From an uncultured Psychroserpens sp. (lineage in GTDB: Bacteria; Bacteroidota; Bacteroidia; Flavobacteriales; Flavobacteriaceae): a stretch of 64,000 nucleotides of DNA. The stretch lies in contig NZ_CANMVN010000003.1 in the NCBI RefSeq assembly GCF_947501425.1, forward strand, positions 186,001 through 250,000, given 5' to 3'. Below the pieces are notes generated by a model that was not told the origin of the DNA, did not search any database, and was given only the letters and a program-made list of their open reading frames with translations. The number at the start of each line of letters is the position of its first letter. Position 1 is the first letter of the stretch. Below are positions 1-64,000 of the stretch, piece by piece. Made by a program: the position numbers and the translations under genes.

Positions 1-162
1 TTTAAGCAATGTAGATTTACCAGAACCATTAAGACCAAGAATCCCGATCTTTGCCCCATAAAAGAAGCTTAAGTAAATATTTTTGAGTACTGGTGTATTT
101 GCAGATTGAAATGTCTTGGTCACGCCAGACATTGAAAAAATTATTTTTTTATCGTCGCTCAT
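1..162 (-). CDS. ettA: EttA-like ABC-F ATPase, N-terminal fragment (cut by window edge)
   Basis: The first 54 codons of a minus-strand gene that runs off the left edge. The translation starts [16 protein letters not shown] and reaches a Walker A motif, GLNGSGKST, preceded by [12 protein letters not shown]. That stretch is nearly identical in layout to the N-terminus of EttA, the ABC-F ATPase that acts on the ribosome to throttle initiation at low ATP (known for the family). The ORF track omits it because it is incomplete. Its ATG overlaps the TAA of the upstream small membrane protein by one base (TAATG), so the two are probably co-transcribed. Confidence 0.85.
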
Positions 163-344
163 TATACTCTTCCTTTTAAAGCGTTAAACACCCAAGCAAT
201 AGCAAAAAAGCCAATACCAACAGCTGCAAAACCCCATCCTGCTACTTCATCATATCTAAATGCACCTAGTGCTATTAACCCTAATCCTACAATTATCATT
301 ATTGTGGTAGCCCAAGCTAACACAGTATTTTTATTCATAGCCAT
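162..344 (-). CDS. Small two-helix membrane protein (CAL67264-type)
   Basis: A 60-residue protein with two hydrophobic stretches (about residues 8-28 and 35-55) separated by [10 protein letters not shown]. It resembles the short conserved flavobacterial membrane protein known as the CAL67264 family; no function is established. It lies directly upstream of ettA with a one-base TAATG overlap, so translation may be coupled. The association with the ribosome ATPase is seen here, but a functional link is only inference. Confidence 0.75.
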
Positions 345-391
345 ATTTCAATTTTTTAAGCGAAATACAAATATCGTATTTTTAAACTAAA

Positions 392-420
392 AAAAAGCAT
401 TCCGTTTAAGAATGCTTTTT
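392..420 (-). terminator. Intrinsic terminator after the pirin operon
   Basis: Inverted repeat AAAAAGCATTC / GAATGCTTTTT with a seven-base loop. Read on the minus strand it is followed by a run of eight T. It lies 24 bases beyond the stop of the last pirin gene and before the small membrane protein gene, so it should end the DoxX-to-pirin transcript. Confidence 0.8.
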
Positions 421-443
421 CGCTATTAATCAATTAAGGTGTA

Positions 444-1160
444 TTAATTCATAGGAACCTCAACGATCACTAATTCTGATTTATCATTGGCTTTAATCTC
501 AATACGTTCTGTTTCTGATATTCCAATAGCATCTCTCTTTCTCAGGATGGTATCTGCGATATCTACTTCACCATCAACTACAAATATGTAGAACCCATTC
601 TGACCAGATTTGATATCCAAATGTACCGACTTGCCTGCGTCTAAACTAGTTCTGTAGATATAGGCTTGCTGACTAATAGGTAACGCATCACCTTCCAGTT
701 TATCTTTTGGAGCAACAACAGTTTGTAATTGATTTTGTTTCCCTTCAGAAGCAAATGCACGTTGCTCATAGTTTGGCTCCACACTAAGTGCTTCTGGAAT
801 GATCCATAACTGGAGAAAATTAACCTCATCAGTCTTACTATCATTAAATTCAGAATGTGTCAAACCCGTTCCTGCGCTCATCACCTGAACTTCTCCAACT
901 TCGATAGCGCGTTTGTTTCCCATGCTATCCTTGTGAGACAATGCCCCTTTTAATGGTATTGAAATGATCTCCATATTTTGATGTGGATGAGTACCAAATC
1001 CCATTTTTGGTTGTACCACATCATCATTAAGAACGCGTAAAGCACCAAAGTTCATTCGTTCCTGATTTTGATAACTGGCAAAACTAAATGTATGATGTGA
1101 TTTTAACCATCCATGATTTGCAAATCCTCTGGTGTCTGCTTTGTGAATTATTGTTTTCAT
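444..1160 (-). CDS. Pirin-family bicupin (YhhW-like quercetinase type)
   Basis: 238 residues, the usual length for the short YhhW-type pirins. The N-terminal cupin carries the metal site: H58 and H60 in THPHQNMEI and H102 and E104 in LTHSEF. Family members bind Fe or another divalent metal, and some oxidise quercetin; the physiological substrate is usually unknown. It is the last gene of a minus-strand operon and is followed by a clear terminator. The gene upstream is a second, different pirin. The shared operon with a MarR regulator and an FMN reductase suggests a role in handling electrophiles or quinones (inference). Confidence 0.88.
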   Translation of the reverse strand: MKTIIHKADTRGFANHGWLKSHHTFSFASYQNQERMNFGALRVLNDDVVQPKMGFGTHPHQNMEIISIPLKGALSHKDSMGNKRAIEVGEVQVMSAGTGLTHSEFNDSKTDEVNFLQLWIIPEALSVEPNYEQRAFASEGKQNQLQTVVAPKDKLEGDALPISQQAYIYRTSLDAGKSVHLDIKSGQNGFYIFVVDGEVDIADTILRKRDAIGISETERIEIKANDKSELVIVEVPMN

Positions 1161-1174
1161 AGTGTTTATTTTTA

Positions 1175-2062
1175 TTAGTTCGTTGGAAGAAATCCCATTT
1201 TTCCCATTTGGTAATCTCGCATGGCTTCCAGCAATTCTGTTTGCGAATTCATGACGTAAGGTCCGTAGGTAGCTACAGTTTCTTTAATTGGCTCACCAGA
1301 CAAAAACAAAAGTTTACTGTCTTGTTCTGCTTTGATTTTAAATCCGTCACCATCCTGATTGAACTCCATGAGTTGATTTTTGTCTAATTCTAGATCCTCC
1401 ACGCCATTCACTGTTACTTTTCCGTTGAGTAAATACAAGAATCCTTGATGAGAATTAGCATATTCAATTGCTTCTTCTCCATTAGTTTTTGCGTCGATCA
1501 TAAACGCATTTACAGGAGTTTGTGTTGCTATCTTTCCGAAGGAATTATTAAGTGTACCAGCAATAATTCTAGTTTCTACATTTTGATCTTCGGAAATGAT
1601 CACATTAAAATCCTCATGTCTGGCATGCTGATAATTGGCTTGTATCATTTTTTTCTCTGCGGGTAGATTTAACCAAAGCTGAATACCTTCTATAGTTCCC
1701 CCTTTTCTTATAAGATCTTTTGTTGGTCCTTCCGAATGAATAATACCGCGTCCAGCTGTAGTCCATTGCACATCACCAGCTTTTACAACGCTTTCGTGAC
1801 CTAAGGAATCTCTATGCAATTGTTCGCCTTGTACCAAAAATGTTACTGGCTCAAATCCTCTGTGTGGGTGTGGACCTAGATCAAAAGGGTTGTTGGTTTC
1901 CGAAATCTCATATGGACCATAATGATGTAACAATACAAACGGATCGATCATCTCAATAGCTTGTGTAGGGAATGGTTGTCGTAACCGAATTGGTCCCATA
2001 TTGACGAAATGACTACGTCCTGCTCTTTTTATAGTATTTAATTTCATAATAACACTTTTCAT
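1175..2062 (-). CDS. Pirin-family protein (larger pirin type)
   Basis: About 295 residues. The N-terminal cupin has the pirin metal ligands: the histidines of LGPHPHRGFE, and a histidine and glutamate in IIHSE. The ORF track starts five codons earlier (2077). I prefer the ATG at 2062 because a GGAG lies nine bases before it; a third ATG at 2047 is also possible. It is 14 bases upstream of the YhhW-like pirin and follows marR. Having two distinct pirins in one operon suggests different substrates or partners; this is not shown by the sequence. Confidence 0.85.
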   Translation of the reverse strand: MKSVIMKLNTIKRAGRSHFVNMGPIRLRQPFPTQAIEMIDPFVLLHHYGPYEISETNNPFDLGPHPHRGFEPVTFLVQGEQLHRDSLGHESVVKAGDVQWTTAGRGIIHSEGPTKDLIRKGGTIEGIQLWLNLPAEKKMIQANYQHARHEDFNVIISEDQNVETRIIAGTLNNSFGKIATQTPVNAFMIDAKTNGEEAIEYANSHQGFLYLLNGKVTVNGVEDLELDKNQLMEFNQDGDGFKIKAEQDSKLLFLSGEPIKETVATYGPYVMNSQTELLEAMRDYQMGKMGFLPTN

Positions 2063-2104
2063 TATAATATTCTCCATGGAAAATATTTGATTAAAAAAAT
2101 ACGC

Positions 2105-2542
2105 TTAACGCATTTTATCCAGCAAATCACTTAACTGTTCTGCTTCTTTTTCATTTAAATTTTTAAGCAATTCCTTATTTAAATTATTAGGAATCGAATT
2201 TAATAAGGCTTTTCCTTGCTGTGTAATAACAATTTTAACAACTCTTCTGTCCTGTTCAGAAGGCAATCGTTCTATATAGTTTTTAGCACAAAGCTTATCC
2301 ATTAGTCGTGTTGCGTTAGGTGAACGCTCCAACATTCTATCCTTTATGGTTTGCACATTAAGCGGTTCTCCAGCTCCTTTGAGAATTCTCAATATATTAT
2401 ATTGCTGTGGAGATATGCCAAAGTCTTTGAAAAACTCATTCTGACAACTTGTGATCCAATTGGCCGTATAAATAATATTAAGCATGGCCTTAACTCTATT
2501 ATTTTCAAATGTTGAATTGATATCTTTTGATAGATCTCCCAT
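2105..2542 (-). CDS. MarR-family transcriptional regulator
   Basis: 145 residues with the MarR winged helix: FGISPQQYNILRIL leads into the recognition helix region SPNATRLMDKL, and the wing is YIERLPSEQDRRVVKIVIT. Family members are dimeric repressors that release DNA on binding small phenolics or on cysteine oxidation. There are two cysteines (SCQNEF and LCAKNY), so a redox switch is possible but unproven. It lies in the middle of the operon it probably controls. A nested inverted repeat overlapping the operon promoter (3772-3791) is the obvious candidate operator. Confidence 0.88.
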   Translation of the reverse strand: MGDLSKDINSTFENNRVKAMLNIIYTANWITSCQNEFFKDFGISPQQYNILRILKGAGEPLNVQTIKDRMLERSPNATRLMDKLCAKNYIERLPSEQDRRVVKIVITQQGKALLNSIPNNLNKELLKNLNEKEAEQLSDLLDKMR

Positions 2543-2550
2543 AATAACTC

Positions 2551-2832
2551 TTAAAATAAAACGTCTTTATATTCGGTTCTCTTTTTAAATACTGCTGCTG
2601 CAAACGGACAAAGTGGTAAAATTTTGATTTCTTTTTCTCTGGCATAGTCCACAGAAGCTTCAACTAAAGTATACCCTACGCCTTGTCCTTTCATTGACTC
2701 ATCAACCTCGGTGTGGTCTATAATGATTTTATCAGAACCAGCATGACTGTATGTCATTTGTGCTTTTTTTAATCCTTCAACCTCATAATAGAAGCGACCT
2801 TTACTTCCTGTATCTTCGTGTTGAATAGTCAT
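2551..2832 (-). CDS. Short GNAT-fold N-acetyltransferase (YjdJ/COG2388 type)
   Basis: 93 residues, matching the minimal acetyltransferases of COG2388. The acetyl-CoA loop is visible as VDESMKGQGVGYTLVEASVDYARE, and PLCPFAAAVFKK is the usual C-terminal signature. Substrates of this group are mostly unknown. It is one base from the stop of the FMN reductase gene and eight bases from marR, clearly inside the operon. Confidence 0.85.
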   Translation of the reverse strand: MTIQHEDTGSKGRFYYEVEGLKKAQMTYSHAGSDKIIIDHTEVDESMKGQGVGYTLVEASVDYAREKEIKILPLCPFAAAVFKKRTEYKDVLF

Positions 2833-2833
2833 A

Positions 2834-3364
2834 TTATAAACTCTCTTGAAATTGTTTAACCTCTTCCATCAAATCCTGCTTTAATTGGTCATTTACCAAG
2901 ACTCCATCTTTAAAGTTTTCGCCAAAAGAAGGTAAAGAAAATTTTCCAACAATGTTTCCTCCCATATATGGAAAACGTCCAGCAGCTATGTCTAAAACTG
3001 TTACTCCTCCTCTTCCTCCTGGAGACGTTGCCATCAAAAGCATAGGCTTATCACTCCATAATTTTCCATCGATACGAGACATCCAGTCAAATATATTTTT
3101 AAAGACTGTTGCATAGGCTCCATTGTGTTCAGCTAGTGAAATAATAATTCCATCTGATGATTTGATATGCTCCAAAAATTTGTGAGCGTTCTCTGGTATA
3201 CCATGTTGCATCTCATAATCAATTCCATAAATAGGAAGATCAAAATCATTGAGATCTAACACGTTAACCTCTACATTTTCAACCAATGTTGATGCATAGG
3301 TTGCTAATTGTTTATTTATTGAAGTCTTACTATTACTTCCTGCAAATGTTACAATGTGTTTCAT
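2834..3364 (-). CDS. NAD(P)H-dependent FMN reductase
   Basis: 176 residues from the ATG at 3364 (MKHIVTFAGSNSKTS). The ORF track's extra 15 codons would overlap the upstream gene and add a non-homologous leader. The flavodoxin-like fold shows the FMN phosphate loop GSNSKTS at the N-terminus and the ATSPGGRGG loop near residue 110. Members reduce FMN, quinones or azo compounds with NAD(P)H. Placement with MarR, pirins and DoxX fits a quinone or electrophile response (inference). Confidence 0.87.
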   Translation of the reverse strand: MKHIVTFAGSNSKTSINKQLATYASTLVENVEVNVLDLNDFDLPIYGIDYEMQHGIPENAHKFLEHIKSSDGIIISLAEHNGAYATVFKNIFDWMSRIDGKLWSDKPMLLMATSPGGRGGVTVLDIAAGRFPYMGGNIVGKFSLPSFGENFKDGVLVNDQLKQDLMEEVKQFQESL

Positions 3365-3368
3365 AAGT

Positions 3369-3725
3369 TTATTTATTAATTCGTTTGTAAAAAATGTATG
3401 ATACAACAAGGAGTACTAGTGCTATTGCAGCACCTCCTTGCTCTCCATCTCCAATCATGTAGTGTGCAAAAAATGCTAATATGAATGCATAGAAAAACCC
3501 AGCATAAGCCCATTCCTTAAGCGTCTTATATTTCGGAAGCCATAAAGCCACTAAACCTAATAATTTAACTACTGCATATGGATAAATGATATATGAAGGA
3601 TATCCAAAACTTGTAAAAGCTTTTACAATATCTTCATGTTTAAAAAAATACATACTAACCGAAAATAGCATCAACATGGTCAGTAAACCAGTTGCTATAT
3701 AAAAAATAATTTTGTCTCTTTTCAT
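3369..3725 (-). CDS. DoxX-like four-helix membrane protein
   Basis: 118 residues with four hydrophobic segments, the layout of DoxX-like proteins. It is the first gene of the six-gene operon. Its start lies 23 bases from a perfect TATATTTG minus-7 element with a TTG about 20 bases further upstream. DoxX-like proteins are often paired with oxidoreductases in redox stress operons; the molecular role is not established. The stop is five bases before the reductase start. Confidence 0.8.
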   Translation of the reverse strand: MKRDKIIFYIATGLLTMLMLFSVSMYFFKHEDIVKAFTSFGYPSYIIYPYAVVKLLGLVALWLPKYKTLKEWAYAGFFYAFILAFFAHYMIGDGEQGGAAIALVLLVVSYIFYKRINK

Positions 3726-3747
3726 TTGATTATGTGTTATGATGGTA

Positions 3748-3778
3748 CAAATATATGATAAATAATTTTAGTTTCCAA
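3748..3778 (-). promoter_or_regulatory. Bacteroidota-type promoter of the DoxX-pirin operon
   Basis: On the minus strand TTG (3778-3776) is followed after 20 bases by TATATTTG (3755-3748). This matches the TTG / TAnnTTTG consensus of the Bacteroidota primary sigma factor. Predicted transcription would start about 20 bases before the DoxX ATG. Confidence 0.6.
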
Positions 3779-3791
3779 GGAAAATATTTCC
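3772..3791. promoter_or_regulatory. Nested inverted repeat, candidate MarR operator
   Basis: TTTCCAAGGAAAATATTTCC contains two overlapping dyads, TTTCC-AA-GGAAA and GGAAA-ATA-TTTCC. It covers the minus-33 region of the operon promoter. A related GGAAAATATTT also occurs at 2077-2087, just before the larger pirin gene. Overlap with the promoter of an operon that encodes a MarR repressor makes autoregulation likely (inference). Confidence 0.45.
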
Positions 3792-3869
3792 ACGGATATT
3801 ATTTTAACAAAGTATTCACTTTTTAATCCGTTATGGGTTTCGTAAATTCGTATTAAATAAAAACACAAT

Positions 3870-5498
3870 ATGGACATCAACTTCAACAAGAACGAAGATC
3901 ATAATAAATTACTCCTATCAGAACTTAAAAGACGCCTTGCTAAAGTCAAGCTAGGTGGTGGTGAAAAACGAATTGAAAAGCACCATGCCAAAGGAAAAAT
4001 GACCGCAAGGGAGCGTATAGACTATTTGCTGGATTCAAAAAAACCATCAGTAGAAGTTGGTGCTTTTGCTGGAGAGGACATGTATCAGGAGCATGGTGGT
4101 TGTCCCTCTGGAGGTGTAGTGATTAAGATTGGCTATGTCAAAGGAAAGCAATGCATTGTCGTTGCTAATGATGCTACTGTAAAAGCTGGTGCCTGGTTTC
4201 CAATTACAGGAAAAAAGAATTTACGTGCTCAAGAAATCGCTATCGAAAATAGATTACCTATTATATATCTAGTGGATTCGGCTGGAGTGTATTTACCAAT
4301 GCAGGACGAGATCTTTCCAGATAAGGAACATTTCGGACGTATATTTAGAAATAATGCTGTAATGAGTAGTATGGGAATTACTCAAATTGCTGCTGTCATG
4401 GGAAGTTGTGTTGCTGGTGGTGCCTACTTACCTATTATGAGTGATGAGGCTTTAATAGTTGACAAAACCGGAAGCATTTTCTTAGCTGGTAGTTATTTAG
4501 TGAAAGCAGCTATAGGTGAAACTATTGACAACGAAACTCTAGGAGGCGCTACAACGCATTGCGAAATTTCGGGTGTTACTGATTATAAGGCTAAGGACGA
4601 TAAGGATGCTCTCAATACAATTCAACGTTTGATGGATAAGATTGGTGATTATGATAAAGCGGGTTATAATCGCGTAGCTGCCAAAAAACCAAATGAGAAT
4701 CCTGATGATATCTTCGGAATAGTACCGCGTTCAAGAGCGGATCAATACGATATGAAAGAGATCATCAAACGACTTGTAGATAATAGTGAGTTTGATGAAT
4801 ACAAGGAAGGTTACGGACAAACAATTATTACAGCTTATGCAAGAATTGATGGCTGGGCTGTTGGGATTGTTGCCAACCAACGAAAACTAGTTAAAACCAA
4901 AAAAGGCGAAATGCAATTTGGTGGTGTTATTTATAATGATAGTGCTGACAAAGCCACACGTTTTATTGCGAATTGTAACCAGAAGAAAATCCCGTTAGTA
5001 TTTCTTCAGGATGTGACTGGCTTTATGGTTGGGAGTAAATCTGAACATGGAGGTATTATCAAAGATGGTGCTAAAATGGTAAATGCAGTAAGTAACTCTG
5101 TAGTGCCAAAATTTACGATTGTCATCGGAAATAGTTATGGAGCAGGAAACTATGCCATGTGCGGAAAGGCTTATGATCCACGATTGATTGTAGCTTGGCC
5201 AAGTGCTGAATTAGCAGTGATGAGTGGAAACTCTGCAGCTAAAGTATTGTTACAAATAGAAAAAGCTTCACTAGAAAAACAAGGTGAAAAAATTACACCT
5301 GAAAAAGAAAAAGAGCTCTTTGATAAAATTAAGAATAGATATGATAACCAAGTATCTCCATATTATGCCGCAGCACGCATTTGGACAGATGCTGTGATCA
5401 ATCCGTTAGATACCAGAACATGGATAAGTATGGGAATAGAAGCAGCCAACCACGCTCCTATTGAAAAACCTTTCAATATGGGAGTGTTACAGGTTTAG
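3870..5498 (+). CDS. Acyl-CoA carboxylase beta subunit (carboxyltransferase, MCC/PCC-beta type)
   Basis: 542 residues, full length for a biotin-dependent carboxyltransferase. It has the N- and C-terminal crotonase-like halves, with MTARERIDYLL near residue 45 and GNSYGAGNYAMCGKAYDPR around 420-437. It transfers CO2 from carboxybiotin to an acyl-CoA. VDSAGVYLPMQDEIFPD resembles methylcrotonyl-CoA carboxylase beta more than propionyl-CoA carboxylase, but the substrate is not certain. No biotin carboxylase or BCCP gene is nearby, so its partner must be encoded elsewhere. The gene downstream starts one base after this stop. Confidence 0.9.
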   Translation: MDINFNKNEDHNKLLLSELKRRLAKVKLGGGEKRIEKHHAKGKMTARERIDYLLDSKKPSVEVGAFAGEDMYQEHGGCPSGGVVIKIGYVKGKQCIVVANDATVKAGAWFPITGKKNLRAQEIAIENRLPIIYLVDSAGVYLPMQDEIFPDKEHFGRIFRNNAVMSSMGITQIAAVMGSCVAGGAYLPIMSDEALIVDKTGSIFLAGSYLVKAAIGETIDNETLGGATTHCEISGVTDYKAKDDKDALNTIQRLMDKIGDYDKAGYNRVAAKKPNENPDDIFGIVPRSRADQYDMKEIIKRLVDNSEFDEYKEGYGQTIITAYARIDGWAVGIVANQRKLVKTKKGEMQFGGVIYNDSADKATRFIANCNQKKIPLVFLQDVTGFMVGSKSEHGGIIKDGAKMVNAVSNSVVPKFTIVIGNSYGAGNYAMCGKAYDPRLIVAWPSAELAVMSGNSAAKVLLQIEKASLEKQGEKITPEKEKELFDKIKNRYDNQVSPYYAAARIWTDAVINPLDTRTWISMGIEAANHAPIEKPFNMGVLQV

Positions 5499-5499
5499 T

Positions 5500-6315
5500 A
5501 TGAAATTTTTATTAATTATATCATTTCTTTTAGTATCCATATATGGTTTTTCACAAGCAGATGTGATACCACCATTAAAAGCCAAAGATTCTTTTGAGTT
5601 ACAAACTAATCCTGTGTTTAAAAAAGACAGCTTAGTTATCATTCCAAGGGAAACGAAACTTGACTCAAGTTCATTCATTGTCAATAATAAAATTGATAAA
5701 AAACTACTTAATAGATATAAAATATCTGTTTTTTACTATTCAAATGCGAAATCCAGATACCCATATTATGTAAAACAATGGAACGCTCCTATTGTTATAT
5801 ATATGGATAAAGCTCTACCGAAACAATTAAGAAAATCAGTAAAGCTATTTATCTCAAATTTTGAAGGAATTGATAATTTAAATATCACAATTACAAAAAA
5901 TAAAAACAAAGCCAACTATTATATCAAACCAACTGATAAAATTTTCATCAATAAAAGCTATATTTTTGAGAATTATTATGAAGAAGAGAGGTTTGCATTC
6001 AATAATGGTGATTATGTGATCTTACCTTCAGAAAATCAACAAATACAGGGATGTATTCTCGAATTAAATCTTAATACTCATTTAAGCATAGATATTTTAG
6101 AGAGCAATCTAAAGCAACTATTCTTTCTTAGTTTGGGTAGGTTTTTCGTAATTCATAATGACAGAGATGTTACAAGTTATTTATCCCCTTTTTATGAACC
6201 ACAAAATAACTTAAGCATGTCAGATTTAACAATGTTAAAAATACATTACAGTCATATATATGAGTTCCCTACAACTAGTACCGAATTTAATAACCTATTA
6301 AAAGCCAATCAATGA
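5500..6315 (+). CDS. Secreted protein with degenerate zincin-like (DUF2927-like) layout
   Basis: 271 residues from the ATG at 5500; the track's TTG start at 5461 lies inside the carboxylase gene and would disrupt the signal peptide (MKFLLIISFLLVSIYGFSQ). I do not recognise it with certainty. The core reads KQWNAPIVIYMDKALPKQ, then LKQLFFLSLGRFF, and ends with LSMSDLTMLKIHYS. This order recalls DUF2927/metzincin-like proteins, where the middle motif would be a HExxHxLGL-type helix; here no His or Glu ligands remain. The next gene is a divergent paralogue overlapping by four bases, and the pair appears co-translated with the carboxylase. Confidence 0.6.
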   Translation: MKFLLIISFLLVSIYGFSQADVIPPLKAKDSFELQTNPVFKKDSLVIIPRETKLDSSSFIVNNKIDKKLLNRYKISVFYYSNAKSRYPYYVKQWNAPIVIYMDKALPKQLRKSVKLFISNFEGIDNLNITITKNKNKANYYIKPTDKIFINKSYIFENYYEEERFAFNNGDYVILPSENQQIQGCILELNLNTHLSIDILESNLKQLFFLSLGRFFVIHNDRDVTSYLSPFYEPQNNLSMSDLTMLKIHYSHIYEFPTTSTEFNNLLKANQ

Positions 6316-7190
6316 AATATCTTTTAATACTAATCACAATGTGTTTTTGTTTGCTATCTAGTGGGCAATCCAAGAGTGAACAACAGAGAACCAGTTCATA
6401 TATTCCATTACCGATATGGAAAAAAATTTATAAAAGACCTTTGACTAAACAAGATTCAATGAGTTTTTTAATTCAAGGAAAAGATACTTTAGTTAAAACC
6501 AATACTAATCCAAAAACAGGAGGTATAACTGTACCTTATGAATATAAAGACTCCACATTTTTAAGCTATTATACAAAAGTTGCTTTCAGACTAAAAAATG
6601 ATAGTACTGATAAAAAGCAAACCATGAAATATTGGAAACAACCTATTAGAGTATACATAACAAAAAATTTCTCTAAAAAGGTGGAAAGAGAATTCAAAAA
6701 ATTTGCAAAATCCACCATTAATCACATCGATTCACTACAGATAGAGTTTGTGAATAAATTAGAAGACTCAAATTTTATTGTTTATTCTCAGAAAGATGAC
6801 AATTATGAACCTAAAATAAATATTGATAATCAATCTGCCTATTATATGTATTGGAACAAGAACAATCAGATAACCAAGTTTTCAATGCGAATTAATACAG
6901 ACTTCTATTTTAGTGACAAACTAAAGCTAATGGAAATGAAACGCTATTTCATTCAATCTCTTGGTTATTTTCAGTGGATCGAGGACTTTATTTGTAAGAG
7001 CTATTTTTCAACGTGTTCCTCAACTGAAAAAGAACTAACTTTTTTAGATATTGAATTATTAAAGTATCACTATTCATATGGAATTTGTAAAGGAACTGAC
7101 CTGGAAACATTTATGGATCAACATGCAAAAGCAAAAGCCTTGTTAAGTGAAAATCCAAAAAATAAAATGAACTTTATTCATACTAATTAG
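6312..7190 (+). CDS. Secreted paralogue of the preceding zincin-like protein
   Basis: 292 residues with an N-terminal signal peptide ending near SSGQS. It shares the layout of its upstream neighbour: MKYWKQPIRVYITKNFSKK, then MKRYFIQSLGYF, then LTFLDIELLKYHYS. The central helix that would hold HExxH in an active zincin reads FIQSLGYF, so catalysis is unlikely. Its ATG overlaps the previous stop (ATGA). The function is unknown; a binding or inhibitor role is only a guess. Confidence 0.6.
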   Translation: MKYLLILITMCFCLLSSGQSKSEQQRTSSYIPLPIWKKIYKRPLTKQDSMSFLIQGKDTLVKTNTNPKTGGITVPYEYKDSTFLSYYTKVAFRLKNDSTDKKQTMKYWKQPIRVYITKNFSKKVEREFKKFAKSTINHIDSLQIEFVNKLEDSNFIVYSQKDDNYEPKINIDNQSAYYMYWNKNNQITKFSMRINTDFYFSDKLKLMEMKRYFIQSLGYFQWIEDFICKSYFSTCSSTEKELTFLDIELLKYHYSYGICKGTDLETFMDQHAKAKALLSENPKNKMNFIHTN

Positions 7191-7226
7191 TTAAATTAAC
7201 ATTTATATGACTTACTACTAAACCAA

Positions 7227-8495
7227 GTGAATAATACTAAACACACATCTCCTTCATACGTTATAGTCTTACTAATTCTAGCGGCAGAAGCTGTGTTTAT
7301 TTTACCATTTGTGTTACAACGAATCTTCAGACCTACATTTTTAGAAACGTTTGATGTTAACAATGAGCAATTGGGCTATTGTTTTTCTGTCTATGGTATT
7401 GTAGCGCTATTTTCATATTTATTTGGTGGTCCTATTGCCGATAAATTTCATCCAAAAAATTTAATGGCAGCCGCTTTATTACTCACTGCGGCTGGAGGTG
7501 TATATCTGGCATCATACCCAACACTTGGAAACTTAAGAATATTATATGGTTATTGGGGTTTTACTACAATTTTCTTGTTCTGGGCAGCTATGATCAAAGC
7601 GACAAGAATTTGGGGCGGACAAAACAAACAAGGGATTGCATTTGGTTTTTTAGATGGCGGAAGAGGCCTTGTTGCTGCTGCTTTTGGATCGGTTGGTGTG
7701 CTTATATTCGCGTTATTTATTGATGTAGACATTTCTGAAACGACACTAACTGAAAGGCGCTATGCCTTTAAACAGGTGATTTTAACCTGCTCTGGAATTG
7801 TTGCTTTCATTGCAATACTGGTCTTCTTTTTTTTAAATCGACTCAAAGGAAATGACAGTTCCAATTCAAATCTGAAGTACTTTGACTGGACAGCTTTTGC
7901 ACAACTTATCAAAATTCCTTCGATACAACTTTTGATGATCATTATCCTCTGTGCTTACACAGGTTATAAAGCAAGTGATTTGTTTACTTTATATGCCACT
8001 CATGTGATGAAGTATGATGCTATTACATCCGCAGGTGTTGGCACGTCATTACTTTATGTAAGACCAATTATAGGTGTCGTTATAGGCTTTTTGGCAGATA
8101 GAACTCGACCTTCACTCTGGTTGGTTATTGGATTTGTACTCACTACAGTATCTAGTATGTTTTTTACAATGAATATTATTGATGATAGTACCACGTTGCT
8201 ATTCGTTATTAATATCTTATTGATGGCTATTGGTGTTTACTCCTGCCGTGTGCTTTATTTTGCAACATTAGAAGAAGCTAAAATACCTATAGCATTGACA
8301 GGAACAGCAGTTGGACTAGTCTCTATCGTTGGTTACACTCCAGACATTTTCTCAGGTCCTATGTTTGGTATTCTGGTAGATAATATTGATAAGCCTGTCG
8401 GACTTCAAAATGCGTTTTTGGTACTCGCTTTATTTAGCTTGGTTGGGTTATTAGCCGCATATAAATTTTATCGAATCAATAGATCCTCGTGTTAA
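7227..8495 (+). CDS. MFS transporter
   Basis: 422 residues with about twelve hydrophobic segments. The loop after TM2 has the MFS signature GGPIADKFHPKN, and its weaker repeat FLADRTRPSLW follows TM8. The start is a GTG at 7227; I see no better ATG upstream. The substrate cannot be read from the sequence; the general form is that of organic-anion or nitrate/oxalate-type carriers. Its stop shares the four bases TTAA with the stop of the convergent peptidase gene. Confidence 0.82.
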   Translation: MNNTKHTSPSYVIVLLILAAEAVFILPFVLQRIFRPTFLETFDVNNEQLGYCFSVYGIVALFSYLFGGPIADKFHPKNLMAAALLLTAAGGVYLASYPTLGNLRILYGYWGFTTIFLFWAAMIKATRIWGGQNKQGIAFGFLDGGRGLVAAAFGSVGVLIFALFIDVDISETTLTERRYAFKQVILTCSGIVAFIAILVFFFLNRLKGNDSSNSNLKYFDWTAFAQLIKIPSIQLLMIIILCAYTGYKASDLFTLYATHVMKYDAITSAGVGTSLLYVRPIIGVVIGFLADRTRPSLWLVIGFVLTTVSSMFFTMNIIDDSTTLLFVINILLMAIGVYSCRVLYFATLEEAKIPIALTGTAVGLVSIVGYTPDIFSGPMFGILVDNIDKPVGLQNAFLVLALFSLVGLLAAYKFYRINRSSC

Positions 8496-9829
8496 TTCCC
8501 TTTGTGATCACTAACTCTTGGAATGGTCAATAATTTGGTTTGCCTGCCATTGACATATCTAAATCCGTTGTCTCCATAAAAACCAGCTTCCTCAAGCATC
8601 ACTCTAATATCCCGTTTCCATTCAGGAATTGTCACAGTAGTATTGAGTTCAATAGCATAGACTGTATTAGGATATAGTGGATAATCTCCTGTACCTTCTA
8701 CTCCGCCTTGAGCGTCCCACATCCCAATAGTTGGTCCTGACGAATGTCCATAACTACCTAATGGATGCGTATAAATAGAAGGTCTCAAACCCTGAGATTT
8801 GGCGTCTTTAAGTGATTTTAATAAGATCTCATTTCCTGTTTTTCCAGTTTCAAAATTGGAGGTAAAGATATCCTGAACGCGATTACCTGCTTTGAGAGCA
8901 TCTATCAGAAATTTTGGAGGTCTGGTTTCATTAGGCTTTAAGACATATGCTAATTCCTGACAATCGGTATTGAGTCTTAAGTATGTTATTCCGAAGTCAC
9001 AATGAATCAAATCACCTGGTAAAATAACCTGTTGCTCAGGACGATCTGAAAAGGAATATAAATGCCCTTTTAAATCATCTTTACTACGCTGCACATCTAC
9101 TGTTGGGTGAAACCATGTTTGCAAACCAAGATCGCTTACTTTTTGTCGCATCCACCACTCGACTTCAGTAGTTGTAGTAATTCCTGGCGTGATTACTTTT
9201 TCGGAAAACGCCTCAGCAATGATTTCATGCGTAATATTGACCAGCTGATCGTAGATGACCATTTCTCTATCTGTTCTGGTTTCAATCCAACCAATAGCTA
9301 ATTTTTCCGCAGAAACCACTTTACGATGATACGCTTTTGGGAGATACTTCATGAACGCTTCATAGTCGGTTTTTACAAGTCCGTCAGCAATATTGAAATC
9401 GCTTGAGTAATTGAGTCCTATTGTTTTTGGTTGTCGTTCCTCAATAAGTTCCATGAGACGTTTCCATTGGTTAGGCTCTTTATCTTTATCCCATGCCGAA
9501 ATGATATTCTCTCCAAAATTATATCTGGCAACAGCTAGTTTTTCTATAGTGTTTTTCGTTTTGTTCCTGAAAAATAAAATGATTGTACGTCGTCTCGCGT
9601 TAAGCCAGGTTGCAGGTAGCATTGTTTTGAGAACAGGATCTTCATTATATTCTCTTGAAATGACGATCCACATATCAATATTTGCCCGATCCATAAGCTT
9701 AGGCAAAACCGTATTGAAACGTTCTTCTAAAATCTCATCAACGACTCTTGCTTGCTCCTGAACAGGAAGTATGTGCTGTGCATTGATCTGAAACCCGAAA
9801 CCTAATATTACAATCCAAAATATTCTCAT
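8492..9829 (-). CDS. M24 metallopeptidase (aminopeptidase P-like), secreted
   Basis: 445 residues from the ATG at 9829. The track's longer start (9985) would overlap the upstream gene and bury the signal peptide (MRIFWIVILGFGFQINAQ). The C-terminal pita-bread domain carries the five metal ligands of M24 enzymes: Asp in HCDFG, Asp in LNTDCQ, His in GHSSGP, Glu in AIELN and Glu in MLEEAG. Family members remove N-terminal residues preceding proline; strict substrate preference is unknown for this periplasmic type. The gene ends tail-to-tail with the MFS gene. Confidence 0.87.
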   Translation of the reverse strand: MRIFWIVILGFGFQINAQHILPVQEQARVVDEILEERFNTVLPKLMDRANIDMWIVISREYNEDPVLKTMLPATWLNARRRTIILFFRNKTKNTIEKLAVARYNFGENIISAWDKDKEPNQWKRLMELIEERQPKTIGLNYSSDFNIADGLVKTDYEAFMKYLPKAYHRKVVSAEKLAIGWIETRTDREMVIYDQLVNITHEIIAEAFSEKVITPGITTTTEVEWWMRQKVSDLGLQTWFHPTVDVQRSKDDLKGHLYSFSDRPEQQVILPGDLIHCDFGITYLRLNTDCQELAYVLKPNETRPPKFLIDALKAGNRVQDIFTSNFETGKTGNEILLKSLKDAKSQGLRPSIYTHPLGSYGHSSGPTIGMWDAQGGVEGTGDYPLYPNTVYAIELNTTVTIPEWKRDIRVMLEEAGFYGDNGFRYVNGRQTKLLTIPRVSDHKGN

Positions 9830-9890
9830 AGAGTTAATTGTTTCCTTAAAAATATGGATTTTATATATCAAAAAATAACTTACAAATGTT

Positions 9891-10511
9891 TTAATCCTTG
9901 ATGACTGAAATAATCTGTGGCAATAAAGATATAGCTGTAAGTAATACTGCATTATTATTTTTAGAGCCTTCAGAGGCAGTAACAACCGGTTTAGCAGTTG
10001 TTACATCAGATCTGGCAATCATAGTCTTGGGGTTTCTTATCATGACAACAGTGCTTAGAACATCTTCCTCTGCCTGCTCCTTTGCGTAATTGTAAGCCAA
10101 TTCTATACCATCTTTATGCAACTCTTTGATACTACTAGGTTTCAAATGCTCGACAACGTACATGATCTCTTTCAAATCTTTTGAAGAGGTTTTCTTAAGG
10201 GCTATTCCGTTAAAACCTGAGTATGTAATAATAGAAATATTGTCTGTAGCAACCAAACGCTTAGATACTAAATTCAAAGCTTGTTTCAAAATCACTTTGT
10301 CTTCAGCTATGAGTTCACTAACTGGTGTTTGTATCAAAAAAATATAGTGCTCATTATCATACTCCAGATCTTCATCTTTGTTTTCAATAGCATCTACAAT
10401 AAATGAGATCAAATTATTAATCGATACTGATTTCGTTTCAACATTCATGTCCTGTGCAGTTGCTAAATAACTCATTAGCAACACTACTACTAGTGTGATT
10501 GGATTTTTCAT
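9891..10511 (-). CDS. Secreted vWA-like protein with a degenerate metal site
   Basis: 206 residues with signal peptide MKNPITLVVVLLMSYLATAQ. The middle follows the von Willebrand A plan: a hydrophobic strand YIFLIQ, then TPVSEL where DxSxS is expected, then an amphipathic helix, ISIITYSG, and the SSIKELHKDGIELAYNYAKEQ helix typical of vWA domains of TonB-linked or Bat proteins. The MIDAS aspartate is missing, so metal binding is doubtful. A C-terminal hydrophobic stretch (VLLTAISLLPQIISVI) may anchor it. Assignment is by motif order only; the function is unknown. Confidence 0.55.
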   Translation of the reverse strand: MKNPITLVVVLLMSYLATAQDMNVETKSVSINNLISFIVDAIENKDEDLEYDNEHYIFLIQTPVSELIAEDKVILKQALNLVSKRLVATDNISIITYSGFNGIALKKTSSKDLKEIMYVVEHLKPSSIKELHKDGIELAYNYAKEQAEEDVLSTVVMIRNPKTMIARSDVTTAKPVVTASEGSKNNNAVLLTAISLLPQIISVIKD

Positions 10512-10602
10512 TGTGTTTGTTTTATAAGTTCATAATAAACTTACAATCAACAACTTGAATTAAAAACACATACTGAGTGAACCTTGCTTTTGGATGAGTG
10601 AA

Positions 10603-11667
10603 CTACTTTGAAATCGCTTCAAGCGTTTTTTTTCTGTGTAGTTTTTTATTGGGTGTTTCAATGAATTTTGGAATATTATACACCACTTTAGGCACTTCAA
10701 ATTTATCTAAGGTATCAAAAACAGATGGGTCAATGGTATTAGTTTCAGCTTCTAAAACTAAAACAACCTTTTGTCCCAAATCATTATCACTTTCTGAAGT
10801 AATAAAAAAACGAGTTTCAATAGTATCCTGAAGTTTTGCTTCAATAACTTCCGGAAATAACTTTAATCCTCCAGAATTAATCATGTTATCAAAACGACCT
10901 ATGATATCAAATTCGGTATCAGAAACCAAATTAATAACATCATTAGTTACTACGACATCATCAGATAATTCTGGAGCATTGATCACCAAACAATCACGAT
11001 CATCTTTTGAAATAGATATATCACGTAATATTTTAAAATGTGCATTTGAATATGACGTTTTATTGAGCTGTCTCACAGCAATATGACTTACCGTTTCTGT
11101 CATGCCATAGGTTTCATAAACGGTAGAACGAACCTTTTGTAATTTAGCTTTAAGCGACTTAGACACTCGTGCTCCACCAACAATTACGGTTTTGATGTCT
11201 TCCAAACGCTCTAAAGAATTTTGTATCTGAAGCGGAATCATGGCACAGAAATCATAAGATTTATGATGATCATAGGCTGGTATGGTAGATGGTGACACCA
11301 TATCCAATTCCAATCCTAATATCATGGCTCTCACCAACATCATCTTACCAGCAATATACTGACTAGGCAAACAGTGTAATGCTTTATCGCCAGGTTGCAA
11401 GCCGAAAAAATCTCCAGTCATTACTGACGAATTAACCATTTGCTGCTTCTTGATCTTTATACTTTTAGGTAAGCCTGTAGAACCAGACGTATTAGTTATT
11501 ACATAATCATGGTCATCAAGCCAATCTAATAAAAAGTGACCAATGATTTGCTCATAGTCTTCTCCTTCTTTCACCAAACTATAGCCTACTTCTTTAAGTT
11601 CGTCGTGGTTATAGTGAATTCCGTTGAGCTTAAATCTTAAATGTATTTTATCAAATGTCGGTGTCAT
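10603..11667 (-). CDS. menE: o-Succinylbenzoate--CoA ligase (MenE)
   Basis: 354 residues, the compact length usual in Bacteroidota (E. coli MenE is about 450). AMP-binding motifs are clear: NTSGSTGLPKS at 59-69, YGMTET at 187-192, and GRFDNMINSGGLKLFPEVIE in the C-terminal hinge region. It activates o-succinylbenzoate with ATP and CoA in menaquinone synthesis. It is the last gene of menC-CPBP-menE, 20 bases after the CPBP stop. The unit lies among further men genes, which supports menE over a general acyl-CoA ligase. Confidence 0.88.
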   Translation of the reverse strand: MTPTFDKIHLRFKLNGIHYNHDELKEVGYSLVKEGEDYEQIIGHFLLDWLDDHDYVITNTSGSTGLPKSIKIKKQQMVNSSVMTGDFFGLQPGDKALHCLPSQYIAGKMMLVRAMILGLELDMVSPSTIPAYDHHKSYDFCAMIPLQIQNSLERLEDIKTVIVGGARVSKSLKAKLQKVRSTVYETYGMTETVSHIAVRQLNKTSYSNAHFKILRDISISKDDRDCLVINAPELSDDVVVTNDVINLVSDTEFDIIGRFDNMINSGGLKLFPEVIEAKLQDTIETRFFITSESDNDLGQKVVLVLEAETNTIDPSVFDTLDKFEVPKVVYNIPKFIETPNKKLHRKKTLEAISK

Positions 11668-11687
11668 ATCTAATTTGCAATATCTTA

Positions 11688-12632
11688 TTATTCACCAATT
11701 ATTTTATAATCTTCTTTTGGCGGTTCTTCAACAGTTCCTAGAAGTTTCGTTTTCCAATGTTTCCATCTGTACTTTTTGGATAAAATGAACAAGATGATTG
11801 GATACACGACCAATACTGGAATTAATATCTCAGATATATGGTTGGTAGCTTGTTCTGCAGTATTTTTAAAAATAGCATCGGTCTGAATTGCTGACCAATC
11901 TGAAGTAACCAATAATGCTGCCATTAAGTTGTTTCCAAAATGGAAACCAAGTGCTAATTCTAAACCATCATCCATTAAGGTCATTATTCCTAAAAGAAGC
12001 CCTGTTCCTATGTAGAACATCATGATAACAGGACCCATTTCTTTAACCTCAGGATTAGCCGCATGAAGGACTCCAAATAACACAGAAGTTATAATTAAAG
12101 GGAACCATCTGTTCTTTACTACAATTGCAATTTGTTGCATCAAATAACCTCTAAACAAGTACTCTTCGAGACCGATTTGAAGCGGAAATAAAATCAGGCT
12201 CACAATGACTAGTATTGAGAATTTTACGGGATCTATTTGCAACTCTAATTGTGAAGAGTCAGAAAAATAGCTAATAGCAAATAAAACCAGCGTGATAGCA
12301 ACAATTAGCCCAAAAGAAAAAAACGCTCTACGCCAATCTATTTTATCTCGGGCAGTAGTTAATGACACTATACTCCTTTTGTGTAAAAATTTGACGAATA
12401 GAAAGAGAAACAGTAATAAAAAAGCAAAAGGCATCAAGTTAAAGGCCAACCAGAAATTCTTACTGGGTATCATTCTCAACAATTTCTTTTGTTCTTCAAC
12501 AACATCAAATCCATCACTAAAAAAAAGGAAAAAGATAAGATTACCTATGAAAAGCCCAGAAACAACCAATACAGTTAAGATAACTTTCCACGCTTCGTTT
12601 TCACCTTTATAAGCTTGTTGCAAATAATTCAT
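11688..12632 (-). CDS. CPBP-family intramembrane metalloprotease (CAAX/Abi type)
   Basis: 314 residues, multi-spanning. The Abi/CPBP catalytic motifs are present: EEYLFR (E156, E157, R161), FGVLH (F186 to H190) and HFGNN (H231 to N235). Relatives include Rce1 and bacteriocin-immunity proteases; bacterial substrates are mostly unknown. It sits three bases after menC and 20 before menE, so it is co-transcribed with quinone synthesis genes. A role in handling membrane-bound or prenylated substrates is speculation. Confidence 0.85.
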   Translation of the reverse strand: MNYLQQAYKGENEAWKVILTVLVVSGLFIGNLIFFLFFSDGFDVVEEQKKLLRMIPSKNFWLAFNLMPFAFLLLFLFLFVKFLHKRSIVSLTTARDKIDWRRAFFSFGLIVAITLVLFAISYFSDSSQLELQIDPVKFSILVIVSLILFPLQIGLEEYLFRGYLMQQIAIVVKNRWFPLIITSVLFGVLHAANPEVKEMGPVIMMFYIGTGLLLGIMTLMDDGLELALGFHFGNNLMAALLVTSDWSAIQTDAIFKNTAEQATNHISEILIPVLVVYPIILFILSKKYRWKHWKTKLLGTVEEPPKEDYKIIGE

Positions 12633-12635
12633 TAG

Positions 12636-13670
12636 TTAAATATTAAAATTCCAGTTGATATGTTTTTCGTATTGCAATGTACCATTTTTTACAACTAATG
12701 GCGAATCAAAATTGTTGGTAAATAAACTTCCAGTCCCAAGTCCTTGAGGCAAATTACTATTGAGTGTAAATGTCCACTGAGCTATAGCATTTAATCCTAT
12801 ATTACTTTCTAAAGCACTAGTAATCCACCAACCTATTTGTTTAGCTCTGGCCAGTTTTATCCAACTTTCGCTACCTTGAAAACCACCAACCAATGATGGC
12901 TTTAGTATGATATACTGCGGATTAATAGTTTCTAAAAGTGTGCTTTTTTTCTCTTCGGAAAAAACACCAATTAATTCTTCATCGAGTGCAATAGGCAAAG
13001 GAGTTTGCTCACAAAGTTTTGCCATCTCATCCCATTGACCTTGTCTTATGGGTTGTTCAATAGAATGTAGATCATAATCTGACAAACGTTTAAGTTTTTC
13101 AAGAGCCTCTAAGGGAGAAAAAGCACCATTAGCATCTACACGTAATTCTATAGTATTTGACGAAAATTCTTGTCGGATAGATTTCAGAAGCTCTAATTCT
13201 GTTTGAAAATCGATAGCACCAATTTTCATTTTAATACAACTGAAACCAGCAGCTAACTTATCTTTGATCTGATCCTTCATGAAGCTTTCACTTCCCATCC
13301 AAATGAGTCCGTTAATATCAATCGAGGCATTTTCTTTTGTAAAATCTGATGGAAATAGTTCGAAACTACCCTGACTACTTAAAGACTTAAATGCCATTTC
13401 TAAACCAAATTGTATACTTGGGAATTCTACAAGCTCTATTAATAAATGCTCTAAACCAAGATTGATATGATTACAAGTCCATTGGAGTTGGTCTTCAAAG
13501 TCTGACCGATCATCAATGCTCAACCCTCGAAACATGCCACATTCACCAATTCCACTTTTACCGTTTTCGCTTAAAACAATGAACCATGTATCTTTGGTTT
13601 TCAAAATCCCACGAGACGTTCCGCTGGCTTGTTTGAAATTAAGTGTATATGGTTTGTACGTTGCAGTCAT
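12636..13670 (-). CDS. menC: o-Succinylbenzoate synthase (MenC), enolase superfamily
   Basis: 344 residues from the ATG at 13670 (MTATYKPYTL); the track start at 13682 adds only MQKI and is possible. The enolase-superfamily catalytic set is intact: K147 and K149 (CIKMKIG), metal ligands D179 (RVDANGA), E205 (SIEQPI) and D230 (ALDEEL), and K257 (ILKPSL). It dehydrates SHCHC to o-succinylbenzoate, the step before MenE. It is first in the menC-CPBP-menE unit. Confidence 0.9.
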   Translation of the reverse strand: MTATYKPYTLNFKQASGTSRGILKTKDTWFIVLSENGKSGIGECGMFRGLSIDDRSDFEDQLQWTCNHINLGLEHLLIELVEFPSIQFGLEMAFKSLSSQGSFELFPSDFTKENASIDINGLIWMGSESFMKDQIKDKLAAGFSCIKMKIGAIDFQTELELLKSIRQEFSSNTIELRVDANGAFSPLEALEKLKRLSDYDLHSIEQPIRQGQWDEMAKLCEQTPLPIALDEELIGVFSEEKKSTLLETINPQYIILKPSLVGGFQGSESWIKLARAKQIGWWITSALESNIGLNAIAQWTFTLNSNLPQGLGTGSLFTNNFDSPLVVKNGTLQYEKHINWNFNI

Positions 13671-13721
13671 AATCTTCTGCAAAAATAAGGAATCTTAGTA
13701 CATTATGAGGTTATTAAGTGC

Positions 13722-14411
13722 TTAGAATTTATGATGAAAACTAAGTTGCAATTGTGCTTTTCCTACACTATTAGTTTTTTGATTCATCCATCCCAATTGA
13801 AAGCGCATATTAGGTTTTAAAACATAACCTAATCCCAGATAGGTACGGTTACGATCAAAAAATTCTACTGTTCTGTTGTCTCCAATATCTTGCTGACCAT
13901 TAATAAACAGCTCATTGTACAAGGCTGCATAAAAGGCGCCTTTATCTAAAGCACTTTTATTGACAGGAACGTTCATAAATAAGTTGTAGCGGTATCTGGT
14001 TCTAAAATCTTGATCTTCCACAAAACGTTGTTCATACCTAAATCGATGTGTAAGATATACGCGATTTCCAATTTTATGAGGCAATAATGCTTCCTGATAA
14101 ATTCTACTTTCAACTGATGTGTCATCACTATCTCCAAATACTCCTGTAGTAATATGAGCATAACCGAGTGTAAATTTAGCTTTTACACCTTTCGGACTGT
14201 AAGTTAAACCTGAGCGCAATAATAATTGTTCTAAATCTCCAATCAAATTCCAATTACGATATTGAACATCACCTTGAACCCCAAACTGACTCTCCTTGAA
14301 CTGATGATCAAAAAAATACATATACCATGCTCCAGTTTTACCAGATTCTACCTGAGCTAGAGATTTAACTGAAATGAATAAAATAAGTAGAAGTGTAAGC
14401 TTTAATTTCAT
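13722..14411 (-). CDS. DUF2490 outer-membrane beta-barrel protein
   Basis: 229 residues from the ATG at 14411, which gives a proper signal peptide (MKLKLTLLLILFISVKSLAQ); the track start at 14489 would run across the promoter. The mature part alternates polar and hydrophobic residues and shows the DUF2490 hallmarks GAWYMYFFDH near the start, RYEQRF and RTRYRYNL in the middle, and LSFHHKF at the C-terminus, ending in Phe like many barrels. Function unknown; probably an outer-membrane protein. A strong promoter lies about 50 bases upstream. Confidence 0.85.
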   Translation of the reverse strand: MKLKLTLLLILFISVKSLAQVESGKTGAWYMYFFDHQFKESQFGVQGDVQYRNWNLIGDLEQLLLRSGLTYSPKGVKAKFTLGYAHITTGVFGDSDDTSVESRIYQEALLPHKIGNRVYLTHRFRYEQRFVEDQDFRTRYRYNLFMNVPVNKSALDKGAFYAALYNELFINGQQDIGDNRTVEFFDRNRTYLGLGYVLKPNMRFQLGWMNQKTNSVGKAQLQLSFHHKF

Positions 14412-14459
14412 AGTTGGCAATTTAGCGCAAAATAAGACCATTGTATCTGTAATTAAAAT

Positions 14460-14489
14460 CAAAGGTAGCAAATAACAGATTTTTAACAA
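14460..14489 (-). promoter_or_regulatory. Promoter of the DUF2490 gene
   Basis: Minus-strand TTG (14489-14487), a 19-base spacer and TACCTTTG (14467-14460) match the Bacteroidota consensus exactly. It lies about 50 bases before the preferred ATG at 14411 and inside the longer ORF-track start, which supports the shorter start. Confidence 0.7.
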
Positions 14490-14520
14490 TTTTGTACTTT
14501 AGCAGAAAGCAACACTAATA

Positions 14521-15432
14521 ATGCAGGACCCAAACTTCCCAGATATCATCTTATACGCTATTCCTTTTTTTATTATAGCAATGGCACTGGAACTATATGT
14601 TACTATTAAACAAGGCATTAAAACTTACGAGACCAAAGATGCTTTCTCCTCTATTGCTATGGGTTTAGGAAATGTGTTTCTAGGATATTTTAGTAAAGCT
14701 CTGGTATTGCTATCTTTTATTTACATATATAATAATTTCAGACTCTTTACCATTCCAATCGTCTGGTGGAGTTTTATCCTGATATTTTTTGCTGATGATT
14801 TTGCCTACTACTGGTTTCATCGTATTTCGCATGAATGTCGCTTATTTTGGGCCTCACATGTAGTACATCATTCCTCACAGCACTACAATTTGAGTACTGC
14901 ATTGCGTCAAACTTGGTCTGGCGGATTTTATTCTTTTGTGTTTTGGTTATGGTTACCGCTTTTGGGTTTTCATCCAGGAATGATCATGTTGCAGATGTCT
15001 ATTAGCTTATTGTATCAGTTTTGGATCCATACCGAAGCCATAGACAAAATGCCAAGATGGTTTGAAGCGGTCTTTAACACACCATCTCATCATCGTGTGC
15101 ATCATGGAAGCAATCCTCTGTATCTGGATAGAAATCATGCAGGTATTCTCATTATTTGGGACAAATTCTTTGGAACCTTTCAACCAGAATTAAAAGAGGA
15201 AAAAGTAATTTATGGATTAGTTAAAAATATCAATACTTACAATCCGATTAAAATTGCATTCATTGAGTGGATCCATATGTTCAAAGACACGTTCTCTGGT
15301 CGAAAATCCCTAAAGAACAGACTCCTATACCTCATTAAACCTCCAGGTTGGAAGCATGATGGGACTGGACAAGTCTCTGATGATCTTCGAAAAGAATGGC
15401 TAACAAATACTACAAAAAATGACATTCAATAA
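14521..15432 (+). CDS. Sterol desaturase / fatty acid hydroxylase family protein
   Basis: 303 residues, integral membrane with four or more hydrophobic segments. The di-iron histidine clusters are complete: HRISHE, HVVHHSSQH, then HTEA and HHRVHHG. The family hydroxylates or desaturates sterols, carotenoids, fatty acids or alkylglycerols using O2. The substrate here is unknown. The stop codon lies 14 bases inside the following SDR gene, so the two are translationally linked and may act on the same lipid (inference). Confidence 0.88.
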   Translation: MQDPNFPDIILYAIPFFIIAMALELYVTIKQGIKTYETKDAFSSIAMGLGNVFLGYFSKALVLLSFIYIYNNFRLFTIPIVWWSFILIFFADDFAYYWFHRISHECRLFWASHVVHHSSQHYNLSTALRQTWSGGFYSFVFWLWLPLLGFHPGMIMLQMSISLLYQFWIHTEAIDKMPRWFEAVFNTPSHHRVHHGSNPLYLDRNHAGILIIWDKFFGTFQPELKEEKVIYGLVKNINTYNPIKIAFIEWIHMFKDTFSGRKSLKNRLLYLIKPPGWKHDGTGQVSDDLRKEWLTNTTKNDIQ

Positions 15433-16210
15433 TAAGGTAGTTTGGATTACAGGTGCCTCTAGTGGAATTGGCAAAAGCCTTGCCATTGCTCTATCTAAAC
15501 ACAATTGTAAACTCATTCTATCAGCCAGAAGACTTGAAGAACTTGAGAAAGCAAAACTACTATGCCAAAATCCAGAAGCTGTGAAGGTTTTGAAATTAGA
15601 TTTAGCTCATATCGAGTCTATGCCTAATATCACAAATACTGCTATATCTTACTTCGGAAACATTGACGTATTAGTAAATAATGGAGGTATAAGCCAACGC
15701 TCTCCAATTATAGAAACTTCTATTAATGTGGACCGAAAGCTGATGGAAATAGATTATTTAGGCACTGTAGCTTTATCCAAGGCTTTACTTCCGCATTTTG
15801 TAGCCAACCAAGCTGGTCATTTTGTAGTAGTTTCGAGTTTAATGGGAAAGTTTAGCTCTTCATATCGTTCGGCCTATTGTGGTGCCAAACACGCATTACA
15901 TGGCTTCTTTGATGCTTTGCGCTTAGAACATGATAAAGACCATATAAAAGTGACGATGATCTGTCCAGGATTTGTAAACACAAATGTAGCCAGAAATGCA
16001 TTAACAGCAGATGGTACAAAACAAGGTTATCAGGATGACATGACCGAAAATGGTCTTGATGTCGATGTATTTGTTAAAAAAATGATTAAAGCCATCCGTA
16101 AGGAAAAGTTTGAAGCTTATATTGGAAAATTTGAAAGGTTTGGAGTCTATGTCAAACGGTTATCCCCTAAGTTGATTCATAAATTAGTGCTACGAAGTAA
16201 GGTAAGATAG
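15419..16210 (+). CDS. Short-chain dehydrogenase/reductase (DHRS7-like)
   Basis: 263 residues with the classical SDR set: nucleotide loop TGASSGIG at 11-18, NNGG near residue 90, a catalytic Ser in VVSSLMG and YCGAK with Tyr and Lys around 150-157. VTMICPGFVNTNVARNAL is typical of DHRS7-like lipid-associated SDRs. It overlaps the upstream hydroxylase by 14 bases. The probable cofactor is NADP(H), suggested by SARR after strand 2. It ends one base from the convergent methyltransferase gene. Confidence 0.88.
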   Translation: MTFNNKVVWITGASSGIGKSLAIALSKHNCKLILSARRLEELEKAKLLCQNPEAVKVLKLDLAHIESMPNITNTAISYFGNIDVLVNNGGISQRSPIIETSINVDRKLMEIDYLGTVALSKALLPHFVANQAGHFVVVSSLMGKFSSSYRSAYCGAKHALHGFFDALRLEHDKDHIKVTMICPGFVNTNVARNALTADGTKQGYQDDMTENGLDVDVFVKKMIKAIRKEKFEAYIGKFERFGVYVKRLSPKLIHKLVLRSKVR

Positions 16211-16211
16211 C

Positions 16212-17024
16212 TTATTTTTTCTCAGCGATTACTTCTATCAAAATCGGACAAAACAACGTTGCGCTCTTATTTTTTGACAGGCTTTCAAAAGCCTCTAGTG
16301 CTAGTTTTACATCTTCACCTAATAAGTAACCAGAATCTACTAACCTTGGAAAATAACTATAATAAAAGGATTTGGGCCACTGCCAAACCAAATTATCAGG
16401 AGTGGCAAGTTTAGACATTAATCGTTTGCTAGTTACCTTCATTCCGAGGTCTTCAAAAATTTCAGGTAATTGCCTACCAATATCTATTTCTCCTTCTTGT
16501 TCTTTAAAACTCTTTAGACAAGCTGCAATAGCTTTAGCTACCGCATCATTGTGTGGTTCAATTTGATGCGTACTCCAATCATAGTATTCGTGTAGTACCA
16601 TTTTACCTCCTGGTTTTAATGCTGTCATAACCTTTTCTAAAACCTCTTTCACATTAGGTATCCAGGCCATTGCCCATCGGCAATACATCCCATCTAAACT
16701 ATTAGGCTCTAAAACCATATCATTAAAATCTGCATGCAAGGCATCAATTTGCAAACCATATTGCGCGTTGATACTGTCAAGGAACTTTATAAAATGTTCA
16801 GAACGGTCAACTCCAATCACTTTGCCTGAGTTACCAACCACAAAAGCAAGTTCTTTAGTACAAAATCCTGGTCCGCAACCCAAGTCCAAAATAGTTTGTC
16901 CAGCTGTAAAACCTGCTAACTCCCAACCCTTATGAGCCTCAGAAGCCCATACTTGATGTTGTAAACCCAGTCTGTGTAGCTCTTCCTGATCTGTTCCTAA
17001 AATATAAGCGTTTTCTTCGTTCAA
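16212..17024 (-). CDS. Class I SAM-dependent methyltransferase
   Basis: 270 residues. Motif I is ILDLGCGPGFCTKELA and the acidic loop is VIGVDRSEHF; MYCRWAMAWIPNVKEVL and LKPGGKMVLHEYYDW are motifs of the UbiE/BioC-like Methyltransf_11 group. The substrate is not recognisable. Although it sits among men genes, it lacks the specific UbiE/MenG signatures I would expect, so I leave it as a general methyltransferase. It is 15 bases downstream of the UPF0173 hydrolase gene and is probably co-transcribed with it. Confidence 0.85.
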   Translation of the reverse strand: MNEENAYILGTDQEELHRLGLQHQVWASEAHKGWELAGFTAGQTILDLGCGPGFCTKELAFVVGNSGKVIGVDRSEHFIKFLDSINAQYGLQIDALHADFNDMVLEPNSLDGMYCRWAMAWIPNVKEVLEKVMTALKPGGKMVLHEYYDWSTHQIEPHNDAVAKAIAACLKSFKEQEGEIDIGRQLPEIFEDLGMKVTSKRLMSKLATPDNLVWQWPKSFYYSYFPRLVDSGYLLGEDVKLALEAFESLSKNKSATLFCPILIEVIAEKK

Positions 17025-17039
17025 TGCTACTGCTTTTTA

Positions 17040-17717
17040 TTACAACTCAATACTTTCTCCAATCTCTAGTAACATCAGATCCTTATTCTTATCAAAGAAT
17101 TTGCGTTTAGCTGCTTCATGGTCAATTTCAATATAACCAAACGTATCAAAATGATACCCAAGCACTTTATCGCACTGCACAAAGTCGCTGGCATGAATGG
17201 CTTCATCAATTCCCATAGTAAAGTTGTCTCCAATAGGTAGTATAGCTAAATCTAGTTTTGTAAATAATGGAATAAGTTTCATATCCATTGTCAATGCTGT
17301 ATCACCTGCAATGTATATATTTTTATGTTCTCCTTCGATTACAAAACCACCTGGCTGACCACCATAGCTACCATTAGGAAAAGACGACGTATGTATAGCA
17401 TTGACATATTTCACGCTACCAAACTCAAATTCCCACTGACCGCCATGATTCATGGGATGACTTTCTAAACCGAGCTTATCATAATGCGTAGCAATTTCAA
17501 AATTAGATACGATGACTGCTCCTGTACGTTTAGCAATAGCTTCCACATCAAGTATATGATCCTGATGTGCATGAGTAACCAATATATAATCGGCTTTTAG
17601 AGTTTCAATATTAATGTCTGCTGCTTTCGGATTACCAGATATGAAAGGATCTACCAGAATATTGATGTCAGCAATTTTAATTCCTAAACTGGCATGACCA
17701 TAAAATGTAATTTGCAT
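17040..17717 (-). CDS. Metal-dependent hydrolase, UPF0173 (metallo-beta-lactamase fold)
   Basis: 225 residues, the standard UPF0173 length. The zinc motif is THAHQDH (H49, H51, D53, H54); further ligands are in MNHGG, IAGDTAL and the C-terminal VLGYHFDTF. Proteins of this family are widespread and mostly without assigned substrates. It is the first gene of a two-gene unit with the methyltransferase, and a terminator separates it from menA upstream. Confidence 0.88.
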   Translation of the reverse strand: MQITFYGHASLGIKIADINILVDPFISGNPKAADINIETLKADYILVTHAHQDHILDVEAIAKRTGAVIVSNFEIATHYDKLGLESHPMNHGGQWEFEFGSVKYVNAIHTSSFPNGSYGGQPGGFVIEGEHKNIYIAGDTALTMDMKLIPLFTKLDLAILPIGDNFTMGIDEAIHASDFVQCDKVLGYHFDTFGYIEIDHEAAKRKFFDKNKDLMLLEIGESIEL

Positions 17718-17755
17718 TGATGATTGGTTTTGATTAATTCAGAACCTAAAATACG

Positions 17756-17795
17756 AAAAAACTCAGACAGATTAGAAGAATTTGTCTGAGTTTTA
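17756..17795 (-). terminator. Terminator of the menB-menA operon
   Basis: Twelve-base stem AAAACTCAGACA / TGTCTGAGTTTT followed on the minus strand by more T. It lies about 110 bases beyond the menA stop and just upstream of the UPF0173 gene start, so it separates these two transcription units. Confidence 0.8.
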
Positions 17796-17905
17796 AAGCC
17801 CCAAATTTTATTGCCAACATAATAGCAAACAAATGCCGACCTACAAAATTTCAAGTTAAATATAATAATTAATTATTTGATTTCCAAATAATTATGTTAA
17901 ATAAA

Positions 17906-18811
17906 TTATAAAATATATCCAATACCTAAAAGTACAGAAAACATAAATGCGGTCAGTGCCAATACTTTTAATTGTGGATCAAACTCGTCGGGACTATTAG
18001 CTTTACGTATTTTATTAAGATGGATAATTAAAGGCATATATGCTATGTAGAATAAAAAATTATACACGCTTGAATAGTATAATATTGAAAAAATAAAAGA
18101 CACTAACATCGCGGAAATAATCAGAAACATATGATATTGTTTTGCCTTAACAGCTCCGAGTTTCACAGCCAATGTTTTCTTTCCAGCTGTGATATCAGAA
18201 TTAATATCACGCATGTTATTAAGATTCAAAACTCCAACACTCAGTAAACCCAATGAAATTGCAGGTAAAATCACGTGATGATCAACATGCTTAGTGAATA
18301 GAAAATAACTACCAATGACGCTCAATAATCCGAAGAAAATAAACACAAAGACATCACCTAAACCTCTATAGCCATATGGAGAACTTCCTATTGTATAATT
18401 GATAGCAGCATAAACTGACAAGCCAGATAACAAGAAAAACAACAAGGCATATAGGAAATTTTTACTTCCGAAGGATACAAAAATCAAACCTACAGTTAAA
18501 ACGATAACTACGAGGATATTCATTTTTATTCCATGAAACATCTCGTCTGGCGAAATAGCTCCACTTTGAATAGCACGTTCTGGTCCTATTCTATCCTCAT
18601 TGTCTGTGCCTCTAACTCCATCACCATAATCGTTAGCAAGATTAGAGAGTACTTGCAAACTAATAGTCAAAAGGACAGCAAAGGTCATTATCATACCATC
18701 AAATTTACCATTGTAATAGGCAAAACAAGATCCAATAATAATACCAGATACAGAGAGTGGTAAAGTACGTAATCTAAAAGCTGAGAGCCATGGCTTTACT
18801 TTTTTAAACAT
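17906..18811 (-). CDS. menA: 1,4-Dihydroxy-2-naphthoate polyprenyltransferase (MenA)
   Basis: 301 residues with about eight hydrophobic helices, UbiA superfamily. The two Asp-rich motifs are NLANDYGDGVRGTDNED (about 57-73) and RDINSDITAGKKTLAV (about 203). MenA joins a polyprenyl chain to DHNA at the membrane, with loss of CO2. The gene follows menB by 15 bases in the same transcript, and the terminator beyond it closes the unit. Assignment as MenA rather than another UbiA enzyme rests on the motifs and on men context. Confidence 0.9.
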   Translation of the reverse strand: MFKKVKPWLSAFRLRTLPLSVSGIIIGSCFAYYNGKFDGMIMTFAVLLTISLQVLSNLANDYGDGVRGTDNEDRIGPERAIQSGAISPDEMFHGIKMNILVVIVLTVGLIFVSFGSKNFLYALLFFLLSGLSVYAAINYTIGSSPYGYRGLGDVFVFIFFGLLSVIGSYFLFTKHVDHHVILPAISLGLLSVGVLNLNNMRDINSDITAGKKTLAVKLGAVKAKQYHMFLIISAMLVSFIFSILYYSSVYNFLFYIAYMPLIIHLNKIRKANSPDEFDPQLKVLALTAFMFSVLLGIGYIL

Positions 18812-18826
18812 AATTAACTTTTAGAA

Positions 18827-19666
18827 TTATGGAATCCATTTCTTATCAAAGTTAGGCTTACGCTTTTCTAAAAACGCATCACGACCTTCTTTAGCTTCGT
18901 CTGTCATATAAGCCAGACGTGTAGCTTCACCAGCAAACACTTGTTGTCCAACCATTCCATCATCGGTAAGATTCATCGCAAATTTCAGCATTTTAATAGA
19001 CGTTGGTGATTTAGCCAATATTTCCTGAGCCCACTCATAAGCTGTATCTTCTAGTTCATCATGTGGAATTACCGCATTTACCATTCCCATGTCGTAAGCT
19101 TCTTGTGCAGAATAATTTCTTCCGAGAAAAAAAATCTCACGAGCTTTCTTTTGTCCGACCATTTTAGCGAGATATGCAGATCCATATCCACCATCAAAAC
19201 TAGTAACATCAGCATCTGTCTGCTTAAAGATTGCGTGTTCCTTGCTGGCTAACGTTAAATCACATACCACGTGAAGGCTGTGACCTCCTCCTACTGCCCA
19301 TCCTGGAACCACAGCAATAACAGCTTTTGGCATAAAGCGAATCAATCGCTGTACTTCAAGTATGTTTAAACGATGGTATCCATCATCACCAACATAACCT
19401 TGATGACCTCTGGCTTTCTGATCTCCTCCAGAGCAAAAGCTCCAAATACCATCTCTTGTTGATGGGCCTTCAGCAGAAAGTAATACAACACCAATATTGA
19501 CATCCTCATTAGCATCATAAAATGCATCGTAAAGCTCACTTGTGGTTTTAGGACGAAATGCATTTCTCACATCAGGACGATTAAAGGCAATTCTTGCCAC
19601 ACCATTTCGTTTCTTATAGGTAATATCTTCATAAGTTTTTACAGTAACCCATTCGGCTGTGTTCAT
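18827..19666 (-). CDS. menB: 1,4-Dihydroxy-2-naphthoyl-CoA synthase (MenB)
   Basis: 279 residues from the ATG at 19666; the track's TTG at 19672 adds two codons. A crotonase-fold enzyme with MenB hallmarks FCSGGDQKARG, GWAVGGGHSLHVVCDLTLA and TSFDGGYGSAYLAK, the last holding the active-site Asp region. It cyclises o-succinylbenzoyl-CoA to DHNA-CoA. It leads the menB-menA operon. Upstream is a plausible promoter (19684-19715) with a short leader. Confidence 0.93.
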   Translation of the reverse strand: MNTAEWVTVKTYEDITYKKRNGVARIAFNRPDVRNAFRPKTTSELYDAFYDANEDVNIGVVLLSAEGPSTRDGIWSFCSGGDQKARGHQGYVGDDGYHRLNILEVQRLIRFMPKAVIAVVPGWAVGGGHSLHVVCDLTLASKEHAIFKQTDADVTSFDGGYGSAYLAKMVGQKKAREIFFLGRNYSAQEAYDMGMVNAVIPHDELEDTAYEWAQEILAKSPTSIKMLKFAMNLTDDGMVGQQVFAGEATRLAYMTDEAKEGRDAFLEKRKPNFDKKWIP

Positions 19667-19683
19667 AGTCAAAAATATTTATG

Positions 19684-19715
19684 CAAAAATACTGCTTTTA
19701 TATATAATATATCAA
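19684..19715 (-). promoter_or_regulatory. Candidate promoter of menB-menA
   Basis: Minus-strand TTG (19715-19713), a 21-base spacer and TATTTTTG (19691-19684). The predicted leader before the ATG at 19666 would be only about 12 bases. A second TATTTTTG at 19677-19670 is too close to the start to serve. Confidence 0.45.
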
Positions 19716-19857
19716 CCTAAAAACATCCAAAACTATCACCTCAATCGTATAAACATTTCGTTGTCAAATTTTTATGTGACTTTTTTAATAAAACTGTGTC
19801 TTAATTTAGGTGTCAAATGATACCAACATTAATTAGTTAAAATAAATATTAAGGGAT

Positions 19858-20286
19858 ATGACCATTGTAGAATCAAATGTAGCTTCAGAAATAATAAAAC
19901 AGGAGTCATCGGAAGCTGGAACACTCCACTTTTTTAACAATTTAGCTGTTGTTGAATTCAACGAAGGTGTTCATGTAGATCTTAACACTGCAAGACAAAC
20001 CATACATGATCTTATTAAATACTTCGGAAATTCTAAACCTTTCGGACTTATAGCTAACAGAGTCAATTCGTATTCAATTTCTTTATTAGAAACGGTTGAA
20101 GTAAAGTCTATATTTCCAAATCTTGTTGCTTATGGTGTTGTAAGTCACAATGAAGCTGGACGAATGAATGCAGAAATTGAGAGTAATTTCTGTGCCACTC
20201 AAAACATCAGTTTTGATAATTTATATGAAGGACTTAATACAATTAACAATAGAGTTATAGAGCAAATACCTGTTTCACTCAACTAG
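19858..20286 (+). CDS. Small soluble protein of unknown function (STAS/SpoIIAA-like fold possible)
   Basis: 142 residues, no signal peptide. I do not recognise a named family with confidence. The pattern LHFFNNLAVVEFNEG, then a helix TARQTIHDLIKYF, then KPFGLIANRVNSYSIS, and an alternating strand VAYGVVS suggest a small alpha/beta fold similar to the STAS/SpoIIAA-like proteins common in flavobacteria. It is divergent from menB with a 190-base AT-rich spacer, and overlaps the convergent cvfB by 12 bases at the 3' end. Confidence 0.6.
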   Translation: MTIVESNVASEIIKQESSEAGTLHFFNNLAVVEFNEGVHVDLNTARQTIHDLIKYFGNSKPFGLIANRVNSYSISLLETVEVKSIFPNLVAYGVVSHNEAGRMNAEIESNFCATQNISFDNLYEGLNTINNRVIEQIPVSLN

Positions 20287-21111
20287 TCGTATGCCATCAG
20301 ATTCAATAGTAATCAGGCGTTTTTTATAGAGTGTTCCAATAGCTTTTTTAAATGTTTTTTTGCTCATTTGCAGCTCTTGTTTGATATCATCTGGATTAGA
20401 TTTATCGTTAAGCGGCAGGAAACCATCAGGACTATCTTCTAAATATTGCATAACTATATCAGCATTTGGCTCGATTTTGCGGTAACCTATCTTACCTAAA
20501 ACGATATCAAGTTTATTATCGTGTCGTACTTTCTTTACATATCCTTTGAGACGATCACCAACACTTATGTCTTTAAATATATCTTCTGAAAATATTAATC
20601 CCAAATGTTGGTTATTGACTATAACATTCATTCCCAATTCTGATGGATGTGATACAATAAGATCTACTTCATCAAATTGCTGAACTGTAAGTTTAGTATT
20701 GTCCAGAAAACGGTTAGTTTTACTGGAAGCTACTAATCTATCGGTTTCTTCATCGAGATAACAATACACCAAATACCAACCTCCTGCTTTCATTTTAAAG
20801 GCCTGTTCCTTAAACGGGCAAAAAAGCTCTTTAACCATTCCCCAATCGAGAAAAGCACCATGAGATGTAACTTGATTACATCTAAGCAAAGCAAAATCAT
20901 CACGAACAATGTATGGATCGTCTGTAACAGCAACTGGACGTTCTTCATTGTCCAAATAGACAAAAACTTCTATTTTTTCCCATATTTGAAACGATTCTGG
21001 AACATAACGGTTAGGCAGCAAAACCTCATTGTTTTCGGTATCTGCTAAATATAGACCTTGATCAGTTTCACGAATTATGTCAAGTGTATTATAGTCTCCA
21101 ATTCTTATCAT
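20275..21111 (-). CDS. cvfB: CvfB-like S1-domain RNA-binding protein
   Basis: 278 residues. The layout matches CvfB/YitL: tandem S1-like OB folds (an early one with LRCNQVTSHGAFLDWGMVKELFCPF, a later one with VSVGDRLKGYVKKVRHDNKLDIVLGKIGY) and a C-terminal winged helix (MSKKTFKKAIGTLYKKRLITI). In Staphylococcus CvfB affects virulence gene expression; in Bacteroidota its targets are unknown. It is flanked by a terminator of the upstream gene and is transcribed alone. Confidence 0.88.
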   Translation of the reverse strand: MIRIGDYNTLDIIRETDQGLYLADTENNEVLLPNRYVPESFQIWEKIEVFVYLDNEERPVAVTDDPYIVRDDFALLRCNQVTSHGAFLDWGMVKELFCPFKEQAFKMKAGGWYLVYCYLDEETDRLVASSKTNRFLDNTKLTVQQFDEVDLIVSHPSELGMNVIVNNQHLGLIFSEDIFKDISVGDRLKGYVKKVRHDNKLDIVLGKIGYRKIEPNADIVMQYLEDSPDGFLPLNDKSNPDDIKQELQMSKKTFKKAIGTLYKKRLITIESDGIRLVE

Positions 21112-21143
21112 GGGTCAAAGATACAGATATTAGTATTGAGAAC

Positions 21144-21183
21144 TAAAAAAAGCGTTACAATTCTATAGAACCATAACGCTTTG
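21144..21183 (-). terminator. Terminator after the DUF2853 gene
   Basis: Stem AAAGCGTTA / TAACGCTTT, followed on the minus strand by seven T in total. It lies about 20 bases past the DUF2853 stop and before the cvfB start. Confidence 0.75.
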
Positions 21184-21203
21184 AATATTTTAAAAAAATC
21201 AGA

Positions 21204-21542
21204 TTAATATGCTGATTCTTTTTTGAAATGCTTTGTTAGTAAATAATACACAACAGCTCTGTATTTATTTCTGTTAGATTTTCCGTAAGTCTCCATGACT
21301 GAATCAATACCTTTATCTAGATCTGCGCTATCTTTTAACCCTAATTTTTTAATTAAAAAATTATTTTTAACAGTCGCTAATTCTGATTCATCAGACCCTG
21401 AAACCGTTGCTGCATCAGCATTGTAGATCGATGGACCACAACCAATAGTTACTTTTGTCAATAAATCCATATCAGGATTTACACCACATTTGTCTTTTAA
21501 ATCTGCAGCATACTTTGCTATCAATTCATCTCTTTTACTCAT
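21204..21542 (-). CDS. DUF2853 family protein
   Basis: 112 residues, soluble and helical. It matches the DUF2853 pattern: MSKRDELIAKYAADLKDKCG at the N-terminus, a central IGCGPSIYNADAATVSG, and KYRAVVYYLLTKHF near the C-terminus. Function unknown in all members I know. It is a single-gene unit with its own terminator, located between menD and cvfB. Confidence 0.85.
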   Translation of the reverse strand: MSKRDELIAKYAADLKDKCGVNPDMDLLTKVTIGCGPSIYNADAATVSGSDESELATVKNNFLIKKLGLKDSADLDKGIDSVMETYGKSNRNKYRAVVYYLLTKHFKKESAY

Positions 21543-21629
21543 CTTAGTTGTAATTTTTTCTTGTTAATAAATTATTCGGTCTATAAATATAGTTATTTAT
21601 TGGACACATTAAAATGGGTAAAGTCACAT

Positions 21630-23390
21630 TTATTTAATAAACTCAAAATAATTAAGAAGAATTTCGTCGTTTTCTGTTCTAGGTGTAAAAATTTCCATAA
21701 GACGAGGTTGTTTTGAATTTTTATAAAATGATTTCAATGCCATTTGCAATTCATCTTCATTTTTAACTGTTAAGTAGTCAAAATGAAACATCTCACAAAG
21801 CTGTTTAGCTGTTAAGTTGTGTTTAGTCTCAAAGAAATAATCAAAATTGTCAGTATTCTTATGTCCTGGGAGAATTCTGAAAATACCACCTCCCTGATTA
21901 TTGATAAGAATAATTCTGAAATCATTTGGCACATAATTATTCCAAAGCGCATTACTATCGTAAAAGAAACTCAAATCACCAGTAATAAAAGTTGTTTGTT
22001 TTTTTGAAACAACTGCACATCCAATAGCTGTTGATGTGCTTCCATCAATTCCACTAGTTCCTCGATTGCAATATATTTCAAGAGACGAATTCATATTAAA
22101 TAACTGAGCGTAACGTACAGTAGAGCTATTTCCCAATTGCAATATTGATTTATTTGGAAGTGATTTCAACAGCACGCTAAATACTTTAAAATCACTAAAT
22201 GGAATTTGTTTAATATATTCCAAGTGTTTCTTACTACGGTGTTGTTTCACAGTAGACCAAGTATCTAAATAGCTACTTTTAGTAACATGGGTAATCTTTG
22301 GTAAAAACTCTGAAAAGAAATCATTAGGCGTTGCAACAATATGTTTATCTAAACAGAAAAAAGTATCATTGGCTTTTTTCTCATCAATATGCCAATGGTG
22401 TTTTGGCTTGTACTTTCGTAAAAATGCTTTGATCTTTTTAGAGACTACCATTCCTCCTAAAGTAACTAAAATTTCAGGTTGTAACGCTTTAAACTCAGCC
22501 TCATCAAGAGGAGCAATGATCTTATCAATACTTGGTAGGAATTTAGAATGATGCAAATTTGATGTGGTTTCTGTAAAGACGATAACACTGTCGTCCTCAG
22601 CCAATTCATTGAGCCATTGCTGTTCTATTTGGTTTGGCGGCAATACACCAACTAATATCATTTTTTTAGTGGACACATACCATTCATCTATACAATCCTT
22701 AAGTTCTGCCTGATCAATTTTAGGCAATTTAAGATCAATCAAAACAGGTTTAGGGTGAACAGTAGGCTCCTCAACACGCTCATAAAGTGGTTCATCAAAA
22801 GGCACATTGATATGTACTGGGCCTTTTTTCAGTTTAGCTAAACTTAGAGCTTTACTTATTTCTTCTTCATTATACAACTGAATATCTTGTTGTAGCCCTA
22901 AAAACCTTTCTAGCTTGTTCTCAAGGTTCTTAAAAATAGGCAGTTCCTCTTTTTCTGATAATCGATGCTCGTCTTTAAGATCTAATTTTAAATTAGCCGA
23001 ATACAGAATGTGATTCTCATATACATTTTTTTGTTTGATTGTTTGTCCGTCTCCTATCTCAATTAAATGCTTAGGTCTGTCGGCAGATAACACAACCAAA
23101 GGTATGTCACTATAAAAGGTCTCTGAGATTGCTGGATAGTAATTAAGTAATGCACTACCTGAGGTACAAACAACAGCAACAGGTTCTTGTAATTGTTGTG
23201 CAATTCCCATAGCAAAAAAGGCCGCACAACGCTCATCAACAATACTGTAACAATGAAAAAATTCATCATTTGTAAAACCAATAGTGAGTGGTGCATTTCT
23301 ACTTCCAGGAGAAATTACAATATGCTTAATATTTTTGAGTTTACACAACTGAACCACAGTTTGTGCAAGCGGAATTTTAGGGTACTTCAT
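21630..23390 (-). CDS. menD: SEPHCHC synthase (MenD), ThDP-dependent
   Basis: 586 residues, slightly longer than E. coli MenD. The N-terminal Pyr domain shows ISPGSRNAPL and the conserved Glu-containing VDERCAAFFAMG; SETFYSDIPLVVLSADRP follows. The PP domain has RGTSGIDGSTSTAIG and TGDLSFFYDSN...NNQGGGIF, the ThDP/Mg motif. It condenses isochorismate with 2-oxoglutarate, the second menaquinone step after MenF. It stands alone on the minus strand. A TAACTTTG sequence lies within 10 bases of the ATG, which would give an almost leaderless message if used. Confidence 0.93.
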   Translation of the reverse strand: MKYPKIPLAQTVVQLCKLKNIKHIVISPGSRNAPLTIGFTNDEFFHCYSIVDERCAAFFAMGIAQQLQEPVAVVCTSGSALLNYYPAISETFYSDIPLVVLSADRPKHLIEIGDGQTIKQKNVYENHILYSANLKLDLKDEHRLSEKEELPIFKNLENKLERFLGLQQDIQLYNEEEISKALSLAKLKKGPVHINVPFDEPLYERVEEPTVHPKPVLIDLKLPKIDQAELKDCIDEWYVSTKKMILVGVLPPNQIEQQWLNELAEDDSVIVFTETTSNLHHSKFLPSIDKIIAPLDEAEFKALQPEILVTLGGMVVSKKIKAFLRKYKPKHHWHIDEKKANDTFFCLDKHIVATPNDFFSEFLPKITHVTKSSYLDTWSTVKQHRSKKHLEYIKQIPFSDFKVFSVLLKSLPNKSILQLGNSSTVRYAQLFNMNSSLEIYCNRGTSGIDGSTSTAIGCAVVSKKQTTFITGDLSFFYDSNALWNNYVPNDFRIILINNQGGGIFRILPGHKNTDNFDYFFETKHNLTAKQLCEMFHFDYLTVKNEDELQMALKSFYKNSKQPRLMEIFTPRTENDEILLNYFEFIK

Positions 23391-23486
23391 CTAATGACAA
23401 AGTTATTTAATTTACGGGTCAAAAAAAACAAGAATTACTACAATTAATTTACTAACTTTCACAACTTTATAATCAATTCAAAAAAC

Positions 23487-26400
23487 ATGAAAATTAATTC
23501 CCTCATTTTTCTTCTCAGCATTGTTTTTATTGCAAATACCACAAACGCTCAACAACCCGAAAATCTCTGGCTAAGACATACCGCAATTTCTCCTAACGGA
23601 AATCAAATAGCATTTACTTATAATGCTGATATCTATGTGGTTTCGGTCAATGGTGGAAAAGCAACCAGACTTACAAGTCATAGTGCATACGACACGAAAC
23701 CAGTTTGGTCTCATGATGGTAAACAAATTGCATTTGCTTCAAACAGACATGGTAATTTTGACGTGTATGTGATGACTGCCAACGGAACCAATGTAAAACG
23801 GTTGACCTTCCATTCGGCAGATGATATGCCTACAGATTTCTCACAAAATAATGATGCAGTTTGGTTTAATAGTATTCGTCTTGATGGAGAAAAATCTTTG
23901 TTGTTTCACAGACTTGGGGAGTTATATAGCGTTGATCTTTCTGCTTCCATGCCAAAGCAAATATCAAGTTTTCCAGCTTATGAAGCTAAAAATAACGCCA
24001 AAGGCGATATGATTTTTGAAGAAATAAAAGGTTATGAAGACGAATGGCGTAAACATCACACCTCTTCGGTTACGAGAGATATATGGATAAAATCAACATC
24101 GGGACAATACACAAAACTTTCAGATTTTAAAGGCGAAAACCGTAACCCTGTTTTTGGTCCTGGTGATACTTTTTATTATTTATCAGAACGCTCAGGAACA
24201 TTTAACGTTTTCAGCTCTACGCTTTCTGATCCAGGTTTGGCTGTTCAGGTTTCAGATTTCAAAATGCATCCCGTGAGGCACCTTTCAGTATCAAACAATA
24301 ATATCCTTTGTTATAGTTTTAATGGAGCTATTTACACTCAAAATATTGGTGAGTCTCCAAAAAAATTGAATGTCAATGTTGGAGGTGATCAATCACTAAT
24401 GGATAATGAGCTTCTTTTTGTCAACGGAAATGTAACAGATATGGTTCCCTCTCCCAACGGAAAAGAATTGATATTTATTCATCGAGGCGATGTATTTGTT
24501 ACTTCAGTAGATGGAAGCCTAACACGACGATTAACCGAAACTCCAGAACAGGAACGCAGTATCGATATTAGTCCAGATGGAAGAACTATTGTATATGCAG
24601 GCGAACGAAATAACAGCTGGAATTTGTACACACAAACCATAGCAAATAAAGACGAAAAGTATTTTGTAAATGCTATAGAACTCAAAGAAGAGGTATTACT
24701 CGAAGATTCTTCGGAGAGCTTCCAACCTCTATTTTCTCCAACTGGTGAAGAGGTAGCGTATTTAGAAGAGCGCACTAAATTGAGAACGATAAATGTAAAA
24801 ACGAAAAAAGTAACCGTTATTCATAATGGTGAAAAACATTTCTCGTATGCTGATGGTGACCAAGAATTTCAATGGAGTCCTGATGGTAAATGGCTTGCCA
24901 TAACCTTTTATCCTGACCAATATTGGTTTGGTGAAATAGGCATTTTAAAAGCCGATGGCACAGGAGAACTTATCAATGTATCAAAAAGTGGATTTAGTGA
25001 TTTCTCACCACAATGGTCTCTTGACGGTTCTATATTGTATTGGGCTTCAGATCGAAATGGTATGCATAGTGTAGCTAAAACTGGTCCGTCACAATTAGAT
25101 GTATATGGTGTGTTTTTAACTCAGAAAGCTTTTGATAAATTCAAATTGAATAAAGATGAATTTTCATTTATGGTAGATGAAAAAACAGACGACAAGAAAG
25201 ATGAAGACGCAAAGAAAGGCGATAAAAAGAAAGATAAAGATGCTAAAGACAAGGCAAAGGAATTAAAACCAATTACTATTGAATTTGACAATCTTCATAA
25301 GCGTAAAGCAAAACTTTCATTATTCTCAACGCGCTTATCTGATATGTTAATCACCAAAGATTCAAAATCGTTGTTATATCTTGGTCGTGTTGACAATCAG
25401 GCAAATTTATGGAAACTCGATCTTCGTACGAAAGAGATCAAGTCTTTGGGTAAATATGGACGTGGTGGTTCTATGGTGTTTGGCAAAGATGCTAAAGAAG
25501 TGTTCATACTGAGTGGCGGACGAATTTCTAAAGTTGAAGTTGGATCTGGTAAGAAAACTTCTGTAGGAATTAAAGATGAAATGTCATTCAATTTATCTGC
25601 CGAACGTTTATACCTCATGGATCATGTGTCTCGACAGGTGAAGAAAAAATTTCTCGATCCTAAGCTCCATGGAGCGCCTTGGGATGAATTATCTTCAAAC
25701 TATAAAAAGTTTGTGCAACACGTGAACAACGACTACGACTTTAAAGATATCTTAGGTGAACTTTTAGGTGAACTTAATGCTTCGCACACTGGTGCGCGAT
25801 TTAGAGCATCAAATAGTAAAGGTGACCAAACAGCATCCTTAGGAGTTTTTGTTGATGACACACATTCAGGAAACGGTATCAAAATCTCTGAAGTCATTGA
25901 AGGAAGTCCGTTGATTAACAGTGATAAAAAAGTAAAAGCTGGTGTTATTATTGAAGCTATCGACGGAGAAACCATTGCACAAAATAGCAATTATTATAAA
26001 TTATTAAATAGAAAATCTGGAGATGCAATAACCATTGCTTATTACAATCCTTCAACCAAAAACAGATGGAAAGAACGTGTAAAGCCAATTTCAATTGGTG
26101 CCGAAAATGAATTACGTTACCAACGATGGATCAAGAAAAATCGTGAGATGGTACACAAATTATCAAATAATCAAATTGGTTATATGCATATTAGAAACAT
26201 GAGTGATGGAAGCTTTAGAGAGTTTTTAGAAGAGGTCATGGGAGAAGAAGTGAACAAAAAAGCATTAGTTGTAGATACGCGTTTTAATGGTGGTGGTGAT
26301 CTGGTAGATGACGTGACGACATTCTTAAGTGGTAAAAAATATATGGAATTCCAAAACGGCGGGAAAATTGTTGGTATGGAATCTCAACGTCGTTGGACCA

Positions 26401-26720
26401 AACCAAGTATTATGCTTGTCGGCGAATCTAACTATTCTGATGCGCATTGTACTCCTGCTGGATATAAAGATTTAAAGATTGGTAAACTAGTAGGAATGCC
26501 TGTTCCTGGAACTTGTAGTTTTGTATGGTGGGAACGCATTCAAAATGGTATCGTCTTCGGAATTCCTAACATGCAGGTATTAGATATTAAAGGCGATGTT
26601 CTAGAAAATAAAGAACTACTTCCAGATATTCAGGTAAAAAATGGATTTGACAACATCACTAATGGAAAGGATGAACAAATTGAAGCTGCAGTTAGAGAAT
26701 TGTTGAAGTCTGTGGATTAA
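23487..26720 (+). CDS. Tricorn-like S41 peptidase with beta-propeller and PDZ domains
   Basis: 1077 residues with a signal peptide (MKINSLIFLLSIVFIANTTNAQ). Domains in order: a WD40-like beta-propeller of PD40 repeats (SPNGNQIAF, SHDGKQIAF and others) up to about 550, a Lys/Asp-rich linker (about 560-590), further propeller blades, a helical region with ELNASHTG (the Ser-His pair of tricorn), a PDZ domain (about 780-870), and the S41 core with VDTRFNGGG and the nucleophile region GESNYSDAH. Tricorn degrades oligopeptides; this secreted form is probably periplasmic. It is transcribed with the GIY-YIG gene or alone. Confidence 0.9.
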   Translation: MKINSLIFLLSIVFIANTTNAQQPENLWLRHTAISPNGNQIAFTYNADIYVVSVNGGKATRLTSHSAYDTKPVWSHDGKQIAFASNRHGNFDVYVMTANGTNVKRLTFHSADDMPTDFSQNNDAVWFNSIRLDGEKSLLFHRLGELYSVDLSASMPKQISSFPAYEAKNNAKGDMIFEEIKGYEDEWRKHHTSSVTRDIWIKSTSGQYTKLSDFKGENRNPVFGPGDTFYYLSERSGTFNVFSSTLSDPGLAVQVSDFKMHPVRHLSVSNNNILCYSFNGAIYTQNIGESPKKLNVNVGGDQSLMDNELLFVNGNVTDMVPSPNGKELIFIHRGDVFVTSVDGSLTRRLTETPEQERSIDISPDGRTIVYAGERNNSWNLYTQTIANKDEKYFVNAIELKEEVLLEDSSESFQPLFSPTGEEVAYLEERTKLRTINVKTKKVTVIHNGEKHFSYADGDQEFQWSPDGKWLAITFYPDQYWFGEIGILKADGTGELINVSKSGFSDFSPQWSLDGSILYWASDRNGMHSVAKTGPSQLDVYGVFLTQKAFDKFKLNKDEFSFMVDEKTDDKKDEDAKKGDKKKDKDAKDKAKELKPITIEFDNLHKRKAKLSLFSTRLSDMLITKDSKSLLYLGRVDNQANLWKLDLRTKEIKSLGKYGRGGSMVFGKDAKEVFILSGGRISKVEVGSGKKTSVGIKDEMSFNLSAERLYLMDHVSRQVKKKFLDPKLHGAPWDELSSNYKKFVQHVNNDYDFKDILGELLGELNASHTGARFRASNSKGDQTASLGVFVDDTHSGNGIKISEVIEGSPLINSDKKVKAGVIIEAIDGETIAQNSNYYKLLNRKSGDAITIAYYNPSTKNRWKERVKPISIGAENELRYQRWIKKNREMVHKLSNNQIGYMHIRNMSDGSFREFLEEVMGEEVNKKALVVDTRFNGGGDLVDDVTTFLSGKKYMEFQNGGKIVGMESQRRWTKPSIMLVGESNYSDAHCTPAGYKDLKIGKLVGMPVPGTCSFVWWERIQNGIVFGIPNMQVLDIKGDVLENKELLPDIQVKNGFDNITNGKDEQIEAAVRELLKSVD

Positions 26721-26738
26721 GGTTAAATCAAATTATAA

Positions 26739-27089
26739 ATGTCAAAAACCCAATATCGTGTTTATGTTGTAGAGTTATCTAAACGTGTATTTACAGAACA
26801 CGCCAGATTTCGAAATGCTAATCCCCAATTTAATGGTGTGTTGCAATGCTTATATGTTGGTATGACCAGTAAGACACCCAAGGAACGCTTTTTACAACAT
26901 AAAACAGGTTACAGGAATAAGAAAGGCTACAAACTCTCCTCTAATATTGTTGAGAAATACGGCTTGTATTTGAGACCAAGTTTATACAATCACATAGAAC
27001 CCATGGCAACGAGAGCTGAGGCTTTAAAGATGGAAGAAACTCTGGCATTAGAGTTGCGACGACAACGTTATGCGGTATGGTTTAATTAA
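26739..27089 (+). CDS. GIY-YIG domain protein
   Basis: 116 residues. The two GIY-YIG strands appear as YRVYVVEL and CLYVGMT, followed by the helix with Arg (SKTPKERFLQHK) and a later Glu-bearing helix (KMEETLALELRRQ). Small stand-alone members of this superfamily are common and not mobile. Nuclease activity is possible but not shown. It starts 18 bases after the tricorn-like gene and its stop shares TTAA with the convergent menF stop. Confidence 0.75.
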   Translation: MSKTQYRVYVVELSKRVFTEHARFRNANPQFNGVLQCLYVGMTSKTPKERFLQHKTGYRNKKGYKLSSNIVEKYGLYLRPSLYNHIEPMATRAEALKMEETLALELRRQRYAVWFN

Positions 27090-28207
27090 GTCAATACAGA
27101 CAACATAGTCTGCGCCTTATTAACTGTTTCATCCCACTCTTCTAAGGGATTTGAATCTTTGGTAACTCCGCCTCCAACGTAAATCATAGCGTGTTGGTCC
27201 TTGATTTGCATACAGCGTAAATTCACATACAACTGACTAGTAGTTTTTACTGAAGCATATGCATTATTCTCAACATTTCGTCGATTGGTATTTCTAGTCT
27301 TTGTGGTTTTAATATTGAGTTCTCCCAAAAATCCAGTATAAAATTCTCTGTTGTAATTCTCATTAGACAAGATAAATGCTTTGGCGTTGTGTTTTGGTAA
27401 TCCACAAACAGCAGGTGTTGGATGTAAGGTATGAATTACATCTTTTAAACAATCAGGTTTTAAGGTGCCAAAAATTTCAGATTTCAAATGTAATAATTGT
27501 CCGGCTCTAATGGTCATAGCCTCTGTGCTATTTAAACGCTCTACAAATGGTTTTAAACCATCAATTATAAAATCGGTTACAAACTGTTGCTCCTCTTTAT
27601 TTTTTAAATTCCAATCTACATTAAGATGGCCATTGTAAGGTTGTGTTCCAGCCAATGACATGGTTTTAAAACGTTGTCCTTCTACATTTAAAAGTGTTTC
27701 AGGAGTAGCACCTAACCACAATCCTATTTCAGGATGATACCAGATATAAACAAAGGCGTTTTGGTAATGGTTTAGTAAGGATTGAAATATGTCTAAAGGT
27801 GTATCTTCGGATATTGGAACAGTTTCAACTCTGGATAACACAATTTTTTTTACGCTATCAGTAGTGATGTGATCGATACCTTTCTGAACCAAATTGACAT
27901 GATGTTCTCGTTTACTCTCATCATGTAGTTCCCGATTGTTCTTTGGGACTATTTCCGAAGAAAAAGACATTTCAGAAGTTATCATATTGCAGTGTTCTGA
28001 AGGAAAGATAATCGTTGCATGTTCAGAATCAAATGGAGAAAATATAAATCCGTTCTCTGAAAAATCATCAACAATATGAATGGTACTATTGTTTTGAAAC
28101 AAAGCCTTTACAATGGTCTTATTTGGCTTTCGGTAGGCTACAAAAGGTAATTGAGATGTGTAATGTTTTTCAATATGTAAAAAGAAATCCTTTTCAGACA
28201 TGTGCAT
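27086..28207 (-). CDS. menF: Isochorismate synthase (MenF)
   Basis: 373 residues from the ATG at 28207, which overlaps the thioesterase TGA (TGATG); the track counts a GTG one codon earlier. A chorismate-binding enzyme with KKIVLSRVE near residue 125, GATPETLL near 190, LHPTPAVCGLPK near 265-275 and YVGGGVTKDSNPLEEWDET near the C-terminus. It converts chorismate to isochorismate, which feeds MenD. Menaquinone rather than siderophore use is inferred from the surrounding men genes. Confidence 0.9.
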   Translation of the reverse strand: MHMSEKDFFLHIEKHYTSQLPFVAYRKPNKTIVKALFQNNSTIHIVDDFSENGFIFSPFDSEHATIIFPSEHCNMITSEMSFSSEIVPKNNRELHDESKREHHVNLVQKGIDHITTDSVKKIVLSRVETVPISEDTPLDIFQSLLNHYQNAFVYIWYHPEIGLWLGATPETLLNVEGQRFKTMSLAGTQPYNGHLNVDWNLKNKEEQQFVTDFIIDGLKPFVERLNSTEAMTIRAGQLLHLKSEIFGTLKPDCLKDVIHTLHPTPAVCGLPKHNAKAFILSNENYNREFYTGFLGELNIKTTKTRNTNRRNVENNAYASVKTTSQLYVNLRCMQIKDQHAMIYVGGGVTKDSNPLEEWDETVNKAQTMLSVLT

Positions 28208-28629
28208 CACTTTTTTGGAAGTGAAATGGTTGAGAGTCTACAAATAGATATTAAATTATCATGATCATCTGTTACTCTAATATCCAGAAGTTGCGTCGTT
28301 CTGCCTTTGTGTAAAAATGTAGCTTTAGCGTAAACATGTCCATCTGAGACACTTTTAAGATGATTAGCAGTGATTTCAAGTCCGCGCACAAACATGTTTT
28401 CAATGTCCAAAAATATATGAGAAGCAAAACTACCTACACTTTCGGCTAGAGCAGCAGTAGCGCCTCCGTGTAATACTCCATCTGGTTGGTAAACTCTCGA
28501 ATCAACAGGCATTTTGGCAATCAGAAAATCTTCTCCATAATCTACCATCTCAATATTCAAGGTTTCCATTAAGGTATTTTTACATACTGAATTAGCACGA
28601 GCTAACACCTTCTCTTTAGATAATTGCAT
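28207..28629 (-). CDS. PaaI/MenI-type hotdog thioesterase
   Basis: 140 residues, single hotdog domain. VYQPDGVLHGGATAALAESVGS is the family active-site segment, with Glu as the catalytic residue. It overlaps menF by one base. This position makes it a good candidate for the DHNA-CoA thioesterase (MenI) that the pathway needs between MenB and MenA. General PaaI-type acyl-CoA hydrolase activity remains the alternative. Confidence 0.8.
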   Translation of the reverse strand: MQLSKEKVLARANSVCKNTLMETLNIEMVDYGEDFLIAKMPVDSRVYQPDGVLHGGATAALAESVGSFASHIFLDIENMFVRGLEITANHLKSVSDGHVYAKATFLHKGRTTQLLDIRVTDDHDNLISICRLSTISLPKK

Positions 28630-28669
28630 AGAAATACTGTATTTTTAAAGTCGATAACAAAAATACAAA

Positions 28670-29305
28670 ATGAATTCTACAGAAAAGGAAATTTCTTATA
28701 CCATTACCAATAGTTATTCTACATTAAACACCTTGACATCTGAGACTAAAAATATTTGGTTTGTATGTCATGGCATGGGGTATTTGAGTCGTTATTTTCT
28801 CAAGTATTTTAGAGGGTTAGACCCAAAAGAAAACTACATTATTGCACCTCAAGCTCAAAGCAAATATTACATCTCACCTCAATTTAAACATGTTGGAGCA
28901 AGCTGGTTAACACGAGAAAACATACTAATGGAAACCGAAAATGTAATGAGGTATTATGACTCAATTTTTGAGCATGAGCAAATTTCCGAAGTTAAGAACC
29001 TTATTGTTTTAGGCTATTCGCAAGGTGTTAGTGTAGCTATGCGTTATGTGTCTAAACGCCAGATCCAATGCTCGCAACTCATCTTGCATTCTGGTGGAAT
29101 TCCAAAAGAGCTTTCAGCAAAAGATTTTGAATTTTTTAATGCTAAGGCTACACTCATTTATGGCACAAACGATGAATATCTCGATGACGCACGAATGGAA
29201 CAAGAATCTAAAAAAGCGAGAGAGTTATTCAATGACAAATTAGAAATTATTCCTTTTGAAGGCGTCCATGAGGTCAATGTTGAATTAATACATAATCTTA
29301 TTTAA
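28670..29305 (+). CDS. Alpha/beta hydrolase (carboxylesterase/phospholipase type)
   Basis: 211 residues, no signal peptide. The oxyanion region is FVCHGMG, the nucleophile elbow GYSQG, the acid lies in YGTNDEYLDD and the histidine in GVHEVN, so the triad is complete. It is shaped like cytosolic esterases of the phospholipase/carboxylesterase group. It is divergent from the menI-menF unit, with 40 bases between them. No classical menH is visible in the window; this could stand in for it, but the motifs are not specific for MenH. Confidence 0.78.
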   Translation: MNSTEKEISYTITNSYSTLNTLTSETKNIWFVCHGMGYLSRYFLKYFRGLDPKENYIIAPQAQSKYYISPQFKHVGASWLTRENILMETENVMRYYDSIFEHEQISEVKNLIVLGYSQGVSVAMRYVSKRQIQCSQLILHSGGIPKELSAKDFEFFNAKATLIYGTNDEYLDDARMEQESKKARELFNDKLEIIPFEGVHEVNVELIHNLI

Positions 29306-29338
29306 AAAGAGGTAGCCATATAATGACTACCTCTTTAC
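29304..29338. terminator. Bidirectional terminator between the hydrolase and the adhesin
   Basis: Stem AAAGAGGTAG / CTACCTCTTT with an eleven-base loop. The minus-strand reading is followed by five T, so it should end the adhesin transcript. It also overlaps the hydrolase stop codon and could end that transcript. Confidence 0.75.
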
Positions 29339-29374
29339 TAAATAATTAAATTCAAAATGTCTCAGTTTACAGTA

Positions 29375-32300
29375 TCACTTTTTATTTGATGACACAATTT
29401 TCTTAAGCACGCTGCCACGATTTGTAGTAACACGAACAAATAGAATTTGGTCTTTTATATTAGATAAGTTAAACTGAGATTTACCTTCTGTATTTTTGAT
29501 ATAACCTTTAATCGTTACATCTTCTAATACCATTCCTCTGATATCCATAATTTGAATAGATACATCTGAATCAAAATCTAACTCATAAGCAATATTCACT
29601 ATATCTTTAAATGGTACAGGATATGCTTTGAAGTCAAAAGAATTATCAATCATATCTGTTATTCTATCTTTTTCACCTTCGTATTCAGTTTGCACACATA
29701 CTTCAACATCAGCATAAGCAATTAAGTAGAAATCATCTAAACAGCCATTTTGTAATACACTATTCACCGGAATAGTAATAGTAGCTGTATTACCATCATC
29801 TGAAAAACTAGAGTACGCATATTCATTAGGATCTGTGGTCTTTACACAGACTCTCCTTTCTTTAGTGGTCATTTTTCGATTACCAGTTGATGTATCTTCA
29901 CATGGAAAAGCTTCACAATCTAAATGCACATTTACATTACCTAATTCGAAATCGAAATCATCAGATAGCGAGTCGTCAACTTCGTAGGTCACAATAATGT
30001 CATTACCTTCTCTTACTAAGGTCACAGAACCGACTAACATTGCTAGAGAGTCTTCATCTGTAGGATCACAATCATTATCAGAATCTACATAAAGATCAAA
30101 CGAATAGGTATTATAATTTCCAAATTGATCTTGTGTCTCAAGGTCTAAACCACCATTGGTCCATCCCCAATCATTCTCGTACAACTGATCTGAATCTAAG
30201 AAACACCATTCGTAATCGCCTCCTGGATCTGGTGCATAAGCATAGGCATCTTCATCAACGCAACAATCTACTATTTCTACTTTGAATTTGATTCCTACTT
30301 CACAACCAGTACCAATTCCGTAAGTATAAGTTAAACCGTGAACACCTTCTCCCAGAACAGTAGGATCAAAACTATAAATACCTTTATCATCTATTACTCC
30401 TGGTCCTGAATATACTCCACCCTCTGGCTGACCACCAAATAGTGGCACATTACCGCCTTGGAGACATATGATCTCTAATGTAGGGTGTGATATTTCAATA
30501 TGTTTCTCATTAAGGATTAATGTAGCATTATATTGACAACCATTAGAATCGTAGAGACTTAATGTAATAGGAGAATCAAATACATCATAAGTAACACCAT
30601 TTAAAGGCCATGTATACGTATCACCAGGACAAACCTCAGCTTCAACAACGATATCTTCAACTTCAGGATATTCATTAATAATCAATGTTGCAGTGTAAGG
30701 GCAGCCGTTATCGTCCAGTAAGTCTAGTACTACCGGAGAATCTGCTGCACTATAGCGTATATCTGTACCTGCCAAATCCCAAGTGTATAGAGTTCCGTAA
30801 CATATAGTTACAGTTTCCTCAACATCTGGTGTCACTGGATAGGCAGTGACAGTTAGCACTGTTTTGTACGGACAGCCATTAATGTCAGTTCTGGAAATAT
30901 CATACATTCCTACACCATATTCAATACCTTCGTAGTTATACGTTTCACCTTCACAAACTTCACCTGAAGCAGTATCGTCTGGTGTTACTGGATAAGCGGT
31001 AACTGTTAATACTGTTTTATACGGACAACCATTAGCATCTACTCGTGGAATGTCATAAGAGCCAACAGCATACTCGTTGCCTTCGTAATTATATGTTTCA
31101 CCTTCACAAACTTCGCCTGAAGCGGTATCATCTGGTGTTACTGGATAGGCAGTAACGGTTAATACTGTTTTATACGGACAACCATTAGCATCTACTCGTG
31201 GAATGTCATAAGATCCAACAGCATACTCGTTGCCTTCGTAGGTATACGTTTCACCTTCACAAACTTCACCTGAAGCGGTATCGTCTGGAGTTACTGGATA
31301 GTTATTTACCGTAACTGTTGACGACACTTCCGGACATGAGCCTGAAGCCAGGAATGTATAAGTATACACATTCCCTACTGGTCCGCTCCAAATTCCGCCG
31401 CCATCTGCATTTCCGCCTAAGGCATTAAATAATTCATTATCTGTTGGTGTCACACCTTCGCAAACGGTTAATGTTCCATTTTCTCCTGGATCTGGTGCAT
31501 CATCTTCTGAAATCGTTAAAGTCGCAGTATATGGACAGCCATTACTATCTGTTAAATTTAGGATCACTGGTGAATCTGCTATGGTGTATGAATTGTTATC
31601 TACTGACCATAGATATGAATCACCTTCACAAACCGTAACATCTGTAATAATATCTGGTGTCACAGGATATGCTGAAACCGTCAACACTGTAGTGTATGGA
31701 CAACCATTAGCATCTACTTTTGGAATATCATAAGATCCAACTTCGTATTCCATTCCTTCATAAGTGAATTTATCACCTTCACAAACTTCGCCTGAAGCGG
31801 TATCATCTGGTGTTACTGGATAGGCAGTAACGGTTAATACTGTTTTATACGGACAACCATTAGCATCTACTCGTGGAATATCATAAGAGCCAACTGCATA
31901 CTCGTTGCCTTCGTAGTTATACGTTTCACCTTCACAAACGTCTCCTGAGGCTGTATCGTCTGGAGTTACTGGATAAGCAGTAACGGTTAATACTGTTTTA
32001 TACGGACAACCATTGCCATCTATTCTCGGAATATCATAAGAGCCAACAGCATACTCGTTGCCTTCGTAGTTATATGTTTCTCCTTCACAAACTTCGCCTG
32101 AAGCTGTATCATCTGGTGTTACTGGATAAGCGGTTACGGTTAGTACTGTTTTATACGGACAACCATTAGCATCTACTCGTGGAATGTCATAAGAGCCAAC
32201 AGCATACTCGTTGCCTTCGTAATTATATGTTTCACCTTCACAAACGTCTCCTGAAGCGGTATCGTCTGGTGTTACTGGATAGGCGGTAACGGTCAACACC

Positions 32301-34744
32301 GTTTTATACGGACAACCATTAGCATCTACTCGTGGAATGTCATAAGATCCAACAGCATACTCGTTGCCTTCATACGTGTAAGTCTCCCCTTCACAGACTT
32401 CGCCTGAAGCCGTATCGTCTGGTGTGACTGGATAAGCAGTAACGGTTAATACTGTTTTATACGAACAACCATTGCCATCAACTCTTGGAATATCATAAGA
32501 GCCAACAGCATACTCGTTGCCTTCGTAGTTATATGTCTCTCCTTCACAAACTTCACCTGAAGCGGTATCGTCTGGTGCCACTGGATAAGCGGTAACGGTT
32601 AATACTGTTTTATACGAACAACCATTGCCATCTACTCGTGGAATATCATAAGAGCCAACGGCATACTCGTTGCCTTCGTAGGTATACGTTTCACCTTCAC
32701 AAACTTCACCTGTAGCAATATCATCTGGTGTCACTGGATAGGCAGTTACTGTTAATACTGTTTTATACGGACAACCATTGCCATCTATTCTCGGAATATC
32801 ATAAGATCCAACAGCATACTCGTTGCCTTCGTAGTTATATGTTTCTCCTTCACAAACTTCGCCTGAAGCGGTATCGTCTGGTGTCACTGGATAAGCGGTA
32901 ACGGTTAATACTGTTTTATACGGACAACCATTGCCATCTATTCTCGGAATATCATAAGAGCCAACAGCATACTCGTTGCCTTCGTAGGTATACGTTTCAC
33001 CTTCACAAACTTCACCTGAAGCGGTATCGTCTGGAGTTACTGGATAGTTATTTACCGTAACTGTTGACGACACTTCCGGACATGAGCCTGAAGCCAGGAA
33101 TGTATAAGTATACACATTACCTACTGGTCCGCTCCAAATTCCGCCGCCATCTGCATTTCCGCCTAAGGCATTAAATAATTCATTATCTGTTGGTGTCACA
33201 CCTTCGCAAACGGTTAATGTTCCATTTTCTCCTGCATCTGGTGCATCATCTTCTGAAATCGTTAAAGTCGCAGTATATGGACAGCCATTACTATCTGTTA
33301 AATTTAGGATCACTGGTGAATCTGCTATGGTGTATGAATTGTTATCTACTGACCATAGATATGAATCACCTTCACAAACCGTAACATCTGTAATAATATC
33401 TGGTGTCACAGGATATGCTGAAACCGTCAACACTGTAGTGTATGGACAACCATTAGCATCTACTTTTGGAATATCATAAGATCCAACTTCGTATTCCATT
33501 CCTTCATAAGTGAATTTATCACCTTCACAAACTTCGCCTGAAGCGGTATCGTCTGGTGTGATATTATATTCAGTAATAGTTAGTGTAGCTGTATAAGGAC
33601 AATCATTGATGTCAGTTAAGTTTAAAACTACCGGAGAATCTGTTGCTGTATAGGTATTACCATCTACTGACCAAAAATATGAATCGCCAGAGCACACCTC
33701 AGCACTGTCATTTATATCATTAGTACCAGGCGGAGGACTTACTCCAGATACATTACCAGTACATTGGGTAGGATTCAGCGGGTCTTCACAACCAGTAGAG
33801 GGAATAACAGGAGTAATATCAATATTGAAATCAGTACCTTGATTATAAGTTAAAGTAAAAGAGCCAGATAGAGCTCCTCCACCCAAATTCCCTAGACATA
33901 CGTCACTTGAAATAGATAATGCGTTTGGATCTGTAGCACTATATTGACCATTAGCTCCATTAATTGGAACTGTTACAGAATAAGTTCCATTTGATACACA
34001 AGATACTAATGGATCTTCAACATTAAGTGAGCAGATTACTACATCACTATCTCCGCATCCAAATCTTGCCTTAAAATTGTTTATAGCTAAATCACCATCG
34101 GCATCTTGATCCCATACTGCTAAATACATATTTGCAGGTTCTAAAAAATCTTCTCCTTCAATAGGTATAGTATTCCATGTACTTGAACTTTCAACACCAC
34201 AGGCTATACGTTTAAGATCGCCACAATCTCCACTTAACTCTTGTCCATTAGCCGCCAAAGTAGTTCCTGCTTGATGAACATTTGAAGAATATAAAACCCA
34301 TGCAATGTTGTCACCAGAATTGTCATTTATCTGAATTTCAAAACTTCCTGCAAATGCCCTAACATCAAAATTTAACCAAATAATAGGTTCTCCATTTGTC
34401 GGGTTTAAAGGAAATACTGTTGTTTGGGTACTTGGATCTACACATGGTATCCCAGAAATATCAATTTCAAATTGTGTAGCATCATAAACAGAATTATTAT
34501 AAGGCATGATCTGAGATTGTGTCTCAGCAGAACTTCCACATCTAATAATACCGTTTGGAAATGCAGCATTAGGTGCGTCATCAATTGATCCACCTGGAAG
34601 CCATGTAGAGCCTTGAGTCCATCGCTGCGCACCTTCACAAGGTGTGTCATTTTGAGCAAAAGATAAATGGAAGCCAAATAGAAGTACGACCAGAAACGAT
34701 ACTCTTTTGAATACGATTTTTGGAGAAATAGCAAAGATGTTCAT
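29375..34744 (-). CDS. Giant repeat-containing surface protein with T9SS sorting domain
   Basis: 1789 residues. A signal peptide (ending LSFAQ) is followed by a non-repetitive N-terminal part of about 390 residues with paired cysteines. Then come thirteen 51-residue repeats (YPVTPDDTASGEVCEGETY to NGCPYKTVLTVTA) interrupted twice by an identical-type 123-residue module, three more diverged repeats, a Cys-rich segment, and a C-terminal T9SS type A domain (KAYPVPFKDIVNIAYEL to VLKKIVSSNK). The sorting domain sends proteins across the outer membrane. Each repeat has two cysteines (VCEG, NGCPY). A role in adhesion or gliding on surfaces is inferred from architecture. It is transcribed alone with a terminator 37 bases downstream. 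Confidence 0.88.
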   Translation of the reverse strand: MNIFAISPKIVFKRVSFLVVLLFGFHLSFAQNDTPCEGAQRWTQGSTWLPGGSIDDAPNAAFPNGIIRCGSSAETQSQIMPYNNSVYDATQFEIDISGIPCVDPSTQTTVFPLNPTNGEPIIWLNFDVRAFAGSFEIQINDNSGDNIAWVLYSSNVHQAGTTLAANGQELSGDCGDLKRIACGVESSSTWNTIPIEGEDFLEPANMYLAVWDQDADGDLAINNFKARFGCGDSDVVICSLNVEDPLVSCVSNGTYSVTVPINGANGQYSATDPNALSISSDVCLGNLGGGALSGSFTLTYNQGTDFNIDITPVIPSTGCEDPLNPTQCTGNVSGVSPPPGTNDINDSAEVCSGDSYFWSVDGNTYTATDSPVVLNLTDINDCPYTATLTITEYNITPDDTASGEVCEGDKFTYEGMEYEVGSYDIPKVDANGCPYTTVLTVSAYPVTPDIITDVTVCEGDSYLWSVDNNSYTIADSPVILNLTDSNGCPYTATLTISEDDAPDAGENGTLTVCEGVTPTDNELFNALGGNADGGGIWSGPVGNVYTYTFLASGSCPEVSSTVTVNNYPVTPDDTASGEVCEGETYTYEGNEYAVGSYDIPRIDGNGCPYKTVLTVTAYPVTPDDTASGEVCEGETYNYEGNEYAVGSYDIPRIDGNGCPYKTVLTVTAYPVTPDDIATGEVCEGETYTYEGNEYAVGSYDIPRVDGNGCSYKTVLTVTAYPVAPDDTASGEVCEGETYNYEGNEYAVGSYDIPRVDGNGCSYKTVLTVTAYPVTPDDTASGEVCEGETYTYEGNEYAVGSYDIPRVDANGCPYKTVLTVTAYPVTPDDTASGDVCEGETYNYEGNEYAVGSYDIPRVDANGCPYKTVLTVTAYPVTPDDTASGEVCEGETYNYEGNEYAVGSYDIPRIDGNGCPYKTVLTVTAYPVTPDDTASGDVCEGETYNYEGNEYAVGSYDIPRVDANGCPYKTVLTVTAYPVTPDDTASGEVCEGDKFTYEGMEYEVGSYDIPKVDANGCPYTTVLTVSAYPVTPDIITDVTVCEGDSYLWSVDNNSYTIADSPVILNLTDSNGCPYTATLTISEDDAPDPGENGTLTVCEGVTPTDNELFNALGGNADGGGIWSGPVGNVYTYTFLASGSCPEVSSTVTVNNYPVTPDDTASGEVCEGETYTYEGNEYAVGSYDIPRVDANGCPYKTVLTVTAYPVTPDDTASGEVCEGETYNYEGNEYAVGSYDIPRVDANGCPYKTVLTVTAYPVTPDDTASGEVCEGETYNYEGIEYGVGMYDISRTDINGCPYKTVLTVTAYPVTPDVEETVTICYGTLYTWDLAGTDIRYSAADSPVVLDLLDDNGCPYTATLIINEYPEVEDIVVEAEVCPGDTYTWPLNGVTYDVFDSPITLSLYDSNGCQYNATLILNEKHIEISHPTLEIICLQGGNVPLFGGQPEGGVYSGPGVIDDKGIYSFDPTVLGEGVHGLTYTYGIGTGCEVGIKFKVEIVDCCVDEDAYAYAPDPGGDYEWCFLDSDQLYENDWGWTNGGLDLETQDQFGNYNTYSFDLYVDSDNDCDPTDEDSLAMLVGSVTLVREGNDIIVTYEVDDSLSDDFDFELGNVNVHLDCEAFPCEDTSTGNRKMTTKERRVCVKTTDPNEYAYSSFSDDGNTATITIPVNSVLQNGCLDDFYLIAYADVEVCVQTEYEGEKDRITDMIDNSFDFKAYPVPFKDIVNIAYELDFDSDVSIQIMDIRGMVLEDVTIKGYIKNTEGKSQFNLSNIKDQILFVRVTTNRGSVLKKIVSSNKK
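31215..31804 (-). repeat. 590-bp internal duplication, copy A
   Basis: By eye this segment matches 32961-33550 at an offset of 1746 bases with only two mismatches (one in the sequence around 31374, one near 31492 changing Gly to Ala). It covers the 123-residue module and parts of both flanking repeats. The flanking repeats outside the block are visibly less similar. Confidence 0.85.
32961..33550 (-). repeat. 590-bp internal duplication, copy B
   Basis: Partner of 31215-31804 (see that entry). The match begins after a mismatch at 32960 and ends before one at 33551. Near identity over 590 bases within a repeat field that is otherwise diverged points to recent duplication or gene conversion. 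Confidence 0.85.
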
Positions 34745-35059
34745 AATGTAGTTGATTTATTATAAGTTAAACCATCACATTATAGATTCTATATGTATAG
34801 AGAAGGGCTGATATATGCTACTAATCAACCTAAGATTAAAATGCTATTATAATACGTTAAGCTACTTAAAAGCAACTCGTTGTGGGGAGTATTTGATTAA
34901 ATATATAAGTATTAAAAGCTTAGCTCACAATTAATTCGATTAACTGCCAAGTTTTACTGAGCAATGGTAAATAAAATCCGACAAACTCATTTTTAGGAAC
35001 TTACAATTAAGTTTTTGATTTACATTATTTTGAATATTTTTAGAGCTTAATATTGTGCT
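34745..35059. other. 315-base intergenic region between adhesin and GNAT gene
   Basis: AT-rich spacer between two divergent genes. I find no ORF and no clear TAnnTTTG promoter on either strand. The one structure seen is a short dyad, TTCTATA-TG-TATAGA (34787-34802), about 43 bases before the adhesin ATG; it could be an operator or a leader hairpin. No further content is supported. Confidence 0.5.
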
Positions 35060-35635
35060 ATGAATATGAACCCTACTCTTGAAAATAAACGCGTAAGATT
35101 AAGTCCGCTTACACTTAATAATTACCAAAATCTCATTGATATAGCGCAAGAAAAAGATCTCATCTACTACTCTCCTAGCGATATTTCAACTTCGGAAAAT
35201 TTAAAAGCCTATGTAGAGATTGCTTTGGAAGGCTATGAACAAAAAACAATCATTCCTTTTATTATATATGACAAGGACAAACAGAAATATGCAGGAAGCA
35301 CACGTTTTGGATTGATTCATTGGAAAAATAAAGTCCTTCATATTGGTTGGACTTGGATTGGACATGAATTTCAAGCTACAGGACTTAACACACACATGAA
35401 ATTTTTAATGCTCCAATATGCCTTTGAAACCTTAGAATTTGAAAAAGTGGAATTTAGAATTGACCAGCGTAATCTAAAGTCTAGAAAAGCCGTTGAAAAA
35501 TTAGGCGCTACACTTGAAGGCATTCTGCGACAAGATACACTTATGAAAGATGGATTTCGACGAAATACCTGTTGTTATGGGATTTTAAAACCTGAGTGGG
35601 AGACAATTAAAGTCAGTCTCATGAACAAACTATAA
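35060..35635 (+). CDS. GNAT N-acetyltransferase (RimJ/RimL type)
   Basis: 191 residues. It begins LENKRVRLSPLTLNNYQNL, as in RimJ/RimL-like enzymes. The acetyl-CoA segment is WTWIGHEFQATGLNTHMKFLMLQYAFE, and FRIDQRNLKSRKAVEKLGATLEGILRQ is the hallmark C-terminal stretch. Substrates range from ribosomal protein N-termini to small molecules and cannot be told here. The stop overlaps the convergent lipoprotein gene by six bases. Confidence 0.87.
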   Translation: MNMNPTLENKRVRLSPLTLNNYQNLIDIAQEKDLIYYSPSDISTSENLKAYVEIALEGYEQKTIIPFIIYDKDKQKYAGSTRFGLIHWKNKVLHIGWTWIGHEFQATGLNTHMKFLMLQYAFETLEFEKVEFRIDQRNLKSRKAVEKLGATLEGILRQDTLMKDGFRRNTCCYGILKPEWETIKVSLMNKL

Positions 35636-36079
35636 TGCTTTTTCAAAAGTCCATTTAAAACCATCGAATGAAAATACATTCATATCCAATACCAATGTAG
35701 TGTCTGTTAAGGTTGTAATACCAGCAATTCTAATTGTACCATCTAATGTTCCATCCTCATTATAAAATGCCTTTTTTAAAATTGGAATGCCATTATCGTT
35801 ATCTTCAATGACATAATCATAGGTTTGATTTAATATACCTGTACCATCAGGATATGTATTATCAACAGCAATGACTATACTATTTTCAGTATCGAAAGTC
35901 CAGTAACGGTCGCCAATCTCAAAATCTGTATTTTCACCTCCAAATCCACCAAACTGGTTAATCATATTCCATGTTCCATGCAGTGGGTCAGTTATAACTG
36001 GCATTTCAGTTTCATCATTACTACAACCTAGGAATACTCCAAACATTAAAATAACTGAAAATCGTAATAGTAATCTCAT
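35630..36079 (-). CDS. Lipoprotein, lipocalin-like domain of unknown function
   Basis: 149 residues from the ATG at 36079 (MRLLLRFSVILMFGVFLGC); the track start at 36100 adds seven residues before the signal. Lipobox FLGC is followed by SNDETEM. The mature part, starting LHGTWNMINQFGG, and the strands DRYWTFDTENSIVIAVDN recall the small lipocalin-like lipoproteins of Bacteroidota. No specific function. The pseudogene lies just upstream on the same strand. Confidence 0.72.
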   Translation of the reverse strand: MRLLLRFSVILMFGVFLGCSNDETEMPVITDPLHGTWNMINQFGGFGGENTDFEIGDRYWTFDTENSIVIAVDNTYPDGTGILNQTYDYVIEDNDNGIPILKKAFYNEDGTLDGTIRIAGITTLTDTTLVLDMNVFSFDGFKWTFEKAL

Positions 36080-36113
36080 GAAGCTAGTTTTATTAAACAT
36101 AAGAAATAATATC

Positions 36114-36507
36114 CTAACGTTTTAAAAAATCTAATCTTTTATTTTCCAAAAATTGTCTTTCTAAATCGTTTATCACAGTCTACAACGCCTTATCTATATG
36201 AATTAGAGCTACTTTAAAATCTTGCTTTTGTGAATAATAATCGGCTTTAGCTGCATGATATAGATAAACTCTTTGTACTAAGTCTTCAGGGTTTAATTGT
36301 TTAAAATATGAATTAGTTTTTTCAAAATCTTTATTCTGAATACAAATCACACCATCGTTAATACATAAATTGGCATAGGTAGCAATACATATAATGCTTC
36401 ATACCATTTTAAAATTTGGTTCCAATTGGTATATTCAAAATCTTTTGCTTTTAGACGCTCTGCAACTATAGCAGTTTTTGTAATGATAACTGGAAAAATA
36501 GTTGTTT
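36114..36507 (-). pseudogene. Decayed C-terminal part of a COG4941 (DUF6596) ECF sigma factor
   Basis: No intact ORF, but minus-strand translation gives a consistent protein in pieces. One frame reads TAIVAERLKAKD...YTNWNQILKWYEAL, then shifts near 36347-36353 (apparently an extra TG) to ICIQNKDFEKTNSYFKQLN...YLYHAAKADYY. It meets an in-frame TAG at 36182-36180 and continues ERQFLENKRLDFLKR to a final TAG at 36114. The order tDW-I--lYeaL, then YHA--AD, then ER-FL--R is that of the TPR-like C-terminus of ECF sigma factors of COG4941. The sigma domains are absent, so this is a truncated remnant. Confidence 0.6.
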
Positions 36508-36596
36508 ACAATTATAAGACGCTTAGCGAATTAAAAAGGGGACAATTTTTTAAAACATTTTCCCCTTCAATATAAAACTTTTGGTAAAAAAAGATA

Positions 36597-37766
36597 CTAA
36601 TTGTAGCTCTCCAATTTCTTTTTTATCCATTCAGATACATCTCTGTAGTAACTTTCACTTAGCTCATCTTTTTGTTCATCCATTAATTTTAGTGCTTTTT
36701 GAAAAGAAGACTTCGCCTTCGTTTTATCTCCGATCTTATCATAGACATCACAAATATTAACAAACACTTTAACATCATTTGGTTTTTTATCTAATGCCAT
36801 ATGATATCCCACTAATGCAGTTTTATAATCCTCTACATCTCTAAAATCATTAGCTACAAAATTCAAATAAGATGCACTAGGTTCGTGCACATAACCAAAT
36901 AACATCTTTCGCTTTTTATTAAATGCTTCTACTTGTGCTTTTAAATCACCTGAAGACGATTTTGATAGGTCTTCCATAATCTTCTGATCAGCAAAATAAT
37001 TTCTACTCATACTCACTAATCCATCACAAAGTGAAGGACCAACAATTTGCCAATGATCAACGCGTTCAATTAAACGCGGTTCCCAAGCCAAGGATTCATT
37101 TGGATATTGTTTTATCAGCTTGTCAATACTATTAACATAACCTCCAAACTCTAACTCTCTTCTACCAACATCTCCATGAGACAAGTATAAGTACTTTCTA
37201 AAAACGGTATTATTCTTTAGCATTTTAGCTGCATTTTTTTCAATAATATTGTCTGTGTCACCAAAGGACGGACTTATACCAATGTAAGCATCAAACATAT
37301 CCTTATTTTCACTGAATAACGTATTACTAACGAAGGCACCTCCCCAGGAATGTCCAACTATTGTTCGAAATCCATCAGTTCTGTAATTTTTCTCTATCAA
37401 CGGAAAAACTTCCTTTTTCAAATGCTCCTGAAGTTCTGTGTTTTCTGGATTAAACTCTGATCCACGATTATCAGAAACAATACCAACAGCAATCATTGGC
37501 ATTGACGCATAATTATCAACGGTATATCCAATATTTCCTTTGGCCATATTCCAAAACAAATCAGATTGTGCGTCGAGTATATAAACCACAGCAAAGTTTG
37601 ATATGGTGTCGTTTTTATAGCGTTGAGGGAGAAAGACTCTTACTTTTCGTTCTTTGTTAAATACTTCGGAATTGATAACATGTTCGATGTTAGATGAATC
37701 TTGAGCTTCAACTTGAATTGTTGAAAAAGCGATGCATAAAATGCAAATGGTTTTTAATAACTTCAT
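36597..37766 (-). CDS. Secreted esterase (PF00756 type) with C-terminal TPR
   Basis: 389 residues with signal peptide (MKLLKTICILCIAFSTIQVEAQ). The alpha/beta hydrolase domain resembles IroE/Fes/esterase D: RVFLPQRY, VVYILDAQ, the nucleophile S140 in VGHSWGGAF, LYLSHGDVGRREL and a His in VDHWQ. Residues from about 290 form TPR-like helices (YKTALVGYHMALDKKPNDVKVFVNICDVYDKIGDKTKAKSSFQKAL). Related proteins hydrolyse siderophore or other esters; the substrate is not known here. An inverted repeat lies 80 bases upstream. Confidence 0.85.
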   Translation of the reverse strand: MKLLKTICILCIAFSTIQVEAQDSSNIEHVINSEVFNKERKVRVFLPQRYKNDTISNFAVVYILDAQSDLFWNMAKGNIGYTVDNYASMPMIAVGIVSDNRGSEFNPENTELQEHLKKEVFPLIEKNYRTDGFRTIVGHSWGGAFVSNTLFSENKDMFDAYIGISPSFGDTDNIIEKNAAKMLKNNTVFRKYLYLSHGDVGRRELEFGGYVNSIDKLIKQYPNESLAWEPRLIERVDHWQIVGPSLCDGLVSMSRNYFADQKIMEDLSKSSSGDLKAQVEAFNKKRKMLFGYVHEPSASYLNFVANDFRDVEDYKTALVGYHMALDKKPNDVKVFVNICDVYDKIGDKTKAKSSFQKALKLMDEQKDELSESYYRDVSEWIKKKLESYN

Positions 37767-37847
37767 AATTTTGATTTTGATGATAGGTATTATTTTACAT
37801 AAGCATTTTAGTTGATGGTTATATTAAAGATGAGCCTTTAGTAATAT

Positions 37848-37871
37848 TGTTACAGTTAGCATCTGTAACAA
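37848..37871. other. Inverted repeat upstream of the esterase gene
   Basis: TTGTTACAG and CTGTAACAA flank a six-base centre. Neither strand has a T run directly after it, so it is not a terminator. At about 82 bases before the esterase ATG it could be an operator; its edge touches the YtxH terminator. Confidence 0.4.
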
Positions 37872-37914
37872 AAAAAGCACAACTATCAGGATAAAACCCA
37901 ATAGCAATGCTTTA
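37870..37914 (-). terminator. Terminator of the YtxH gene
   Basis: On the minus strand AAAGCA pairs with TGCTTT, with further pairing inside the loop (CTAT...GATAG), followed by seven T. It lies about 20 bases past the YtxH stop. Confidence 0.65.
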
Positions 37915-37934
37915 AATATAAATAATAAGTTGTA

Positions 37935-38255
37935 TTAACTTGTTTTCTGTAACGTTTTATTCTTTTCTTTTAGAATTGCTAATTGCTTTTCAATAAATGT
38001 AATGGCTTGCTCTGTTTTGTAACTTGTTTTAGAAGCAAAGTCATCAAATTTTTCTATAAATTTTTCTTTACCAGAAGCTGCAGCTTTAGAGACGTCCTCT
38101 TTAACTTCTGTAAAATCTTTAACGATTTGGTTTTTAATATCCTTACCTTCTTTTTTAAGTTTATCTCGTGTTACGCTCCCTTTTTCAGGTGCTAACAACA
38201 CACCAGCTGTTGCGCCTAATAATACACCTAACACTATTGCTCCTTTATGAATCAT
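37935..38255 (-). CDS. YtxH domain-containing protein
   Basis: 106 residues: a glycine-rich hydrophobic N-terminus (GAIVLGVLLGATAGVLLAPEKGSVTRDKL) followed by a charged, coiled helix. This is the standard YtxH architecture, often linked to general stress in other bacteria. The protein is probably a single-pass inner-membrane protein. It is a single-gene unit with a terminator. Confidence 0.85.
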   Translation of the reverse strand: MIHKGAIVLGVLLGATAGVLLAPEKGSVTRDKLKKEGKDIKNQIVKDFTEVKEDVSKAAASGKEKFIEKFDDFASKTSYKTEQAITFIEKQLAILKEKNKTLQKTS

Positions 38256-38377
38256 GACCTGTATTTTTAAAATTAATTTGTTTACTATATGAGTCTATCA
38301 AATTACAAAATTGTTACAAACAAATTCATAATCAATGATTTAAACTTTAAGCACAGAAAACATAAGTAAAGCTTTAT

Positions 38378-39325
38378 TTATGAAATAAGATTTTTAACAA
38401 TAGCTTTAACAGGAAGAATTTCTTTAGTATGTTCAATGCTCGGTCCAGCCACCCAAACTGTTTTATAGGTTGCTTTTTTAGCGGCTTTCTCAGTGGCTTT
38501 CATTCCAATGGAGAAACGCACCATTTTAACCCATTTTTTAAGCTTTCGATTTTTATTGAGTAGATTTTCAATCCAGGTGGCTTTGGTTCCTATTTTTTGA
38601 ACATAAGGTGTATTAATCACTGTACACGGTGTTCCGGAGATACGCTCAGTCATGACGATATCCTCTGCTCCATAGTCTACACAAGCTTGCTTATAGTCAT
38701 CGGTTACACCAGCTTCAACAGAGGCAATGAACGGACTTCCAACAGACACACCTTCGGCACCATATCCTAACATTTTGTCAATATCTGCCTTGCAACCCAC
38801 ACCACCAGCAGAAATAACAGGAATAGATAAATTATCATTTAATTCCTTGATTAATGCTTCTGGAGATAAATTTCCACGGTGACCACCAGCCTCATTATTT
38901 ACAGCAATGGCTGCATCTGCTCCTAAACTTTCAACTTTTTTAGCAAAGCGAAGATCAGTGACATCACAAAATACTTTAATGCCAACAGCATGTGCCTGAT
39001 TAATGGTTTCCTCAGGACTTCCGAGAGATGTAATAATAAAATCACAACCTTCTTCACATAGCACTTCTAATTGCCCTTTGTATTTAATATTTGATTTATT
39101 GACTATCAAATTAAAACCAAATGAGCCACCTTCTACTTTATTAGCCTTAAGTGTTCTTATAGCATCACGCAATTCATCTAATGTTCTGTAATTTAAAGCA
39201 GGAATACAACCTGCAATTCCTGCATTCATAGCCTCAGTAACCATTGCTACATTAGATACTAAAAACATTGGCGCTTGAATGATAGGGTATTTAATATTGA
39301 GAAGTTGAGTGAGCTTAGTGTCCAT
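38378..39325 (-). CDS. Nitronate monooxygenase family protein
   Basis: 315 residues from the ATG at 39325 (MDTKLTQLL); the track adds MIF. A TIM-barrel FMN enzyme of the 2-nitropropane dioxygenase group: YPIIQAPMF at the N-terminus, NNEAGGHRG near 150, VISAGGVG near 177, and GAEGVSVGSPFIAS near 195. Members oxidise propionate 3-nitronate or act as enoyl reductases such as FabK. True nitronate activity is not proven by motif alone. Confidence 0.85.
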   Translation of the reverse strand: MDTKLTQLLNIKYPIIQAPMFLVSNVAMVTEAMNAGIAGCIPALNYRTLDELRDAIRTLKANKVEGGSFGFNLIVNKSNIKYKGQLEVLCEEGCDFIITSLGSPEETINQAHAVGIKVFCDVTDLRFAKKVESLGADAAIAVNNEAGGHRGNLSPEALIKELNDNLSIPVISAGGVGCKADIDKMLGYGAEGVSVGSPFIASVEAGVTDDYKQACVDYGAEDIVMTERISGTPCTVINTPYVQKIGTKATWIENLLNKNRKLKKWVKMVRFSIGMKATEKAAKKATYKTVWVAGPSIEHTKEILPVKAIVKNLIS

Positions 39326-39424
39326 GAATATCAAATTGATTTTAGCAAATATAATAAAATATTATGCACGCATAACATCTGATTGATTAGCAATGTAAAA
39401 AAGAGTTGTATCTGATATATATCA

Positions 39425-39455
39425 TTGCAGCAACTACCTCTATAATATATATTTA
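39425..39455 (+). promoter_or_regulatory. Candidate promoter of the PepSY-like gene
   Basis: TTG (39425-39427), a 20-base spacer and TATATTTA (39448-39455), one base off the TAnnTTTG consensus. It lies about 27 bases before the ATG at 39482. Confidence 0.45.
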
Positions 39456-39481
39456 AGCTGAAAATCATAAAATATGAAATC

Positions 39482-39982
39482 ATGAAAAAATCGGCTATGA
39501 TTATACTCCTACTTGCATTAAGTAGCCAGGTATATTCTCAAATTGTAAAACTTCCTGAAGTAATCATTACTGCGGTAAATTATAAATATTTAAACGCAGT
39601 TGATTCTGCAGAGAATTCGCTGACAGTACAAATGTTAGAAGAGAAAGTTGCCATGTTCGATCTTAAGGGTTATGAACTTTATAATGATGAATATGACACA
39701 CATTACGTAACATTTTATATTCCAGATGGAAAAATTCTTGCAGCTTATGACAAAAACGGTAAGCTTATTAGAACCATTGAGAAATTTAAAAATGTAAAAC
39801 TTCCTAAAGCAGTACAAAATGCTATTGCTAAACGCTTTCCAAATTGGTCTGTTGTTAGCGATGTGTATAAGGTAAGCTTTCATAAAAACAACGATGTTGC
39901 CAACAAGCAGTACAAAGTACGACTTGAAAATGGTGACAAAAAAATGAAAGTGAAACTGGATGAACAAGGAAACTTTCAGTAG
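39482..39982 (+). CDS. Secreted PepSY-like protein
   Basis: 166 residues with a signal peptide (MKKSAMIILLLALSSQVYSQ). The C-terminal half, FYIPDGKILAAYDKNGKLIRTIEKFKNVKLPKAVQNAIAKRFPNWSV, has the strand-helix pattern of the PepSY-like (DUF2874) domains common in Bacteroidota. They are thought to be periplasmic binding or inhibitory modules. Transcribed alone, with a bidirectional terminator immediately downstream. Confidence 0.7.
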   Translation: MKKSAMIILLLALSSQVYSQIVKLPEVIITAVNYKYLNAVDSAENSLTVQMLEEKVAMFDLKGYELYNDEYDTHYVTFYIPDGKILAAYDKNGKLIRTIEKFKNVKLPKAVQNAIAKRFPNWSVVSDVYKVSFHKNNDVANKQYKVRLENGDKKMKVKLDEQGNFQ

Positions 39983-39998
39983 TACTCTTTAAGCAGTT

Positions 39999-40035
39999 AA
40001 AAAAGTCCAGTAATATTCTTACTGGGCTTTTTTTT
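39999..40035. terminator. Bidirectional terminator between convergent genes
   Basis: Stem AAAAAGTCCAGTAA / TTACTGGGCTTTTT with a five-base loop and T runs on both strands. It lies 17 bases after the PepSY-like gene and 7 bases beyond the stop of the convergent methyltransferase. Confidence 0.85.
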
Positions 40036-40041
40036 ATGTAT

Positions 40042-41271
40042 TCAATCATGAAATCTGTAATACGCACATTTTAGGTAAGCTCCTTCCTGAAATCCAATAG
40101 GATGATCCACATCATGCTGTGTTTTCTGCTCTATGGAAAAAGAACGTTTGGTCGATTTTAATGCTTGCTCATTAATATCATAGAATGAAGAAGCAGTTAC
40201 TCTAGAGGAGCAAGACGCCAATACTAATAAACCTTCTCTGGCTGTGAGCTGCTCTCCTAATCTTGCTAGTTGCGCATATTTCTTTTTTGCTAATTGAATT
40301 TCAGATTGTTGCTTTGCAAAACTTGGTGGATCAATGACAACTACATCAAATCGCTTTTTTTCTGAAATGAGCTGTTCTAAAATTTTAAAGGCATCTCCTG
40401 CTATAGTATTATGGACTCCAGAATAGACATTTAGTCTTCCATTGTCTTTTGCAATTTCAAGAGCTTGCTTGCTTATATCCAAACTTGTCACTTCTTTTGC
40501 TCCATTAGCTAAGGCATGCACCGAAAAACCGCCAGCATAAGAAAAGACATCTAAAACGGTTTTTCCCTTACTTAACAATCCAACTTGCCTTCTATTCTCT
40601 CTGTGATCTAAAAAGTAGCCTGTCTTGTGTCCTTTAATTACATTGGCTGAAAACTTTACGCCATGTTCGACAAACTCAACGACCTCATTGTCCAGACTTC
40701 CATAAACCACTTCTCCGTCTTTTAATTCATGAGCTGAGGAGTTTTGTAACCCACGACTCAATCGCAATACCACTGTTTTACAGTGTGAGGTTTCAATTAA
40801 GCTTTCCAGAATAGTTTTTAGGTCAGACAACCAAATTTCAGAATAAAGTTTAACCACTAAAACCCTATCATAGACATCAGCAATGAGAGAAGGAAAACCG
40901 TCATTCTCCCCAAAGATCAATCGATAACTATTCGTGTCTGTTGCTAAAAGTGGTACTCGTTTTTTATATGCATTCTGAATTTTCCGAAGAAAAAACTCAT
41001 CATTAATTGTTACTGATCTACTGTCATTGTAAATCATCTTGATACGAATTGGCGAGTTGCCATCATATAAACCAATACCAATCATGGTATTCTTTCGCTT
41101 TCCGAAAATTATAGCTAAATCACCTGTTTCAGCATCATTATTAATCTTAGTGATACTATCAGAAAACACCCAAGGATGACCTTGTTGCACATAGTTTTCA
41201 CCCTTTGCAGTAAGTTTTACGGCCAGACGTTTTTGCTTAATCGAAGTTTCAATGGTAGACGAAAAGTTCAT
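40042..41271 (-). CDS. Class I rRNA methyltransferase, RlmI-like (PUA plus SAM domain)
   Basis: 409 residues. An N-terminal PUA-like domain (LTAKGENYVQQGHPWVFSDSI, about 20-95) precedes an EEHEE domain and a Rossmann methyltransferase with VFSYAGGFSVHALANGAKEV, VVIDPPSFAKQ and LLVLASCSSRVT. This is the RlmI/YccW architecture that forms m5C in 23S rRNA; the exact site in this organism is unknown. The start ATG is about 45 bases from the rhodopsin terminator. Confidence 0.88.
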   Translation of the reverse strand: MNFSSTIETSIKQKRLAVKLTAKGENYVQQGHPWVFSDSITKINNDAETGDLAIIFGKRKNTMIGIGLYDGNSPIRIKMIYNDSRSVTINDEFFLRKIQNAYKKRVPLLATDTNSYRLIFGENDGFPSLIADVYDRVLVVKLYSEIWLSDLKTILESLIETSHCKTVVLRLSRGLQNSSAHELKDGEVVYGSLDNEVVEFVEHGVKFSANVIKGHKTGYFLDHRENRRQVGLLSKGKTVLDVFSYAGGFSVHALANGAKEVTSLDISKQALEIAKDNGRLNVYSGVHNTIAGDAFKILEQLISEKKRFDVVVIDPPSFAKQQSEIQLAKKKYAQLARLGEQLTAREGLLVLASCSSRVTASSFYDINEQALKSTKRSFSIEQKTQHDVDHPIGFQEGAYLKCAYYRFHD

Positions 41272-41315
41272 AGGTGCAAAATAGCAGGATTTTAATAATT
41301 ATTATGAGTATGCAT

Positions 41316-41347
41316 AAAAAAAGCGCGATTAAAAATCGCGCTTTTTT
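41316..41347 (-). terminator. Terminator of the proteorhodopsin gene
   Basis: GC-rich stem AAAAAAGCGCGATT / AATCGCGCTTTTTT, with T on the minus strand. It lies 20 bases past the rhodopsin stop. It is the strongest hairpin in the window. Confidence 0.88.
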
Positions 41348-41366
41348 ATATTTCTTTATTATTTAT

Positions 41367-42098
41367 CTATGCATTTGCTTTTTGCTTACTTGAAGCTAAG
41401 GCATATATTACTAAACCAAAACCAATTTTGTTGATTGCATCTGCGATGTTATAGGCAACATCAACACTTCCAGATCCAAGTATGCTTGTATACCATCCGT
41501 CTGTTCCCAGCATATATCCTAAAGGATAGATTGCCCATCCAACTAATACAAACCAACATAATATTTTATGTGCTTTTAGTATTTCTCCTCCTGCGGCAAC
41601 AGCCAATTTTTTAGCGCTTCCTAACCAAATTTCATACACAATGTAGAAGTAAGCCAATCCAGAGATACCACCCCAAAGAGCTGCCTGATCTGGATATACA
41701 GCCTCTCCAAAGTATCCGGTTACTAACATGATTACAGAAAATAAGATCATTTTCCACATCAATGATTGTTTAGCTCCAGCCACTTTAAGAATTAAGTAAA
41801 ATTCCACACACATCAACGGTACAGTTAAAATCCAATCTACATATCTGAAAAATGTAGGTGATTCCATATTTGCCGCCCAATAATCTCTCATGTAGAAGTA
41901 GTGTACAGCAGCAATGAATGTAATTAAACCAGAGACGAGCACCGAAGTGCGCCATTTTCTATCAAATTGGTTAAGAGATAAAAAGAAAAACGCTGAAGCA
42001 GCCATCATAGCCATACAGCCTACAAAAAATGTGAACCCAACATAATCAGAAGGATCCATTTTTGTAGTAACGTCAGTTAGAAGTAAAAGAGTTTTCAT
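41367..42098 (-). CDS. Proteorhodopsin, light-driven proton pump
   Basis: 243 residues with seven hydrophobic helices. Helix C reads RYVDWILTVPLMCVEF: D88 (proton acceptor), T92 and E99 (donor) give the DTE motif of outward proton pumps. H66 (AVHYF) is the usual partner of the acceptor. K224 in NIADAINKIGFG binds retinal. M96, at the spectral-tuning site, indicates green absorption as in other flavobacterial proteorhodopsins. The divergent neighbour is the retinal-forming enzyme Blh. It is transcribed alone from an AT-rich leader. Confidence 0.96.
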   Translation of the reverse strand: MKTLLLLTDVTTKMDPSDYVGFTFFVGCMAMMAASAFFFLSLNQFDRKWRTSVLVSGLITFIAAVHYFYMRDYWAANMESPTFFRYVDWILTVPLMCVEFYLILKVAGAKQSLMWKMILFSVIMLVTGYFGEAVYPDQAALWGGISGLAYFYIVYEIWLGSAKKLAVAAGGEILKAHKILCWFVLVGWAIYPLGYMLGTDGWYTSILGSGSVDVAYNIADAINKIGFGLVIYALASSKQKANA

Positions 42099-42134
42099 AA
42101 CGATTTTTTTTTGTTAATTATTTTTTTGTTTAAT

Positions 42135-42142
42135 CAAATTTA
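42135..42142 (-). promoter_or_regulatory. Minus-7 element for proteorhodopsin
   Basis: Perfect TAAATTTG on the minus strand, 37 bases before the ATG. The nearest TTG upstream is only 12 bases away, so the minus-33 element is not convincing and a regulated promoter is possible. Confidence 0.35.
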
Positions 42143-42214
42143 AACATTGTTAAACAAAATTATTTTATTTTTAACAAAATTTTTAGTTATTAATTATTAA
42201 TCTTGCAAATAATT

Positions 42215-43102
42215 ATGTATAAAATTTATAATCTTTCAATAGTTCTTAGTTTTTTCGGTTTATGGGTGACATCCCTATTTCCGGGAGAGCTTGAAGTTGT
42301 TTTAGGATTTATTTTTATTTTCTCTTTTGGTATTTTGCATGGATCCAACGATATTTTACTTATTAATTCTATGTCAAACCCTAAAACCAGATTTCCAATG
42401 TTCAGGGTTTTATTCACGTACATCATAATTGTTTTAGCAGCTGTAGTTGTATTCTACTTTTTACCTTTGTTGGGGTTGATACTTTTTGTCCTTTTTAGTG
42501 CATTTCATTTTGGTGAACAGCATTGGGAACACAGAACATTATCCATTTCTAAAGGCTTGAAACAACTCCTTTACATACTGTACGGACTGTTTGTATTACA
42601 GTTATTGTTTGTATTAAATCCTGATGATGTGATTGAGGTTGTTCAATCTATTTCTGGATATATTTTGGAAGAATCTTTGATTCTTTACTCATTTATTAGC
42701 AATAGCATTGCGCTGTTGGTATTAATCATTATTTTATTATTGAAATCGGAGGTGTTTAAAAATAGTTTGATAAAGGAACTCCTTTATTTAATGGTGTTTA
42801 CTATTATATTCAAAGTATCAACACTTATTTGGGGCTTTACTATTTATTTCATTCTCTGGCATAGTGTGCCCTCTCTTTATGAGCAGGTTGGTTTTATTTA
42901 TGGAACATTCAACAAAAAAAATGTATTGAACTATTGCAAAAAAGCACTTCCCTATTGGATTATATCACTTGTAAGCATAGCATTGGTCTATGTATTATTT
43001 AAAGAGAGAGCTATGTTTTATGCTTTGTTTTTTTCATTTATCGCTGCTGTAACATTTCCACATGCATTAGTGATCAATAAAATGTTTAGTCATAAAACAT
43101 AA
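42215..43102 (+). CDS. blh: Blh, beta-carotene 15,15'-dioxygenase
   Basis: 295 residues from the ATG at 42215 (MYKIYNLS); the track starts at a TTG four codons earlier. Polytopic, Brp/Blh family. Histidine motifs proposed to bind iron are present: FGILHGSNDILL, SAFHFGEQHWEH, LWHSVPSLYEQ and TFPHALVI. It splits beta-carotene into two retinals, supplying the chromophore for the divergent rhodopsin gene. A near-consensus TAATCTTG lies 10 bases before the start. The beta-carotene genes are not in this window. Confidence 0.93.
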   Translation: MYKIYNLSIVLSFFGLWVTSLFPGELEVVLGFIFIFSFGILHGSNDILLINSMSNPKTRFPMFRVLFTYIIIVLAAVVVFYFLPLLGLILFVLFSAFHFGEQHWEHRTLSISKGLKQLLYILYGLFVLQLLFVLNPDDVIEVVQSISGYILEESLILYSFISNSIALLVLIIILLLKSEVFKNSLIKELLYLMVFTIIFKVSTLIWGFTIYFILWHSVPSLYEQVGFIYGTFNKKNVLNYCKKALPYWIISLVSIALVYVLFKERAMFYALFFSFIAAVTFPHALVINKMFSHKT

Positions 43103-43132
43103 AAAACGCAACCATTTCTGATTGCGTTTTTT
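43101..43132. terminator. Bidirectional terminator after blh
   Basis: Stem AAAAAACGCAA / TTGCGTTTTTT with a ten-base loop, starting at the blh stop codon. T runs are present on both strands, so it may also stop dnaK transcripts about 110 bases beyond that gene. Confidence 0.82.
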
Positions 43133-43154
43133 AAATGTTAAGTAATTATTCTTT

Positions 43155-43182
43155 GGATTCCTCGACTTCGCTCGGAATGACA
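43155..43182. repeat. REP-like element 1 (TCGACTTCGCTC core)
   Basis: GGATTCCTCGACTTCGCTCG followed by GAATGACA. The core TCGACTTCGCTC is repeated at 43217-43228. From memory, short dispersed repeats of this form are frequent in intergenic regions of flavobacterial genomes. It lies downstream of dnaK. Confidence 0.55.
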
Positions 43183-43189
43183 ATTCAAT

Positions 43190-43213
43190 TTATTTTACTT
43201 CTTCAAAGTCTAT
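43190..43213 (-). repeat. Second copy of the dnaK 3' end
   Basis: The minus strand encodes IDFEEVK plus TAA. It matches the true dnaK terminus (43238-43261, VDFEEVK plus TAA) at 20 of 24 bases. The 24 bases between the copies are the second REP-like element. This looks like the old gene end, displaced by the insertion. Confidence 0.65.
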
Positions 43214-43237
43214 ACTTCGACTTCGCTCAGTACAGGC
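43214..43237. repeat. REP-like element 2 at the dnaK stop codon
   Basis: ACTTCGACTTCGCTCAGTAC followed by AGGC; it shares the 12-base core with element 1 in the same orientation. It abuts the dnaK stop on one side and the duplicated dnaK end on the other. Confidence 0.55.
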
Positions 43238-45145
43238 TTACTTGACTTCTTCGAAGTCTACGTCTTCCACATCATTTCCTTCTGCTTGTTCGTTCTGACT
43301 TGCATCTGGTCCTGGTGCTTCTGCTCCACCTTGTTGCGCTTCTGCTTGTGCTTTGTACATTTCTTCAGAAGCCACTTTCCAAGCTTCATTAATTTTTTCT
43401 AAAGCAGGCTCTATAACAGCAATGTCTTTAGATTCGTAAGCTTTCTTCAATTCTTCAAGCGCTTCTTCAATTGGCTTTTTCTTATCGTCTGATAGTTTAT
43501 CACCAAATTCTTTAAGCTGATTCTCTGTTTGGAAAATCATAGCATCTGCCTGATTTAATTTATCAGCCGTTTCTTTTGCCTTAGCATCAGCTTCAGCATT
43601 AGCTTCTGCTTCTTGCTTCATCTTTTGAATTTCCTCTTCAGTCAAACCAGAAGACGCTTCAATACGAATATCCTGAGATTTTCCTGTAGCTTTATCTGTA
43701 GCAGATACTTTAATGATACCATTAGCATCAATATCAAAAGTTACCTCAATTTGTGGTACACCTCTTTGTGCTGGTGGAATTCCATCTAAGTGAAAACGAC
43801 CAATAGTTTTATTATCTGCTGCCATAGCACGTTCTCCCTGTAATACATGGATCTCTACTGATGGCTGATTATCTGCTGCTGTTGAGAATACTTGTGATTT
43901 CTTAGTTGGAATTGTTGTATTCGCTTCAATTAACTTTGTAAATACATTACCCATTGTTTCGATACCAAGAGATAATGGTGTTACGTCTAATAATAGTACG
44001 TCTTTCACATCACCTGTTAATACACCTCCTTGAATTCCTGCTCCAAGAGATACAACTTCATCAGGATTTACACCTTTACTTGGTGATTTTCCGAAGAACT
44101 TCTCTACGGCTGCCTGAACTGCTGGAATACGTGTAGAACCACCTACTAAGATCACTTCATCAATATCACTCTTAGATAAACCTGCTGCTTTTAATGCAGA
44201 CTCACATGGCTCGATCGTACGTTTTACTAAATCGTCAATTAACTGCTCAAATTTTGAACGCGTTAATGTTCGTACTAAGTGTTTTGGTCCACTAGCAGTA
44301 GCTGTTACATATGGTAAGTTGATTTCTGTTTGTGCAGAAGATGATAATTCGATCTTCGCTTTTTCAGAAGCTTCTTTTAAACGTTGTAAGGCCATTGGGT
44401 CTTTACGTAAGTCGATACCTTCTTCAGAATTAAACTCATCTGCCAACCAATTAATGATTTTTTCATCAACATCGTCACCACCTAAATGCGTATCTCCATC
44501 TGTTGATAATACTTCAAATACACCATCTCCTAATTCAAGAATAGATACATCATGTGTACCACCACCAAAATCAAATACGACGATCTTTTGGTCTTGACCT
44601 TTTTTATCTAAACCATAAGCTAAAGCTGCAGCTGTTGGCTCATTAATAATACGTCTCACTTTAAGACCTGCAATTTCACCAGCTTCTTTAGTTGCCTGAC
44701 GCTGAGAATCATTAAAGTAAGCTGGCACAGTAATTACTGCTTCGCTAACAGATGTTCCTAAATAATCTTCAGCAGTTTTCTTCATTTTCTGAAGAATCAT
44801 AGCCGATAATTCCTGTGGTGTATACAAACGACCATCAATGTCTACACGTGGTGTATCGTTGTCACCTTTTACCACTTTATATGGTACACGTTCTGCTTCT
44901 TTTTTAGACTCAGAATATTTGTTTCCCATAAAACGTTTAATCGAATAAACTGTTTTTGTTGGGTTAGTCACTGCTTGTCTTTTTGCTGGGTCACCAACCT
45001 TAATTTCACCACCTTCAACAAAGGCAATAACTGAAGGCGTAGTTCTTTTACCTTCAGCGTTTGGGATTACTACTGGCTCGTTACCTTCCATTACAGAAAC
45101 ACAAGAGTTCGTAGTTCCTAAATCGATTCCAATAATCTTACTCAT
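43238..45145 (-). CDS. dnaK: Chaperone DnaK (Hsp70)
   Basis: 635 residues, full length. It has the N-terminal ATPase ([49 protein letters not shown]), a linker [14 protein letters not shown], the substrate domain and a helical lid ending in a Gln/Glu/Asp-rich tail. The tail terminates [11 protein letters not shown]. The usual partners grpE and dnaJ are not adjacent. The last codons are duplicated downstream (see 43190-43213), so the present C-terminus may have been re-supplied. Confidence 0.97.
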
Positions 45146-45215
45146 AATTGTATATTTAATTTTTCTATTTCCTTTACTTCGGAAATGTTATGTTCATTTT
45201 AAATTCGTAATCTAT

Positions 45216-45258
45216 ATGTCAATGATTATGCCATGACAAAAAATATGACATCATGTCA
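45216..45258. promoter_or_regulatory. Cluster of TGTCA/TGACA half-sites between dnaK and the Crp gene
   Basis: ATGTCA (45216-45221) and TGACA (45234-45238) face each other, and a perfect dyad TGACAT-C-ATGTCA lies at 45246-45258. The dyad is 76 bases before the Crp/Fnr start and about 100 bases before dnaK. A TACCTTTA minus-7-like element lies at 45291-45298. Binding by the adjacent Crp/Fnr protein is inference. Confidence 0.45.
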
Positions 45259-45333
45259 CAAACAATTCATATCATTCATAAAAAAATGTCTACCTTTAAA
45301 TAGTTACATACTAATATCAACCCTCTACAAACA

Positions 45334-45915
45334 ATGTCAGACTACTATAAGGTTAACTATGATTTTATGCGTTCTTTGTATCCTATTTCAAAGAAAACCT
45401 ATGACAAACTTTATGCTATTGCCGAATTAAAAGAATTCCAAGCGGGTACAAAATTGGTAGATCTGGGTGAAGTAAGTCGTAAACTTTTTCTCATAAACAA
45501 AGGCGTATTGCGCTCGTATCTCATCTTGGAAAATGGTAAGGAATTGACAAAAACACTGTTCACTCCTACTGAATTTTTTGCGTCATTTACCTCAATGCTC
45601 ACAAATAAACCCTCTGAATTTGTTTATGAAACACTGACCGATTGTGATATTTATGAGATCAATTATGAGGCATTCATGAATTTATGTGCTACTAATTCTG
45701 AAGTTTTAAAATTTTATTCTAAATATCTTGAATTTCTGTTTATTGCTGGAGAAAGTATGTTTATTGAGATTTCATCTATGAATGCTAGTGAACGCTATCT
45801 TAAGTTAAAAGAACGCATTCCCAATATTGACCAACTCATCCCTCAATACCAAATTGCATCATTTCTCAACATTACACCTGTACAATTAAGTAGAATACGT
45901 TCAAAACTGTATTGA
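45334..45915 (+). CDS. Crp/Fnr-family transcriptional regulator
   Basis: 193 residues, typical for Bacteroidota. The cNMP-binding-like domain has LKEFQAGTKLVDLGEVSRKLFLINKGVLRSYL and TPTEFFASFTSML. The C-terminal helix-turn-helix is IASFLNITPVQLSRIRSKL. No Fe-S cysteine cluster of the Fnr type is evident. The ligand and targets are unknown. The longer ORF at 45233 in another frame is a shadow. A dyad upstream may be its own operator. Confidence 0.88.
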   Translation: MSDYYKVNYDFMRSLYPISKKTYDKLYAIAELKEFQAGTKLVDLGEVSRKLFLINKGVLRSYLILENGKELTKTLFTPTEFFASFTSMLTNKPSEFVYETLTDCDIYEINYEAFMNLCATNSEVLKFYSKYLEFLFIAGESMFIEISSMNASERYLKLKERIPNIDQLIPQYQIASFLNITPVQLSRIRSKLY

Positions 45916-45954
45916 TTTTATATTTTGCATGTAAGCATTTGTCCCAATAAAAAT

Positions 45955-45962
45955 TATATTTG
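45955..45962 (+). promoter_or_regulatory. Minus-7 element of the serine dehydratase gene
   Basis: Perfect TATATTTG, 22 bases before the ATG. A TTTG lies only 13 bases upstream, too close for the consensus spacing, so the minus-33 element is weak. Confidence 0.4.
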
Positions 45963-45984
45963 CCAGACTAAATTGATTTAAAAC

Positions 45985-47406
45985 ATGGAGTGTATTTCTG
46001 TCTTTGACATGCTTAAAATTGGTGTGGGTCCATCCAGCTCCCATACATTAGGTCCATGGCGAGCTGCCGAACGTTGGATCAAAGAGTTGAAAACCTCCAA
46101 AAAGTTTGATAAAGTAGAGCAAGTTAAAGTAGATCTGTATGGTTCTTTATCTCTAACAGGAAAAGGTCATGCTACAGATTATGCTATCCTTTTAGGGTTG
46201 AGTGGTGCAGATCCAGAACTTATTCCTGTGGATACTATAGATATCATTATTGCTTCCATAAAAAACACAGGCACAATCTTATTCAATAATGAAAAACCGC
46301 TTCCTTTCGATGTTTCAAAACAAATTATATTTAACAGAAAATTCTTGCCTTTTCACGCCAATGGCATGAGCTTTTCAGCATTAATCAATGGAAGATATTA
46401 TAAGTCTACTTTTTATTCAATTGGTGGTGGATTTGTGGTGAAAGAAGAACGGACAAATCATAAAAAGAATTTTGAGATCAAGTGTTCATTTCCATATCCC
46501 ATTGATAAGGGAAATGAGCTATTAAAATTTTGCCATGATCTCAATTTGCCAATTTCGGGTGTGGTTTTAGAAAATGAAAAATCTATATATTCTGAAGAAC
46601 ATATTGACACCGAATTGAAGCGCATTTGGGACACCATGTTAGAATGTATGTATGTTGGCTGTCATACCGAAGGTAATTTACCTGGAGGCTTGAATGTAAA
46701 ACGACGTGCCCATGATATGCATGAACGATTAAAGGGTAATGTTCCTTATACCAATCCGGTGGAATGGCTTTTCTCCATAAGAAATACTGAAGTCAAATTT
46801 AGACAGATTTTAAAATGGGTGAGCTGTTTTGCTCTCGCAGTCAATGAGGTTAACGCATCTTTAGGTCGTGTCGTCACAGCACCTACCAATGGAAGTGCAG
46901 GTGTAATTCCTGCAGTATTGATGTACTATCTCGTTATCGAAAACCACGATGGTAATTTTGAAGATATCAAACGCTTTTTACTAGTTGCAGGTGAAATTGG
47001 CAGCATCTTTAAAAAAGGTGCTACTATTAGTGCAGCGATGGGTGGATGTCAAGCTGAAATTGGTGTATCTTCAGCGATGGCAGCTGGAGCATTATGTGAA
47101 TTATCTGGAGGTACTCCAGAACAAGTATTAGTGGCTGCCGAAATAGCCATGGAACACCATTTAGGTCTCACTTGTGATCCCATAGGAGGCTTGGTTCAAA
47201 TCCCTTGCATTGAGCGAAATGCTATGGGAGCTATTAAAGCTATAAACGCTTGTGAACTGGCCTTAGATTCAGATCCTAACCATATGAAAGTCCCACTAGA
47301 TAAAGTAGTTAATACTATGTGGGAAACAGCAAAAGATATGAATACCAAATACAAGGAAACCTCTGAAGGTGGCTTGGCTGTTGGAGTGCATTTGAGTGAT
47401 TGTTAA
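45985..47406 (+). CDS. sdaA: L-serine ammonia-lyase, iron-sulfur type (single chain)
   Basis: 473 residues, the fused single-chain form. The beta domain starts [23 protein letters not shown]; the catalytic domain has [16 protein letters not shown]. Fe-S cluster cysteines are C355 (GGCQAE), C397 (LTCDPIGG) and C408 (IPCIERN), as in other members. It converts serine to pyruvate and ammonia and is oxygen-sensitive in related bacteria. Transcribed alone with a probable promoter directly upstream. Confidence 0.95.
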
Positions 47407-47413
47407 TTAGAGC

Positions 47414-47872
47414 CTACTCCTGTCTGCAATCTTTTCGTCGTGTATCAATTAAATATATAATCTTCCAATTACCATTGTCTTTGAACAACTGAAATGAATT
47501 TACACCACAATGGCTAAAGTTTTTATCAAACCAGAAATTATAAGGTGTCCAGGCATGTGCCATGTTACCATCTATCTGGATGTTGTAGCCTAGCAATTCT
47601 TCTTTAAAGGTTTTCTCTTTCGGAATGGAAACTATGGAATTCAAAAATGTTTTGAATTCTGAAGTGTTCAATACAAAGCTACCCTCTCTGTTTTGACCAA
47701 TGGACTGCATTTTAATATCCTTGCCAACAGTCTCGAGTATCATTGTACTGTCTTGTTTATGAAAACCTTCAAAAAAACGGTCAATGGTTGCCTTTACCTT
47801 ATCTGTTTCCGAAGATTGAGAAAAGACCAATGATGTAGTGAGCAGTGCAATGAGAATGAAAGAATACTTCAT
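47414..47872 (-). CDS. Secreted NTF2-like protein (SnoaL-like/lumazine-binding type)
   Basis: 152 residues with signal peptide (MKYSFILIALLTTSLVFSQ). The mature part, VKATIDRFFEGFHKQDSTMILETVGKDIKMQSI, then MAHAWTPYNFWFDKNFSHCG and SFQLFKDNGNWKIIYLIDTRR, is the cone-shaped NTF2-like fold common in Bacteroidota secreted proteins. Function unknown. It is convergent with the serine dehydratase gene, seven bases away. Confidence 0.78.
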   Translation of the reverse strand: MKYSFILIALLTTSLVFSQSSETDKVKATIDRFFEGFHKQDSTMILETVGKDIKMQSIGQNREGSFVLNTSEFKTFLNSIVSIPKEKTFKEELLGYNIQIDGNMAHAWTPYNFWFDKNFSHCGVNSFQLFKDNGNWKIIYLIDTRRKDCRQE

Positions 47873-47978
47873 GAGTTTGAAAATTTCAGTTAAATTATAA
47901 AATTAATAGTTTTTAGACCTAAGAATAAATAAAGTTTAACAAAACTCTGTATTTTTACGGATAATTAATTTATTCAAT

Positions 47979-48797
47979 ATGTCTGTTGCAAAAAAAGATT
48001 ACAAAAGAATTACAGTAAAATCTCTTATTGAGATGAAACAAAACCATGAAAAAATATCCATGCTAACAGCCTATGATTATACCATGGCTAAAATTGTAGA
48101 CGAAGCTGGTGTTGATGTGATATTAGTTGGTGATTCGGCAAGTAATGTGATGGCTGGACATGAAACAACTTTACCAATTACTTTAGATCAAATGATTTAT
48201 CATGCGTCTTCAGTAGTAAGAGCTATTGACAGAGCTTTGGTTGTGGTAGATCTTCCGTTTGGTAGTTATCAAAGTGACCCGAAAGAGGCATTGCGATCTG
48301 CTATCAGAATTATGAAAGAATCTGGAGGACACGCTGTTAAAATGGAAGGTGGTAAAGAAGTAAAAGAGTCTATTAAACGTATTCTTAATGCTGGAATTCC
48401 GGTTATGGGGCATTTAGGTTTGACGCCTCAGTCTATATATAAATTTGGAACTTATACAGTTCGTGCTAAAGAAGAGCAAGAAGCGAAACAATTAAAGGAA
48501 GATGCATTAATGCTTGAAAAAGCAGGTTGTTTTGGGATTGTCCTTGAAAAAATCCCTGCAAAATTAGCTCAAGAGGTTGCTGAAAGTGTTTCTATTCCTG
48601 TTATTGGTATTGGTGCTGGTGCTGGAGTTGATGGACAAGTTCTTGTTTTACATGACATGATTGGAATGACCCACGAATTCAATCCGCGTTTTTTACGTCG
48701 CTATATGAATTTATACGAAGACATGACCAAAGCTATTGGTCAGTATGTTGACGATGTTAAAGCTGTTGATTTTCCTAATGATAAAGAGCAGTACTAA
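47979..48797 (+). CDS. panB: 3-Methyl-2-oxobutanoate hydroxymethyltransferase (PanB)
   Basis: 272 residues. PanB motifs are present throughout: [75 protein letters not shown] and [23 protein letters not shown]. It makes ketopantoate for pantothenate and CoA synthesis. It heads a probable three-gene unit with the DUF985 cupin (4-base gap) and the pseudouridine synthase. Confidence 0.96.
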
Positions 48798-48801
48798 GCT
48801 A

Positions 48802-49305
48802 ATGTATCCTTTACAAGATCTTATAAAAACACTAGACTTACAACCGCATCCTGAAGGTGGTTTTTTTAAAGAAACGTACAGGAGTGATGGCATGATATCT
48901 AAAACTTGTCTTCCTGATGTTTTTAAAAGTGAAAGACACTACTCTACTGGAATATATTACCTCCTAGAATCCAATGATTTCTCCGCGTTTCACAAAATCA
49001 ATCAGGATGAAATGTGGCATTTTTATTTAGGAGCTCCACTAGAACTTACGATGATTTCAGACCAAGGCGTATTAACAATGGTTACCATTGGAAATGATAT
49101 TCTGAACGATCAAGTCTTACAATTTGTAGTTCCAAAGAATTATTGGTTTGCGGCAAAAGTTTCAACTCCAAATAGCTTTTCACTACTTGGTTGCACAGTT
49201 GCTCCAGGTTTTGATTTTCAAGATTTCACTTTAGCTTCCCGTGGCTCATTAACTGCTAAATTTCCGCAGCATAGAGCTATAATTAAAACACTAACCAGAC
49301 AGTAA
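48802..49305 (+). CDS. DUF985 cupin-domain protein
   Basis: 167 residues from the ATG at 48802, four bases after panB; the ORF track's start at 48736 runs inside panB. LDLQPHPEGGFFKETYRS is the DUF985 opening, followed by FHKINQDEMWHFYLG, QFVVPKNYWFAAKV and CTVAPGFDFQDFTLASR. Function unknown; members are single-domain cupins. The TAATG junction links its stop to the next gene. Confidence 0.88.
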   Translation: MYPLQDLIKTLDLQPHPEGGFFKETYRSDGMISKTCLPDVFKSERHYSTGIYYLLESNDFSAFHKINQDEMWHFYLGAPLELTMISDQGVLTMVTIGNDILNDQVLQFVVPKNYWFAAKVSTPNSFSLLGCTVAPGFDFQDFTLASRGSLTAKFPQHRAIIKTLTRQ

Positions 49306-50009
49306 TGTCTCATTTAAAAAAAATACTATCCACTAAAGATAATCTTCAAGTTATTTATGAAGACAATCATATTATCATTGTCAATAAACGTGCAGGCGAC
49401 ATTGTTCAAGGTGATAAAACAGGCGACAAGCCTCTGAGCGATGTTGTTAAGGACTATCTAAAAGTCAAATATAATAAGCCAGGAAACGTATACTTAGGAG
49501 TTGTACATCGCTTAGATAGACCAACAACAGGTATTGTGCTATTTTCAAAAACGAGTAAAGCCCTTCCAAGGCTAAATAAGTTATTTGCTGAAAAGAAAGC
49601 CAAAAAGACCTATTGGGCCATTGTTAAAAATCCGCCAGAGACGTCACAAGGAACATTGATTAATTGGTTAAAGAAAAATCCAAAAAACAACAAATCGACT
49701 GCATATCCTAAAGAAATAAAAGACAGTAAAAAAGCCATTTTACACTATCAGCTGATCAAAACATTAGATAATTACAGTCTTTTAGAAATAGAATTAGAAA
49801 CTGGCAGACATCATCAAATTAGATGTCAGCTATCTCACATTGGTTCTCCTATAAAAGGCGACCTTAAATACGGATTTGACAGGAGCAATAAAGACGCTAG
49901 TATTAGTTTGCATGCAAGGCGTTTGGAATTTATTCATCCTGTATCAAAAGACACAATAGATGTTACTGCTAATCTCCCTGAAGATCCTATCTGGAACGCT
50001 TGTAAGTAA
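49305..50009 (+). CDS. RluA-family RNA pseudouridine synthase
   Basis: 234 residues, without the S4 domain found in longer RluC/RluD. YEDNHIIIVNKRAGDIVQGD opens the catalytic domain, HRLDRPTTGIVLFSKT holds the catalytic Asp (about residue 70), and ETGRHHQIRCQLSHIG is the C-terminal signature. Its rRNA or tRNA target cannot be told. It overlaps the cupin gene by one base. Confidence 0.92.
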   Translation: MSHLKKILSTKDNLQVIYEDNHIIIVNKRAGDIVQGDKTGDKPLSDVVKDYLKVKYNKPGNVYLGVVHRLDRPTTGIVLFSKTSKALPRLNKLFAEKKAKKTYWAIVKNPPETSQGTLINWLKKNPKNNKSTAYPKEIKDSKKAILHYQLIKTLDNYSLLEIELETGRHHQIRCQLSHIGSPIKGDLKYGFDRSNKDASISLHARRLEFIHPVSKDTIDVTANLPEDPIWNACK

Positions 50010-50015
50010 CAGTAT

Positions 50016-50753
50016 TTAAATTGGGTAATGGATTGTTAACTTCACACCATGATTGGGTTGAGAAGTAATCTCTAAGTCTGCATCGATCAATTCGGCTCTA
50101 CTTTTCATATTGATAAGCCCTGAACCTTTTTCTGCCGAAGCCACATCAAAACCTTTACCATCATCAGTGGCAGTAATCGTGAGTATATCTGTTTGATAAT
50201 CTAAAATTACTTTTAATTGATCTGCTTCAGAGTATTTAACTGAATTAGAAAAGAATTCCTGTAAAATTCTAAAGAGGATAATCTCATGCTTTTTATCGCT
50301 AAATTCTCTTTTATCTCCTTTGATCTCTAACTCGGCTAAGGAAAATTTCATACGTTTGAGTCTATTCAATTCATTGGTAATTGACTCTTCGAAACCCATA
50401 TTTAAAAGCACATCATTATTTAGGGATTTGGATAATGCACGAACTTCCTTAAGACTATCTTTAACAATATCTGTCGTCTCTTGTACTTTACCTTTAACAT
50501 CTTCAGGTACTTTTGTACCTAACATATTAAGTTGCATACTGGCATAAGCTAATAACTGCCCAACATTGTCGTGTAATTCCCATCCAACATGTTTTAAGGT
50601 TTGTTCTTGAATTTCAGATTGTGTTCGTGAAATCTCTTCGTCGAATTCTTGTTGCTGCTTAAAATTATCTAATAGAAGTTTACTTTTTCGTCTTTGAAAA
50701 GCAATAAAAAAGACGATAACCATAAATAGAAGCATGATGACAACTAAAGTCAT
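50016..50753 (-). CDS. Membrane sensor histidine kinase (HisKA_3/NarX type)
   Basis: About 245 residues. One transmembrane helix (TLVVIMLLFMVIVFFIAF) precedes a coiled coil, the phosphoacceptor helix WELHDNVGQLLA, and an ATPase with FFSNSVKYSE (N box), DDGKGFD (G1) and GSGLINMKSRAELI (G2). The start is uncertain. The track's ATG at 50831 overlaps the upstream gene by 49 bases. I use the ATG at 50753, yet an AAGGAGG directly after the upstream stop sits five bases before an in-frame ATA. No sensor domain and no adjacent response regulator are present. Confidence 0.82.
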   Translation of the reverse strand: MTLVVIMLLFMVIVFFIAFQRRKSKLLLDNFKQQQEFDEEISRTQSEIQEQTLKHVGWELHDNVGQLLAYASMQLNMLGTKVPEDVKGKVQETTDIVKDSLKEVRALSKSLNNDVLLNMGFEESITNELNRLKRMKFSLAELEIKGDKREFSDKKHEIILFRILQEFFSNSVKYSEADQLKVILDYQTDILTITATDDGKGFDVASAEKGSGLINMKSRAELIDADLEITSQPNHGVKLTIHYPI

Positions 50754-50782
50754 ATAACCTATTAAAGCTATTTCTTCCTCCT

Positions 50783-51493
50783 TTATCGTTTGTTGCTGTA
50801 AAGCGCATACCAAAATCCAAATGCGAAACATAAGTATGTAAAAATATTAATAATCAATAAAAGTAAGTATCTGAATTTTATAAAGTTAGTATTAATAGCC
50901 TTAAAATAACCATCATAAATAAATAATGGCATCACACAAATATACCACATCAACAGTCCAATGCTAACATAGAAAGATGGTAACTTATAAAATTCTAAGA
51001 TCTCATCATTCCTCATCAGCTCAATGAAATACAATATAACATAAATACAAATAATAATTGTCCCAAAAATCATATCATAAGGCAAACTTGAGGTAAAGAA
51101 TGCATCAGTGATGGTGAAAAATATCAAAACAAATAAACTGTAGGTAATAATTACGGTACGAATTATAATCTTTGATGTTTTGGTACTCATCATATTTGAA
51201 TAAAATATTCCAATCATTCCAATAGCTAGATATGAATAGATATTATAAAGCCAAGAATTAGTGCAAAACACACTATTTTTAAAACTGATATACCAGCTAT
51301 AATCATAGTTGTTTTGCATAATTTCAGAATATTCTCCAATTAGTTCAACAAAGAATGTTAACCATAAATAGTATACAAATATTTTTAATACAGAGTTTTT
51401 ATTTTTTTTTAAATAAAGTGTACCAAATACAGCAGCAATAAGCTCTACTGATTTTGTTATTACTGAATAATTATTTAATAAAAAATCTTCCAA
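50783..51493 (-). CDS. Seven-helix membrane protein, partner of the histidine kinase
   Basis: 236 residues with about seven hydrophobic helices and short loops. No enzyme motif is recognised. Proteins of this form are repeatedly found directly upstream of single-TM histidine kinases in flavobacteria (from memory), which suggests a sensory input module. Its stop TAA runs straight into the AAGGAGG that may serve the kinase. It is 11 bases downstream of the following small protein gene on the same strand. Confidence 0.68.
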   Translation of the reverse strand: MEDFLLNNYSVITKSVELIAAVFGTLYLKKNKNSVLKIFVYYLWLTFFVELIGEYSEIMQNNYDYSWYISFKNSVFCTNSWLYNIYSYLAIGMIGIFYSNMMSTKTSKIIIRTVIITYSLFVLIFFTITDAFFTSSLPYDMIFGTIIICIYVILYFIELMRNDEILEFYKLPSFYVSIGLLMWYICVMPLFIYDGYFKAINTNFIKFRYLLLLIINIFTYLCFAFGFWYALYSNKR

Positions 51494-51504
51494 AAATATA
51501 TTTA

Positions 51505-52020
51505 TTATTGAGGATAGTTAGCTCCTGGTGGCTTCCCACTACTTCCATGATCTAATCCATCGCCACCAGGCAGATCGCCTCCACCCTGAAATTTAAAATT
51601 CAAAAGACTTCCTTTTGATTTATTAGGATAACCTGTTGGTGCAAAAAGTATAGTTGTATAACCTGCTGTATCTCCTTCATTTGGATGAGCACCAAGATAT
51701 AATCTTACACCTGTCATAGTGTATTGAAGTGTATCAGCCTGAGCTTGAGCGTAAGCAAGATAATTGTTGAGTTCATCTAATGAATACCATGACGATCTGT
51801 TATCTCCACCTTCAACTCCTCTAAAGAACTGACTAGAAATACTGTCATATCTTGGGTTATAAGCCTCAGTCAACACCTTAATTTCCTTAGGCGAAATCAA
51901 GCCTTTTGGTTGAGATATTGGCACCATTGAATCGACCACATCGTATTCCATAGAGCAGTAGTAATACATCGCAGCTGCTCCGACAACGATTCCTAAAATA
52001 AGTCCTCCTAATTTTTTCAT
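51505..52020 (-). CDS. Membrane-anchored protein of unknown function
   Basis: 171 residues with an N-terminal anchor (LGGLILGIVVGAAAMYYY). The globular part includes VLTEAYNPRYDSIS, SSWYSLDELNNYLAYAQAQA and VRLYLGAHPNEG, features shared by a conserved but unnamed flavobacterial group. The C-terminus is Gly/Pro/Asp-rich (GGGDLPGGDGLDHGSSGKPPG) and probably disordered. It is the first gene of a minus-strand unit with the seven-helix protein and the histidine kinase, so it may belong to the same signalling unit (inference). Confidence 0.65.
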   Translation of the reverse strand: MKKLGGLILGIVVGAAAMYYYCSMEYDVVDSMVPISQPKGLISPKEIKVLTEAYNPRYDSISSQFFRGVEGGDNRSSWYSLDELNNYLAYAQAQADTLQYTMTGVRLYLGAHPNEGDTAGYTTILFAPTGYPNKSKGSLLNFKFQGGGDLPGGDGLDHGSSGKPPGANYPQ

Positions 52021-52112
52021 AATTTGATTAGTTTTGAATTAATAGTGGGTGTAATGTATTGAAAAACTTAATAAAAATCTACTTTTTTTGTTAAAATCTA
52101 GGTTTTTTCTTA

Positions 52113-52961
52113 CTAAATTATGCATTTAAACCGAATCTTTTTGCCAAAAATCTGTTGAGATAACCTATTTATCGAAGACTCAGTTAATTGCAATATTCTT
52201 GGGTATCCACCTGTGGTCTGACAATCTCGCATTAATATTAAGAGTTGACCAGATGGTGTTAATTGCACAGTCCCGGGTAATACCAACGATGTAATTATAC
52301 CTCCTAGTTCATGAGTAATTCGGTCTTCAAACTGATAAGCCATTCTATTACTGTCTTTTGAAATCGTTAGAGTATTGTCAAAAAGCAAATCTTGCTGCTG
52401 TTTACTTAATTGATTAAACTCTGGGCCTTTAAAAACCTCAAATTCGTTATGACTAAAATGTTTTTTGTTGATTTTCACTGAAGACAAGGGTTTATGATTG
52501 ATACTTGTTTTGCTCAAACACTCAAGAGTATCGCCTTTACTGAGCTTTAACTTAGATGTAATAGCGCTATACATACTTCTACTATTCATCTTTTCCTCAG
52601 TCATAAAACCACCTAAAACTGCAACATAAACTCTAAATCCGTACTCCAACTTACCAAATTGCAATACATCACCTTTTTCTACTGAAATTGGCACATTGTG
52701 CTTTACTACCTCAGAATTAAGCATGGGATTCATATATGCACCAGTAATACATATTTCAGTGGCAATGGAAAACCTGAGTTTTGGTCCGAACATTACAGAT
52801 TCAATAACTGCAGCATTATTATCATTTCCAAGAATTCTATTCGCCAAACTTGCAGAATAAAAATCCATAGCACCCGAAAAGGGAACACCATAAGCCTGAT
52901 AACCTATTCTACCAAGATCTTGAATAGTATCACAGAAACCTGTTTTGAGCACTTCAACCAT
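52113..52961 (-). CDS. pxpC: 5-Oxoprolinase subunit PxpC (biotin-dependent carboxyltransferase-like, KipA)
   Basis: 282 residues from the ATG at 52961; the track's start (52973) is also possible, and both overlap pxpB. TGFCDTIQDLGRIGYQAYGVPFSGAMD and GNDNNAAVIE are the PxpC/KipA opening, and LTPSGQLLILMRDCQTTGGYPRI is the conserved C-terminal part. With PxpA and PxpB it cleaves 5-oxoproline to glutamate using ATP. It is the last gene of the operon Nramp-like, pxpA, pxpB, pxpC. Confidence 0.92.
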   Translation of the reverse strand: MVEVLKTGFCDTIQDLGRIGYQAYGVPFSGAMDFYSASLANRILGNDNNAAVIESVMFGPKLRFSIATEICITGAYMNPMLNSEVVKHNVPISVEKGDVLQFGKLEYGFRVYVAVLGGFMTEEKMNSRSMYSAITSKLKLSKGDTLECLSKTSINHKPLSSVKINKKHFSHNEFEVFKGPEFNQLSKQQQDLLFDNTLTISKDSNRMAYQFEDRITHELGGIITSLVLPGTVQLTPSGQLLILMRDCQTTGGYPRILQLTESSINRLSQQIFGKKIRFKCII

Positions 52962-53685
52962 CAAGCACCTCACTTTCTAAAATATAAGTCCCATCTATGA
53001 CCTCATGCAAAATTGAATTGTAGCGACTTCTACTTACTGATACAAACTGAATTTTATCACCAGCTTTAGCAAAACAGGGCACATCATTATTAACATTAAA
53101 AAATTCTAAAGGAGAATTTCCTATGATATTCCATCCTCCCGGACTCGCATTTGGATAGATTCCTGTTTGTTCGCCACCTATAGCTACTGCTCCTTTTTTA
53201 ATATGTAATCTCGGACTTTTTTTCCTCGGAAAACACAAGCGTTTATCTAATCCGCCTAAGTATAAAAATCCTGGTAAAAAACCAATAAAAAAAACTGTGT
53301 AGATTGTATCAGAATGCAGTGTAATAATATCTGATATGGACATATTCTTTTGAATAGAAATTTCATTTAAATCCAGTCCGAATTCTCCATCATAACACAC
53401 TGGAACTTTCCAGCACTTCGAAGTCTTTTTATTTTTAATCACTCGCTCAGAATATAATGCTTTGAGTGCTAAAATCTTATCATTGACATTATCAATAGCA
53501 ACATTGTAAATAACTAATATCGAGTTATATGCATTATTTACCTGAACTATAGATTTAATACTACAACTTTCAATGTGATTCTTAAATAACAGAACATCAT
53601 CTAGTACCTTTTCATCAATTTCTGAGGGCCATTCAATCAAAATTGAACATTCTGAAAAGCGATGATATGTAAGTTCAAAACTCAA
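52954..53685 (-). CDS. pxpB: 5-Oxoprolinase subunit PxpB (KipI-like)
   Basis: 243 residues. PVCYDGEFGLDLNEI, FIGFLPGFLYLGGLDKRLCFPRK, and VAIGGEQTGIYPNASPGGWNIIG are the KipI/PxpB motifs. The N-terminal part (YHRFSECSILIEWPSE) is the allophanate-hydrolase-subunit-1-like domain. It overlaps pxpC by eight bases and starts seven bases after pxpA, so the three subunits are made together. Confidence 0.92.
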   Translation of the reverse strand: MSFELTYHRFSECSILIEWPSEIDEKVLDDVLLFKNHIESCSIKSIVQVNNAYNSILVIYNVAIDNVNDKILALKALYSERVIKNKKTSKCWKVPVCYDGEFGLDLNEISIQKNMSISDIITLHSDTIYTVFFIGFLPGFLYLGGLDKRLCFPRKKSPRLHIKKGAVAIGGEQTGIYPNASPGGWNIIGNSPLEFFNVNNDVPCFAKAGDKIQFVSVSRSRYNSILHEVIDGTYILESEVLDG

Positions 53686-53692
53686 GTATTAA

Positions 53693-54427
53693 TTAAGAAA
53701 TTTCAATGTTATTTTGTTTCAGTTTAAAGATCAAAGATTCTAAGTTTTTTACTACATTTCTTCCATCACTATGTACACAAAATGTATCTGCTTTTATTGC
53801 TACTTCTTCCCCGTTTAAAGTCGTTACTTTTTTATCTAAAATCATACGACTTACATGATGAAACATGATTTCCGGATCATCAATTAAAGCATCATTATTT
53901 GCTCTGGACACCAAAGTCAGATCCTGATTATAGTTTCTATCTGCAAAAGCCTCAAATACAACCTTCAGGCCTTTTTCAGTAGCTATTTTAGAAATAACCG
54001 ACCCAAAAGGCGCATACAATGCTGTACTAGCATCTATTTTTATTATGACATCTACAATAATGGATGCAGTATTTGCATCAACAGCAGCAAGATTATACAA
54101 AGCACCATGAGGTTTGATATGATGCAATTCTAAACCCTCCGCATTAAGTATCTGTCTGAGTGCATTGATTTGCTCCACAAGACTGTTGCTTAAGTTTTCT
54201 GCAGATATATTCATCACTTTTCGACCAAAGTTTGGTTGATCAGGAAATGACGGGTGAGCTCCGATTTTAACAGCATACTTTTTAGCTAATCCTACTACAG
54301 TTTCCATAGTAGATCGATCTCCAGCATGCCCTCCACAGGCTATGTTACATGATGAGATCAACGGCATTATAAATGCTTCATTACCAGTACCTTCACCTAA
54401 ATCGCAATTTACGTCTATTGTTATCAC
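53693..54427 (-). CDS. pxpA: 5-Oxoprolinase subunit PxpA (LamB/YcsF)
   Basis: 244 residues. IDVNCDLGEGTGNEAFIMPLISSCNIACGGHAGD is the LamB/YcsF signature, followed by GAHPSFPDQPNFGR, HIKPHGALYN and CVHSDGRN. Family knowledge: PxpABC form the prokaryotic 5-oxoprolinase, which removes damaged glutamine/glutamate in the form of pyroglutamate. It lies four bases after the Nramp-like transporter gene. Confidence 0.94.
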   Translation of the reverse strand: MITIDVNCDLGEGTGNEAFIMPLISSCNIACGGHAGDRSTMETVVGLAKKYAVKIGAHPSFPDQPNFGRKVMNISAENLSNSLVEQINALRQILNAEGLELHHIKPHGALYNLAAVDANTASIIVDVIIKIDASTALYAPFGSVISKIATEKGLKVVFEAFADRNYNQDLTLVSRANNDALIDDPEIMFHHVSRMILDKKVTTLNGEEVAIKADTFCVHSDGRNVVKNLESLIFKLKQNNIEIS

Positions 54428-54431
54428 AGAT

Positions 54432-55658
54432 CTACATTAGATTAAATACTTTCAGAATACTTTTTACACCTAGAAAGACAGCTATTCCAAATATAACGAA
54501 TCCGAGAACATTTTGAAGTATTGAGTTTTTATATCTACCTAGAATGGATGTTTTATTCATAATCCACAATAAAAACCCAGCAATTACTGGTAATAGCAGT
54601 CCGTTTGCAACCTGAGCAAATTTTATAATCTCAACAGATTTAAAACCAATTGATGAGAATAACACTCCCAATCCCAAAATAAACATCCAGACCAATCTGA
54701 ATCTTTTCGCTTTCATATTTGAACTCCAACCCAAACAGCCTGAAGCTACGTAAGCAGCGGCTAAAGGTGCCGTAATTGCACTGGTAATTCCCGCAGCAAA
54801 CAAACCCAAAGAAAGAAAATAAGACGCATAGCTCCCAAATAATGGCTCTAAACCCTTTGCAAGATCTGCTGCATTATTTACTTCAACTGTTTTAATAGCT
54901 GCTGCAGATATTATAATACACATCGACACTAGACCTCCTAAAACCACAGCTATAATGGTATCTTTACGAGCATATTTCAAGTCGGAAACATCTTGCCATT
55001 TCTCCTTCACTAGCGAAGCATGTAAGAACAGATTATATGGTACGACTGTAGTTCCTACCAAGGCGATAACTGTCAAAATATTGTCGTCAGAAAACTGTGG
55101 AGTAAAAAGTCCGGCAAATACTTCAGAAAGGTCTGGCTTGGTCAGTACTGCGGTAATTAAAAATGCTAAACTCATTAAAACGACTAATGAAATTAGCGCT
55201 TTTTCTAAAACTTTATAATTTCCTATGTAAAGTAAAATAAAGGCTATCACACCGATGGCCATGGGAAAAATACTTAATGAAAAATCATTGATATCAACTT
55301 GAGAGCTTCCAAATATAGTTTCTAAACCCAATACACTCCCACTAATATTACCAGCTTCATATGCCGCATTACCAATAACTATTGCCGACATGATCAAAAT
55401 AACGGCTAAGGTTTTAAATACAGGATTAGGAATTTCAGATTTGATAACTTCCGACAAACTTTTTTGGGATACAATTCCTAAACGTGCAGACATTTCTTGC
55501 AAAACTACTGTTGCTACAATAGATAACAACATAGCCCAAAGCAGCGAAAAACCAAAATTTACACCAGCTAAAGTACAAACAGTTACTGTTCCAGGACCAA
55601 TAAAAGCTGCAGCCACCAATGGACCTGGTCCAATGTTTTTAAACCAGTTTTTAATCAT
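54432..55658 (-). CDS. Nramp-fold transporter without metal ligands, linked to 5-oxoprolinase
   Basis: 408 residues, eleven helices, clearly Nramp by overall pattern (IGPGPLVAAAFIGPGTVTVCTLAGVNFGFSLLW in TM1). The metal site is altered: TM1 DPGN is GPGT (G21, T24) and TM6 MPH is VPY (V206, Y208). The four residues that hold Mn/Fe in canonical Nramp are therefore not conserved. Its place directly before pxpABC recalls B. subtilis ycsG beside ycsF. I infer an organic substrate, possibly 5-oxoproline. It overlaps the upstream DUF2891 gene by eight bases. Confidence 0.85.
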   Translation of the reverse strand: MIKNWFKNIGPGPLVAAAFIGPGTVTVCTLAGVNFGFSLLWAMLLSIVATVVLQEMSARLGIVSQKSLSEVIKSEIPNPVFKTLAVILIMSAIVIGNAAYEAGNISGSVLGLETIFGSSQVDINDFSLSIFPMAIGVIAFILLYIGNYKVLEKALISLVVLMSLAFLITAVLTKPDLSEVFAGLFTPQFSDDNILTVIALVGTTVVPYNLFLHASLVKEKWQDVSDLKYARKDTIIAVVLGGLVSMCIIISAAAIKTVEVNNAADLAKGLEPLFGSYASYFLSLGLFAAGITSAITAPLAAAYVASGCLGWSSNMKAKRFRLVWMFILGLGVLFSSIGFKSVEIIKFAQVANGLLLPVIAGFLLWIMNKTSILGRYKNSILQNVLGFVIFGIAVFLGVKSILKVFNLM

Positions 55659-56769
55659 GTTTTACAGAGTTTAAGGCATATATAGCAAAACTACCTAACC
55701 AGTGACCACCTTCATAGCTATCACCAACAATACTTGGCAACGAGTAATTAATATGCTGATTGGCTATCGTATTGAGATGCGAATACTCTGTCAAGTCTTC
55801 AGCAATTTCATTTAAACTCCATGCTCTTGAAAAATTTACACCATCAAGATGCACCAGTTTTCCATCGGTTCTGTCACTAACTTTGCCAGTATCTAAAGAA
55901 AACTTCTCATTTTTTAACTGCGGAAGGAAATCATTAAGCCACATTTTAAATTCTTCAGAAGGCAACACACGTTTCATCAATGCTGCTTCTTCTAAACAAG
56001 GCGACAAAAAATCAAATCCACTAGGCTCCCAAGTCAAAGGGCAACCTGCATCACTACTGTAAAAATCTTTGGCACGTTGTTCAATCAATAATCTAAGTTG
56101 ATCATTTCCAACAGTTTTTGCATAATCGTATGCAAAAGAGAGTCCGAATGCTGTATTAGAATGCTCACCAACACGAATAGGATAATTGAGTTTTGGCAGA
56201 AAATCGATATATTTTTCTACAATCAAATCGGTCAATGGTTGTAAATTATATTCCAATTCTCTCGCAAGAGGGTCCTTCCAGGTATGAAGTTCTTCGGCCA
56301 ATTTTAAGAGCCAAGCCCAACCATAAGTTCGCTCATAGGTAGCGTTGTATTTTCCGAAGAAATAATTCACCTCAGCTTTAATATGTTGTTCAGACATGTT
56401 CTCAAGCAACATGCTTTTTATAGTGTCTGCATTATCTAATTGAGGATATTGTTTTAACAGACTTACCAAACTCCAATGCCCATGAACAGCCGAATGCCAG
56501 TCGAAGCAACCATAAAATGCAGGATGCAAATCTTGAGGCGACCTTAGATCATTATCATCACCAATAGTTTGATTGAGTTTGTTTGGATATTCGGTTTGGA
56601 TACAATGAATGGGGAGTTGCGCTAAGCGATTAGCCTCTTTTAAGTTAATAATAGGTATGACGATATCTTCCGTATTAGCTTTTGCTTCTGTATCAATGGC
56701 TGATTGTTTTTCTTTAGTATTACAGCTAAAAACTAAAATAAAAAGCCATAAAATGTGATAAATTTTCAT
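55651..56769 (-). CDS. DUF2891 lipoprotein
   Basis: 372 residues with a lipobox (WLFILVFSCNTKEKQ). The DUF2891 pattern is present: FYGCFDWHSAVHGHWSLV, TYGWAWLLKLAEEL, RVGEHSNTAFGLSFAYDYA, SGFDFLSPCLEEAALM and YEGGHWLGSFAIYAL. The domain is all-helical, reminiscent of alpha/alpha toroid enzymes; no activity is established. It is first in the operon with the Nramp-like transporter and pxpABC and overlaps the transporter by eight bases. Confidence 0.88.
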   Translation of the reverse strand: MKIYHILWLFILVFSCNTKEKQSAIDTEAKANTEDIVIPIINLKEANRLAQLPIHCIQTEYPNKLNQTIGDDNDLRSPQDLHPAFYGCFDWHSAVHGHWSLVSLLKQYPQLDNADTIKSMLLENMSEQHIKAEVNYFFGKYNATYERTYGWAWLLKLAEELHTWKDPLARELEYNLQPLTDLIVEKYIDFLPKLNYPIRVGEHSNTAFGLSFAYDYAKTVGNDQLRLLIEQRAKDFYSSDAGCPLTWEPSGFDFLSPCLEEAALMKRVLPSEEFKMWLNDFLPQLKNEKFSLDTGKVSDRTDGKLVHLDGVNFSRAWSLNEIAEDLTEYSHLNTIANQHINYSLPSIVGDSYEGGHWLGSFAIYALNSVKHD

Positions 56770-56924
56770 TTTAAAAGATGTCAGTTAGTGTAGTAAAAGT
56801 ACAATTTTAATATGCTTATCTATAACTTTTAAAAGCTATCCATGTAAATATTAGTAATAGTGCTTATATTTAAACTTGTAAATTGAAATTTCAGTATTTT
56901 ACTAGCTATTAAATATTAAAATCG

Positions 56925-59093
56925 ATGTCCACAGAAACTAAACGCTCAAAAAAATGGTTAAGAACCTTAAAGTTTCTAGCGGCTTACTTGGTCGCTGCAT
57001 GGACATTTCTACAATTTATTGATTGGATATTAAATCGCTACAACATTTCACCTTACTGGGTAGATGTTTTACTTTGGATATTTATTGGCATCATTCCATC
57101 TTTACTAATCTATTTGCATCATCAAGAGCGGATTAATAAACGTATTCTGAAGCTTAGAGAAATTATTATTTTTCCACTAAATGCTTTAATCCTTATTCTC
57201 GTTATATACTTTGGCTTTGGCAACAGTGACTTAGGGGCTACCACTAAAGAAATAAAATACACTAACGAAAGTGGAAAAACAGAAACAAAGACAATTACCA
57301 AAGAAGAGTTTAGAGTTGGTATTCCAATTTACGGTTTCAAACAAATTACTCCAGACACAACTTATTCTTGGCTACGCTATGGCATTGGACGTTTATTAGA
57401 AGAAGATTTACTTCAAAATAAAAATATTAGTCCAAATTTCGATTTTTTAACTAATACAACAACTAAAATAAGAGAAGCCTCATTATTCTATAATTTCTAT
57501 ATAGATGGTACTTATGAAAAAGTAGGAAAAGATTTCAAAATCACTACTCATATCAGGAAAGCTAGGAATGGCAAAATTTTAAAAGAGCAAACCTTTACTG
57601 GACCAAATATTTTAACGCTCTTAGATGATATTAGTGTATTTATCACATCTAATTCGGGCTTTGTGGAAAGCAACTCATTAACATACTTAGACCTTCCTAT
57701 AAATGAGTTTATAAGCAATTCTCTGCCTGCCTTGAAAGCTTATGCTGATAACAACTACAGAAAAGCATATGATATCGACAAAGGTTTTGCTCTAGCATAT
57801 TTACAAGAGGCAAAACGCAATACTAAATACAACAGAGGAAAACTAGAAACGCAAGATATAATTGATAAAGCTGTAACGTTAAAAAATAAACTTCCATTAC
57901 AGAAACAACTTGAAATATTCATTCAGAGAAATATTGCTTACGGCAATTTTGAAGAAGCCGAAGAACAAGTAAAACTACAACTAGAAGTTGACCCAAACAA
58001 TGAGTTTTATAATCAAGTACTGTATGCCATTTATGGAGAAACAAAAAACACAAAAGCATACTTAACAGCTTCTGAAGATTTATTTAATAAAAATCCTTCA
58101 GCTTTTAACGGACTGACTCTGGCAGAGGCAGCAATGCTTAATGGTGAAGATGATAAAATAATAGAAGGCCTTAAAACCTATGAATTAATCAATCCTGAAA
58201 TTAAAGCTCTCAAATTAGAACCTCTAATTTTTAAAGGCCAAATTAATGATGCAAAATCTTTATTTGAAGAATACAAATTAGGAAATCCTAACAACGTACG
58301 TAATAGAGCTTATGATTCTATATTTTCCTATTTACAAAATCATAACCTTGAAGATCTAGATATGAATGAATTTGTTGGTCTTTACCGTTCAGAATCTAAT
58401 GAGGCTCTCATTGAATATTGGATCAATAACGGTAGATTAATTCAATATGAAAAGAATCAGGATATGCGTACCTTATTACCAGCAGGCAAAGACGCCATAG
58501 CTGGAGGCTTTGTTAATGATCTCACTTTTCACTACCAAATAATTAGAAGTGAAAACGGCAAACCTATTGGACTCAAATCTACTCTTTTTGATTGGTCAAA
58601 AAGCTATAATAGGTTTTATTGGAAGTTAGATAGTAGTATTCTAGAAGCTAATGAAGCCTTTGAGAATAATCAACTAAAATTAGCAGATTCTCTTTACAAA
58701 ATAGCTATTGACAATAATCCTAAACATGCCTTTTTAAAAAACATACAAGAGCATATTAGATACACAGGGACCATCTCTACCGATTCTCTACTGCTACAAC
58801 ACCAAAAGTTTTCAGGATCCTATGGTCCAAGAAGATTTTGGATTGAAGATGGTAAGTTTTACTACAAGAGAAAAGATGAAAATAGCGACTTGGTAAAGGT
58901 TGAATTATTGGCTATAAATGAAAATCGATATATGGATTTAACAAGATTAGGTACAATTATGGCGTTTGAAAATGATAATTCTGGAAAAGTAGCCTCTAAA
59001 TCTTACAGCTATGCTATAGGTGAAGAACTAAAATTTGAATGGGGTTTCTTTGTCAATGAAACTGTTAATAATTATTTCCCTAAAGATGATTAA
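56925..59093 (+). CDS. Membrane-anchored TPR protein of unknown function
   Basis: 722 residues. An N-terminal module with three hydrophobic helices (about 15-32, 42-62, 80-98) is followed by a periplasmic or cytoplasmic part beginning around 105, then TPR-like helices from about 265 to 470 (ALAYLQEAKRNTKYN, QLEIFIQRNIAYGNFEEAEEQVKL), and a C-terminal domain that includes LADSLYKIAIDNNPKHAF and a beta-rich end. The TM module resembles those placed before TPRs in proteins related to adenylate-cyclase or winged-helix regulators, but no catalytic or DNA-binding domain is seen. Its stop directly abuts the displaced comM end. Confidence 0.68.
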   Translation: MSTETKRSKKWLRTLKFLAAYLVAAWTFLQFIDWILNRYNISPYWVDVLLWIFIGIIPSLLIYLHHQERINKRILKLREIIIFPLNALILILVIYFGFGNSDLGATTKEIKYTNESGKTETKTITKEEFRVGIPIYGFKQITPDTTYSWLRYGIGRLLEEDLLQNKNISPNFDFLTNTTTKIREASLFYNFYIDGTYEKVGKDFKITTHIRKARNGKILKEQTFTGPNILTLLDDISVFITSNSGFVESNSLTYLDLPINEFISNSLPALKAYADNNYRKAYDIDKGFALAYLQEAKRNTKYNRGKLETQDIIDKAVTLKNKLPLQKQLEIFIQRNIAYGNFEEAEEQVKLQLEVDPNNEFYNQVLYAIYGETKNTKAYLTASEDLFNKNPSAFNGLTLAEAAMLNGEDDKIIEGLKTYELINPEIKALKLEPLIFKGQINDAKSLFEEYKLGNPNNVRNRAYDSIFSYLQNHNLEDLDMNEFVGLYRSESNEALIEYWINNGRLIQYEKNQDMRTLLPAGKDAIAGGFVNDLTFHYQIIRSENGKPIGLKSTLFDWSKSYNRFYWKLDSSILEANEAFENNQLKLADSLYKIAIDNNPKHAFLKNIQEHIRYTGTISTDSLLLQHQKFSGSYGPRRFWIEDGKFYYKRKDENSDLVKVELLAINENRYMDLTRLGTIMAFENDNSGKVASKSYSYAIGEELKFEWGFFVNETVNNYFPKDD

Positions 59094-59157
59094 TCACCCC
59101 AACCAACCCTCACGATCCATACTGCGGTATTGAATGGCTTCGGAAATGTGAGCGTCA
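59094..59157 (-). pseudogene. Displaced 3' end of comM
   Basis: The minus strand encodes [21 protein letters not shown] and a TGA stop. It matches the last codons of the intact comM at 60370-60433 with about 10 differences in 64 bases, in the same orientation. It begins at the base after the TPR gene stop. The 1.2 kb between the two copies holds the six-cysteine gene pair. The remaining stretch to 59322 (about 165 bases) is AT-rich and I see nothing in it. Confidence 0.8.
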
Positions 59158-59322
59158 TTAATATTCATTAACATAAAAGATCTGAATGACTTTTAATTAC
59201 ATTAATTCTATTTGAAACAGATAATATCTTTTCAACTTTTTATAATAATATATATATTGGTAAAATTTGATAAAAAAATATAGGGAGGGCTTAATATCAA
59301 AAAGGGAGAGTCAAATTGTTTT

Positions 59323-59739
59323 CTAAATACCTGCTATATAGACAGCGGGATTTTCACAAACTTCAGCACAGCCTCCATTATCAGCACATTCTAGTATCGC
59401 TACGGCAGCACATTTTTTTGTGGGACAAATGGTATAACTGGTTTCGTTTCCTTCGTCATCAAAACACGCTATATGGAATCTGTCACCTTGTGTTCTTTGT
59501 AAATTTCCATTAGACTCCAAAATTCTTATTGAAGTTAGATAGTAAGTGTCAGAACGTTTAGTAATTGTAAAAGCGACATCTGCATTATTATTTATTCTAC
59601 TGTAATCTTCTACTTCGGATAATAAAACTTCTAATGGGTCTTCAATAGTTAATTCTTTTGTTTCGTCAGACTTATTGAATCCAAAACTTAGAGTAGTTAC
59701 AAATGCAACTAAACATAATTTAATAAATGTATTTTTCAT
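59323..59739 (-). CDS. Secreted six-cysteine protein, member 1
   Basis: 138 residues with a signal peptide (MKNTFIKLCLVAFVTTLSFGF). No known family recognised. The C-terminal 50 residues hold six cysteines in the spacing C-x12-C-x4-C-x7-C-x5-C-x3-C (FHIACFDDEG to GGCAEVCENPAVY). The next gene upstream encodes the same pattern. The mature N-terminal part is acidic. It starts nine bases after the upstream stop, so the two are co-transcribed. Oxidised, disulfide-rich folding outside the cytoplasm is inferred. Function unknown. Confidence 0.7.
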   Translation of the reverse strand: MKNTFIKLCLVAFVTTLSFGFNKSDETKELTIEDPLEVLLSEVEDYSRINNNADVAFTITKRSDTYYLTSIRILESNGNLQRTQGDRFHIACFDDEGNETSYTICPTKKCAAVAILECADNGGCAEVCENPAVYIAGI

Positions 59740-59748
59740 ATTTAAGTT

Positions 59749-60231
59749 TTAATTGATATTGTTAGGTGTATAAGTGATTTTGGCTTTGTTATTACATACA
59801 TTTGCACAACCACCACCTTCAAGGCAGTCCCAAGTTGCTTGACCAGCACAGCCGACATCTTCACCACATTCTGTTACTACTGATTCACCATCACCATATG
59901 TACAAGTTACTTGATAGTCATCCCCTGGACCACGATTTAGATTTTCAGTACCGTTTACAAAATCCATTACTTTTGCAGAATTTTCAATAATTTCAATAAA
60001 ACCTAAATAATCATCTTTCTTAAGATTAGCAAACTCATAGGTTACTATCTTACTATTTTCATCTCCTAAAACTTTCATTTTGGAAACAACTTTATCAATC
60101 CTTAATCTCAGTTCTTCAGATGAAATATTTTCGGGATTGGATTCTTTTTCACACGAAGTGAAGTTTAGTGCAAATGCACAAAGTAGAAGTACTAAAAAGT
60201 ACCTCGAATGATAATGAAATAATTCTTTCAT
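59749..60231 (-). CDS. Six-cysteine lipoprotein, member 2
   Basis: 160 residues. The N-terminus (FLVLLLCAFALNFTSCEKE) has a lipobox, so the protein is probably lipid-anchored. The middle is helical (SEELRLRIDKVVSKMKVL). The C-terminus carries C-x11-C-x5-C-x7-C-x5-C-x3-C (YQVTCTYGDG to GGCANVCNNKAKI), the same cysteine frame as its downstream neighbour. Both contain GGCAxVCxN. It is the first gene of the two-gene cassette inserted next to comM. No similarity to a known toxin, pheromone or peptide precursor is recognised. Confidence 0.7.
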   Translation of the reverse strand: MKELFHYHSRYFLVLLLCAFALNFTSCEKESNPENISSEELRLRIDKVVSKMKVLGDENSKIVTYEFANLKKDDYLGFIEIIENSAKVMDFVNGTENLNRGPGDDYQVTCTYGDGESVVTECGEDVGCAGQATWDCLEGGGCANVCNNKAKITYTPNNIN

Positions 60232-60254
60232 ATTAAAAAATTTAATGCCTCATT

Positions 60255-60284
60255 AAAGGTCTTAGGCTGTTAATTACGACCTTT
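60255..60284. other. Inverted repeat in the leader of the six-cysteine genes
   Basis: AAAGGTC and GACCTTT, with a 16-base loop, lie 24 bases before the lipoprotein ATG. There is no T run after the stem, so it is not an obvious terminator; it may be a leader structure. Confidence 0.35.
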
Positions 60285-60369
60285 CAAACTAATATTCAGC
60301 TTGTTAAAATATTTAATTTACAATTTATTTTTTAAATGAGATTTAATTACTAGAATAAAAACTATTAAA

Positions 60370-61908
60370 TTACCCCAACCAACCTTCCCTATCCATACTG
60401 CGATATTGTATGGCTTCGGAAATATGAGTACCATTAATAGTTTCAGAACCTTCCAGATCTGCAATGGTTCTCGACACTTTAAGAATACGATCATAAGCCC
60501 TTGCCGATAAGTTCAGTTGTTCCATCGCGTTTTTTAACAAGGTCATAGATGCGTTATCCAACTTACAATGCTTTCTAATCTGTTTCGTATTCATTTGTGC
60601 ATTATAATGTACAGTTTCCGAAGAAGAAAAACGTAAGGTTTGTACCATTCTGGCCTCAGTTACTCGTTTCCGAATCTCGACTGAAGACTCCCCTTTTCGA
60701 TCATCAGACAATTTATCAAAAGGTACTGGTGTCACTTCAATATGAATATCTATACGATCTAATAAGGGTCCAGACACCTTACTCAAATACCGTTGCATTT
60801 CCGCAGGAGACGATGTTACTGGTGCATTAGGATCATTGAAATAACCACTAGGACTCGGATTCATACTCGCTACCAACATAAACGACGATGGATAAGTAAC
60901 GGTAAACTTAGCTCTCGAAATCGTAACCTCTCGATCTTCCAGAGGTTGACGCATGACTTCCAAAACCTCCCGCTTAAATTCTGGCAATTCATCTAAAAAC
61001 AAAACACCATTATGTGATAAGGAAATTTCACCTGGTTGTGGATAACTGCCACCACCAACCAAAGCCACATTGGAAATAGTATGGTGCGGACTTCTAAATG
61101 GACGCTGAGACATCAAACCTGTATGCGCTTTGACTCGACCTACTACTGAATGAATTTTGGTTGTTTCTAAAGCTTCATGTAATGTCATTGGTGGTAAAAT
61201 ACTAGGTAAACGCTTTGCTAACATCGTTTTTCCTGCACCTGGCGGACCTATTAAAATAATATTATGCCCACCAGCTGCTGCAATTTCCATACAACGCTTA
61301 ATGCTTTCCTGACCTTTGACATCACTAAAATCAAATTCTGGAAAATCCAATTTCTTATAAAACTCCTCTCGTGTATTAATGATTGTTTGTTCTAAAGGTT
61401 GGGCTTTATCAAAATAGTTAATCACCTGAATGATGTTGTCAACACCATAAACATCCAAGCCATCAACAATAGCAGCTTCTTTAGCGTTTTGCTTCGGAAG
61501 AATAAATCCCTTATACCCTTCTTCTTTGGCTTTGATTGCAATTGGGAGCGCTCCTTTTATAGGTTGCAAATTTCCGTCAAGTGATAATTCACCCATGATG
61601 AGATATTCATCCAGTTGTTCTGCTTTTATTTGCTTGGACGCTACAAGGATTCCAATAGCTAAAGTGAGATCATAGGCAGAGCCCTCTTTACGAAGATCGG
61701 CAGGTGACATATTGATTATGATCTTTTTCCCAGGAATTTTATAGCCATTGTTTTGAAGTGCTGCAGCAATTCGAAAATTACTTTCTTTAATAGCATTATC
61801 AGGTAATCCAACCAGATGGTAACCTATTCCAGAATCAATATTAACCTCTACAGTAATTGTAGTGGCTTCAACACCAAAAACGGCACTTCCAAAGACTTTT
61901 TTGAGCAT
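60370..61908 (-). CDS. comM: ComM/YifB-type Mg-chelatase-like AAA ATPase
   Basis: 512 residues. An N-terminal Lon-protease-like ChlI domain ([20 protein letters not shown] to [26 protein letters not shown]) is followed by the AAA core with Walker [11 protein letters not shown] (about 222-231), Walker [13 protein letters not shown] and the arginine-rich [25 protein letters not shown], and the C-terminal Mg_chelatase_C domain. In Vibrio, ComM is a helicase needed for chromosomal integration during natural transformation. The 3' end is duplicated beyond the six-cysteine cassette. A dyad overlaps its leader. Confidence 0.93.
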
Positions 61909-61912
61909 AGAT

Positions 61913-61943
61913 AGAATATTTCTTTAAATATAGAAAATATTCT
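61913..61943. promoter_or_regulatory. Inverted repeat directly before the comM start
   Basis: AGAATATTT (61913-61921) and AAATATTCT (61935-61943) are perfect arms. The stem ends five bases from the comM ATG and contains TATATTTA, a near-consensus minus-7 element. It could be an operator over the promoter or a hairpin blocking translation start; the sequence does not decide. Confidence 0.4.
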
Positions 61944-61973
61944 ACAAATCTCTATACTAATTAAGCCTTTTAC

Positions 61974-62795
61974 TTAAGAAAGCACACTGTCAATTACAGC
62001 TTCAAGATCATGATCATCATCAATTGTATTCAACCAAGATGACGTATCGTCATGAAATAAAAACGAGTTGAGTGCCTGACTCACAGCATGTTTATCTGCA
62101 GTTTGTAAGTTATCGACAACTGTTTCAAGATTTTCAAGCAATTGAATTGGTGTTACTTTTTCTTTAGATAATTTAAAAGCAATCTTTCCTGTGATTTCCA
62201 AAAACTTGAGGTAATTGACTTTAGTGGTGATTGGTGTATTAATATTCAGACGATTAAACACTTCTCTTGTGAATGCTCTGGTTTGCGGACCAGAAATACC
62301 GTCAATAATTACTGGCTTTCCGTAGATATAATGCAACACCATTTGAAGGTATAGGGTTTCGGACTGTGATGATTCGTGATAATCAACTATAACACTTGTA
62401 TCTACATGCCAGTGATCGGCATGATTAGGATAGAGATGATTAAGTACAATACCAAAATGCTTCCGAAGAAACGATTCGATTCCTAAATACAATTCTTTTT
62501 GATGAATGAAATTATTAGTCACCAATTGATGATCATCCCAAAAAATAGCATCGAGATCAAAGGCTTTCCCCAAACCATGATGTCCTGGCTTATTGACTAA
62601 GATTCCTGCACACGTAATGATATTTGGAGTACCTAACGGACAATGGTCAAACACCTCTTTTAATGCAGATTCTAACACTGTTAAGAAACTCTCCTCTACT
62701 CTAAAATCGTGAAGTTTCCCAGGTGTTCCATATGGATGCTGAGGTAATCTGGCATAATGTAATGCAATGTTATTAATGGCATTTATTGTCTTCAT
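61974..62795 (-). CDS. M15-like (extensin-type) peptidase with peptidoglycan-binding domain
   Basis: 273 residues, no signal peptide. LVNKPGHHGLGKAFDLDAIFW and HADHWHVD give the HxxxxAxDxD ... HxH zinc arrangement of M15/extensin-like peptidases. From about 150, QMVLHYIYGKPVIIDGISGPQTRAFTREVF is a PG_binding_1-like repeat. This combination suggests cleavage of peptidoglycan cross-links or of a related polymer. The absence of a signal peptide is odd for such an enzyme. It is 12 bases downstream of the patatin-like gene and probably co-transcribed with it. Confidence 0.75.
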   Translation of the reverse strand: MKTINAINNIALHYARLPQHPYGTPGKLHDFRVEESFLTVLESALKEVFDHCPLGTPNIITCAGILVNKPGHHGLGKAFDLDAIFWDDHQLVTNNFIHQKELYLGIESFLRKHFGIVLNHLYPNHADHWHVDTSVIVDYHESSQSETLYLQMVLHYIYGKPVIIDGISGPQTRAFTREVFNRLNINTPITTKVNYLKFLEITGKIAFKLSKEKVTPIQLLENLETVVDNLQTADKHAVSQALNSFLFHDDTSSWLNTIDDDHDLEAVIDSVLS

Positions 62796-62807
62796 GTTAT
62801 TTTGATT

Positions 62808-64000
62808 CTAGTTGTTTAACAATTGATTAATTGCTTGTATTTGTTCTGAAATTAGTTCACTTTGAATAACGCTATCGTAATATTTGATGGTACTTGTACT
62901 TAAATGTCTGGCTAGAGTTGGTTCATAGGTTTTCCAGACTGCACCATTATCATCTAGCTCTTTTTTGACTTTAGCATTTTCAACATCTAAAAAATATTTA
63001 AGCTCTATAATCTGGTTAGAATCTGTAAGCTCATCGGCTCCTAAAAAATCTTGAACCTCCTCCAATTCGATCTGAAATGGTAAATAGATCGGAATATAAG
63101 TCATAGATTCTCCCTTATCTCTATCGTTTATAAAATCACTCAGGTAATTTGGTATTTTATCAAGATTGAGTCCTGTCTTAAGGTCTGCTACAATATTATC
63201 CTGTTCCTTTTCATCCATCATTAAATGAGTAATCCCACTTTGTTTTTGAAATTTTTGAATGAGATACCATATGTAATTGTTTCGACCGTTAATGATCTCT
63301 ACAAATACTTTTTTGGTGCGACTCAACGTCGTATCTTTTTGTATGTAATTATAGAGATCTAATGAACTGAGTAATCCGCTATTATCAATAGCACCAGCAT
63401 CAATGTAGTGTCCGTAATTTTTGATCTTAGCTGCCGGACTTAATGCAGGAAACCTGTTTGTTGAAGAGATCGCTTCATAATAAGCTATTGCACCATTATG
63501 TAACTGTGATAGATTATCTGAATTAAAAAATAATGTGGTCTCTCTAGGATATTTAACCGAATAAAACACACCTCGTTTTCCATTCGTTTTGGCTGTGTTA
63601 ATTATTAATGATGGAAAATAACCATTAGCATTATCATAAATATTAGTTTTCCAATATGAATTAAAGGACATAGAGTCTAACTCCATAGACGTTTGACTTT
63701 CCAAAATATTCCTGTAAGTGACCATAGAGTAATATGAGCGATCTTTATATGGATTAATTTTATTGAATGGATATACCTTTCTAATAAAATCATAACCGAA
63801 AGTAAGTGCCAAATCTTTTGATGCAAAATTCTCTTTAGCCACTTCATCTATTTTATTGGCAATTCGTTTGTAATCATTATTGTATCTACCATCTAAAACC
63901 GAATATAACGACAAGCCCATCATGCCACCAGAAGCTCCGGAAAGCGATACAGTCTGATCCAGAAATTCGCCATCAGATTGAATTTGGATCTCGTTAAGCA
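62808..64000 (-). CDS. Patatin-like phospholipase, 5' part cut by the window edge
   Basis: The ORF track starts at an internal ATG (63923), but the frame stays open to the right edge, giving LNEIQIQSDGEFLDQTVSLSGASGGMMG upstream. GASGG is the patatin nucleophile elbow. Asp of the dyad is in HYIDAGAIDNSGL (matching the DGG--DN motif), and FPALSPAAKI is the usual conserved loop. At least 397 residues are visible. It should hydrolyse acyl esters; the substrate is unknown. The N-terminus and the promoter lie outside the window. Confidence 0.82.
   Translation of the reverse strand, partial: LNEIQIQSDGEFLDQTVSLSGASGGMMGLSLYSVLDGRYNNDYKRIANKIDEVAKENFASKDLALTFGYDFIRKVYPFNKINPYKDRSYYSMVTYRNILESQTSMELDSMSFNSYWKTNIYDNANGYFPSLIINTAKTNGKRGVFYSVKYPRETTLFFNSDNLSQLHNGAIAYYEAISSTNRFPALSPAAKIKNYGHYIDAGAIDNSGLLSSLDLYNYIQKDTTLSRTKKVFVEIINGRNNYIWYLIQKFQKQSGITHLMMDEKEQDNIVADLKTGLNLDKIPNYLSDFINDRDKGESMTYIPIYLPFQIELEEVQDFLGADELTDSNQIIELKYFLDVENAKVKKELDDNGAVWKTYEPTLARHLSTSTIKYYDSVIQSELISEQIQAINQLLNN

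Follow-up and report, generated by a model that had tools for sequence, protein, structure and literature searches.

A putative type IX-exported stalk protein of Psychroserpens with a nearly identical 590-nt duplicate and species-by-species evolution of its repeats

We analysed a stretch of 64,000 nt (the window) from a Psychroserpens genome that is available as a 3.70-Mb draft in 40 contigs. On the minus strand of the window, an ORF at positions 29375–34744 encodes a modular repeat protein of 1,789 aa. Two plus-strand genes were used as flank markers, a hydrolase-like gene of 211 aa on the downstream side (28670–29305) and a GNAT-like acetyltransferase gene of 191 aa on the upstream side (35060–35635). 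A scan for promoters and terminators gave no more sites than were found in shuffled sequences, and a plasmid origin was rejected, similar DNA being absent from PLSDB.

All parts of the protein are encoded on the minus strand. A Sec-type signal peptide ending in ...FHLSFAQ (34652–34744), read by eye from the sequence, is followed by an N-terminal beta domain of ~310 aa (33710–34651; hereafter the N-domain), which was defined with a 23-sequence alignment and an AlphaFold2 model. The stalk then runs through an N-terminal edge unit of 55 aa, a W-type relative of the repeat (33533–33697), the 51-aa unit B1 (33380–33532), the first copy of a 123-aa module composed of a W unit of 56 aa and a G unit of 67 aa (33011–33379; aa 456–578), the eight 51-aa units A1–A8 (31787–33010), the 51-aa unit B2 (31634–31786), the second module copy (31265–31633; aa 1038–1160), the units A9–A11 (30806–31264), the last of which is a divergent edge unit, and two C-terminal W-type edge units of 57 and 55 aa (30470–30805). 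A type IX secretion system (T9SS) type A sorting domain (PF18962, Por_Secre_tail) lies at aa 1708–1784 (29393–29623). The thirteen 51-residue repeats (eleven A units, B1 and B2) and two 123-residue modules of the preliminary description were recovered by counting in this ORF, and its coordinates were exact to the single base. The repeat field that it drew at 30842–33568 was correctly placed but too short, as divergent unit relatives of 55–57 aa, the edge units listed above, adjoin both ends.

The sorting tail scored 33.1 bits against a Pfam cut-off of 27, and 20.1 bits with TIGR04183, just below its cut-off of 23. It was the only credible match among the Pfam and NCBIfam hits to the protein and its modules; those to Antistasin, LRR_10 and IL17R were rejected as composition or cysteine artefacts of short stretches. 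The same genome encodes the T9SS translocon SprA (two SprA_N matches in one ORF of 2,483 aa, E = 4e-132) and ~80 further proteins that end in this tail. Judged from its tail and architecture, the protein is probably displayed on the surface, and its sequence looks like that of a modular stalk which reaches the surface by type IX secretion, with a leader, the N-domain, the repeat stalk and the sorting tail. The most similar C-terminal end in the same genome (45% over 100 residues; G000:C2:146999-147298) belongs to a second very long ORF of 3,509 aa, which may encode a companion surface protein.

The model of the repeat units consisted of confident all-beta domains (pLDDT 88.9), at a pTM of 0.47 that is too low to fix the overall shape. 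The residues C2, G4, Y14, C29, Y31 and L35 were invariant across the aligned units; a rod shape and an intradomain disulfide between C2 and C29 of the units are predicted. In a Foldseek search with the stalk, the grappling-hook protein GhpA supplied the only strong matches to solved structures, three fragments of its neck/shaft (best E = 6e-8, probability 1.00), and the next hit outside GhpA had an E-value of 2e-3. The TM-score between the stalk and GhpA was 0.34 over the multi-domain chain, such low global values arising because both chains have many domains. A PDB sequence search with the whole protein returned no chain at E ≤ 10, and a search with four profiles returned nothing credible, the profiles A3, A4 and A5 finding no GhpA chain. 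We read these matches as a stalk-domain fold shared by the stalk and the GhpA neck, which does not imply that this protein is a hook.

This likeness bears on a different reading of the protein, namely a secreted and released product for matrix or predation that is related to the Aureispira grappling hook, and not a cell-attached adhesin. Type A proteins of the T9SS are not always retained, and a type A tail could release the protein into the medium; the stalk fold is also closest to the GhpA fragments. However, neither GhpA nor any other PDB chain was matched by sequence at the above threshold, and the fold hits listed for the N-domain contained no GhpA match. We regard a released product as unlikely.

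The N-domain had no accepted Pfam match. Its AlphaFold2 model was all-beta (pLDDT 85, pTM 0.77), and fold searching was abandoned as a guide to its function: it gave only generic beta sandwiches, and their TM-scores were low. Relatives were found at 23 loci, mostly in scattered Bacteroidota, and those within the genus were from P. algicola Dm15, P. sp. SPM9 and two uncultured isolates. Elsewhere in the Bacteroidota, distant relatives are joined to stalks built from SprB, HYR, Ig or cadherin-like domains, mostly with the same sorting tail. A profile search for the N-domain across the order found it in its own genome only. A contig binned as Polyangia (Myxococcota; L040) contained an N-domain at 58% identity and a coverage of 0.8, and is probably a mis-binned Bacteroidota contig. 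A tip role of the N-domain in ligand binding is putative, the domain matching no known binding family.

Within the stalk, a block of 590 nt at 32961–33550, the N-terminal copy in the protein, recurs at 31215–31804 with an offset of 1746 nt. As the preliminary description had it, the copies differ at two positions, which we located at 31373/33119 (GGG/GGT, synonymous) and 31489/33235 (CCA/GCA, giving Pro1086/Ala504). B1 and B2 are identical over their 153 nt, and the module copies, at least 99.4% identical in DNA, contain both differences. The other units do differ more, as had also been stated: pairwise differences among the ten standard A units were 4–27 per 153 nt (median 9.2%; DNA identity 82–97%). 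At the median A-unit divergence, 590 nt would carry no more than two differences with a probability of ~5e-22, and at the smallest divergence seen with one of ~2e-5; the block is thus much younger than the diversity within the A array.

The boundaries of the block point to how it was copied. Unit A9 is a chimera, identical to A1 over nt 1–50 with a breakpoint exactly at the block end, and beyond nt 50 it has 11 differences from A1 but only 2 from A8. The opposite end of the block falls in a linker that is common to the units. Such a chimera is harder to explain by one simple tandem duplication than by ectopic gene conversion or a pair of unequal crossovers. In this scheme the copied segment, made up of B1, the module and nt 1–50 of A1, would have entered at a junction where near-identical A units meet; both of its ends would lie in homologous sequence, the trace expected from one ectopic conversion or two unequal crossovers, and the block would be the youngest event visible in the window. 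A Sawyer-type permutation test on the ten standard A units gave P = 0.0015, indicating recombination among them in the form of a non-random mosaic and rejecting independent divergence. The recent duplication or gene conversion proposed from the first reading is therefore supported by the near-identical blocks, the A9 chimera and this test.

A single plain tandem duplication of 1,746 bp, comprising B-W-G and eight A units and followed by point mutation, would account for an offset that is a sum of whole units (828 + 6 × 153) and for the near identity of B-W-G at both sites. It predicts, however, that A9 should resemble A1 throughout, whereas A9 past nt 50 is closer to A8, and the second array holds just three A units; we find this scenario quite unlikely. 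Another concern is that the short-read assembly created the duplicate, through a contig path that was mis-joined or duplicated. The sequence is a draft in 40 contigs, and the assemblies of two related species (G007 and G008) end inside the repeats of the orthologous gene. Against this, two sites distinguish the copies, the reading frame is kept, A9 is specifically an A1/A8 chimera, and repeated blocks with the same unit order are seen independently in two other species. The two differences and the chimeric in-frame junction make a pure artefact unlikely for the duplication, although draft assemblies may miscount repeats and the exact number of A units given here can be wrong.

Repeat proteins were found at the same locus, beside the 211-residue hydrolase-like gene, in seven other Psychroserpens genomes. 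As one genome per species was compared, the variation in number described here is variation between species. The complete genes with 51-residue units had 11, 20, 15 and 18 units, against 13 in the present gene, and the number of central modules per gene was 1–3; the orthologues in G007 and G008 stop at contig ends within the repeats. A block of 276 aa (828 bp) with the order unit-unit-W-G was tandemly repeated in two other species. Stalk length seems to change quickly between species, and variation among strains of one species, as expected in the preliminary description, is a prediction. In a profile search across the order, the unit was found in three of 148 genomes, one of them its own, and was thus nearly confined to the genus in this sample. 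Other arrangements were also seen. At the same locus in G016 (L026 1-2413), a different stalk of many ~26-residue units of the type CYETATFN..TCQWDVTGDQP was joined to a related C-terminal end, and two other genera of the family had arrays of ~20 units consisting of 67-residue G-unit relatives alone (G025:C6:753647-758860 and G035:C18:259536-265107).

When the DNA of 25 modules was placed in a tree, central modules grouped by species with a support of at least 97% (the two of the present gene and three each of G011, G009 and G010), and the two of the present gene were each other's nearest relatives (support 100/100), while the C-terminal modules mostly paired by position across species. All ten standard A units of the present gene fell into one clade of the unit tree and, in agreement, distances placed the nearest relative within the same species for 86 of 98 units. 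This is the textbook pattern left by unequal exchange within a repeat array: the centres are homogenised and the edges stay orthologous. On the evidence of these trees, the stalk is a classic case of concerted evolution, remodelled and re-homogenised species by species. The A units were under purifying selection (mean dN 0.026, dS 0.42, dN/dS 0.061), but that unit similarity is maintained by selection on the protein and not by recombination is hardly credible, since protein selection leaves the near identity of silent sites within species unexplained (block copies 0.3–4% apart in DNA) and the DNA trees cluster by species.

The gene has also been lost in a sister species and may have been exchanged in part. 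In most members of the genus that lack it, the hydrolase-like and acetyltransferase genes are directly adjacent. Between the flank genes of G004 (L051 5535-6189), a close sister of G007 (support 100/100), in which the gene is present, short pieces of the leader, the N-domain and the C-terminal end remain, with stops. As this gap holds only remnants, the gene was deleted there, and at least one empty site represents a loss. That one clade gained the gene just once was also considered; the small two-gene tree was too weak to decide on it.

The N-domains of P. algicola and SPM9 were 99.0–100% identical, against 81–90% over the 1.2 kb before the gene. Along L028/L029, from about position 10000, the repeat gene's start codon marks a step in the identity of the two, from ~87% before it to 99.5% after it, and on the downstream side the identity drops to about 71%. 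Read from these identities, the pair is a recombination mosaic centred on the repeat gene, and the far greater likeness of the N-domains than of the flanks suggests a recent transfer of the N-domain part between species. At the same locus in G009 (L018) and G008 (L022), a von Willebrand A-like start (DVILILDESNSI) takes the place of the N-domain, with the same type of stalk behind it. The C-terminal end is related in these two genomes with another N-terminus and in G016 with another repeat.

Taken together, we propose a T9SS-exported stalk that holds the N-domain out and whose rod is remodelled by recombination, a reading to which we give a probability of roughly 0.7. The C-terminal tail would serve export and attachment, and the small two-cysteine beta domains would form a rod that spaces the N-terminal beta domain, the probable binding tip, away from the cell. 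In their DNA, the units of the rod would stay similar enough to recombine with one another by homology, so that ectopic gene conversion and unequal crossing-over would continually gain, lose and homogenise units, at the two scales of the single 153-bp unit and the larger 828-bp unit-unit-W-G block.

The locus provides a natural case of concerted evolution within one bacterial gene, in which eight species have repeat proteins at one site, the orthologous edge units serve as controls, and both a very recent conversion and a deletion relic can be seen. The analysis also names a tip domain that has no model in the family libraries searched and is present on many large sorted repeat proteins, and connects a so far undescribed stalk domain of flavobacteria with the fold of the neck in the Aureispira grappling hook. 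That all of this amounts to an undescribed class of Bacteroidota stalks, with a conserved tip, interchangeable stalks, exchange between species, a stalk fold shared with GhpA and a role in cell contact such as capture or predation, is a long shot.

Among known systems, GhpA of Aureispira sp. CCB-QB (PDB 9flp, 9flv and 9fls) resembles the present protein as the best structural match of the stalk and in being secreted by the T9SS. It differs in its ~20% identity, with no detectable sequence homology, and Aureispira is another kind of bacterium. According to a review (PMC11205867), its hook protein is both T9SS-secreted and heptameric; the present protein is described from its sequence and single-chain models. 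The gliding adhesin SprB and other SprB-repeat proteins (PF13573) are likewise large T9SS-exported flavobacterial repeat proteins. A Pfam scan of the whole protein found no SprB repeat, which is present in some distant relatives of the N-domain. CmbA of Limosilactobacillus reuteri is likewise an adhesin with a large tandem repeat inside its gene, of 8 or 11 copies depending on the strain, which misled earlier assemblies (PMC13339910), but L. reuteri is Gram-positive, and CmbA is cell-wall anchored and has identical units of ~290 bp. A survey reported 124 fibrillar adhesin-like proteins with Por_Secre_tail in Bacteroidetes (PMC8286594), which share stalk repeats and the sorting tail with the present protein. 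Unlike in that survey, the stalk unit and N-domain here are without an accepted Pfam model, and a Pfam-based screen could therefore not flag this protein as adhesive.

A further parallel is with the Periscope Proteins (SasG, Aap, Rib and Sgo_0707 among others; PMC8201768, PMC9704523), in which highly similar tandem folded domains form a stalk between an N-terminal functional domain, here perhaps the uncharacterised N-domain, and a C-terminal anchor, here probably the sorting tail. One of their features, highly identical tandem repeat domains in one chain, is present with 13 units. A change in length through homologous recombination has been proposed for them (PMC8201768, PMC9704523). The differences are that export here is by the T9SS and not by sortase anchoring or inverse autotransport, that the units are 3–18% apart in DNA and accompanied by a second, larger repeat period, and that the variation here is between species, a change of length within a population being what defines their class. 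A term search of the main text of PMC8201768 and PMC9704523 found no mention of Bacteroidota, and the locus points to a length-varying periscope-type stalk that uses the type IX system, outside the groups by which the periscope class was defined. By analogy, the protein would work like a periscope-type fibrillar adhesin, without being a proven member, and represents a known principle built from new parts.
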